Origin: a virus
Virus record (IMG/VR): IMGVR_UViG_3300043470_000797
Location: 1 to 31,334 of that record
Reading direction: 5' to 3' (one strand)
DNA: 31,334 bases
This document shows, in pieces, positions 1 to 31,334 of the stretch (position 1 is the first letter of the stretch; every line of letters starts with the position of its first letter). A model generated the notes under the pieces. That model was not told where the DNA came from. It saw only the letters and a program-made list of their open reading frames with translations, and made no database searches. Position numbers and translations under genes: made by a program.

Positions 1-37
1 ACCGATTTTTTGCGCGACAGCCTCGAAGGGGGGACCA

Positions 38-373
38 GTGAGCGATACGTCAGAAGCCGTAGGACGCGCGTCAGGGCGTTCGCGCCATCCCGCGGTACCT
101 CCTGTTGCCGCTGTTGAGACTGGGCCGATAGAAACCGCTGTGCTTGAGGACTTATCTGTGCATAACGAACCTGGGACCGCTGGGCTTCGTGCGACTGCTT
201 TGCGTTTGGCTCGCACGCTTGATGGTGATGCTGGTATTGCGACGGCAGCTGTTGCGCGTGAGTTGCGGGCCACTCTTGAGGCTTTGATTGTGAAGGAGCC
301 GGAAGGTGACAACGACGCTCTCGACCGACTCATCACTCGGATGTCTGCCCCGCTTCAGCACACCGCGGACTGA
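38..373 (+). CDS. putative terminase small subunit
   Basis: This 111-residue protein sits directly upstream of the large terminase and overlaps it by 68 bp, the usual place for the small subunit, which recognises the packaging site on phage DNA and hands it to the large subunit. The start is a GTG with a GGGGGGACC stretch just upstream. The first 35 residues are low in predicted structure and rich in Arg, Pro and Ser. The rest is helical: an Ala/Leu/Arg-rich stretch near residues 50-85, then a short acidic linker and a last helix. Similar short proteins of this shape precede terminase genes in many actinobacteriophages. No clear helix-turn-helix can be read by eye, so the call rests mainly on position. 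If the window ends are joined, the HNH nuclease gene (30986-31255) lies just upstream, which supports the assignment. Confidence 0.6.
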   Translation: MSDTSEAVGRASGRSRHPAVPPVAAVETGPIETAVLEDLSVHNEPGTAGLRATALRLARTLDGDAGIATAAVARELRATLEALIVKEPEGDNDALDRLITRMSAPLQHTAD

Positions 374-1748
374 TCGCGCAACGTTTGGCCCGAACGTGGG
401 TGAGATCGCTGCGGCCCTTGGTACGCCGTTGATGCCGTGGCAACAGCACGTGGTTGATGTCGCCCTTGAGGTTGATGACGCTGGCCGGTTTGTTTATGAC
501 CAGGTCGTGCTGACTGTCCCTCGCCAGGCTGGTAAGACCACATTGATTTTGGCGTTGATGACGTGGCGTGCACTTGGCTGCGTTGAACGTCAGCACATCA
601 CCTATGCCGCGCAGTCTGGTGTGGCCGCGCGTGACAAGTTGTTGGACGAATACTTGCCCGTGTTGCAGGCATCGGCTTTGGGTGAATTGTTTACAGCTCG
701 CAAGACCAGTGGGCATGAGGCTTTTATGTTTAAGACTGGTTCACGGTTGACGATCACCGCGGCTACTGAGAAGGCCGGCCACGGTGGCTCGCTTGATCTG
801 CCCGTGATTGATGAGGCGTTTGCTTACACTGATGCCAGGCTTGAGCAGGCGTTGTTGCCGGCTATGCGTGCACGCCGCCGGTTCTTGCCAGGCCCGCAGT
901 TGTGGGTTGTGAGCACTGCCGGCAATGCTGGGTCAACGTATTTGCGTGGCAAGGTTGATGCTGGTCGCCAGTCGGTTACAGATAAATCACTTAGCGGGAC
1001 TGCGTACTTTGAGTGGTCAGCGGACATCGATGATGATCCCGCGGACCCTGCAACGTGGTGGTCATGTATTCCCAGCATGGGCCACACGGTTGATGAGACT
1101 GCGATTCGTGCGGAGTTTGAGACTTACACTGACATCAATGAGTGGCGCAGGGCTGGCCTGAATCAGTGGGTCACTGGTGCGGCTGAACCTGTGTTTGCTG
1201 CGAACGTGTGGGAAGACTTATCTGATACTGCTTCGCAGATTAGTGGCGAGATGGTGTTCGGTTTGGACATTCCGCGTGACCGCAGTGAGGCAGTGATTGC
1301 TTGTGCTGGTGTGCGTGAGGATGGCGCGTATCACGTTGAGGTTGTTGATCAACGCAATGGTGCGAAGTGGGTTGTGAAGCGTGCTAAGGAATTGCAGGAC
1401 AAGTGGGGTGGCCAGCTCGTTGTTGATGCTGGGTCATCGGCTGGGTCTTTGATTCCTGATCTTGAGGCCGCTGGTGTGAACCTGCACTTGATGTCAACGC
1501 GCGACGTGGCTCGAGCGTGTGGCTTGTTTCGTGACTCCGTGACTGACTCCGTTCTGCATCACCTTGATCAGGCTTCACTCAATGAGGCTGTCAATGGTGC
1601 GGCGTTGCGTGACCTGGGTGATCAACAAGCCTGGAATCGCCGCTCTGCCACTAGCAACATCTCACCACTGATCGCTGCGACTAATGCGCTTTATGGCGTG
1701 CAGTCGCAGGTTGTTGCCTCTGGTGAGCCCGAGGTTTATTTCATCTAA
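306..1748 (+). CDS. terL: terminase large subunit (ATPase and nuclease)
   Basis: This is the packaging motor: an ATPase that pumps DNA into the prohead and a nuclease that cuts the concatemer. The N-terminal ATPase shows a Walker A of the phage type (VPRQAGKTT, residues 71-79), a Walker B with catalytic acid (LPVIDEA, about 165-171) and a coupling motif VVSTAG at 201-206. The C-terminal RNase H-like nuclease begins near residue 318 with FGLDIPRDRS (Asp321) and has a second acid in VVDAG (Asp374). The third conserved block, NISPLIAATNAL near 451, has Asn where many relatives carry Asp. The length of 480 residues is normal. The start is a GTG inside the small-subunit gene with GGAG about 8 bases upstream; a later start would remove little. 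The next gene follows after 8 bp. Confidence 0.95.
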   Translation: MTTTLSTDSSLGCLPRFSTPRTDRATFGPNVGEIAAALGTPLMPWQQHVVDVALEVDDAGRFVYDQVVLTVPRQAGKTTLILALMTWRALGCVERQHITYAAQSGVAARDKLLDEYLPVLQASALGELFTARKTSGHEAFMFKTGSRLTITAATEKAGHGGSLDLPVIDEAFAYTDARLEQALLPAMRARRRFLPGPQLWVVSTAGNAGSTYLRGKVDAGRQSVTDKSLSGTAYFEWSADIDDDPADPATWWSCIPSMGHTVDETAIRAEFETYTDINEWRRAGLNQWVTGAAEPVFAANVWEDLSDTASQISGEMVFGLDIPRDRSEAVIACAGVREDGAYHVEVVDQRNGAKWVVKRAKELQDKWGGQLVVDAGSSAGSLIPDLEAAGVNLHLMSTRDVARACGLFRDSVTDSVLHHLDQASLNEAVNGAALRDLGDQQAWNRRSATSNISPLIAATNALYGVQSQVVASGEPEVYFI

Positions 1749-1756
1749 GGACCCAG

Positions 1757-2557
1757 ATGATTCTTGTTCCTGATTCTAGGCGTTATGTGTCGATGGCTGA
1801 GGGCCGTGGTGCACCGCGACCGTTTTGCTATCGCTGGTTGTTGCCGGCGCTGTGTGGTGCGTCACTGGTGCGCTGGCGTGTGGCCACTGTGCTCGGTGTG
1901 TTGCTGACCTGCATTGGTATCGCCTCATTGTGCGGGTCGTGGTGGCAGGCCTTGGCTGGTGTCATTGTGTTTGTTGCGTTGCCGATGACTGAGTTCAATC
2001 TGCGTAACCCTGTGCTCACCGATTCGTTGAGTATTGGTTTGGCCACTGTGTCAGCTGCATTGTTTGTCAATGACCTGATTGTGCCTGCTGTGCTGGTTGC
2101 TTGTGTGGCTGGGATGGTGAAGGAATCGGCGCCTGTCTTTGCTGCGTTGTTTGCTTTCACGCCGTGGCTGTTGCTTGGTTTGATTCCGGTGTTTGTGCAC
2201 ATGGTGATGGTTAAGCCTGGTGTAGATGTTGTGGTTGAGCCTGGCATTGAGGACACGTTGCTTCACCCATTCCGCACTGGTGTGCGCTTTCACCGTCAGA
2301 TGGTGCTCAAGCGTGACGCGTATCTGATCGCCCCGTGGGGTGGCCTGCTGATCGCCTTGACTGTCATCGATGTACGTCTTGCCCTGTGTGTGGCTGTTGC
2401 CTATGGGCAGTTGTTGGTGGCCACTGACACGGTTCGCTTGTATCAGTGGTGCGCACCGTTGGTCATTGTGTACGCGGTTGCGTGTGTGCCTGCCCCGTGG
2501 TTGTTGTTGCTGGTTTTGTCCGTTGTGTTCAACCCGTTCCGTGGGGATGGTGTCTAG
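1757..2557 (+). CDS. multi-spanning membrane protein, GT-C glycosyltransferase-like
   Basis: This 266-residue protein is almost entirely hydrophobic, with roughly seven membrane segments. Several short motifs resemble bacterial GT-C/DUF2029-type mannosyl- or arabinosyl-transferases that use lipid-linked sugars: an N-terminal YRWLLPAL (25-32), LTDSLSIGL (87-95), VKESAPVFAALF in a membrane segment (121-132) and ATDTVRLYQWCAPLVIVYA (222-240). Those families usually exceed 400 residues and carry acidic catalytic residues in the first outer loop, which I cannot identify here, so this could be a reduced or non-catalytic relative. It lies between terminase and portal, 8 bp after the terminase, with GGACCC upstream of its ATG. 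The expected location is the host membrane. A role in modifying the cell envelope or the virion is inference; a plain membrane protein of unknown role is the alternative. Confidence 0.45.
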   Translation: MILVPDSRRYVSMAEGRGAPRPFCYRWLLPALCGASLVRWRVATVLGVLLTCIGIASLCGSWWQALAGVIVFVALPMTEFNLRNPVLTDSLSIGLATVSAALFVNDLIVPAVLVACVAGMVKESAPVFAALFAFTPWLLLGLIPVFVHMVMVKPGVDVVVEPGIEDTLLHPFRTGVRFHRQMVLKRDAYLIAPWGGLLIALTVIDVRLALCVAVAYGQLLVATDTVRLYQWCAPLVIVYAVACVPAPWLLLLVLSVVFNPFRGDGV

Positions 2558-2572
2558 TCGTGGAGGGTCGTT

Positions 2573-2713
2573 GTGTTTAAGTCGATCATCCTGCTTGCTC
2601 TTGCTGGCGCGTTAATCGTGGCCGGCCTTGCATGGATTCTGCCCGCCCTTGGCCTTATCGCCGCGGGTGTGTGCGTGGGGTTCTTTGCTCTTACTCGTGA
2701 GGATGGTCAATGA
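2573..2713 (+). CDS. small membrane protein (46 aa)
   Basis: A 46-residue reading frame fills the gap between the GT-C-like gene and the portal. It starts with GTG after a good ribosome binding site (GGAGGG, 2562-2567) and its stop overlaps the portal start as ATGA, so the two are probably translationally coupled. The product is two short hydrophobic stretches (about residues 4-20 and 22-40) and a charged tail ending TREDGQ. It could be a one- or two-pass membrane protein. No family is recognised. Its pairing with the upstream membrane protein suggests they act together, which is inference. Confidence 0.6.
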   Translation: MFKSIILLALAGALIVAGLAWILPALGLIAAGVCVGFFALTREDGQ

Positions 2714-3936
2714 GGCTAATCGATTCCATCCTGGGGCGTGAACCCGAACGCGCTATCCAGTCGGCAATGGTGCTGTCTGAAACTTACAAGTCTGTGTCTC
2801 GTGAGCGCGTGGGTGACAACTTCACGTCCTGGGCCACCGATGGTGTCAGTGGCAATCCCATAGTCGCGGCTGTAATGAACGCTCGCCTAAACCTGTTCAC
2901 TGAGGCTGAGTTTAAGTTTCGCAACTTGTCGGATAAGAAACTTTACGGAAACCCTGACCTGCTCAAGCTTGAGAAGCCGTGGCCTAACGGCACCACTGGC
3001 GACCTGTTGGCACGCATGGAGCAGGACGTGTTCCTGTCTGGTAACGCTTTCATTCGCGACGCTGGTACGCGCCTGGAGCGTTTGCGTCCTGACCGCGTTG
3101 AGATCGCCACGGTCTTTGACAATGAGACTGGTGTGGTTGAGGTCGTTGGTTACTTGTATCGCCGTGATGGTATTGGCGAAGAGTTTTATCCTGTTGAGCA
3201 GGTAGCGCATTGGGCACCTTTGCCTGACCCGCTTGCTGAGTACCGTGGCATGAGTTGCCTGACCCCTGTGGTGCGCGAGATCAACGCTGACCACGCAATG
3301 ACTGTGCACAAGCAAACGTTCTTCGACAATGCCGCTACCCCAAACCTTGTTATTAAATACAACACCAAGCTGACGAAGGAAACGATTGACCGCCTTCGTG
3401 ATCGCTTTAACGCGCGTTATTCCGGTGCCACTGGTGAGAAGACAATGGTGCTCGATGAGGGCGCGGACATGACCATTGTTGGCAACAGTTTTGAGCAGAT
3501 GGCTTTCACTGATGTGCAGAAGGCTGGTGAGGCTCGTATCGCTATGGCCGCTTCGGTGCCCCCGATTGTGGCTGGTTTGCAGGCTGGCCTTGACGCGGCC
3601 ACGTACTCAAACTATGGCCAGGCATTGAAGGCTTTTGGCGATAACTTTATGCGCTCACATTGGCGCTCAGCGTGTGCAGCTCTTGAACCTCTTGTCAACG
3701 TCCCTGATGGTGCACGCCTTTGGTATGACGTCACTGACATCGCGGCGTTGCAGGAGGGTGAGTCTCAGCGTGCTGAGGCTAACCGCACCAGGGCCACTGC
3801 GATGGGTGAGTTGATTCGTGCGGGTTACACGCCGGACTCGGTCACTAACGCTGTGAACGCTGATGACTTCTCGTTGCTATCCCACACTGGCGCTATCCCG
3901 ACAGCGCTTTACCCGAATGGTCAGGTCCCAGAATGA
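2710..3936 (+). CDS. portal protein (HK97 type)
   Basis: The portal forms the dodecameric ring at one capsid vertex through which DNA enters and leaves. At 408 residues it has the normal length for the HK97-type family. Typical features are visible: an N-terminal segment ending in NPIVAAVMNARLNLF (about 57-71), FLSGNAFIRD (about 110-119), a LRPDRVEI strand, the YRGMSCLTPVVREI segment (about 178-191) and the conserved helix with FFDNAATPNLVIKY (about 205-218). The ATG overlaps the stop of the small membrane-protein gene, and the stop overlaps the protease start as ATGA, so the cassette is tightly coupled. Position after terminase and before protease and capsid is the standard head order. Confidence 0.93.
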   Translation: MRLIDSILGREPERAIQSAMVLSETYKSVSRERVGDNFTSWATDGVSGNPIVAAVMNARLNLFTEAEFKFRNLSDKKLYGNPDLLKLEKPWPNGTTGDLLARMEQDVFLSGNAFIRDAGTRLERLRPDRVEIATVFDNETGVVEVVGYLYRRDGIGEEFYPVEQVAHWAPLPDPLAEYRGMSCLTPVVREINADHAMTVHKQTFFDNAATPNLVIKYNTKLTKETIDRLRDRFNARYSGATGEKTMVLDEGADMTIVGNSFEQMAFTDVQKAGEARIAMAASVPPIVAGLQAGLDAATYSNYGQALKAFGDNFMRSHWRSACAALEPLVNVPDGARLWYDVTDIAALQEGESQRAEANRTRATAMGELIRAGYTPDSVTNAVNADDFSLLSHTGAIPTALYPNGQVPE

Positions 3937-4706
3937 TTGAGTTCACCCGCGCTTACCCACTTGAGGACATCACTATTCGTAGTGGTGGCGATGGTCGCAC
4001 CGTTGAGGCGTATGCCGCAGTGTTCAACGTGCCGCAGCGCATCGTTGATGGCAGTGGTCAGTACATGGAAGTTATTGACCGCGCGGCTTTTAATAAGACG
4101 CTGGCCGATAAGGGCACGCGTTTTGGTGTGTTTTACAACCACGGTCGCACGATCTGGGGCACACCATCGGACGCCTACTCAATGCCCATTGGTACGCCGG
4201 AAAGCATTGTCGCTGATGAGCGTGGGCTGTTGACCGTTACTCGATACAACAACACGCCTGTGGCTGACCAGGTTCTTGAGGGTATTCGCACTGGTGCCAT
4301 TACCGCTCAGTCCTTCAGTGGCTCGTTTGTGCGCTCGGACATTGCTACTCCCCGCGGTGGTTTCAGGCCTGCTGCCGATGGGTCCCTAAAGACTGTTACT
4401 CGAACGGAGATTGCGATGCGCGAATACGGACCTACTCCGTTCCCCGCTTATGAGACCGCGGCGATTCTTGGTGTGCGTGCCGAAGACATCGCTCAAGTGC
4501 TTGCCAACTTGGACGCTGACCAGCGTGCCGAAGTGGCCAGCCTTCTACAGATTCCCGTGATGCGACTTGACGAAGTTGCTGACACGGATTCCAGCACGTC
4601 ACTTGACGCCGCTGCCGAGGAGCCGGTCATTGATGACCACTCTGCGCGGACAAACCATTCATTTCAATCCTTGCGCAAACAAGCCAGGGAGAAGGGGGTC
4701 CTCTAA
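3933..4706 (+). CDS. prohead maturation protease (HK97 type)
   Basis: This serine protease cleaves the N-terminal scaffold domain of the capsid protein during head maturation. The family core is seen at residues 20-140: EAYAAVFN, the catalytic histidine in FYNHG (His70) and the catalytic serine in TAQSFSGSF (Ser127). The C-terminal third (about 185-257) is acidic then basic and probably disordered; in relatives such tails guide the protease into the prohead. Length 257 is slightly long for the family because of that tail. It overlaps the portal by 4 bp and its stop is followed at once by the ATG of the capsid gene. Confidence 0.92.
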   Translation: MIEFTRAYPLEDITIRSGGDGRTVEAYAAVFNVPQRIVDGSGQYMEVIDRAAFNKTLADKGTRFGVFYNHGRTIWGTPSDAYSMPIGTPESIVADERGLLTVTRYNNTPVADQVLEGIRTGAITAQSFSGSFVRSDIATPRGGFRPAADGSLKTVTRTEIAMREYGPTPFPAYETAAILGVRAEDIAQVLANLDADQRAEVASLLQIPVMRLDEVADTDSSTSLDAAAEEPVIDDHSARTNHSFQSLRKQAREKGVL

Positions 4707-6089
4707 ATGAGCACCCGAATTGAAGGGCTGGCCGGCGAGCTGGACGCGTTGCGTCTTGAGATCACCGAGCTTGACGCCCTAGAAAACCCAACTGAGGAGC
4801 AAGCAGCTCGTTACGCTGAATGCATCACCGAGTGGGACAGCAAGAAGTCTGCACAGGATGACGCGATTGCTCGCGCCGCCAAGTTGGAAGAAATCAACGC
4901 TGCACCTACCACGTTCAAGCGTGAAGCCGGTTTCTCTGTTCCTAACGTGATTGTGCGTCAGGACCCATTTGAGAACGTTTCTGCTCTGCGCAGCGATGAC
5001 TACAGCAATGACACTGTTGCTCGTGCCATTACCGCGTTTGAGACTTCAGGCCGCGGCGTTTCTGACGCTGATCGTGAAGTCATCATTGACAAGATTGAGA
5101 ACGTTCCAGGCGCCGCTGTGCACGCACTTGTTCACGGCTCACCTGCGTACCGTTCCGCTTTTGGTTCATGGATGAAGACACAGGGTCAAAACTCTTTCTT
5201 CAACGCTGAGGAAGTTGACGCGCTTCGTGCGTCGATGACGTTGACTGGTGCCAATGGTGGATTCACCTTGCCAACACTGCTTGACCCCACGTTGATCAAG
5301 ACTGGTACGGCAACACGTAACCCGATCCGGTCGGTGGCCCGCGTTGTCCAGGGTACGCAAAACGTGCTCAACCTGGTCACTGTTTCTGGTGTTACCACGT
5401 ATTTTGTTGCTGAAGGTTCTGCATTTACTGACGGCACTCCTTCGTTCACCAATCCCCAAATCACGGCCAGCAAACTCGCCGCCTATCTCACGGGCAGTTT
5501 TGAGATCTTTGAGGATTCCAATCTTCAAGCTCAATTGCCTGGTCTGATTGCTGAAGCGTTTGATTACGCTGAAGGCACCGCGTTCATCAGTGGTTCCGGT
5601 TCGGGTGCACCTAAGGGAATCGTCACCGCGATCTCTGCGACTGCTGCCTCAACTGTCACCGCGACGACTCGTGGTTCCTACACTTCGGCTTCTGTTGCTG
5701 ACGTGTTCGCCGTGGTCAACGCTGTTGCTCCTCGCTACGAAGACAACTCCACGTGGGTTGCTAACAAGGCGTGGTTCAACACGACTCGCCAGATTGCTAA
5801 CCCTTCGGCTGCTGGTCAGTTGCTTCCGCCTGCTGACACGTCACTGCTTGGTTCGCCAATCATCAGTAGCTCGGACATGAGCTCGGCCACCACTTCAGGA
5901 ACCGTCATGGCCATCCTGGGTGACTTCAGCCAGTTCGTGATCTATGACCGCCTTGGTACGACGGTGGAGTTTGTGTCCAACGTTGTCGATGGTTCTGGTC
6001 TGCCTTTGGGTCAGCGTGGACTTGTTGCTTACAAGCGCGTCGGCTCCAACGTTACCGACTTGAATGCCTTCCGTTTCTTGAAGGCCTAG
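4707..6089 (+). CDS. major capsid protein with N-terminal scaffold domain (HK97 fold)
   Basis: This 460-residue protein builds the icosahedral shell. Residues 1-60 are strongly helical and charged (ELDALRLEITELDALENP) and look like the delta scaffold domain that the protease removes; the cleavage point is probably between about 100 and 175. The mature part begins near MTLTGANGGFTLPTLLDPTLIK (about 176-197) and shows the usual HK97-fold order: a VSGVTTYFVAEG strand, an AEAFDYAEGTAFISGSGSGAPKGI segment (about 283-306) and a C-terminal LGDFSQFVIYDRLG stretch. The ATG follows the protease stop directly, with AGAAGGGGG as ribosome binding site. A long hairpin lies 13 bp past the stop. Confidence 0.94.
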   Translation: MSTRIEGLAGELDALRLEITELDALENPTEEQAARYAECITEWDSKKSAQDDAIARAAKLEEINAAPTTFKREAGFSVPNVIVRQDPFENVSALRSDDYSNDTVARAITAFETSGRGVSDADREVIIDKIENVPGAAVHALVHGSPAYRSAFGSWMKTQGQNSFFNAEEVDALRASMTLTGANGGFTLPTLLDPTLIKTGTATRNPIRSVARVVQGTQNVLNLVTVSGVTTYFVAEGSAFTDGTPSFTNPQITASKLAAYLTGSFEIFEDSNLQAQLPGLIAEAFDYAEGTAFISGSGSGAPKGIVTAISATAASTVTATTRGSYTSASVADVFAVVNAVAPRYEDNSTWVANKAWFNTTRQIANPSAAGQLLPPADTSLLGSPIISSSDMSSATTSGTVMAILGDFSQFVIYDRLGTTVEFVSNVVDGSGLPLGQRGLVAYKRVGSNVTDLNAFRFLKA

Positions 6090-6101
6090 TCACTATCTAG
6101 G

Positions 6102-6146
6102 ACTCGCACCAGGGTTAAGCCACGAGCCTCTAACTTTGGTGCGAGT
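6102..6146 (+). terminator. 16-bp hairpin downstream of the capsid gene, no U-tract
   Basis: The arms ACTCGCACCA (6102-6111) and TGGTGCGAGT (6137-6146) are perfectly complementary. The pairing continues inward through two G-U pairs and GTTA/TAAC, giving 16 bp around a 13-base loop. No run of T follows (the next bases are TCTGGGACC), so it is not a textbook rho-independent terminator. In phage structural operons such elements act as partial terminators or as 3' stabilisers that keep capsid mRNA abundant. Which one applies here cannot be read from sequence. Confidence 0.65.
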
Positions 6147-6177
6147 TCTGGGACCAACAAAGTAGGGACCAAACAGT

Positions 6178-6921
6178 ATGCCTAGTAAAGCGAAAACAAA
6201 TAAGCCAAAACTGACCAGTATCGATAACGTGGTCATTGGTTACATTCACCCAGGTCAAGTCTCAGCGTTCTTCACGCACTCGTTGATTATGTCCCTGATG
6301 TCTGATCAGGGATTGCATCGGCGCATTGTGGGGATTGAGCAGGACTGGTCATCGGCCAACGTGTCTGCCTCGCGCAACACTGTGACGCAGCGTTTCCTTG
6401 ATGATTACACCGCGGACTGGTTGTGGTGGATTGACGCCGACATGGCGTGGGAGCCCGAGGCCCTTGAGCAGTTGTTGGCTGTTGCTGACCCTGTTAATGC
6501 TCCGATCGTGGGTGGCCTGTGCTTTGGTGCCAGCAATGGTGAGTTATTCCCCACGATCTATCAGCTCGCCGAGTTTGAGGGTGGGATCACCACGGTCCGG
6601 ATGCATGACTTTGAACCAAACACTGTGATCCCTGTTGCCGCTACTGGTGCGGCGTTTCTGCTGATTCACCGCAGCGCACTTGAGGCGATTAGGACCCGCG
6701 CCTACAACAAGACTTTTACTTGGTTTCAGGAAACTGAGATGGGTGGCCGGCCAGTGGGTGAGGACATTACCTTTTGTCTGCGTGCCTTGGAGTCAGGGTT
6801 CAAGACGTTTGTTCACACTGGTGTTGAGGTTGGGCACCACAAGTCACACCTGTTGACCGCTGACCTGCACCGCCAACAACGCGCGGCTGTGAAGGCTGAT
6901 GAAGGGACTGAGGATGTCTGA
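6178..6921 (+). CDS. glycosyltransferase, GT-A/GT2-like, virion-cassette type
   Basis: This 247-residue protein looks like a soluble GT-A fold glycosyltransferase. It has an N-terminal strand VVIGYIHPGQV (18-28), a nucleotide-binding VSASRNT segment (62-68), the metal-binding DxD motif in WWIDADM (Asp86, Asp88), GGLCFGA, a VAATGAAFLLIHR strand (153-165) and a GEDITFCLRALESGF helix (194-208) with a His pair at 220-221. No membrane segment is present. Comparable genes occur among structural genes of several actinobacteriophages, some of which decorate capsid or tail proteins with sugar. The neighbours here are the capsid gene and a Thr/Ser-rich repeat protein, so a virion substrate is plausible inference. 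GGGACC lies 8 bp before the ATG. Confidence 0.8.
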   Translation: MPSKAKTNKPKLTSIDNVVIGYIHPGQVSAFFTHSLIMSLMSDQGLHRRIVGIEQDWSSANVSASRNTVTQRFLDDYTADWLWWIDADMAWEPEALEQLLAVADPVNAPIVGGLCFGASNGELFPTIYQLAEFEGGITTVRMHDFEPNTVIPVAATGAAFLLIHRSALEAIRTRAYNKTFTWFQETEMGGRPVGEDITFCLRALESGFKTFVHTGVEVGHHKSHLLTADLHRQQRAAVKADEGTEDV

Positions 6922-7018
6922 CCCCAATGAGTTCACTGTTTTATCGCAGTTGGTTGCTACGGCAACGATGGAAGTTACACACGCTGAACCCACTATTGAG
7001 AATGAGGAAACGAAATGA
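6914..7018 (+). CDS. hypothetical protein (34 aa)
   Basis: A 34-residue reading frame bridges the glycosyltransferase and the next virion gene. It overlaps the former by 8 bp and the latter by ATGA (4 bp), with GAAGGGACTGAGG upstream as ribosome binding site. The peptide is acidic and Thr-rich (ends in ENEETK) with no recognised motif. The tight overlaps on both sides support that it is translated, if only to carry ribosomes to the next gene. Confidence 0.5.
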   Translation: MSDPNEFTVLSQLVATATMEVTHAEPTIENEETK

Positions 7019-7404
7019 CCGTTGGTCTTTCTGCCGATAACACGGCTAACAAGTTACTGAACACGATTGGCCGTACGGGCACCACGTTCACTGCTGGTGT
7101 TTTGTATGTGAAGCTGCACACTGGTGACCCTGGGTCTGCTGGTACCGCTAATGCTTCTGCTGTGACCACGCGGGTTCAGCCCACGTTCAGTGCGGCTTCG
7201 GCTGGGTCGATGGCGATGACTTCTATGGCTTCAACGTGGTCGATGACTGCGACTGAGACGATTAGTCACATCAGTTTTTGGGATGCGTCAACGTCTGGCA
7301 ACTTTATGTGGTCTGTTGCGTTGACTGCTTCCAAGTCTGTGATTAATGGTGACACGTTGTCGATGAGCTCGTTGACGTTGGCCTTCACACCAATCGCGGC
7401 CTAG
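7015..7404 (+). CDS. putative virion structural protein (129 aa)
   Basis: This protein is rich in Ser, Thr, Ala and Gly and predicted to be mostly beta strand. Short motifs recall a family of small actinophage structural proteins of unknown fold: a YVKLHTGDPGSAGTAN turn (about 31-46), a TTRVQPTFSAASAG segment and a TISHISFWDASTSGNFMW stretch (about 82-99). Members of this type are found near capsid or tail genes and are often annotated as minor tail or decoration proteins. The gene overlaps the 34-aa gene by 4 bp and lies in the head-gene block, which leans toward a head-associated protein. Function is not established from sequence. Confidence 0.6.
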   Translation: MTVGLSADNTANKLLNTIGRTGTTFTAGVLYVKLHTGDPGSAGTANASAVTTRVQPTFSAASAGSMAMTSMASTWSMTATETISHISFWDASTSGNFMWSVALTASKSVINGDTLSMSSLTLAFTPIAA

Positions 7405-7406
7405 TC

Positions 7407-7691
7407 ATGGATGAGGCCCAGGTTCTTGCGTTGTTGCAGCAGGCTTTGGCTGATGCTGACGTGACGGATTTGCGCACGATCAGGCTTGCCGCGTTGGAGT
7501 TGGCTGTTGCCCACATCTCGCCACCGCCCGCGTTTGTCCCTGTGGACTTGGCAACGATCAAGGAACGTACTCGTTCAGCGTGGGGTTTGGATTACGCCAC
7601 AATCCTGACCGAGGCGGCAGTGACTTATGCGGACACAACGCTGACCGCGCCAGAAGTATTGACCGAGATCGCTGACACGCTAACCGCTTAG
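7407..7691 (+). CDS. hypothetical protein (94 aa) in head cassette
   Basis: A 94-residue, mainly helical and acidic protein. The first 35 residues (QVLALLQQALADADVTDLRT) form an amphipathic helix, then a Pro-rich turn (SPPPAFVPVD) and further helices. It starts 3 bp after the preceding gene with no strong ribosome binding site, so it likely depends on reinitiation. I do not recognise a family. The place between capsid and head-tail connector would fit an assembly or chaperone role, which is only a guess. Confidence 0.6.
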   Translation: MDEAQVLALLQQALADADVTDLRTIRLAALELAVAHISPPPAFVPVDLATIKERTRSAWGLDYATILTEAAVTYADTTLTAPEVLTEIADTLTA

Positions 7692-7701
7692 GAGTTATCT
7701 G

Positions 7702-8997
7702 ATGGCTTCTGCACAGTGGTTGTTGAACGACACAAGCGTTGCTAATGGTGCGTATTGGACGGCTGAATCTGGCAGTTCGTACAAACTTAAAAACATTTTC
7801 GCCGCAACCGTTAACCGCGTTACTTCATCGCCAACGCCTTACGAGGGTGCGGGTTGCTATCGTCCCCCGAACGATACTGCTAACTTGTACGAAATCACTG
7901 ACTCATCAAACAATTCACTTACCGGCAACACTTACTATTTTGATAGTTACGTTTACACGCGAAGTTCACCAACCGATGCAATGCTGCTTCTCATCACTGG
8001 TAACAACACTGATTTTGAGTATTCTTGGGTTTTAATAAAAAACGATGGAACACTTGAAATAAAAACTTATGACACGGTAAATGAAAACCTTGTTAGAACA
8101 GCATCTTCTAGTGGCGCGTGTCCGGACAATGAGTGGTTCAGGGTTCAAGTCAAAGCAACCGCTGCCGGTATCACTGAAACAAAACTGTTTAAGGGCACAA
8201 ACATAAATGGCACGACTGCGGACACAACTCTAACTTTTACCGCTGCATACAGTTCATTTGACATTCTTTACGGTGGCTCCAGTAACGGTGAAACTGCTGG
8301 GGCGGCTGTTGACAACATCAAGTTTGATAACGCCGCTTACCCAACGCGCGGTACTGCTCACACAGCGTCAGCAACAGCAACCGCAACCGCGACTGGCACC
8401 GCGGCAATGTCTAACGCTAGGACGTTGCAGGCCACTGCCGCGGGTACCGCTACGGGTACGGCTGCTGCCTCTAACCAACGCACGTTGGCTGCTAGTGCCA
8501 GCGTTACGGCTTCTGGTACGGCTGCTATGTCGAGCACGCAGGCAATGTCTGCGAGTGGCAGTGTTACCGCTTCTGGTACGGCTGCTGCCGATGTTACGTC
8601 TGTGGTCACTGTTGATGCTTCTGCCACGGTCACGGCTTCTGGTACTGCATCGATGGCGAGCACGCAGGCAATGTCTGCGAGCGCCACGATCACCGCGACT
8701 GGTACCGCTGACGGCAGTATCCGCCCATTGGTTACTGTTGATGGCGCGGGCACGATCACCGCGACTGGCGCAACGACTTTCAACAAGTCGCAGGCTTTGG
8801 CTGCGAGTGCGAGTGCGACTGCGAGTGCGACGGCTTCACTTATCGCGGTCACAACTATTGATGCCACTGCGAGTGTGACCGCGACCGCGACCGCAACATT
8901 GTTGATCACTACACCAGGCAGCCTTTATGGCAACGCCGCGAAGGTGGCTGGTCTTTACGGTTCGAGCACTAAACCTACTTTGACAACGAGGAGCTGA
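7702..8997 (+). CDS. virion protein with jelly-roll-like N-terminus and Thr/Ala/Ser repeat stalk
   Basis: This 431-residue protein has two parts. Residues 1-213 look like a beta-sandwich carbohydrate-binding or concanavalin-like domain (NTYYFDSYVYTRSS, WFRVQVKATAAGITETKLFK, FDILYGGSS). Residues 214-400 are built almost only of Ala, Thr, Ser, Val and Gly in imperfect repeats of the type ASATVTASGTAAM, and the tail is SLYGNAAKVAGLYGSSTKP. Such a repeat would form an extended beta-rich stalk or fibre. The gene lies between capsid and head-tail connector genes, so a head fibre is possible, although a tail role is not excluded. The coding bases for residues 15-210 are clearly more AT-rich than the repeat part, suggesting that the two halves have different histories. 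GGAG precedes the ATG. Confidence 0.65.
   Translation: MASAQWLLNDTSVANGAYWTAESGSSYKLKNIFAATVNRVTSSPTPYEGAGCYRPPNDTANLYEITDSSNNSLTGNTYYFDSYVYTRSSPTDAMLLLITGNNTDFEYSWVLIKNDGTLEIKTYDTVNENLVRTASSSGACPDNEWFRVQVKATAAGITETKLFKGTNINGTTADTTLTFTAAYSSFDILYGGSSNGETAGAAVDNIKFDNAAYPTRGTAHTASATATATATGTAAMSNARTLQATAAGTATGTAAASNQRTLAASASVTASGTAAMSSTQAMSASGSVTASGTAAADVTSVVTVDASATVTASGTASMASTQAMSASATITATGTADGSIRPLVTVDGAGTITATGATTFNKSQALAASASATASATASLIAVTTIDATASVTATATATLLITTPGSLYGNAAKVAGLYGSSTKPTLTTRS
8341..8901 (+). repeat. in-gene degenerate tandem repeats encoding Thr/Ala/Ser stalk
   Basis: The 3' half of the preceding gene consists of degenerate repeats of 10-45 bp units with ACGGCTTCTGGTACGGCTGC-like cores. 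One 25-bp block is exactly duplicated at 8531-8555 and 8657-8681. The protein repeat unit is roughly SASxTVTAxGTAxxxxTQAM. The repetition also creates long open frames on the opposite strand and in other frames that are not genes. Confidence 0.8.
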
Positions 8998-8999
8998 CG

Positions 9000-9833
9000 A
9001 TGCCGGTTTACGCAGGGGCTTCTGGTGTGAGCGGATACATCCGTTTGACGTTGAGCATTTACAACAGCGCGGGCACACTGCAAAACGCTACCGCTGTTGT
9101 TGCCACTGTCATCCTGCCCGATGGCACCACGGCAACGCCGTCCATTACTAACAGTGGCGCGGGCCTGTACCACTTTGATTACACGCCGTCCAGTGTTGGT
9201 CACTACGGTGTGTATTGGGTGGCCACTGGCACGAACGCCGGCACCCTTGAGGAATCGTTCAACGTTGATGACTTGACGATCTCACCGCCCCTGCCTTTGT
9301 CCCAGGTGAAGTCGCACCTGAACATTGTGGAGTCCAGCGTTGTTGACGACGACGAGCTGCGTGCCTACATCTTGGCCGCCACTGGGTTGATTGAGGGCGT
9401 GGTCGGGCCATTGTCTCGCAGGACTGTTACCGCGGAAACGCACAATGGTGGTCGCACCACTGTGTTGTTGAAGCAGGCACCGATCATCTCAATCACGTCG
9501 TGCCTTGAGAATGGGAGCGCCTTGCCCTCCACGTCTTATTCTGTGGACAATGAGTCAGGTGTGCTGACGCGCACCAGTGGGTACACGGTTTACACGTGGG
9601 GTGGTGACGTGGACTTCGCTAACTTTAACAACATTAGTGTGACCTATGTTGCTGGTCGATCAATCATCCCCGCCGATCTTGCGCACGCTGTCCTTGAGCT
9701 GGTGCGCCACCTGTGGACAACACAGCGTGGGTCTATTCGCCGATCAGGCACCGATGACTACGTACCTGGTTCGGGCTTCTCAATGCCTAACCGTGTGCGT
9801 GAAATGTTGAACCGCTACCAGCAGGTGAATTAA
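9000..9833 (+). CDS. head-tail connector (gp6-like) with N-terminal Ig-like domain
   Basis: Two modules are visible in 277 residues. Residues 1-92 form a beta-sandwich of the bacterial Ig-like type (VATVILPDGTT, GAGLYHFDYTPSSVGHYGVYW). Residues 97-277 match the HK97 gp6-like head-tail adaptor pattern: LSQVKSHLNIVESSVVDDDELRAYI, ATGLIEGVVGPL, a beta segment, then a helix LAHAVLELVRHLWTTQRG. The adaptor forms a ring under the portal to which the tail attaches. An Ig-like domain on an adaptor may protrude from the neck and touch the cell surface. GAGGAG lies just upstream of the ATG. Confidence 0.75.
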   Translation: MPVYAGASGVSGYIRLTLSIYNSAGTLQNATAVVATVILPDGTTATPSITNSGAGLYHFDYTPSSVGHYGVYWVATGTNAGTLEESFNVDDLTISPPLPLSQVKSHLNIVESSVVDDDELRAYILAATGLIEGVVGPLSRRTVTAETHNGGRTTVLLKQAPIISITSCLENGSALPSTSYSVDNESGVLTRTSGYTVYTWGGDVDFANFNNISVTYVAGRSIIPADLAHAVLELVRHLWTTQRGSIRRSGTDDYVPGSGFSMPNRVREMLNRYQQVN

Positions 9834-9834
9834 C

Positions 9835-10323
9835 ATGGCTGGCACACGAGCCTTTGACCTGATTGATTACGTTGTTACTAGCCTGCAGGCCGGCACTGGA
9901 TTGTGCCCCCCTGGTGGGCTGAGCATCCCTGTGTATGACGGGCCAGCGAGCACGCAGTATGACCCGCCTGTGTACGTCATTGTGGGGGGTTATGGCTTCG
10001 CCGATGAGGACGAGGTTCCTGAGACAACGGTTGACGCACAGTGGGCTTCGTTGCCCATTGGCGCAGGGCACCGTTCAGAGACCGTCAGCGTGCCCTGTGC
10101 GGTCGTAGCGTGGTCTGGCAGTCAGGTATTCAGCACTACGCGTGGACAGGCTGAGATCGCCTTTGACGCCGTCTCAGCGGTACTTATGACCAAGGCCACG
10201 TGGGATGGCTTGAGCAACATTGACCAAATCATTATGACGAATGTGCGCATGACGCAAACGGCAACAGACCTGGGTATTCAGGTGATGATGACGTTTGACG
10301 TCGATGCCACGTTCCGTGTGTAA
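9835..10323 (+). CDS. putative tail terminator / neck protein
   Basis: This 162-residue protein begins with a helix (FDLIDYVVTSLQAG), has a central strand pair (PPVYVIVGGYG), a SETVSVPCAVVAWSG strand, a helix AEIAFDAVSAVLMTKATW and two final strands ending in IQVMMTFDVDATFRV. That order and its place before the major tail protein fit the small tail-terminator family (lambda gpU-like), which caps the tail tube and joins it to the head. Identity with a particular family cannot be settled by eye. It starts 1 bp after the connector gene. Confidence 0.6.
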   Translation: MAGTRAFDLIDYVVTSLQAGTGLCPPGGLSIPVYDGPASTQYDPPVYVIVGGYGFADEDEVPETTVDAQWASLPIGAGHRSETVSVPCAVVAWSGSQVFSTTRGQAEIAFDAVSAVLMTKATWDGLSNIDQIIMTNVRMTQTATDLGIQVMMTFDVDATFRV

Positions 10324-10378
10324 GGACCGCAATTGAGTGTGCCGCTGCCCAGTGGCCAAACAGTATCAAGGAGTGTGC

Positions 10379-10546
10379 ATGGCACGCGTGCGTTTAATCG
10401 CTAATGAGCCACGGTTCATCCCACTGATTCAGCGCCTCATTGAGGTTGATGAAGCGTTTGAGGTGGATGACAAGTTGTTCGCTGAACGCGCGTGGCCTGA
10501 AGACACGTTTGAGGTACTAACCGACATCAAGAAAGAAGAGGAATAA
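10379..10546 (+). CDS. hypothetical protein (55 aa) before major tail protein
   Basis: A 55-residue acidic protein. The start at 10379 follows AAGGAG at ideal spacing, while the upstream in-frame GTG codons have none. The sequence opens with MARVRLIANEPRFIPL and ends KKEEE. Tiny genes at this spot are common in actinobacteriophage tail cassettes, with no known function. The upstream 55 bp contain no other gene. Confidence 0.65.
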   Translation: MARVRLIANEPRFIPLIQRLIEVDEAFEVDDKLFAERAWPEDTFEVLTDIKKEEE

Positions 10547-10549
10547 ATC

Positions 10550-11584
10550 ATGGGTTTCGCATCAGGTTTGGTGTCGCAGCTTGGCTGGGCAGTTGAAACC
10601 ACTGCCGGTACCGCTGTCACCGTTAGCAAGTTCCAGCCCCACATCAGTGAGGGCGTACAGTTTGAGGTTAACCGCGCACAAGGTGAAGGCCTGCATGGGT
10701 CCACTAATGGTGTGGCTTTGCTGTCGCGCCACGTGCTGACCACGAAGTCTGTGTCTGGTGACTTTGAGGTTGAGTTGACTGACAAGTCTTTGGGCACGTT
10801 GTGGCGTGCAGCTCTTGGTTCAACGACCACTCCGAGCACGTTGACCACTGGTGTGTACCAGTCAGTGTTCCAGCCAGGCGATCAGAAGTCTGCTGGCTCA
10901 TCGTTGACCCTGCAGGTTGGCCGGCCACAAACTGATGGCACCGTGAAGCCGTTCACGTGGAATGGTGTGAAGATTAGTGGCTTTGAGTTCGGTGGCAACG
11001 TCATCGATCCAGTTACCGTCAAGTTTGATATTGATGGCTGGACACAAACCACTGCCACTGCCCTTGCCACTGCGTCGTATTCCACGACGCAGGAGCAGTT
11101 CACTGGTGCACAACTGACTGTCGCCATTGGTGGCACCGCATCTACGACCGGCAGTGTTGTCAGCATCAGTGGTTCAACCGCGCTTACTGGTGTGACGTCA
11201 GCCACGATCAAGGGTGAGAACCCATTGGCCACTGACCGCTACTACGCCAACGCCTCGGGCATTAAGGCCGAGCAACTGGTCAACGGTTTGCGCACCTATG
11301 AAGTCGAGCTTGAAGTTGACTTCATTAGCCAGGCCACGCTGTATGACCTTTACGTTGCCAACACAACCACTGCCCTCAAGCTCACGTGGGCAACTGCCAC
11401 GTCACTAACTGGTAGCAACAATCCTACCCTTGAGGTCATCATCCCCGCGGCGAAGATCACGAAGGCTGAAGTCAACGCTGAAGGCCCAGATGTGCTTGCA
11501 CAAAAGGTCACTTTTACTGCCCTGTATGACGGCACGAATGCGCCGTTCCAAATCCGCACCGTCAACACTGACGCTGCACTGTAA
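10550..11584 (+). CDS. major tail protein
   Basis: The tube subunit of the tail, 344 residues, predominantly beta. The opening QLGWAVETTAGTAVTVSKFQP and the following GVQFEVNRAQGEGLHGS are typical of the actinophage major tail protein family, as are the FEVELTDKSLGTLWRAALG and VKFDIDGWTQTT segments. Residues 180-235 (TASTTGSVVSISGSTALTG) form an Ig-like or loop insertion before a conserved C-terminal strand set (LYDLYVANTTTALKLTW). It follows the 55-aa gene by 3 bp and precedes the tail chaperones, the standard order. Confidence 0.85.
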   Translation: MGFASGLVSQLGWAVETTAGTAVTVSKFQPHISEGVQFEVNRAQGEGLHGSTNGVALLSRHVLTTKSVSGDFEVELTDKSLGTLWRAALGSTTTPSTLTTGVYQSVFQPGDQKSAGSSLTLQVGRPQTDGTVKPFTWNGVKISGFEFGGNVIDPVTVKFDIDGWTQTTATALATASYSTTQEQFTGAQLTVAIGGTASTTGSVVSISGSTALTGVTSATIKGENPLATDRYYANASGIKAEQLVNGLRTYEVELEVDFISQATLYDLYVANTTTALKLTWATATSLTGSNNPTLEVIIPAAKITKAEVNAEGPDVLAQKVTFTALYDGTNAPFQIRTVNTDAAL

Positions 11585-11602
11585 CTAGAAGGCTGGGACC
11601 AA

Positions 11603-11893
11603 ATGAACATCACCATCGCTGGTGTGAAGTATGAGTTCGATTCTGAAAAGTTGATGCTCTCTGAGGCTCGCTCCATTGAGAAGGTTTGCGGGTGCACATT
11701 CCAGGAATGGAGTGAACGCCTGCAAGCCGGCTCAATGGAGGCCTTGGCGGCTTTGGTGTGGATTGTGCAAAAGCGCACGAACCCTGAGCTGCGTTTCAGT
11801 GAGGTTGACTTTGAGATTGGTTCGGTTGAGATCGATGAGGACGAAGTGGACGAAGCAAACCCCACGGTGCCCTCATCGGATACGACCGACTGA
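11603..11893 (+). CDS. tail assembly chaperone, short form (gpG-like)
   Basis: This 96-residue acidic protein is the unshifted product of the tail chaperone locus. It starts ITIAGVKYEFDSEKLMLSEARSIE, a common opening in this family (conserved beta pair then helix), and ends in a very acidic stretch (VDFEIGSVEIDEDEVDEANP). It helps load the tape measure protein and polymerise the tail tube but is not in the virion. Ribosomes that slip at 11857-11863 make the longer form instead. The gene lies between the major tail protein and tape measure genes; GGGACC precedes the ATG. Confidence 0.85.
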   Translation: MNITIAGVKYEFDSEKLMLSEARSIEKVCGCTFQEWSERLQAGSMEALAALVWIVQKRTNPELRFSEVDFEIGSVEIDEDEVDEANPTVPSSDTTD

Positions 11894-12024
11894 GGGCTCA
11901 ATACGAACCATTGTTCGGGCACCTGTTTGGTTTGCATCCTTGGGATGTGGACCGTTTAACCGTTGGCCAGTTCGAGGCATACAAGTCGTTCGCCGATTCG
12001 TGGCGCAAAAGTCAGGAAGGATGA
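11603..12024 (+). CDS. tail assembly chaperone, -1 frameshift product (gpGT-like)
   Basis: A -1 shift on A AAC CCC (11857-11863) joins the first 87 codons to a 53-codon frame ending at TGA 12022-12024, giving a 140-residue protein. The second part reads HGALIGYDRLRAQYEPLFGH and then HPWDVDRLTVGQFEAYKSFA, the typical T-domain pattern of actinophage chaperones (a WDxDRLT motif). The -1 frame has no start codon of its own and is open only from 11839, so a frameshift is the only sensible way to express it. Joined segments are 11603-11862 then 11862-12024 with one base read twice. Confidence 0.85.
11857..11863 (+). promoter_or_regulatory. programmed -1 ribosomal frameshift site A AAC CCC
   Basis: In the zero frame the codons are GCA AAC CCC ACG, so the heptamer follows the X XXY YYZ rule with X=A, Y=C, Z=C. 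After slipping, the tRNAs re-pair on AAA and CCC. The zero-frame stop lies 28 bases further on. No strong stem directly downstream was obvious by eye. Confidence 0.85.
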
Positions 12025-12027
12025 TCA

Positions 12028-13968
12028 GTGGCAACCTCCAACCTGATGCTGAAAATCTTGGCGGTCGATAAGGCTTCTGGGACGCTGGGCAAAATCGGTG
12101 GCTCAATGGGTGGACTGGGTAAGAAGGCTGGCGCGATGGGCGCTGCGCTCGGTGCCGCTTTGTCGGTCGGCGCCGTAACAAAGTTCGCTGGTGATTCAGT
12201 CAAGGCGTTTGAGACCACTGGTAAAGAAACACTGAAACTGCAACGGTACATGGGTGGCACAGCTGAGGAAGCCTCTCGCCTCGGTCACGCTTTCGCCATG
12301 TCAGGTATTGATTCGGAAACCTCTGCAAAAAACATTGGTATTTTGTCTAAGAAACTTGTCGCTAACGACAAGGCCGTTAAGGGCATGGGCGTTTCTTATC
12401 GTGACGCTAACGGCAAACTAAAGCCGATGGACAAAATCCTGCCAGGCATTGCGGACAAGTTTCAGAAAATGGCAAACGGTCCTGAGAAGACTGCTTTGGC
12501 CTTGAAGTTGTTTGGCAAGGGTGGCGCAACAATGATTCCTATGCTGAACAAGGGTTCGGCTGGGTTGAAGGCTATGGCCGCGGAGTCAGACAAACTTGGC
12601 ACCACGCTTTCGGGTAAGGACCTGGAGGCTGTGAAACAGTCCACGATCAACAAGCGCAAAATGGCCGCAGCGGTTAAAGGATTGCAGATTGCCATTGGCA
12701 AGAACCTGTTACCCATCATTCAGAAAATGGTGACGTGGTTCACCGAGCGCATCGTGCCCGCCATTGGCAGGGTTATCGCCCTCATCGAGAAGAACAAAGA
12801 CAAGCTCATTCCTTTGGGTAAGGCTTTTGAGGACTTGGGTAAGTTCATTGGTGACAAGGTTGTTCCAGCGGTCGCCACTTTTGGTGGGTGGCTGGTGAAG
12901 TACCAGGGCTGGTTGATTCCTATCGCTGGTGGTGTGCTGGCCATTGTTGCTGCGTTGAAGATTTATGCAATCTATGTGCGCATTGTCGCAGCTGTGACTA
13001 AGGCTTGGGCTGCGGTCCAGGCGGCGTTAAATGTTGTGATGAGTGCTAACCCTCTTGGGTTGATTATTTTGGCGGTCATTGGTTTGGTCGCTGCTTTTGT
13101 CATTGCCTACAAGCGCAGTGAGAAGTTTCGCAGTGTTGTCGATGGTGCGTTCCGCGCCATTAAGACTGTTGTGATGAACGTGGTTAACTTCCTTAAGCCA
13201 TTTATCACGACCGCGTTCAGTGTGCTAAAAACTGTGTTCACTGTTTACTTCAACATTTACAAGACTGTGTTCACTGTTGCTTTCCGCATTATCAAGGCTG
13301 TTGTGGTGACCGCGTTCAACGCGATCAAGACCGCTGTGCTGTTTGTATTCAATGCCCTGAAAACAGTGTTCACTTTCTACCTCGGTATTTACAAGGCAAT
13401 CATTAGTGGTGCGATCAGGGTCATCAAGACTGTGTGGTCCGCTGGGTTCAACTTCTTCAAGACCAAAGTTGTGGGCACATTCAACGGGATTAAGACCACG
13501 ATCAGTAACGCCCTGGGCACCGTGTGGGGTTTCATCACTGACCTGAAAACAAAGATCACTGGCATTGGCTCGAACCTGTGGGATGGCTTGAAGACTGGCC
13601 TGACATCGGTTATTGGGTTCCTGCGTGATGGTCTCAATACTTTGATTGGTTTGTTCAACAAGCCCATTCAGTTCTTTAACGACAACAACGGGCCACTGCC
13701 TAACATCCCATTGATTCCAAACATCCCAGCATTGGCTATGGGTGGCATCGTCACGCGCCCAACACTGGCCCTCATTGGTGAGGCTGGCCCCGAAGCTGTC
13801 GTGCCACTGAGCGGTGCTGGTGCCCGTGGCTTCGGTGGTGGCACCACAATCATTGTAAACACTGGTCAATCCATCAGCTCGAAGGATGACATTGCACGCG
13901 AGATCAGGAAGATCATGCGTGAGGGTGCTCAGCGTGGGGCTGTGCCCGCGGCCTGGAACGTGGCGTAA
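12028..13968 (+). CDS. tape measure protein
   Basis: This 646-residue protein sets tail length; by the usual rule of about 0.15 nm per residue it predicts a tail near 100 nm. It starts at GTG with AGGAAGG upstream. The N-terminus has a Gly/Ala-rich membrane-like segment (GKKAGAMGAALGAALSVGAV), then a family core (AKNIGILSKKLVANDKAVKGMGVSYRDANGK, MANGPEKTALALKLFGKGGATMIPMLN). Residues about 300-365 contain strong hydrophobic segments. Residues 365-500 are repeats of aromatic/basic helices such as KTVFTVYFNIYKTVFTVAF. The C-terminus carries the conserved IVTRPTLALIGEAGPEAVVPL motif (about 573-593). Its stop overlaps the next start by 1 bp. Confidence 0.93.
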   Translation: MATSNLMLKILAVDKASGTLGKIGGSMGGLGKKAGAMGAALGAALSVGAVTKFAGDSVKAFETTGKETLKLQRYMGGTAEEASRLGHAFAMSGIDSETSAKNIGILSKKLVANDKAVKGMGVSYRDANGKLKPMDKILPGIADKFQKMANGPEKTALALKLFGKGGATMIPMLNKGSAGLKAMAAESDKLGTTLSGKDLEAVKQSTINKRKMAAAVKGLQIAIGKNLLPIIQKMVTWFTERIVPAIGRVIALIEKNKDKLIPLGKAFEDLGKFIGDKVVPAVATFGGWLVKYQGWLIPIAGGVLAIVAALKIYAIYVRIVAAVTKAWAAVQAALNVVMSANPLGLIILAVIGLVAAFVIAYKRSEKFRSVVDGAFRAIKTVVMNVVNFLKPFITTAFSVLKTVFTVYFNIYKTVFTVAFRIIKAVVVTAFNAIKTAVLFVFNALKTVFTFYLGIYKAIISGAIRVIKTVWSAGFNFFKTKVVGTFNGIKTTISNALGTVWGFITDLKTKITGIGSNLWDGLKTGLTSVIGFLRDGLNTLIGLFNKPIQFFNDNNGPLPNIPLIPNIPALAMGGIVTRPTLALIGEAGPEAVVPLSGAGARGFGGGTTIIVNTGQSISSKDDIAREIRKIMREGAQRGAVPAAWNVA

Positions 13969-16040
13969 TGGCAACGGGACTGCCTGACTCCACGACCATC
14001 GAGATTGAATTCACTGACGGTGTGTGGACCGATGTCACAAGCCTGGTCAATGTTGGTGCTGGTGCGATCACCCGCAAGGTGGGCCGCTCCACACAACTTG
14101 ACACGATCAGTGCTGGGTCGTTGTCGTTTACCCTCGATAACCCGACTGGCACGTTCACACCAGATAACCCTTTGAGCACGTACTACCCGAACGTCGTTGA
14201 GGGTAAGCGTGTGCGGTGGAAGGTCACCGAGGCTGCGACAACGTACACGCGGTTTACTGGTTACATCACGCAGTGGGTCCCTGAGATTGATGGTGCGTCA
14301 GCGTCCGTTGTCAACGTCAATGCCACTGATGCGCTTGGTCACTTGTCCACGCGCCAGGTGTGGGGTCTGCCTGAGACCGAGATGCGCTACGACTCGCCCA
14401 TTGTTTACTACACGCTTGATCACCCTAGTGACTCGTACTATGTGCCGTTCTATTCAGCTGTCGGTGGGCCATCCTTGCGCTATCAGAAAGCCCCCGTCGG
14501 TGGCTCGCTGGCTTTGAGCAGTGGCGTTGGTGCACCCTACGATGGACTGGCCTGCCCCACCTGGACTATGGACACAAACAGTGCGCCATACCTTTACGCC
14601 ACAAACGCTAACGCCTCTGATCTGTCCACGTTCAGCATTGAATTGTTAGCCAAAATGGTTGTTGATACCACGCCAGGTTCTAATGATCTGGGTTTGCTTA
14701 AACTTGGTGACCTTTCAATCTATTACAACTATGGCACTGGTGAATTGGTTGTTGTTGATGGTGCAACTATTCGCCTGTCTTACGCCGTTGACCTATTCGG
14801 TGCGCAACATTTAATCAGCATGAGCTCCACGCCTAGTGGTTCTAATCTTTACATTGATGGTGCACAGGTTGATTCCGGCACCACGTTTACCACAATTCCT
14901 AAAGGTCGCACCTTGGTTGTTGGTGCGGCTTACTTGCCTGGCTGGGCTTATTACAATGGCGAGATAAGCCACGTTGCAATCTATGACAAAGAGTTGGCCT
15001 ACACCGCGATGCTGTTCCACGCCCTTGGCGTTGACGCTTACTATGGCGAAACAATCGCAACAGCTCTCGACGCCGTGGCCCGCTGGTCTGGTGTATCGAT
15101 CACACACGAGGGTTCAGGTAGTCCACAACTTGTTGACGCCATTGACACAACCGATAAGAAGGCCCTTGACGCTTTGGCCTTGCTGAGTTCTGGTGATGGT
15201 GGCGTGCTGTATGACAATGGCTCTGGGCTGTATGCCCGCATCGGTTCAGAATTAAAGTCATCAACGGTTAAGTTGTCATTGGATGTTGAGGCTGACCTGA
15301 ATGGGTCTGTCACGTTAACGCGCTCAATCACTGATGAAACTGCTGGCGCGACGGTTAGTTCCTATTCGCAGTCAGCTACCTACGTTGACGCGGAGCAAGC
15401 GGCATCCATTGGCACCTACGCCAGTGCTGACGCACCTAACCTGTCCGCAGTTGAGTTGCTGGCCATTGCGTCAAACATTGTGGCCGTGGCCAACAACAAG
15501 CGACTGTCCGCTGGCCAGGCAACACTCGACCTGGCTAACTGCAACACAGATAAATACGCGGACACGTTGACGTTGAAGATTGGTGACAGGGTTCGCCTAA
15601 CCAATCTGATCAGCACACAGTTTGGGCGCACCTACCTTGACACCTATGTGCAGGGCTGGTCCGAGTCCTTGAACGCACAGGGCTACACATTCACCTTTGA
15701 CCTTGATGCCGCTGATGTGCCATCTGAGGCCAAGTTTGATGATGCCACGTATGGACGTTTTGCCGCTGGTGATGGTGTGCTCACATTGACTTCAACTATC
15801 ACAAGTACTGCCACATCGATCTCTGTGACTTCCACAGGGTTGCCATTGACTGTGACATCTGGGTCTTACCCATTAGACCTTGACCTTAATGGTGAGCGCA
15901 TCACTGTTGCCTCGGCACCAGCATCCGCAACGTCCCCACAAACTTTGACCGTGACCCGTGGTGTGGCACCGAGCATTGCTCGTGCACACACAGCTGGTGC
16001 AGCGGTTGAGGTTTACCTGGCCGGCAAGTTCGCACTCTAA
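13968..16040 (+). CDS. tail-tip protein (Dit/Tal-like) with inserted LamG-like domain
   Basis: At 690 residues this is the main protein downstream of the tape measure. Residues 1-145 resemble a distal tail protein N-terminus (IEIEFTDGVWTDVT, LDTISAGSLSFTLDNPTGTF, TGYITQWVPEIDG). Residues about 150-350 look like a concanavalin/LamG-type lectin domain: NASDLSTFSIELLAKM, LISMSSTPSGSNLYIDGAQV and GEISHVAIYDKELA. The rest returns to a tail-tip fold (LTLKIGDRVRLTNLIS, WSESLNAQGYTFTFDLD), ending in a Ser/Thr/Pro-rich strand region. The whole would form the tip hub, with the LamG domain a good candidate for binding cell-surface glycan. No separate Dit and Tal genes are seen, so one protein may do both jobs. 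Confidence 0.75.
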   Translation: MATGLPDSTTIEIEFTDGVWTDVTSLVNVGAGAITRKVGRSTQLDTISAGSLSFTLDNPTGTFTPDNPLSTYYPNVVEGKRVRWKVTEAATTYTRFTGYITQWVPEIDGASASVVNVNATDALGHLSTRQVWGLPETEMRYDSPIVYYTLDHPSDSYYVPFYSAVGGPSLRYQKAPVGGSLALSSGVGAPYDGLACPTWTMDTNSAPYLYATNANASDLSTFSIELLAKMVVDTTPGSNDLGLLKLGDLSIYYNYGTGELVVVDGATIRLSYAVDLFGAQHLISMSSTPSGSNLYIDGAQVDSGTTFTTIPKGRTLVVGAAYLPGWAYYNGEISHVAIYDKELAYTAMLFHALGVDAYYGETIATALDAVARWSGVSITHEGSGSPQLVDAIDTTDKKALDALALLSSGDGGVLYDNGSGLYARIGSELKSSTVKLSLDVEADLNGSVTLTRSITDETAGATVSSYSQSATYVDAEQAASIGTYASADAPNLSAVELLAIASNIVAVANNKRLSAGQATLDLANCNTDKYADTLTLKIGDRVRLTNLISTQFGRTYLDTYVQGWSESLNAQGYTFTFDLDAADVPSEAKFDDATYGRFAAGDGVLTLTSTITSTATSISVTSTGLPLTVTSGSYPLDLDLNGERITVASAPASATSPQTLTVTRGVAPSIARAHTAGAAVEVYLAGKFAL

Positions 16041-16055
16041 CTAGGAGCACCACTC

Positions 16056-16598
16056 ATGGCAGTACCATCGCAGGGAACCGTTGCAGTAGGGGACAAGATC
16101 ACTGCTTCGCTTTGGAATGATGATGTGCGTGACGCTGTCAACTTTCTGATCAGTCCACCGCGCGTGAAGGTTTACAAGACTGCTAACCAATCTATTGGAA
16201 CGTCTGGCTGGGCCTGCCTGACGTGGGACGCTGAAGCCTTCGACACTGACACAATGCACGACAACGCGACCGCGAACTCGCGGATCACTTTTACTACAGC
16301 CGGCACATACCTGATCACGTTGAATTGTTTTTGGGCAAACAACGCGACTGGTTTGCGTAACCACAAAATAGAATTAAACGGCACAACCACTGAGGGCTCG
16401 GGCACTGACATCATTGAGCCTTTTGCTATTGCCCCTGTTGCTGCAACTCACAGCGGTGCAAACATCAGTTTTATTGAAACCTTTGCGGCTAACGATTACA
16501 TCAATGTTTTTGTTTGGCAAAACAGTGGTGGCGCATTGAACCTGGCTGGCGTCAGTGAGTCACACTCGTCGTTGTCTGCTAATTGGATCGCTTCATAA
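16056..16598 (+). CDS. minor tail / receptor-binding protein with C1q-like domain
   Basis: A 180-residue protein. The first 45 residues (VAVGDKITASLWNDDVRDAVNFL) are the standard opening of actinophage fibre-type minor tail proteins and probably dock the protein on the tip or form a short helix. Residues 50-180 are a jelly-roll of the C1q/TNF type: RITFTTAGTYLITLNCFWANN, a loop, then AANDYINVFVWQNSGGALNL and a final SLSANWIAS strand. Trimeric C1q-like heads are common receptor binders in Gram-positive phages. GGAG lies upstream of the ATG. Its gene sits between the tail-tip and lysis genes. Confidence 0.75.
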   Translation: MAVPSQGTVAVGDKITASLWNDDVRDAVNFLISPPRVKVYKTANQSIGTSGWACLTWDAEAFDTDTMHDNATANSRITFTTAGTYLITLNCFWANNATGLRNHKIELNGTTTEGSGTDIIEPFAIAPVAATHSGANISFIETFAANDYINVFVWQNSGGALNLAGVSESHSSLSANWIAS

Positions 16599-16601
16599 AC
16601 C

Positions 16602-16907
16602 ATGAATAATAGAGGGGAAGCGACAATCATGATGAGTGTGGTGGGGGCATTGGCCGCGGGTTCACCATTGGTCGCTGGCGTTGTGCTGACCAGTGACAAC
16701 GTTGCTGGTGGCGCCATGTTCGTTGTCGCCCTTGTTGTTGGACTGATCAGCATTGGCACTGGTGTGGGCAAACTGTACGCGCGACTGAAGGCACAGGTCG
16801 CCGCGAGTATTCGCCGCGATGAGTTGCTTGACGAGATCGTTTCCCGCATGGACCGCATTGAGGTTCGACAGATAGAGATACAGAAAAGGCTTGACCAGCC
16901 TCATTGA
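16602..16907 (+). CDS. membrane protein with C-terminal coiled coil, holin-like
   Basis: A 101-residue protein with two hydrophobic segments (about residues 12-30 and 35-57) followed by a charged amphipathic helix (ARLKAQVAASIRRDELLDEIVSRMDRIEVRQIEIQKRL) that looks like a coiled coil. Two-TM proteins with such tails beside endolysin genes are often holins or holin partners (haemolysin XhlA-like layout, though order is reversed). The ATG at 16602 has a weak ribosome binding site; ATG at 16629 follows GAGGGGAAG and may be the true start (92 residues). A hairpin covers the stop codon. Which of this and the next gene is the holin cannot be decided by sequence. Confidence 0.55.
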   Translation: MNNRGEATIMMSVVGALAAGSPLVAGVVLTSDNVAGGAMFVVALVVGLISIGTGVGKLYARLKAQVAASIRRDELLDEIVSRMDRIEVRQIEIQKRLDQPH

Positions 16908-16931
16908 CCGGCAGGCCAGTCAAGGCTGGTC
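16893..16931 (+). terminator. hairpin over the stop codon of the coiled-coil membrane protein
   Basis: The arms GACCAGCCT (16893-16901) and AGGCTGGTC (16923-16931) pair perfectly, and an inner TGAC/GTCA pair (16905-16908 with 16919-16922) extends the stem across a three-base bulge. CCCCTTTGA follows, with only a weak T-run. It may be a partial terminator before the holin and endolysin or an mRNA structure that regulates translation of the downstream lysis genes. Confidence 0.5.
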
Positions 16932-17008
16932 CCCCTTTGACACTTCACCGTGTCCTGGCCTGCCTCATTTTGCACGACCAATCAATCACATCGATGAAGG
17001 GATCACTC

Positions 17009-17257
17009 ATGCCTGCATGGGTTCGTTCAGCATTAACTACGTTCATTGTCACGTTCATTGGCCTTGTGCCTGTGACCGCTCTCGTGGGTGGGGACACCAC
17101 GTGGATCACAGCTGCCGCCACAGCAGCGGTCCTAGCCACACTGCGCACCATTGTCGCAGCCATCGACCCTGGCAATACTTCCTACGGCATCGGTGCCCCT
17201 GTTGATGTCCCCGAGTTGGACAGCGTTCAAGACGACGCACCCATTGAGGGCGAGTAA
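17009..17257 (+). CDS. holin, r1t-like two-TM
   Basis: An 82-residue protein with two membrane segments (LTTFIVTFIGLVPVTAL, about 9-25, and WITAAATAAVLATLRTIVAAI, about 32-52) and an acidic C-terminal tail (DSVQDDAPIEGE). The pattern of a short basic N-terminus, LTTFIVTF opening and Ala-rich second helix resembles the small holins that precede endolysins in actinobacteriophages. The start at 17009 follows GAAGGG at good spacing; an open frame extends upstream to 16904 but has no ribosome binding site and overlaps the previous gene. The stop overlaps the endolysin start (TAATG), as expected for a lysis pair. Confidence 0.7.
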   Translation: MPAWVRSALTTFIVTFIGLVPVTALVGGDTTWITAAATAAVLATLRTIVAAIDPGNTSYGIGAPVDVPELDSVQDDAPIEGE

Positions 17258-17901
17258 TGGCCTGGCACCTTGCACCATCACTGGTGCAACTACGCAACGA
17301 GGTTAATGCTCGCTGGCCACGCAGGCCCAAGGGCAGTGACGGCACCGTGGGTGACACCTCGCACTCGGCCCGAACCAGTGACCATAACCCCAACGCTCGC
17401 AACAGTGTGAACGCCTTTGACATTACTTACCCAGGTGTTGACCCGAAGGTGATCATTGCCGCGGTGGCTAAGCACCCTGCTGGTAACTATGTCATCTTCA
17501 ATCGCAAGATTTACAGGCGCAACAATGGGTGGAAGGCTGAACCGTACAGTGGTGCCAGCCCTCACACAACACACCTGCACGTGAGCATTTTGCAGACCGT
17601 GGCTGCCGAGCAGTCCAAGGCTAAGTGGCTGGCCACCGCCCCTGTGAGGCCTGTGCGTAAGCCATTGCCGGCCTACCCAGGCAAGTCCGCGTTCCAGGTT
17701 CGTGACACGGGCGAGCACATCAAAGTTGTGCAACGCGGCGTGGGCAACAAGGCCACTGGTGTGATGAGTGTTGCCGACAAAAACAAGGTGAAGTCTTTCC
17801 AACGTGTGCGACCATTGTTGTGGCCCGCTGATGGTGTTGTCGGACCAAAGACATACAAGGCATTGGCCGGCACCAAAGCAAACAAGCTCATTTACAAGTA
17901 G
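17257..17901 (+). CDS. endolysin: M15-type peptidase plus peptidoglycan-binding domain
   Basis: This 214-residue lysin cuts the host cell wall at the end of infection. The N-terminal catalytic domain (about 1-115) shows the zinc-ligand pattern of the D-Ala-D-Ala carboxypeptidase/L-Ala-D-Glu peptidase M15 group: SHSARTSDHNP (His43), VNAFDI (Asp55) and HTTHLHVS (His106/His108). A Pro-rich linker (PVRPVRKPLPAYPG, about 128-141) leads to a C-terminal peptidoglycan-binding domain of the PG_binding_1 type (about 145-210; KNKVKSFQRVRPLLWPADGVVGPKTYKAL). There is no signal peptide, so it depends on the adjacent holin. The precise bond cut is not determinable by eye. Confidence 0.85.
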   Translation: MAWHLAPSLVQLRNEVNARWPRRPKGSDGTVGDTSHSARTSDHNPNARNSVNAFDITYPGVDPKVIIAAVAKHPAGNYVIFNRKIYRRNNGWKAEPYSGASPHTTHLHVSILQTVAAEQSKAKWLATAPVRPVRKPLPAYPGKSAFQVRDTGEHIKVVQRGVGNKATGVMSVADKNKVKSFQRVRPLLWPADGVVGPKTYKALAGTKANKLIYK

Positions 17902-17930
17902 GACCTAGTGCTCGATGAGAGTGGGACTGT

Positions 17931-18167
17931 ATGTCTTTACGTGATGATCTGCGAGACGATACAAACAAACCACCGTGGCAAATCTGCGGAGTGCGCTGGG
18001 CCTTAAGCCTGGCCACTGGCCCTGACCTGATGGCACTTGAGTCCGCGATTGAGGGGACCTTAAGTGGGGACAAGATCGCGCTGGCTGTGCGTGATCACCT
18101 GAACCTGTCCATTAGTGGTGAGTCGGTTCGCCGGCATCGCCGTGGATCGTGCCGGTGCCCACGATGA
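17931..18167 (+). CDS. small HTH-like DNA-binding protein (78 aa)
   Basis: A 78-residue, mainly helical protein ending in SGESVRRHRRGSCRCPR. The segment GDKIALAVRDHLNLSISGESVRRHRRG (about 46-72) resembles a helix-turn-helix with a recognition helix rich in Arg, and a Cys pair follows. Proteins with this RHRRGxCxC tail recur in actinobacteriophages. It begins a new gene group after the endolysin, with a 29-bp gap, and its stop overlaps the exonuclease ATG (ATGA). A regulatory or DNA-metabolism role is inferred. Confidence 0.6.
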   Translation: MSLRDDLRDDTNKPPWQICGVRWALSLATGPDLMALESAIEGTLSGDKIALAVRDHLNLSISGESVRRHRRGSCRCPR

Positions 18168-18940
18168 GTCTTGCCGATGAGTTGAACAAGGCCAGTAAGA
18201 GTGCCCGCATCCTGACCCTTGACATTGAGACCGCACCAATGCTGGTGCACTCGTGGGGATTATGGAATCAAAACCACAGCATCAACCAGATCGTTGACCC
18301 AGGCAGAGTCCTATGCTTCGCCGGCAAATGGTACGACGAAAAGAAAGTCCACTTCTACAGTGAGCACCACAACACTCACGAGGAAATGGTCAAGGCCGCG
18401 TGGACCATGCTCGATGAGTGCGACATCCTCGTGACCTACAACGGGCCAAGCTTTGACGTCAAGCACCTGCAACGTGAGTTCGTCCTGGCTGGGATGAGTC
18501 CACCATCAAAGTTTGAGAACGTTGATCTGCTCAAGGTGGCGCGTGGGCAGTTCAAGTTCCCTAGCAACAAGCTCGACTACGTGGCACAGGCCCTCGGCTT
18601 GGGTAGCAAGTTGGCCCATGAAGGTCAAGCCCTGTGGACTGCGTGCCTAGCAGGGGATGACAAAGCGTGGGCACGAATGCGCCGATACAACAAACAGGAC
18701 GTCATCCTGACTGAGGCCTTGTATGACCGCATGGGTGGCTGGATTAAGTCTCACCCACACATGGGCCTATTCACCCACCAGGCACGCTCCTGCTTCCGCT
18801 GTGGGGGCACAGCCCTGACCGCTAATGGTGTGACACGTTCCGCGTCCACAGCGTTCGCCTCATTCACCTGCGATGCGTGTGGTGCACAGTCGCGGGCCAG
18901 CACCCGCAAACATGGTGTGACCATGCGTGGTGTGCGATGA
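18164..18940 (+). CDS. DEDDy 3'-5' exonuclease (RNase H-like) with C-terminal zinc ribbon
   Basis: This 258-residue protein has the DEDDy exonuclease signature. The first acids are in LTLDIETAP (Asp20, Glu22), the second Asp in YNGPSFDVKHL (Asp98) and the last Tyr/Asp in RRYNKQDVILTEALYDRM (Tyr175, Asp179), as in DnaQ/PolB-type proofreading nucleases. A four-Cys zinc ribbon follows (CFRCGG and CDACG; Cys210, 213, 236, 239), an extension not present in simple DnaQ domains. It could trim 3' ends in recombination or repair, or proofread for the phage primase-polymerase. The start at 18164 gives ATGA coupling with the previous gene; a GTG at 18149 is the only upstream option. Confidence 0.85.
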   Translation: MSLADELNKASKSARILTLDIETAPMLVHSWGLWNQNHSINQIVDPGRVLCFAGKWYDEKKVHFYSEHHNTHEEMVKAAWTMLDECDILVTYNGPSFDVKHLQREFVLAGMSPPSKFENVDLLKVARGQFKFPSNKLDYVAQALGLGSKLAHEGQALWTACLAGDDKAWARMRRYNKQDVILTEALYDRMGGWIKSHPHMGLFTHQARSCFRCGGTALTANGVTRSASTAFASFTCDACGAQSRASTRKHGVTMRGVR

Positions 18941-19263
18941 CTCGACCACGCCTAGTCAAGATCAGTCCCTACACGTGGTCAATCAAGTGGTCACGGCACG
19001 AGGTCCTGAAGCATCACCCCAACGGGGATGCCTGCGGTGCCTGCGACATGGAGTCAATGAGCATTGCTGTCGATCCTGGTAGGCATGAGGATTATGCGCG
19101 GGCCACACTCCTGCACGAAATCCTGCACGCCTGCATCCGCAGCTCGGACCCCACGCTCGATGACGAGCATGAGGAAACCGTGGTCGCCGCGATGACTGGA
19201 CCACTACTGTCCATGCTCAGGGATAACCCTGACGTGCTGGACTACCTGATGGACGACGCATGA
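18937..19263 (+). CDS. small HExxH metallopeptidase-like protein
   Basis: A 108-residue protein with a zinc-protease motif HEILH (residues 60-64) in a helix, preceded by a strand MSIAVDPG and followed by an acidic segment (DDEHEETVVAAM, about 75-86) that may supply the third ligand. A CGACD pair (33-37) lies in the N-terminal part. The layout resembles the minimal catalytic core of ImmA/IrrE- or SprT-like proteins but is shorter, and no helix-turn-helix is attached. If active it might cut a repressor or a host protein; that is speculation. ATG overlaps the exonuclease stop (ATGA), and its own stop overlaps the next start. Confidence 0.6.
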   Translation: MTRPRLVKISPYTWSIKWSRHEVLKHHPNGDACGACDMESMSIAVDPGRHEDYARATLLHEILHACIRSSDPTLDDEHEETVVAAMTGPLLSMLRDNPDVLDYLMDDA

Positions 19264-19466
19264 TCTGGGTGTCGTTCCTGTTGGCCGCGGGCAGTATCGC
19301 TGGGCTGTATTTTGTGAAACGTAACCCCCGCGTTGGTTGGGGTTGGTGTCTGATCATGGAAGTACCATGGGTGATCTACGCGCTCAGCATTGGTCAGCCA
19401 GCATTGGCCGTGTTGTGCGCGTTCTACGCAGCCGTTTACGCCAACAACTTGCGAGGGACTAAATGA
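19260..19466 (+). CDS. small membrane protein (68 aa)
   Basis: A 68-residue protein with two or three membrane segments (WVSFLLAAGSIAGLYFV at 3-19, WGWCLIMEVPWVIYAL at 27-42, LAVLCAFYAAVYA at 49-61) and a short basic end. It is coupled to both neighbours by ATGA overlaps. No family is recognised. Possible roles include membrane modification or exclusion of other phages, but nothing in the sequence decides. Confidence 0.7.
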   Translation: MIWVSFLLAAGSIAGLYFVKRNPRVGWGWCLIMEVPWVIYALSIGQPALAVLCAFYAAVYANNLRGTK

Positions 19467-19672
19467 AAAACATCATTGATTGTGTGCCTGATTTATCTGA
19501 GGCCGTGGACTATCGACCGATGATCACACATGAGTGTGTGTGTGGCTCACCACTGTTCAGGGTGATCTGCGCATTCGCCGACAACGAGATCGCCCAATAC
19601 TTCCTAGACATGGAGTGCATCGCTTGCGGGTCCAGGTATCACGCACCCACATTGGCCGATGACAATGAGTGA
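19463..19672 (+). CDS. small zinc-ribbon-like protein (69 aa)
   Basis: A 69-residue acidic protein with Cys pairs ECVCGSPLF (24-32) and MECIACGSRY (50-59), spaced as a one-domain zinc ribbon with a beta hairpin between. It overlaps the membrane-protein gene (ATGA) and the next gene by 14 bp. Such proteins may bind nucleic acid or RNA polymerase; the function is unknown. Confidence 0.65.
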   Translation: MKNIIDCVPDLSEAVDYRPMITHECVCGSPLFRVICAFADNEIAQYFLDMECIACGSRYHAPTLADDNE

Positions 19673-19976
19673 CTACGTGGGTGATGGTGGCCCGATCATT
19701 GGCCGGCCAGCAGAAGTCTTGGTCCCCGAGGCTGACATCGCTGGGCTAATGGCTGTGCGTGGCTCGGCCTACGGCAGTCCGCTGATCAATCATCAGCGCA
19801 TCGCTGACTTGTGGTCCGCCTATCTGCGTACTGAGATTAAGCCTGAGCAGGCCGCGATGATGATGGCCCTGCTCAAGGTTGCACGCCTGATTCAATCCCC
19901 TGACCACGCGGATTCCATTCACGACCTCGCCGGTTACGTCGAGGTGTACCGCCAGATCATTAACGAGGGGCAGTAA
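19659..19976 (+). CDS. DUF6378-like phage protein
   Basis: A 105-residue helical protein. The core LMAVRGSAYGSPLINHQRI (30-48), ADLWSAYL, KPEQAAMMMALLKVARL (61-77) and SIHDLAGYVEVYRQI (86-100) matches the pattern of a widespread phage family of unknown function (DUF6378), where a helical fold with conserved Gly/Asn/His and an AGY motif is seen. MazG-like pyrophosphatases look superficially similar, but the EExxE motif is absent. The start may be 19659 or 19665. It is the last gene of the plus-strand chain; the minus-strand operon converges on it with no gap. Confidence 0.7.
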   Translation: MTMSDYVGDGGPIIGRPAEVLVPEADIAGLMAVRGSAYGSPLINHQRIADLWSAYLRTEIKPEQAAMMMALLKVARLIQSPDHADSIHDLAGYVEVYRQIINEGQ

Positions 19977-20126
19977 CTAGCGCGACTTCATGATGAAGTC
20001 CGTGAGGGCGAGGCGCATCACTTCACTGACACTGAGCCCTGTCTGTTCACCGATCTCACGCAACGCATCCCAAATGTCATCGTTGAGGCGAACACTACGG
20101 TGCGGGGTTTTGGGTTGATTCGCCAT
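19977..20126 (-). CDS. ribbon-helix-helix DNA-binding protein (49 aa)
   Basis: A 49-residue protein on the minus strand. After a short basic tail the sequence SVRLNDDIWDALREIGEQTG followed by LSVSEVMRLALTDFIMKSR is a clear Arc/CopG-type ribbon-helix-helix: one strand (RSVRLN) that enters the major groove, then two helices split by a Gly-Leu-Ser turn (TGLSVSEV). These act as dimers, usually as repressors. It is the last gene of the minus operon, with its ATG overlapping the stop of the gene before it (TAATG). It is a candidate for binding the palindromes at 21048-21107, the operon's own control region. It is the only dedicated repressor-like gene seen. Confidence 0.8.
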   Translation of the reverse strand: MANQPKTPHRSVRLNDDIWDALREIGEQTGLSVSEVMRLALTDFIMKSR

Positions 20127-20293
20127 TAGGCAATCCTACCTGCACGCCTAATAGGTGGTGTCTTTGACATCTCAACACCAAATGACTCGCCACACTTAGG
20201 GCACTGATACCACGACGACATTGTTCCCATCACCAGCTCAAAGCGGCGCGGGCGTTCACACTCACCGCACTGCGTCCTGATCGTAAACTTCAT
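20126..20293 (-). CDS. zinc ribbon protein (55 aa)
   Basis: A 55-residue basic protein with CxxC pairs CGEC (9-12 region) and CPKCG (about 31-35), forming a zinc ribbon with a TMSSWYQCPKCG hairpin. The ATG at 20293 overlaps the stop of the FmdB-like gene (ATGA) and follows GGGGAGG, so it is preferred over an upstream in-frame ATG at 20308. It is followed directly by the ribbon-helix-helix gene. Function unknown; nucleic-acid or protein contact is likely for such domains. Confidence 0.7.
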   Translation of the reverse strand: MKFTIRTQCGECERPRRFELVMGTMSSWYQCPKCGESFGVEMSKTPPIRRAGRIA

Positions 20294-20463
20294 GGCTTGC
20301 CTCCCCATCCTTCACCCTTGAACGACACACCAGGCGCCGAGTAAATACGTGTCAATGATTCCTTGCACGTGTAGCACGTTCGCTGTTCGTCACGTTGCTC
20401 AACTGGTACGCGCAAGATCGTAGTGTGTTCGCACCCACATCGATACTCATAGGTCACTGGCAT
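20290..20463 (-). CDS. FmdB-like zinc ribbon protein
   Basis: A 57-residue protein that begins MPVTYEYRCGCEHTT and ends APGVSFKGEGWGGKP, with a CYTCKESLTRIYS segment between. This is the pattern of the FmdB family (putative regulatory zinc ribbon; cellular members start MPxYEYRC and end in an FKGxGW motif). Here the first Cys pair is CGC rather than CxxC. The start at 20463 has GGAGG 5 bases upstream; an open frame to 20481 has none. Related short genes are common in phages and act as unknown regulators. Confidence 0.75.
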   Translation of the reverse strand: MPVTYEYRCGCEHTTILRVPVEQRDEQRTCYTCKESLTRIYSAPGVSFKGEGWGGKP

Positions 20464-20488
20464 GGTTCCTCCAAAGGTCAAACACTAA

Positions 20489-20515
20489 GCCCCCTCACCG
20501 ACATGGTGAGGGGGC
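20489..20515 (-). terminator. perfect 11-bp hairpin between minus-strand genes
   Basis: The arms GCCCCCTCACC (20489-20499) and GGTGAGGGGGC (20505-20515) pair perfectly around the five-base loop GACAT. On the minus strand it follows the 78-aa gene and is followed by TTAGTGTTTG, a weak T-tract. It would stop or reduce transcription from the upstream LPD29-like and 78-aa genes before the FmdB, zinc ribbon and RHH genes. On the plus strand GTTGTTGTG follows, so it could also block read-through from the opposite direction. Confidence 0.75.
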
Positions 20516-20527
20516 GTTGTTGTGTGT

Positions 20528-20764
20528 CTAGGACTCGTCCTGAACGATCACAAGTTCACACGTATTCATCCACAGATTGAGCACATGGATTAGGTCTTTG
20601 TGCCCCTGCTCGTCACGCATCCAGTGATCAAACTGATCATGCAACGCGGTGATCAAACGTGCCACGTCGTTGCTCGTCGGGTTGTCCTCGGCGATCTGCT
20701 CGCAGTTCTCGAAGGCTTGGCGCAGGTAGGTGATGATTGCTTTGTCGCCCATGGTGGTGTTCAT
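20528..20764 (-). CDS. hypothetical helical protein (78 aa)
   Basis: A 78-residue acidic protein, predicted helical throughout (KAIITYLRQAFENCEQIAEDN, VARLITALHDQFDHWMRDE, LIHVLNLWMNTCELVI). The ATG at 20764 has AAGGAG at ideal spacing; a longer frame to 20920 would run into the upstream gene and lacks a binding site. No family is recognised. It belongs to the same transcript as the LPD29-like gene (26 bp gap) and is followed by a strong hairpin. Confidence 0.65.
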   Translation of the reverse strand: MNTTMGDKAIITYLRQAFENCEQIAEDNPTSNDVARLITALHDQFDHWMRDEQGHKDLIHVLNLWMNTCELVIVQDES

Positions 20765-20789
20765 TGTTTTCTCCTTGTATTTGCGTTGA

Positions 20790-21005
20790 TTAGGCTGATG
20801 CGATGTGGTCGAAGAATACGAAGGTGTTGTCGCTGGCGTAAGCGCTGGCGATTGGTTCAACGATTGAGCGAGTTGGGCCAGCAATCCAGGTGACATAGAT
20901 TGCGTCAAATTCGCTGCCACGGTGGGTGGTGATGCTGAAGCGTTGTGCTGGGAATGCGGTCTTCAGCTCGGTGCGGATTTGCTGGGCAGTGGCTTTGGCG
21001 GTCAT
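20790..21005 (-). CDS. LPD29-domain-like protein (71 aa)
   Basis: A 71-residue protein reading TAKATAQQIRTELKTAFPAQ then RFSITTHRGSEFDAIYVTWIAGPT and VEPIASAY. This matches the pattern of the LPD29 type (large polyvalent protein-associated domain 29): a helix with IRxELKxAFPxxxFS, a strand ending in V.W..GPT and a final helix. Those domains occur as free small proteins or fused to large phage/plasmid polyvalent proteins; their function is not known. The ATG at 21005 has AAGGAG upstream. It is the first gene of the minus-strand operon, 33 bp from the predicted -10 element. Confidence 0.65.
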   Translation of the reverse strand: MTAKATAQQIRTELKTAFPAQRFSITTHRGSEFDAIYVTWIAGPTRSIVEPIASAYASDNTFVFFDHIASA

Positions 21006-21037
21006 TGTGTGCTCCTTGTGTCTGGGCTGTTGGGATA

Positions 21038-21067
21038 AACCTAGTCTGGGTGTCCCACACCTGTCAA
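21038..21067 (-). promoter_or_regulatory. minus-strand promoter TTGACA-N18-TAGGTT
   Basis: Read on the minus strand, a perfect -35 box TTGACA (21067-21062) and a -10 box TAGGTT (21043-21038) are separated by 18 bp. Transcription should start near 21031 and run into the LPD29-like gene. The spacer is filled by a palindrome (see the operator entry), so repression is likely. Confidence 0.65.
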
Positions 21068-21107
21068 CACTTCTGCCAAATAAAGTTTCTTGAGTGTGTC
21101 GCACACC
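21048..21107. promoter_or_regulatory. two operator-like palindromes GTGTCsCACACC
   Basis: GGTGTCCCACACC (21049-21061) and GTGTGTCGCACAC (21094-21106) are both perfect inverted repeats with three central bases. The shared 12-mer GTGTC(C/G)CACACC occurs at 21050-21061 and 21096-21107, differing at one base; the two centres are 46 bp apart. One copy lies exactly between the -35 and -10 boxes of the minus promoter. The pair looks like a binding site for a dimeric repressor, possibly the RHH protein encoded at the far end of the operon. Confidence 0.6.
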
Positions 21108-21217
21108 TACAGCCCACGCCTAGTCAGGCACAGCAACAGCCCTCAGAGGGCACAGGAGGCGATCTGAGCCACTAACACGCGACACGCCGTCCATTAGGCA
21201 CACATCCCTCAGTGTCC

Positions 21218-21247
21218 TTGCACGCGGTCACAGGGTAGGTCTATGGT
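21218..21247 (+). promoter_or_regulatory. plus-strand promoter TTGCAC-N18-TATGGT
   Basis: TTGCAC (21218-21223) and TATGGT (21242-21247) are 18 bp apart, matching the spacing of the opposing promoter. Transcription would begin near 21254 and enter the plus operon that starts at 21285. The rest of the 279-bp divergent region (21006-21284) contains no gene; a short GCCCT/AGGGC palindrome lies near 21138-21150. Confidence 0.55.
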
Positions 21248-21284
21248 CAATCACGTCAGCCCAGCACAACCATCGGAGGAAACA

Positions 21285-21542
21285 ATGAGTTACATCATCC
21301 ACCCGCGGAACATCGCGGTCTCACAGCTCCTGGACGAAGGCGACGGCATCAACCAAGCCATCGTCATGATCGATCACCGCACCAATGACCCCTACATCGT
21401 GCACCTCAACGATGAGCAAGCCAGCGACCTTTACTACCAACTTCAGCGCATCCGCAACCTCAGTGTGCAGGCCGCACTCATGGACGTCAACGCTGAAGCC
21501 ATGCGCATCATTCAAGGCAACGTGTTTGGGGACTTCTCATGA
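21285..21542 (+). CDS. hypothetical protein (85 aa), first gene of replication operon
   Basis: An 85-residue protein, mixed alpha/beta: SYIIHPRNIAVSQLLDEG, then QAIVMIDHRTNDPYIVHLND and a helix EQASDLYYQLQRIRNLSVQAA. The start at 21285 has GGAGG upstream; an earlier in-frame ATG at 21243 lies on the predicted -10 element and has none. It opens a chain of coupled genes to 23920. No family is recognised; the position first after the promoter suggests an early product. Confidence 0.7.
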   Translation: MSYIIHPRNIAVSQLLDEGDGINQAIVMIDHRTNDPYIVHLNDEQASDLYYQLQRIRNLSVQAALMDVNAEAMRIIQGNVFGDFS

Positions 21543-21661
21543 CCGCGGACACCATCACCATCCTGCTCATGGTCGTTGCATCATCAGGCATGGCCTACTT
21601 CGCTGGCTACGTCAGCGCACTGCAAGACGAACAACAACGCAGGAAGGCTGGTAAGCGATGA
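21539..21661 (+). CDS. single-pass membrane protein (40 aa)
   Basis: A 40-residue reading frame joined to both neighbours by ATGA overlaps. TITILLMVVASSGMAYFAGYVSA (about 5-27) is a single membrane segment and the tail QDEQQRRKAGKR is strongly basic, so the C-terminus should lie in the cytoplasm. Coupling on both sides supports that it is real. Early phage proteins of this size often target host enzymes or the membrane; no specific role can be read. Confidence 0.6.
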   Translation: MTADTITILLMVVASSGMAYFAGYVSALQDEQQRRKAGKR

Positions 21662-22071
21662 CGTGGCACAACCGCGCGGCGTGCGCCGGATACCAAGACC
21701 CCGACGCGTTTGTACCGAAGAGGCACACCGAACGCGAGCAATTACGCGAAACGATCGCAGCTCGAAGCATCTGCGCTGGTTGCCCTGTCAGTGACCAGTG
21801 CTTGACTGATGCCATTAAAGAGCGTGACTTTTACACGGTGCGTGGTGGGACAGTGCCCATCGCCCGCGTGCCAGGTAAGAAGCAACAGCGACCACTACTA
21901 CCAAGATCAGGGGAGGAAGCCATGTGGTTGTGGGAAGGTGGACTCGGACCTGAGCACATTGCCAAGGCAATGAACGTAAAGGTCGCCAGTGTTGAACGCG
22001 CGATCATGCGAGCCGGCATACAGATTCCGTGGACACAGATGGGCACAACTTTTGAGCGGGCCACAGCATGA
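21658..22071 (+). CDS. WhiB-family iron-sulfur transcription factor with C-terminal HTH-like domain
   Basis: The four cysteines at 9, 39, 42 and 48 have the spacing C-X29-C-X2-C-X5-C, and the context WHNRAACAGYQDPDAF and CAGCPVSDQCLTDAI is that of WhiB proteins, which carry a [4Fe-4S] cluster and bind the sigma factor of actinobacterial RNA polymerase. The family's G-(V/I)-W-G-G turn is here TVRGG (59-63), with Arg replacing Trp. After a basic hinge (PGKKQQRP) residues 85-120 (EEAMWLWEGGLGPEHIAKAMNVKVASVERAIMRAG) form a helix-turn-helix-like unit. WhiB proteins are confined to Actinobacteria and their phages, which gives the host group. Phage WhiB proteins, as in mycobacteriophage TM4, can act as dominant regulators of host WhiB. 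Confidence 0.88.
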   Translation: MTWHNRAACAGYQDPDAFVPKRHTEREQLRETIAARSICAGCPVSDQCLTDAIKERDFYTVRGGTVPIARVPGKKQQRPLLPRSGEEAMWLWEGGLGPEHIAKAMNVKVASVERAIMRAGIQIPWTQMGTTFERATA

Positions 22072-22259
22072 CCGCGCAATGGCCAGAAGGTGAAACCTAC
22101 AACGCGGACTTCGAGGACGGTTGGAAAGTTGAACTACTCGCCGTGTACCTGCGCAACCGCATCGCACTGGAATCACCAGTGTGGCACTTCATGCCAATGG
22201 CCAAAGAAGCCTGGTACTTCATCAACAACGACAACAACAACGGAAGGCAATACGAATGA
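22068..22259 (+). CDS. hypothetical protein (63 aa)
   Basis: A 63-residue acidic, aromatic-rich protein (ADFEDGWKVELLAVYLRNR, PVWHFMPMAKEAWYFIN) ending in an Asn-rich tail. It overlaps the WhiB gene and the nuclease gene by ATGA. No family is recognised; the tryptophans suggest a small folded domain rather than a spurious frame. Confidence 0.65.
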   Translation: MTAQWPEGETYNADFEDGWKVELLAVYLRNRIALESPVWHFMPMAKEAWYFINNDNNNGRQYE

Positions 22260-23194
22260 CTGACATAGCTAGGGACCACTACGGCCGCCCACTCATCGTT
22301 CCACTCGGCGGCGGTAAGCCAGTCGGATACACACGCACCACCACCTACGTCAGTGCGCTTGAGGACACTTACAACCTTGAACAATGGAAGTGCCGACAAG
22401 TAGCCCTCGGCCTAGCCGCGCGATCAGACCTGCTTGCCCTCGTGCACTCACAAGGCGACGACAAAAAGGAAATGAATCGCATTGTCAAGGATGCACTCGA
22501 GGCATCCAACAGCTCTGGTGCGGCTAACCTTGGCACCGCAATCCACGGCATGACCGAACTTGTGGACGCAGGAGCCAGCGTTGACTCAATCCCCGCGGAT
22601 CATCGAGCAGACATTGAGGCGTACCTGGACGCCACGAAAGACATCATGCACACGTGGATTGAAACCCTGACTGTGCTGGACTCACACAAAATCGCGGGCA
22701 CACCAGACCGGATCAGCACACTGCCAACAGGTCAACGCGTAATCTTCGACCTGAAAACAGGGAGCATTGACTACGGCATCGGCAAGATTGCTATGCAACT
22801 CGCGGTCTATGCACACTCCGCGATCTACAACGTGGACACCTTTGAGCGCACAGCGCACAACGCAGACAAAACCATTGGCATTATCGCTCACCTACCCGCT
22901 GGCAGTGGCAAATGCGAACTCGTTGAAGTGGACCTTGTTGCTGGCTGGGAAGCAGTGCAGCTTGCGAAGGAAGTCCGCGAATGGCGCAGTCGCAAAGGCT
23001 TGAGCAAGCCTTATGTGGCACGCACCATTGTCCCTGAGCCTGTCCACGCACCCAGCGTTGATGCGATCATTGAACTGATCAACGCTTGCGACACCATCGA
23101 TGCCCTTGAAGGTGTGTATGAACTACACATCGGTGAGTGGAAGAACGAGCACACAGCCGCCGCCGCTGAACGTAAAGCGCAGCTGACGGCATGA
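22256..23194 (+). CDS. RecB/Cas4-like PD-(D/E)XK exonuclease
   Basis: This 312-residue protein carries the PD-(D/E)XK nuclease motifs in order: LGTAIHGMTELVD (His97, Glu101), AGTPDRI (Asp151), IFDLKTGS (Asp165, Lys167) and KIAMQLAVYAH (Gln181), the set of the RecB-like/Cas4-like group. No four-Cys iron-sulfur ligands are visible, so it is closer to RecB-type phage exonucleases than Cas4. It would process double-strand DNA ends for recombination or repair and pairs functionally with the OB-fold protein and RusA. The ATG at 22256 couples to the previous stop; a frame extending to 22181 is just overlap. Confidence 0.82.
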   Translation: MTDIARDHYGRPLIVPLGGGKPVGYTRTTTYVSALEDTYNLEQWKCRQVALGLAARSDLLALVHSQGDDKKEMNRIVKDALEASNSSGAANLGTAIHGMTELVDAGASVDSIPADHRADIEAYLDATKDIMHTWIETLTVLDSHKIAGTPDRISTLPTGQRVIFDLKTGSIDYGIGKIAMQLAVYAHSAIYNVDTFERTAHNADKTIGIIAHLPAGSGKCELVEVDLVAGWEAVQLAKEVREWRSRKGLSKPYVARTIVPEPVHAPSVDAIIELINACDTIDALEGVYELHIGEWKNEHTAAAAERKAQLTA

Positions 23195-23436
23195 CGGTTC
23201 TTGATTTAGAGGTTAAGTGCTACAGCGACGACGAGAACAGGCTTGCTGGTTGTGCAGTTGTCACAGACATTGACAACGGATACAGAGTCACAGTCGTTGT
23301 CGGTGATGGCACTGTTGTTGGCTTGCTTTGGAGCACTGTGATGCCTCCTGGCGAGGAAGTTTACGACTACTTTCTTACCTACGAAAATGAGATTAAGCAA
23401 GCGGCGCAAAGCATTTGGTCTGGCGGTCCGCAATGA
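23191..23436 (+). CDS. hypothetical protein (81 aa)
   Basis: An 81-residue acidic, strand-rich protein (LEVKCYSDDENRLAGCAVVT, YRVTVVVGDGTVVGLLW) with a final helix (NEIKQAAQSIWSG). It is coupled by ATGA overlaps to the nuclease and to the next gene. No family is recognised. Base composition is slightly more AT-rich than in the nuclease gene. Confidence 0.65.
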   Translation: MTVLDLEVKCYSDDENRLAGCAVVTDIDNGYRVTVVVGDGTVVGLLWSTVMPPGEEVYDYFLTYENEIKQAAQSIWSGGPQ

Positions 23437-23618
23437 GCAACGACCTGGCGGACATGATCCGCGCACGCTTCACACCATTTGCCTTCACGTGTGAGTGCGA
23501 AGGCACTGACCCAGAATGCTTCACCACGCGCCGAATGCCAACGATGATCGCCACCCACGAAACCATTGAGCGCATCGCCACCTTCATTGAGGACTACTAC
23601 GCAATGAGTGCCGAATGA
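23433..23618 (+). CDS. hypothetical protein (61 aa) with Cys pair
   Basis: A 61-residue protein with a CECEGTDPEC cluster (20-29) and a C-terminal acidic helix (THETIERIATFIEDYYAMS). The start at 23433 gives ATGA overlap with the previous gene; a GTG at 23415 is an alternative. Three Cys in ten residues suggest metal binding, but a complete zinc set is not visible. Confidence 0.6.
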   Translation: MSNDLADMIRARFTPFAFTCECEGTDPECFTTRRMPTMIATHETIERIATFIEDYYAMSAE

Positions 23619-23920
23619 GCGCGTGGGATGTGAAAGGCACCGACGTAATCAAGAGCTGTAAACGGTGCAACGAACCAGTCTTCATTGTCCACACTGAGAC
23701 ACCAGGACCAATCCTGCGCGTCCCACTGGACATTGAACCAGTCAGTGGCCCAGCCGTAGGGTTAATGTTTGAGCACTGCGGTGACGGTTACTGGTTGGAA
23801 ACAAAGGCAGTGCGACCTGGCATGGACGCAATCCACGTCACACACCACTGCCAACCACCTGCACGCTGCAAATGGTGCGAGCAGGTACACACAACAACAA
23901 CAACAACAACGAGAAAGTAG
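23615..23920 (+). CDS. zinc-binding protein (101 aa) with poly-Thr tail
   Basis: A 101-residue protein with possible zinc ligands at CKRCNEPV (15-22), HCGDGYW, and a C-terminal HHCQPPARCKWCEQV (about 76-90). The mid part PGPILRVPLDIEPV is strand-like. The last residues are seven Thr in a row, encoded by an ACA repeat, then RK. ATGA couples it to the 61-aa gene. Function unknown; this kind of zinc protein next to an OB-fold protein is common in phage replication blocks. Confidence 0.65.
   Translation: MSAWDVKGTDVIKSCKRCNEPVFIVHTETPGPILRVPLDIEPVSGPAVGLMFEHCGDGYWLETKAVRPGMDAIHVTHHCQPPARCKWCEQVHTTTTTTTRK
23891..23910 (+). repeat. ACA trinucleotide microsatellite
   Basis: Six full ACA units and a partial one end the zinc-binding protein gene and encode its poly-Thr tail. 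The length could vary by replication slippage without changing the frame. Confidence 0.85.
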
Positions 23921-23927
23921 GACCACA

Positions 23928-24251
23928 ATGAGTGACATTCAATGGGACGAGTTCGGTGCAAGTGAATTCGTCAAGTTCAGTGCAGTAGGCGACACGATCA
24001 GTGGCAAGATCACGAACATCCGTATCGGCCAGGACTTCAACGGAAACCCCTGCCCCGTCCTCGACCTCGACACAGGTAACGGTTCACGAACAGTGACCGC
24101 TGGTCAAGCGAACCTGAAGTCACAGATCGTGCAGCTCCGACCAAGTGTCGGAGACAGCATTAGCATTACCTATGATCGGGATGAGAAGGCTGAGAAGGGC
24201 ATGAAGAAGGTGTTCGCCATTAAGGTGGACGCCAACACGGCACCCTTCTAA
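23928..24251 (+). CDS. OB-fold, single-strand DNA-binding-like protein
   Basis: A 107-residue strand-rich protein. The pattern FVKFSAVGDTISGKITNI, NGNPCPVLDLDTGNG, VTAGQANLKSQIVQL and VGDSISITYDRDEK with a final KKVFAIKV strand is that of phage OB-fold proteins that bind single-stranded DNA in replication and recombination. The ATG at 23928 has TAGGACC upstream; an earlier in-frame start would lie far inside the previous gene. Conventional SSB acidic tail is absent (it ends DANTAPF). It precedes the hairpin-rich leader of the primase gene. Confidence 0.65.
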   Translation: MSDIQWDEFGASEFVKFSAVGDTISGKITNIRIGQDFNGNPCPVLDLDTGNGSRTVTAGQANLKSQIVQLRPSVGDSISITYDRDEKAEKGMKKVFAIKVDANTAPF

Positions 24252-24276
24252 ATAAGACTTGTCGCGCTGGGCTGCG

Positions 24277-24303
24277 TTGACAAACGCCTCCCTGCTCTAT
24301 TCT
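24277..24303 (+). promoter_or_regulatory. possible promoter TTGACA-N15-TATTCT within a hairpin
   Basis: A perfect TTGACA (24277-24282) is followed after 15 bp by TATTCT (24298-24303). The spacer is shorter than the preferred 17-18 bp, so the call is uncertain. The -10 candidate lies in the loop of the hairpin at 24286-24318, which is unusual. It would serve the primase-polymerase and helicase genes. Confidence 0.35.
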
Positions 24304-24318
24304 CCGGAGCAGGGGGGC
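24286..24318 (+). terminator. 12-bp GC-rich hairpin upstream of the primase gene
   Basis: GCCTCCCTGCTC (24286-24297) pairs with GAGCAGGGGGGC (24307-24318), with one G-U pair and a nine-base loop. There is no T-tract, so it is a terminator only if actinobacterial-type. The hairpin starts 35 bp past the OB-fold stop. Regulation of read-through from the early operon to the replication genes is the simplest reading. Confidence 0.5.
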
Positions 24319-24358
24319 ACCACCCTCCCAGGTGAAAAGCCCACACAACTGAATAGCG

Positions 24359-24391
24359 CCGGCCTTGAAGTGGGGAAGACTGATAGGCCGG
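24359..24391 (+). other. second inverted repeat in the primase leader
   Basis: CCGGCCT (24359-24365) and AGGCCGG (24385-24391) form a stem with a 19-base loop, extended by a G-C and G-U pair at the base. It ends 39 bp before the primase ATG. Together with the first hairpin it makes the 179-bp gap 24252-24430 heavily structured; no gene with a credible start was found in the gap. Confidence 0.5.
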
Positions 24392-24430
24392 TGCACAGTG
24401 ATAAGCAGCCCACGATCAAGGAGCCACAAC

Positions 24431-25075
24431 ATGAACACCGACCACATCCAAAACCTCACGGATACGCCCCTAACATTCACGCAGAAAGAACGCGACGAAA
24501 TAGCGGTGCACCACTACCTGTCAACCATTGACCCGCAACACTGGTTTGAGCAGATCGCACCACGCCTTGATGAAGGCCGCAACAGTGAGCAATACCGCAA
24601 ACTCAGTGCACCAGGCATACTCGCATCAACCGCGTTATGGTACGCCGATCAAGGCATAGCAGTGTTCCCACTGCAACCAAACACCAAGACACCAATGCCA
24701 GGCTCACGCGGGTTCAAAGACTCAACAACAAACCCCGAACAGATCAGTGCGTGGTGGAAAGATAACCCCACAGCAAACATCGGAATCCCAACAGGGCACA
24801 ACTTTGATGTCCTAGACATTGACGGTGCAGTAGGTTTCGACAACCTACAGCTACTAGAGGTTGAACAACCCCTCGCCTACGTGATCACCCCGCGACCTGG
24901 TTTGCACATTTATCAACCAGTTGAGCAGGGCGCTGGCAACGCCGCCGGCATCCTCCCCGCCATTGACTACCGCGGGCTCGGTGGGTACGTCGTCGCACCA
25001 CCATCAATCATCGATGGGCAACTGTACGAATGGGTGAAGCCACCACTGGCACTCCTGGCGCACATCAATGGCTGA
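24431..25075 (+). CDS. primase-polymerase (archaeo-eukaryotic primase type, N-terminal half)
   Basis: A 214-residue AEP-type primase/polymerase. Seen are a helical N-terminus, a LWYADQGIAVFPLQPNTKTPMPG segment (69-91), WWKDNPTANIGIPTG (108-122), the catalytic FDVLDIDG (Asp129, Asp131), GLHIYQP with conserved His159 and IDYRGLGGYVVAPPS (178-192). This is the bifunctional primase/polymerase N-terminal domain pattern. In many phages it is fused to a helicase; here it ends after about 214 residues and the helicase is the next gene, overlapping by 8 bp. It would make primers, and possibly DNA, at the origin proposed downstream. AAGGAG precedes the ATG. Confidence 0.85.
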   Translation: MNTDHIQNLTDTPLTFTQKERDEIAVHHYLSTIDPQHWFEQIAPRLDEGRNSEQYRKLSAPGILASTALWYADQGIAVFPLQPNTKTPMPGSRGFKDSTTNPEQISAWWKDNPTANIGIPTGHNFDVLDIDGAVGFDNLQLLEVEQPLAYVITPRPGLHIYQPVEQGAGNAAGILPAIDYRGLGGYVVAPPSIIDGQLYEWVKPPLALLAHING

Positions 25076-26810
25076 AAAACTGACAGCCCGCCAACAAGCA
25101 TTGAAGATCAAAGCTGAACAGCAGGCCAAAGCGAAACAGCCCACGGCACCAGCACCAGCAGTGACCAACGTGACCAACATTGACAATGCCCGCGACAGCA
25201 GGCACCAACGCTACTTTGATCAAGCGTTCGTCCGCATCATGGATGACTTCAACGCCAGTGCCGAAGGCACACGCAACGACGCACTCAACAAAGCAACATA
25301 CGCCCTGGCACAAATCGTGGCCGGTGGGTGGCTACTACAAGGCCCAACAGTTACCACACTACGCTCCGCTGCCCTAGCCAAAGGGTTAGGTCAAGACGAA
25401 ATTAGGCGCACCATGGACTCCGCGTGGGAAAAAGGGTGGCTACAACCACGACCAGCACCACCACAATCGCCCTACTACAGTGACGGCAACATCAACTTCA
25501 CCTACGACCAACACACAGGCGAAATCGTTGAACAAACCACCAACACTGAACCAGCACTAACGCCAGAAGAATACGACAAGTTTTGGTCAGCGACCGAACA
25601 ACTAGAAATCATTCACGCATCAGCTCGAGCCAGGCTCGTAGGTCCCTGGGCATTGCTCGGTGCATGTTTCACACGCATCAACGTCATGGTCCCATCCTTC
25701 GTCACCATCCCACCATTAACAGGTGGTCGAGCAAGCCTTAACCTATTCGTCGGGCTTGTTGGCCCATCAGGTGCAGGCAAAGGTGGTGCAACAGCGGCGG
25801 CAACAGACACCATTGACACAGGTGCAACATGGGAAGGCGGTGAATTTGGTCAACTTATGGTCAACCTGGGCAGTGGTGAAGGCATCATCCACGCATTCCG
25901 CAAACGCACCAAAGACGGTGACGAATGGAACACTCACGCCGTCGTGTTCAACGTTCAAGAAATTGACCTACTCACCGCCACAGCAACCAGGTCAGGGGCA
26001 ACAATCCTGCCAGTGTTGCGATCAATGTGGAGTGGTGAACAGCTTGGCTTCCAAAACGCTGACCCCACGAGGCGCATACAAGTACCCCCACACGAATACA
26101 GGGCCAGCCTCCTAGTCGGAATCCAGCCACTACGAGCGGGAAGCCTGCTCGATGATGCTGACGGTGGCACACCCCAACGTTTCCTATTTGTGCCCACAGA
26201 TGACCCTAATGCACCAGATCAGCCACCGATAAAGCCTGAGAAGATCAAGTGGCGTAAACCCTTGTTTGATTCCCTGCGTGACCCTTTTACTGGCACATAC
26301 GACATTACCCTCCCAGAGGCCGTAGAATCGCTTGTAAGGGACCAACGCCTAGAGATGCTACGGAACCAAGCGGAAGGGTCTAAAAACGCTTCAGGGCACG
26401 ACACACTGGCCAGAATCAAGTACGCAGCACACTTCGCCCTACTTGCTGGGCGCACAACCGTTACCGACGACGATTGGGACCTAGCCGGCACCCTCCACAA
26501 AATCAGTGTCCACACACGCGAAAACATCCAAACACAACTACGCCAACAAGCCCAACTCAAAGCCCACAAAGTTGCCATCGCCCGAGGAGCTGAAGCCAGC
26601 ACCGTCAGCACCCGCATCGATGATGACTCAATGGGAGCAACGAAACACAAAATCAAGATTCTGCTCGGCAATGGGCCGCTCAAGATTTACGAAATCAAAA
26701 AGAAAATCACTCCCCGTTTACGCGAATACGTTCACCCAGCAGTGGACGAATTGCTAAATGAAAACACAATTAACCTTGTGGATAAAGTGTGCTCATTGGC
26801 CGTTAAATGA
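25068..26810 (+). CDS. replicative helicase-like ATPase (DUF3987-like) with C-terminal winged helix
   Basis: A 580-residue protein. Residues 45-130 are a helical bundle (ALNKATYALAQIVAGGWLLQ, DEIRRTMDSAWEKGWLQP) typical of the region that follows AEP domains in primase-helicases. Residues about 170-500 are a P-loop ATPase: Walker A GPSGAGKG (232-239), Walker B-like HAVVFNVQEIDLL (about 290-302) and GPWALLGACFTRINV and YRASLLVGIQPLRAG segments, the pattern of DUF3987 proteins. The C-terminal 70 residues (KHKIKILLGNGPLKIYEIKKKITPRLREYVHPAVDELL) resemble a winged helix. As the only helicase-like gene it is the likely replicative helicase. It overlaps the primase by 8 bp, and its 3' end holds the first DnaA box. 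Confidence 0.8.
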   Translation: MAEKLTARQQALKIKAEQQAKAKQPTAPAPAVTNVTNIDNARDSRHQRYFDQAFVRIMDDFNASAEGTRNDALNKATYALAQIVAGGWLLQGPTVTTLRSAALAKGLGQDEIRRTMDSAWEKGWLQPRPAPPQSPYYSDGNINFTYDQHTGEIVEQTTNTEPALTPEEYDKFWSATEQLEIIHASARARLVGPWALLGACFTRINVMVPSFVTIPPLTGGRASLNLFVGLVGPSGAGKGGATAAATDTIDTGATWEGGEFGQLMVNLGSGEGIIHAFRKRTKDGDEWNTHAVVFNVQEIDLLTATATRSGATILPVLRSMWSGEQLGFQNADPTRRIQVPPHEYRASLLVGIQPLRAGSLLDDADGGTPQRFLFVPTDDPNAPDQPPIKPEKIKWRKPLFDSLRDPFTGTYDITLPEAVESLVRDQRLEMLRNQAEGSKNASGHDTLARIKYAAHFALLAGRTTVTDDDWDLAGTLHKISVHTRENIQTQLRQQAQLKAHKVAIARGAEASTVSTRIDDDSMGATKHKIKILLGNGPLKIYEIKKKITPRLREYVHPAVDELLNENTINLVDKVCSLAVK

Positions 26811-26963
26811 TGGTGACGAATGGTGACGATCGTCACCAAGTGTCATTAAAAAAAAGGGACATAATGGTACAAATAGAAAAAAATAGTGTGCCCCTTAGGG
26901 GAAACCTCGTTTTAACGAGACACAGTGGTGACGATCGTCACCAATCGTCACCACTGTGGATAA
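26777..26963. other. candidate replication origin: DnaA boxes, mirrored iterons, AT-rich core
   Basis: Two perfect DnaA-box 9-mers (TGTGGATAA, reverse of TTATCCACA) lie at 26777-26785 and 26955-26963. Between them the 8-mer GGTGACGA occurs six times: 26812, 26822 and 26927 forward, and 26830, 26935 and 26945 inverted. Each cluster holds an 18-bp palindrome TGGTGACGATCGTCACCA (26821-26838; 26926-26943) plus one further half-site 10 bp from its neighbour, so the clusters are mirror images that agree at 27 of 28 positions. The 87-bp core is AT-rich with A8 and A7 runs and two small hairpins (26891-26901; 26906-26919). Outer arms CACAGTGGTGACGAT/ATCGTCACCACTGTG (26921-26935, 26944-26958) can form a 15-bp hairpin. 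The region has no gene apart from the helicase end. Confidence 0.7.
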
Positions 26964-26969
26964 CCCCTA

Positions 26970-27167
26970 ATGGATAGCCTCCAACAAGTCATCGACAAGC
27001 TCATAGACCTCAGCGTCAACCTCCTCTACGCGATCAGTGAAATCACAGCAATGCACCTCCCCGACAACGACCTGGGATGCTGCAAAGAATGCTTCCAATC
27101 GTGGCCATGCAAAACAGTGAACGCACTCACCGAAGCGTTTCGTGAACTGGACGACGACGATGAGTGA
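26970..27167 (+). CDS. hypothetical protein (65 aa) with Cys motif
   Basis: A 65-residue protein: an N-terminal helix (DSLQQVIDKLIDLSVNLLYAI), a short LGCCKECFQSWPC segment (35-47) that could bind a metal, and an acidic tail ending DDDDE. It starts 6 bp after the second DnaA box with no strong ribosome binding site. The overlap with the next gene (8 bp) ties it to the RusA group. No family is recognised. Confidence 0.65.
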   Translation: MDSLQQVIDKLIDLSVNLLYAISEITAMHLPDNDLGCCKECFQSWPCKTVNALTEAFRELDDDDE

Positions 27168-27273
27168 TCAACCATGCACAGCCTGTGGACAGGAGTGGGG
27201 ACAAGTTGATGCCACCCTGCCAAGTGGCGAGATTGTGACCTTGTGCACCACGTGTGCGACAATGGAAACATGA
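27160..27273 (+). CDS. mini zinc-ribbon protein (37 aa)
   Basis: A 37-residue reading frame reading MSDQPCTACGQEWGQVDATL with a second CTTCATMET end. The two CxxC pairs (6-9 and 29-32) are spaced by about 20 residues, enough for a zinc ribbon. It overlaps the 65-aa gene by 8 bp and the RusA gene by ATGA, which supports real translation. Role unknown. Confidence 0.6.
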   Translation: MSDQPCTACGQEWGQVDATLPSGEIVTLCTTCATMET

Positions 27274-27695
27274 AGCTCACCTTCACCTTGCAGGGCACAC
27301 CAGTGTCACAAGGGTCAATGGTGCGCACCTCATACGGAATGCGACACAGCAAACCAATGGCCATCAACGTGTTCAGGGACCAGGTGGCACAAGCAGTAGC
27401 AAAGACCGGCATCGATGAACTACCCCTAACAGGGGCACTCACAATGTCGGTCACATTTGTTTTACCCCGTCCCAAGTCCGCACCTAAGCGGAGAATCTGG
27501 CCAGAAGTAAAGCCAGACCTGGACAAACTCGTTCGCGCCCTGTGCGACGCCCTCACCCAATGCGGTGCCTGGGGCGATGACGCGCAGCTCATCCACCTAA
27601 CAGCGACAAAGCGCTACGTGGGAACCAGTGACGTGCTCAACGTCCCTGGTGTGGTGGTTGACATTGGCCCTGTTGAAGTGGGCACCCTTGTCTGA
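27270..27695 (+). CDS. rusA: RusA-family Holliday junction resolvase
   Basis: A 141-residue RusA-type endonuclease, which cuts four-way junctions and resolves branched replicating phage DNA before packaging. The opening KLTFTLQGTPVSQGS, the strand VTFVLPRPKS (61-70), KPDLDKLVRALCDALTQCGAWGDD (81-104) with the catalytic acids Asp83, Asp85, Asp93 and Asp103/104, and LTATKRY are family hallmarks. The start at 27270 couples with the previous stop; a GTG at 27243 is a poor alternative. The hydrolase gene begins inside its last codons. Confidence 0.88.
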   Translation: MKLTFTLQGTPVSQGSMVRTSYGMRHSKPMAINVFRDQVAQAVAKTGIDELPLTGALTMSVTFVLPRPKSAPKRRIWPEVKPDLDKLVRALCDALTQCGAWGDDAQLIHLTATKRYVGTSDVLNVPGVVVDIGPVEVGTLV

Positions 27696-28212
27696 AAAGA
27701 AACTAACCATCATCCTTGTTGTCATAACAGCGTTGCTGATCACAGGTATCTGGGCCGTTGAGTACCGTGACCGCGGCACAAGTGTTGTGCCGGCATCACC
27801 GATCAAGGCATCAGGCCCAGCGGTGGCGAAAGCCAAACCAGTGACCAAAGCGAAAGCCAAAGTTAAGCGCGTGAGCCGGTCACGCTCATACGGGTTCACT
27901 GCACCCCAGTCTGGCTCAAACCGGAGCATCGGCAGGAAGATGGCCGCGAAACATGGCTGGAATGGTGTGCAATGGGACTGCCTAAACAACCTTTGGCAAA
28001 AGGAATCAGGCTGGTCAACGCGCAGTAGCAACAGCTCAGGCACAGCGTGGGGAATACCACAAGCCCTACCAGGGTCAAAGATGAAATCAGCCGGCAGTGA
28101 CTGGCGCACTAACCCTGCAACCCAAATCAAGTGGGGCATTGGGTACATCGATAACCGATACGGCACAGCCTGCAAAGCGTGGGGGCACTGGCAGTCCCAT
28201 AACTGGTACTAG
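27688..28212 (+). CDS. membrane-anchored or secreted transglycosylase-like cell-wall hydrolase
   Basis: A 174-residue protein with a membrane or signal segment (LTIILVVITALLITGIW, 6-22), a linker rich in Lys, Ala and Pro (KAKPVTKAKAKVKR), and a C-terminal domain from residue 88: HGWNGVQWDCLNNLWQKESGW, SGTAWGIPQALPGSKM, NPATQIKWGIGYIDNRYG and CKAWGHWQ. This is the aggregation-promoting factor/lytic transglycosylase-like domain of Actinobacteria with Glu106 as catalytic acid. The best start is TTG at 27688 (MSEKKLTII), overlapping RusA by 8 bp; an upstream GTG at 27628 would add a stretch within RusA. It is a second wall enzyme outside the lysis cassette. Confidence 0.78.
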   Translation: MSEKKLTIILVVITALLITGIWAVEYRDRGTSVVPASPIKASGPAVAKAKPVTKAKAKVKRVSRSRSYGFTAPQSGSNRSIGRKMAAKHGWNGVQWDCLNNLWQKESGWSTRSSNSSGTAWGIPQALPGSKMKSAGSDWRTNPATQIKWGIGYIDNRYGTACKAWGHWQSHNWY

Positions 28213-28223
28213 GGAGCACATCA

Positions 28224-29054
28224 ATGATTGATGAGTCAACGAGCAAGTGCCTGGTCTGTGGCAAGGACTCTAAGCGCCTAGCGTGCGTTGAGTGTTTCGT
28301 CATCATGCACCGGCAGCTCGGTGAGATACCTGAGTATTACGCGCTGGCCAGTGGTGAGTACTGGTCGCAGGGTGTGAGCAATGGTGGTGGTGGGAGCAAT
28401 GAGCGGTCGTTGGGCTTACGCGTTGAGGCCCTTGATGCTCGATCACCGCGGAACGCGATCAGTGCCCTTGAGGAATGGGAACGCGACTGGCGCGAAACCT
28501 TGGACGTCTTTGGCAACGATGAGCACGCAGTCAGGTCACAACGCTCACGTAAAGCCGGCGAATGGAATCGGTCTGACACACGAGACCTAATGGGCACCAG
28601 TCTTGTCGGGGTCACACGGTTCCTGCTAAAGCACCTAGACTCAGCGTGCCTGGAGCACCCTGCCATTGATGACTTCGCCCAAGAGCTGCACCAGATACAT
28701 CGCAAGATCAAGGCCGCGGCTCGTGAGCCAAGCGAGCAGGTCAGCATCATCGAGTGCCCCGCGGACTTCAATGCTGGAATCTGCAAAACTGAATTGCGGT
28801 TGACCAAGGGCGACATTGAGTGCCCCCGTTGTGGCACAACCTGGGACCAGTCACGGTTGTTGATGGTCGCCAAGTCTGCCGGCACTAACACTTGGCAACC
28901 TGCTGGTGTGATCAGTGAGCACCTTGGTGTGCCACCAAGCACGCTGTCATCATGGGCTAGGCAGGGTCACGTGAAGCGCAAAGGAACGTCGTACTTGTGG
29001 TCATCGGTGGTGGCTCACCTTGAGGCTAGGGCCACCCACGTTGACACGGCTTGA
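28224..29054 (+). CDS. zinc and HTH DNA-binding protein (276 aa)
   Basis: A 276-residue protein with an N-terminal zinc knuckle (CLVCGKDSKRLACVEC, Cys9, 12, 20, 23), a helical middle (about 75-170) and a second Cys-rich segment (IECPADFNAGICKTE ... IECPRCGTTWD, about 176-207). The C-terminal part, QPAGVISEHLGVPPSTLSSW then ARQGHVKRKGTSYLWSSVVAHLEA (225-268), is a MerR/excisionase-type winged helix. Related phage proteins are common in Actinobacteria and are assumed to regulate transcription. It is the last gene of the replication block, followed by promoter-like elements and a terminator, so it might control the late switch. Confidence 0.7.
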   Translation: MIDESTSKCLVCGKDSKRLACVECFVIMHRQLGEIPEYYALASGEYWSQGVSNGGGGSNERSLGLRVEALDARSPRNAISALEEWERDWRETLDVFGNDEHAVRSQRSRKAGEWNRSDTRDLMGTSLVGVTRFLLKHLDSACLEHPAIDDFAQELHQIHRKIKAAAREPSEQVSIIECPADFNAGICKTELRLTKGDIECPRCGTTWDQSRLLMVAKSAGTNTWQPAGVISEHLGVPPSTLSSWARQGHVKRKGTSYLWSSVVAHLEARATHVDTA

Positions 29055-29070
29055 CATGGTATGAGATACT
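29041..29070 (+). promoter_or_regulatory. promoter TTGACA-N18-GATACT with extended -10
   Basis: TTGACA at 29041-29046 and GATACT at 29065-29070 are 18 bp apart, with TGA directly before the -10 as an extended element. A second TTGACA lies at 29051-29056. The -35 box falls inside the end of the HTH gene. A start near 29077 would give a leader that runs through the hairpin at 29110-29145. Confidence 0.5.
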
Positions 29071-29075
29071 AGCGA

Positions 29076-29103
29076 TTGACTACGGGACCATTGTGTCTAA
29101 TAG
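29076..29103 (+). promoter_or_regulatory. second promoter-like element TTGACT-N16-TAATAG
   Basis: TTGACT (29076-29081) and TAATAG (29098-29103) are 16 bp apart. If used, transcription would begin at about 29110, at the foot of the terminator hairpin. It is weaker than the previous element and the two may be alternatives. Confidence 0.35.
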
Positions 29104-29109
29104 TTAACG

Positions 29110-29145
29110 AAACCCACTAACCCTCCCCCGAGTTAGTGGGTTTTC
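29110..29145 (+). terminator. rho-independent terminator
   Basis: AACCCACTAAC (29111-29121) pairs with GTTAGTGGGTT (29132-29142) without mismatch around a ten-base C-rich loop, and TTTT then follows at the end of the stem (29141-29144). It ends the replication-side transcript after the HTH gene, or acts as an attenuator between the promoter elements just upstream and the late genes just downstream. Confidence 0.8.
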
Positions 29146-29171
29146 GTATGCCCACCGAGGAGGTGGTGATC

Positions 29172-29333
29172 GTGTCGCCGATTGAACAAAACCGCTCAGA
29201 GCTTGTTGAAGCGTGGCTTGCTGCCGCGGTCTCATACAGCCAGCGAAAATCCGATGGACTTCCCATAGACGGCACACGGTCATACCTCGACTCGTTGATG
29301 GATGAATACCTTGAAACTGTTAGGGGTGCGTGA
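29172..29333 (+). CDS. hypothetical protein (53 aa)
   Basis: A 53-residue helical protein (SPIEQNRSELVEAWLAAAVSY, GTRSYLDSLMDEYLETV). A GTG at 29172 follows a very strong ribosome binding site (GAGGAGGTGG), so it is preferred to the in-frame ATG at 29148, which lies at the foot of the terminator. It is the first gene after the terminator. No family is recognised. Confidence 0.6.
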   Translation: MSPIEQNRSELVEAWLAAAVSYSQRKSDGLPIDGTRSYLDSLMDEYLETVRGA

Positions 29334-29395
29334 TCGCTGCTCTCAGTTTCAACCTCATTGCTTTTTCATTTGTTGTATCTACCTTGGAGGCGTGA
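29330..29395 (+). CDS. possible 21-residue hydrophobic peptide
   Basis: A GTGA overlap with the previous gene opens a 21-codon frame reading IAALSFNLIAFSFVVSTLEA, a single membrane-like segment. Its stop lies 1 bp before the GTG of the tail-fibre-like gene, and the ribosome binding site of that gene is inside it. Translation of this peptide could couple the two genes. The evidence is only the overlap pattern. Confidence 0.3.
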   Translation: MIAALSFNLIAFSFVVSTLEA

Positions 29396-29396
29396 C

Positions 29397-30407
29397 GTGG
29401 CAATCTCCCAGGTAACTGTCACTGGTACTTTTGTCGATTTCTCTGGTCAAGCGATGACTGGCCGAATCATTTTTACACCCACACCTACAGCTGTGAATGA
29501 TTCTGGTGCGGATTTGGTTTACATGTCGCGACCAGTCTCAGTTTTGTTGACAACAGGTGGTCGCCTCAGCGTGGACTTAGCTGCAACTGATGACACAGAC
29601 GGTAATCCTGTGGGCTTCACTTACACTGTGACAGAAGAGTTTGACAACTTTGCTGGTGGCCGGACTTATCCAATCTCGTTACCTGCTGCGAATTCACCTG
29701 TTGACCTTGCTGACATTTCGCCGGAGTCGTCGGCTAGTGCGGGAACTGTGGTGTGGGCTGGTATGCCTGTTGGTGGCACTGTCGGACAATTCATGGTCAA
29801 AACTGGTGTCGATAACTATGACGCTGGTTGGTCCACTATGGCTGACCAATATTTGCAAGGCACAGGTTTCCCTAATGGTGTTGTTACTGCTCCTGTTGGA
29901 AGTATTTACACCGACACTGCTGCCACCAATGGTGCGATTCGTTGGATTAAAGCCACTGGCTCAGGCAACACTGGTTGGCGGGTTGAGTATGGCGACACTG
30001 GTTGGCGCAACATTGTGGGCAGTATTTACGCTGGCCCAAGCCTTGCATCTAATTTCCCTACCGTTAATGCGTTGTATATGAGGCGCATTGGGATGGAAGT
30101 AAAATTTCGGTTCCGTGGAAACACAACAGGCGGGGCACTCGTTGGCACTGGTGCTGCTGCGGAAATGGCAGTTGACCTACCGGCTGGGTGGCGTTCCTTG
30201 GAATACGCGGTACTTGGTAGTGGTAAAGCAGTCCAAGCGGCCTCACTTGTTAGCACTAATTTATTGACCACTTTATCTCTCGTGACCGAACAACCGCCTA
30301 TTCATCCATCAACGAGTTCTCTGTGGATAGCAGGCAATTTTTCAATAATGGTTGACTACACAACGGACGACGCTTGGCCAACAACCCTAATCGGCACCGC
30401 TGTCTAG
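29397..30407 (+). CDS. tail fibre or minor tail protein (336 aa)
   Basis: The GTG at 29397 follows GGAGG with 6-base spacing; the longer frame back to 29358 has none. Residues 1-110 begin QVTVTGTFVDFSGQAMTGRIIF, include GFTYTVTEEFDNFAGG and YPISLP, and match the docking domain found in actinophage fibres with a VTGTFxDxxGxxxxGxVxFTP pattern. Residues 115-200 (GTVGQFMVKTGVDNYDAGWST, GVVTAPVGSIYTDTAATNGAIRW) form the repeat-like linker seen before fibre heads, and the C-terminal 130 residues (GMEVKFRFRGNTTGGALVGT) a beta-rich head. It is a second fibre gene, far from the tail-tip genes in this layout but adjacent to the late block if circular. Confidence 0.65.
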   Translation: MAISQVTVTGTFVDFSGQAMTGRIIFTPTPTAVNDSGADLVYMSRPVSVLLTTGGRLSVDLAATDDTDGNPVGFTYTVTEEFDNFAGGRTYPISLPAANSPVDLADISPESSASAGTVVWAGMPVGGTVGQFMVKTGVDNYDAGWSTMADQYLQGTGFPNGVVTAPVGSIYTDTAATNGAIRWIKATGSGNTGWRVEYGDTGWRNIVGSIYAGPSLASNFPTVNALYMRRIGMEVKFRFRGNTTGGALVGTGAAAEMAVDLPAGWRSLEYAVLGSGKAVQAASLVSTNLLTTLSLVTEQPPIHPSTSSLWIAGNFSIMVDYTTDDAWPTTLIGTAV

Positions 30408-30416
30408 GGGTATGTG

Positions 30417-30989
30417 ATGGCTGCCAAGAACCTGGTCTATGTCGAAGAAGATGGACTTAAGGCATTGCAACGTGCGCAACAGCAATTGCAAAAGTCTGCT
30501 CAGTCCAAGGAATTAACTACGATGCTGAACAAGCGCATCAGGACTGCAGCTGAACCAATTAAGACTGACCTGAAGAATACTGCTGAGAAAATAACCTTTA
30601 CCAGCACTTCACGTGCAGGTGCTACTAGGTCTAGGCGAAACAGAAAGAAAAACAAAAAATCTGGCAAATGGAAAAACGCAAAAGGTCTTCGCCAAGAAAT
30701 GTCAACCGGAATTAAGATTCGTATTGACAAGGGCGCAAACAGTGCTGGTGTTCGAATACTAGAGGCCAATGCAAGTACCGAGGTTAATAAACTTGCTCGA
30801 GCGATTAACAGCAAAGGGCGAATACGTCACCCACTGTTCGGTGATAAGAACTACTGGTACATGACTAAGACTTCTAATGGCCAAGGCTGGTTTGATAATA
30901 CTGGCCGGAGTCACTTGCCTAAAGTCACGGCTGACATCAACGCTGTTGTCGTTCAGTTCACTAACGAGATCGCACGCAAGATCAAGTGA
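30417..30989 (+). CDS. HK97-gp10-like head-tail / tail completion protein
   Basis: A 190-residue basic protein. An N-terminal helix (DGLKALQRAQQQLQKSAQ), a long loop rich in Arg and Lys (about 73-92), then strand GIKIRIDKG and the segment RHPLFGDKNYWYMTKTSNGQGWFDNTGR (about 138-165) resemble the HK97 gp10-like family, where an R-H-P-xF-G motif precedes a W-F pattern and a C-terminal helix. That family completes the neck between connector and tail terminator. Here it is not in that cassette but between a fibre and the HNH gene, which is unusual. The ATG at 30417 follows AGGGG; the GTG at 30414 is an alternative. Confidence 0.6.
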   Translation: MAAKNLVYVEEDGLKALQRAQQQLQKSAQSKELTTMLNKRIRTAAEPIKTDLKNTAEKITFTSTSRAGATRSRRNRKKNKKSGKWKNAKGLRQEMSTGIKIRIDKGANSAGVRILEANASTEVNKLARAINSKGRIRHPLFGDKNYWYMTKTSNGQGWFDNTGRSHLPKVTADINAVVVQFTNEIARKIK

Positions 30990-31255
30990 GCATCACGTAC
31001 AGGTCAGCAGCATGGAAGCGTGCCGCCGCCCAAGTACTTGCTGAGGAAACGATCTGTCATTTGTGTGGGCACCCTATTGACTTTGATGCACCAGCTCGAA
31101 CGCGTTACTCACCGAGCGTTGATCACGTCGTGCCATTGAGTAAGGGCGGCGACATGCTTGCTCGCGAGAACCTACGTGCCGCGCACTTTGGCTGCAACAG
31201 CAGTAAGCGTGAAGGCCGCGGCTTAAAGAAGCCACGCACATCACGCATGTGGTGA
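30986..31255 (+). CDS. HNH endonuclease, packaging-associated
   Basis: An 89-residue HNH nuclease with a zinc knuckle CHLCG (Cys24, Cys27), the catalytic VDHVVPLSKGG (His47), NLRAAHFGCNSSKR (Asn62, Cys70, Asn71) and a basic end. Many siphophages with cos ends carry such an HNH gene beside the terminase, where it is needed for cutting and packaging. If the window ends are joined it lies immediately before the small terminase. It starts with GTG overlapping the gp10-like stop (GTGA). Confidence 0.9.
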   Translation: MSITYRSAAWKRAAAQVLAEETICHLCGHPIDFDAPARTRYSPSVDHVVPLSKGGDMLARENLRAAHFGCNSSKREGRGLKKPRTSRMW

Positions 31256-31334
31256 GCACACATTTGCATTAACACACTTGCCCGACACCGAGAGGGGGGT
31301 GGGGGTGTTGATCGTGCGTGTGATGACGCGCCAC
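31256..31334. other. non-coding right end, candidate cos/pac region
   Basis: No gene is seen from 31256 to the end. The sequence contains a G-run GGGGGGTGGGGG (31294-31305) followed by TGTTGATCGTGCGTG. The left end begins ACCGATTTTTTGCGCGACAG and the small terminase starts at 38. If the molecule is circular or concatemeric the two ends form a 116-bp gap between HNH and terminase genes, the usual place for a packaging cut. No direct terminal repeat joins the two ends. Confidence 0.4.

Follow-up and report, generated by a model that had tools for sequence, protein, structure and literature searches.

Which protein reads the palindromes that lie between two divergent operons of this phage, and which of the two promoters do they serve? 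The window (the whole virus record analysed here, 31,334 bp) contains a minus-strand and a plus-strand operon whose start codons, at 21005 and 21285, leave 279 bp between them. An earlier note on this DNA had placed in this gap two opposed promoters, each with an 18-bp spacer, a palindrome within the minus spacer and a variant copy 46 bp away, and had viewed them as paired operators of a genetic switch in a phage without integrase, with autoregulation by an RHH protein as the obvious hypothesis. Our analysis confirms this layout, and comparative evidence from the linkage of operator and protein, an enumeration of palindrome arms and a blind DNA search strongly supports RHH autoregulation. The idea of a switch was not supported: one of the two operators lies within the minus promoter and the other upstream of it, and we saw no sign of a bistable circuit. 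The simplest reading is negative feedback on the minus operon, and we consider autorepression by the RHH protein through the promoter-proximal palindrome to be about 85% probable.

The control region and its conservation

The minus promoter consists of a TTGACA −35 box (21062 to 21067, minus strand), an 18-bp spacer (21061 to 21044) and a TAGGTT −10 box (21038 to 21043), the latter reading TAG(G/A)TT in the window and most of the relatives compared and TAGAAA in L004 and L025-L027. The −35 box, invariant in relatives, directly abuts a candidate operator, O1, of the form GGTGT-CCC-ACACC (GGTGTCCCACACC, 21049 to 21061), which takes up the −35-proximal part of the spacer. A second candidate operator, O2, of the form (T/C)GTGT-CGC-ACACC with an invariant 12-mer (TGTGTCGCACACC, 21095 to 21107), starts 46 bp away and differs from O1 at two positions across the 13-mer. 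Between them lies the AT-rich AAATAAAG (21079 to 21086), in which AAATAAA is invariant in the relatives aligned and which may serve the minus promoter as an UP element. On the other side, the plus promoter combines a TTGCAC −35 box (21218 to 21223, plus strand; invariant in 9 phages), an 18-bp spacer and a TATGGT −10 box (21242 to 21247; TAAGGT in relatives). No operator was found at this promoter in the window, the nearest being O2, which ends 110 bp from the plus −35 box. A generic promoter scan reported neither promoter, because by E. coli standards both have weak −10 boxes. A promoter at O2 itself was considered and rejected: a TTG-like hexamer is present there but is unconserved and has no −10 box, and no complete promoter abutting O2 was found.

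From the window alone, the palindrome pair is not more than chance. The window holds 33 perfect 5-3-5 inverted repeats where 36 are expected at random, and 44 of 200 Markov-shuffled windows contain a repeat that has a near copy no more than 60 bp away, so that base composition by itself could supply such a pair as a functionless feature. It is conservation among the relatives (8 IMG/VR contigs retrieved by a WhiB protein search, and others by an RHH protein search) that makes the promoters and operators significant. In the 8 contigs TTGACA, both O1 arms (GGTGT/ACACC), the 12-mer GTGTCGCACACC and the plus-strand TTGCAC...TA(T/A)GGT are invariant, the invariance of TTGACA, the O1 arms and the O2 12-mer being counted among relatives whose contigs reach the region. 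Across 12 related phages the centre of O1 is CCC, AAT or GGG while the arms stay constant, as would be expected for a two-fold symmetric protein reading half-sites. Both operators are intact even in L025-L027, where the 4-fold sites of neighbouring genes match those of the window at only 34-55%. Conservation at such near-saturated divergence, together with the independent recurrence of the palindrome with the RHH family described below, refutes the chance reading, unless the alignments reflect recent exchange only; we give it practically no weight.

The distance between O1 and O2, 46 bp in the window, is 45 bp in L004 and L025-L027. As neither value corresponds to whole helical turns, looping between the two sites is not obvious. 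A BLAST search of the region against isolated phages gave no DNA-level match.

Other parts of the region are conserved as well. Both 5' leaders carry CAGCCCAG(A)CACA just past the expected start site (21017 to 21029 on the minus side, 21257 to 21268 on the plus side), and this element is largely conserved across all aligned relatives. The stretch from O2 to the plus promoter (21108 to 21217) is mostly conserved above the synonymous sites of neighbouring genes and contains three (A/G)GGCACA-like copies; it is possible that it harbours sites of another regulator or a replication origin. A structured RNA in the conserved segment 21108 to 21290 was rejected, with no match in Rfam and no covariation (term +2.52, 1 of 47 pairs).

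The RHH protein family and its candidate operator

The last gene of the minus operon (19977 to 20126, minus strand) encodes the 49-aa RHH (Arc-like) protein that we propose as autorepressor. It matches PF01402 with 25.9 bits (cut-off 20.5) and phrog_6506, an Arc-like repressor family, with E=3e-9. Its AlphaFold2 model has helices at residues 16-29 and 33-48 with a pLDDT of 90, the N-terminal strand not being formed in this monomer model. In a fold search the best PDB match was the Arc-operator complex 1PAR, with a probability of 1.00, 23% identity and a weak E-value (0.0098); RHH antitoxins were returned as well. The protein is predicted, on the basis of this model, to have an Arc/CopG-like fold. 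Relatives with a near-invariant N-terminus, NQPKTP, occur in other phages and in isolated Gordonia phages, an invariance that is partly an effect of search patterns favouring that N-terminus.

In many of these phages the palindrome accompanies the RHH gene, in most cases directly against TTGACA and within the promoter spacer. Its distance upstream of the RHH start is 31 bp in L094 (GGTGTATTGCACC), 63 bp in L091 (TGTGTCGCACACC, as in O2, with GGTGTCACACACC at the next operon) and 257 bp in L102 (GGTGTAATACACC). L089 has two copies of GGTGTCGGACACC, one upstream of the RHH gene and the other at the next operon, L103 and L107 each have two upstream copies (GGTGTATTACACC and GGTGTATGACACC), and forms with a 4-bp centre, GGTGT-N4-ACACC, are found upstream in L092, L097, L101 and others. 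Among isolated Gordonia phages, Kenna and Crater contain GGTGTgggcACACC twice, and Hedwig and Ecliptus contain GGTGCcaatGCACC twice, in each case beside TTGACA; in the latter two the operator sits in both divergent promoters at a spacing of 47 bp. Some family members (L098, L099) have no recognisable operator, and a scan of genome contigs with a single protein as query yielded only two Cryobacterium loci, each with two copies of GGTGTACATACACC about 150-175 bp after the RHH start.

When all 1024 5-mers were ranked as palindrome arms upstream of 22 family members, GGTGT came out on top with 12 loci; the runner-up, GTGTA, with 5 loci, is the same site shifted by one base. Of 84 oriented instances, among which the window, L008 and L004 represent one clade, 15 have TTGACA (at least 5 of 6 positions) directly against the operator, and every other distance accounts for 0-2. 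The abutting TTGACA is mostly followed by TAnnnT 17-18 bp further on. This fixed register across lineages validates the minus promoter of the window, and the placement of the operator within the spacer is a property of the RHH family. These lineages were found by protein searches, except for L103, which first came up (as L047) with a pattern containing TTGACA.

The association also holds when the search starts from DNA. A blind scan of viral contigs with TTGACAGGTGTNNNNACACC (TTGACA-GGTGT-N4-ACACC) recovered the RHH family in 11 of 24 loci, whereas a control with permuted arms, TTGACAGTGGTNNNACCAC, recovered it in none of 25 (one-sided Fisher p about 9e-5). Seven of the 11 were new, and one, L130, is a weak match (E=4e-5). 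With a 3-bp centre the pattern led to the family in 13 of 30 loci, 12 of which belong to the clade of the window phage, the remaining one being the unrelated L047, which was likewise recovered by the DNA pattern alone. The pairing of palindrome and RHH protein recurs in many unrelated phages, in which it seems to serve as an automatic off-switch for swappable small genes. The comparison would also assign a DNA target to a family that, as far as we found, had been annotated only as 'Arc-like repressor' or 'helix-turn-helix DNA binding protein'; a limited literature search found no published work on actinophage RHH operators, or on WhiA or WhiB with GACAC.

Three further loci found by the DNA pattern (L043, L052 and L056) hold three to four copies each of GGTGTAATACACC or its reverse complement and no RHH-family protein; these copies are perhaps the sites of another regulator with a similar target. 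A second RHH paralogue (MPNQPKTQARSVRIPDELW), which has a zinc-ribbon-like tail, is encoded at 3825-4188 of L091, and the promoter of its operon likewise contains the operator.

The minus operon and its proposed feedback loop

The first gene of the minus operon (20790 to 21005, minus strand, as are all features of this operon) encodes a 71-aa protein with an LPD29 domain (PF18847, E=1e-13) and is followed by a 78-aa gene (20528 to 20764). Both belong to a swappable cassette, the downstream end of which is marked by a strong 11-bp hairpin (20489 to 20515, z=−3.8). Beyond it lie a 57-aa FmdB-like zinc-ribbon protein (20290 to 20463; PF09723 at E=6e-4, below the family cut-off, and phrog_1076 at E=2e-5), a second small zinc-ribbon-like protein of 55-60 aa (20126 to 20308) and the RHH gene. 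O1, the RHH gene and the 55-60-aa zinc-ribbon gene are retained in all 12 phages of the clade. In the same 12 phages the promoter-proximal open reading frame has been exchanged among at least 5 unrelated families, the LPD29 gene being among those replaced, and between 630 and 1955 bp separate O1 from the RHH gene. Constant operator and repressor with variable proximal genes indicate that a cassette is exchanged between the promoter and leader on one side and the hairpin on the other. L007 and L021, in which the proximal gene is missing and the leader runs straight into the conserved hairpin, look like empty cassette sites. Of 11 phages checked, 10 have the hairpin at this junction. If it terminated efficiently, synthesis of the RHH protein from the O1 promoter would be weak, as it lies between the two; its T-tract, however, is poor. 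The leader contains the motif AGACACA, which recurs immediately before this hairpin.

We propose that O1 occupies the spacer of a strong minus promoter of the sigma-A type, and that this promoter would give a burst of operon expression after infection. The RHH repressor, made from the last gene of the operon it controls, would then bind as two dimers to the half-sites GGTGT and ACACC in O1, and likewise in O2, and block RNA polymerase, so that the operon shuts itself off in a negative feedback loop. O2 would add affinity or cooperativity. It may be the remnant of a divergent promoter kept as an auxiliary site, because its spacing from O1 is close to the 47 bp that separate the two sites of Hedwig, the second of which belongs to a divergent promoter. 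The plus (replication) operon would be driven by its own promoter, not directly covered by RHH, and the genes between minus promoter and hairpin would form a small, probably early cassette for host takeover or anti-defence, with RHH acting as Aca repressors do in acr-aca operons.

An anti-defence role of the cassette, for which the architecture speaks, is conceivable, though we put the odds somewhat against it. LPD29 is the only domain hint, no other cassette gene scanned having a family match, and Pfam and PHROGs scans of the cassette genes gave no match to a known anti-CRISPR family. More tentative still is the suggestion that the NQPKTP RHH family is the RHH-based counterpart of Aca in actinobacterial phages, and that TTGACA-GGTGT-N3/4-ACACC marks an early, exchangeable anti-defence regulon. 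If this were true, a search of the DNA alone would suffice to find the regulon in phages that lack annotation. The motif also offers a handle on swappable, probably early, phage cassettes, including those of cultivated and manipulable Gordonia phages.

Alternative readings and known systems

A different view would have RHH control both divergent promoters and decide between two programmes, in a bistable switch. The divergent arrangement itself invites such a view, as do the perfect conservation of O2 and the presence of the operator in both promoters of Hedwig and Ecliptus at nearly the spacing seen here. In the window, however, the plus promoter lies far from either operator, O2 has no complete promoter beside it, and no opposing repressor was recognised. 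Tyrosine (PF00589) and serine (PF00239) integrases were likewise without a match in the window and in the records of L008, L021 and L091 (31.4, 32.9 and 30.9 kb), in line with the earlier note. We regard a bistable switch as unlikely. The palindrome could also be read by another protein, either the WhiB-like protein of the phage (21658 to 22071, plus strand; PF02467, E=1e-12) or WhiA of the host, the motif of which is GACAC. This motif does occur in O1 and O2 on the minus strand, and the WhiB gene is next door, but changes in the centre of O1 remove or invert it (GGTGTAATACACC in L008, the GGG centre in L004), and no WhiB match was obtained in L091, L096 or L102, three records in which operator and RHH are both retained. 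WhiB was rejected as the cognate factor for want of a match in several operator-bearing records, and the GACAC reading of O1 for its unconserved centre; that either protein is the reader seems very improbable.

The RHH protein might, on the other hand, be the autoregulator of a toxin-antitoxin system, since RHH antitoxins autoregulate through inverted repeats and were among the structural matches. Against this stands the protein itself, a bare RHH domain of 49 aa without a toxin-binding tail, and its neighbours, the zinc ribbons and exchangeable small genes of the minus operon, among which no toxin family was matched; we consider a toxin-antitoxin system slightly less probable even than a WhiB or WhiA reader. 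Autorepression by RHH through O1 is the reading that we retain.

The system that it resembles most in structure is Arc, the repressor of the ant promoter of phage P22, likewise a small RHH phage repressor. The Arc operator lies between the −10 and −35 boxes. Its sequence differs from the one described here and the proteins share little identity; moreover, the RHH gene closes a variable operon of an actinophage-like genome, and its product has the near-invariant N-terminal NQPK(TP). In Arc, a flexible N-terminal arm is important for binding (PMC3325190). CopG and AmrZ are RHH autorepressors with the same fold, in plasmid and chromosomal contexts and with other operators; AmrZ acts at two sites to repress its own gene (PMC3325190).

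In its layout the minus operon resembles acr-aca operons, with a strong promoter, swappable proximal small genes, a putative autorepressor as last gene and inverted repeats in the promoter region. The inverted repeats to which Aca1 and Aca2 bind overlap the −10 and −35 boxes, the aca2 promoter having two similar repeats, and the Aca proteins known in that work are all HTH proteins (PMC8434428). Here an RHH protein takes the place of the HTH protein and no cassette gene is a proven anti-CRISPR gene, so that the likeness is one of logic and not of membership. In archaeal viruses, early genes that share a regulatory sequence were argued to tend towards anti-defence (PMC11065993).

The direct relatives of the RHH protein are phrog_6506 and the NQPKTP proteins of Kenna, Crater and Hedwig. 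These Gordonia phages have an integrase, unlike the window phage, and the operators that Hedwig and Ecliptus carry in both divergent promoters are confined here to the minus side. Even the RHH protein of Hedwig, a temperate phage, is not an obvious lysogeny repressor, because a separate immunity repressor is annotated. From a lysis-lysogeny switch of the lambda CI/Cro type the window differs both in the absence of operators over the two divergent promoters and in the integrase result.

Other features of the genome bear on its completeness and host. The plus (replication) operon begins with an 85-aa gene (21285 to 21542, plus strand), whose start is set by GGAGG at 21275-21279. The WhiB-like protein and an exonuclease are encoded in the same operon, and primase/polymerase-like proteins and RusA follow at a greater distance. 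The C-terminus of the WhiB-like protein weakly resembles sigma region 4 or an HTH (E=0.016). Contig ends coincide across metagenomes, that of L021 falling at base 1 of the window and that of L008 at base 89; the terminase genes adjoin this shared end, and an HNH gene lies at the opposite one. The coincidence probably reflects a defined, cos-like genome end and suggests that the genome is nearly complete. The host is probably actinobacterial, judging from the WhiB gene, the TAnnnT boxes and the hosts of relatives (Gordonia and Cryobacterium).
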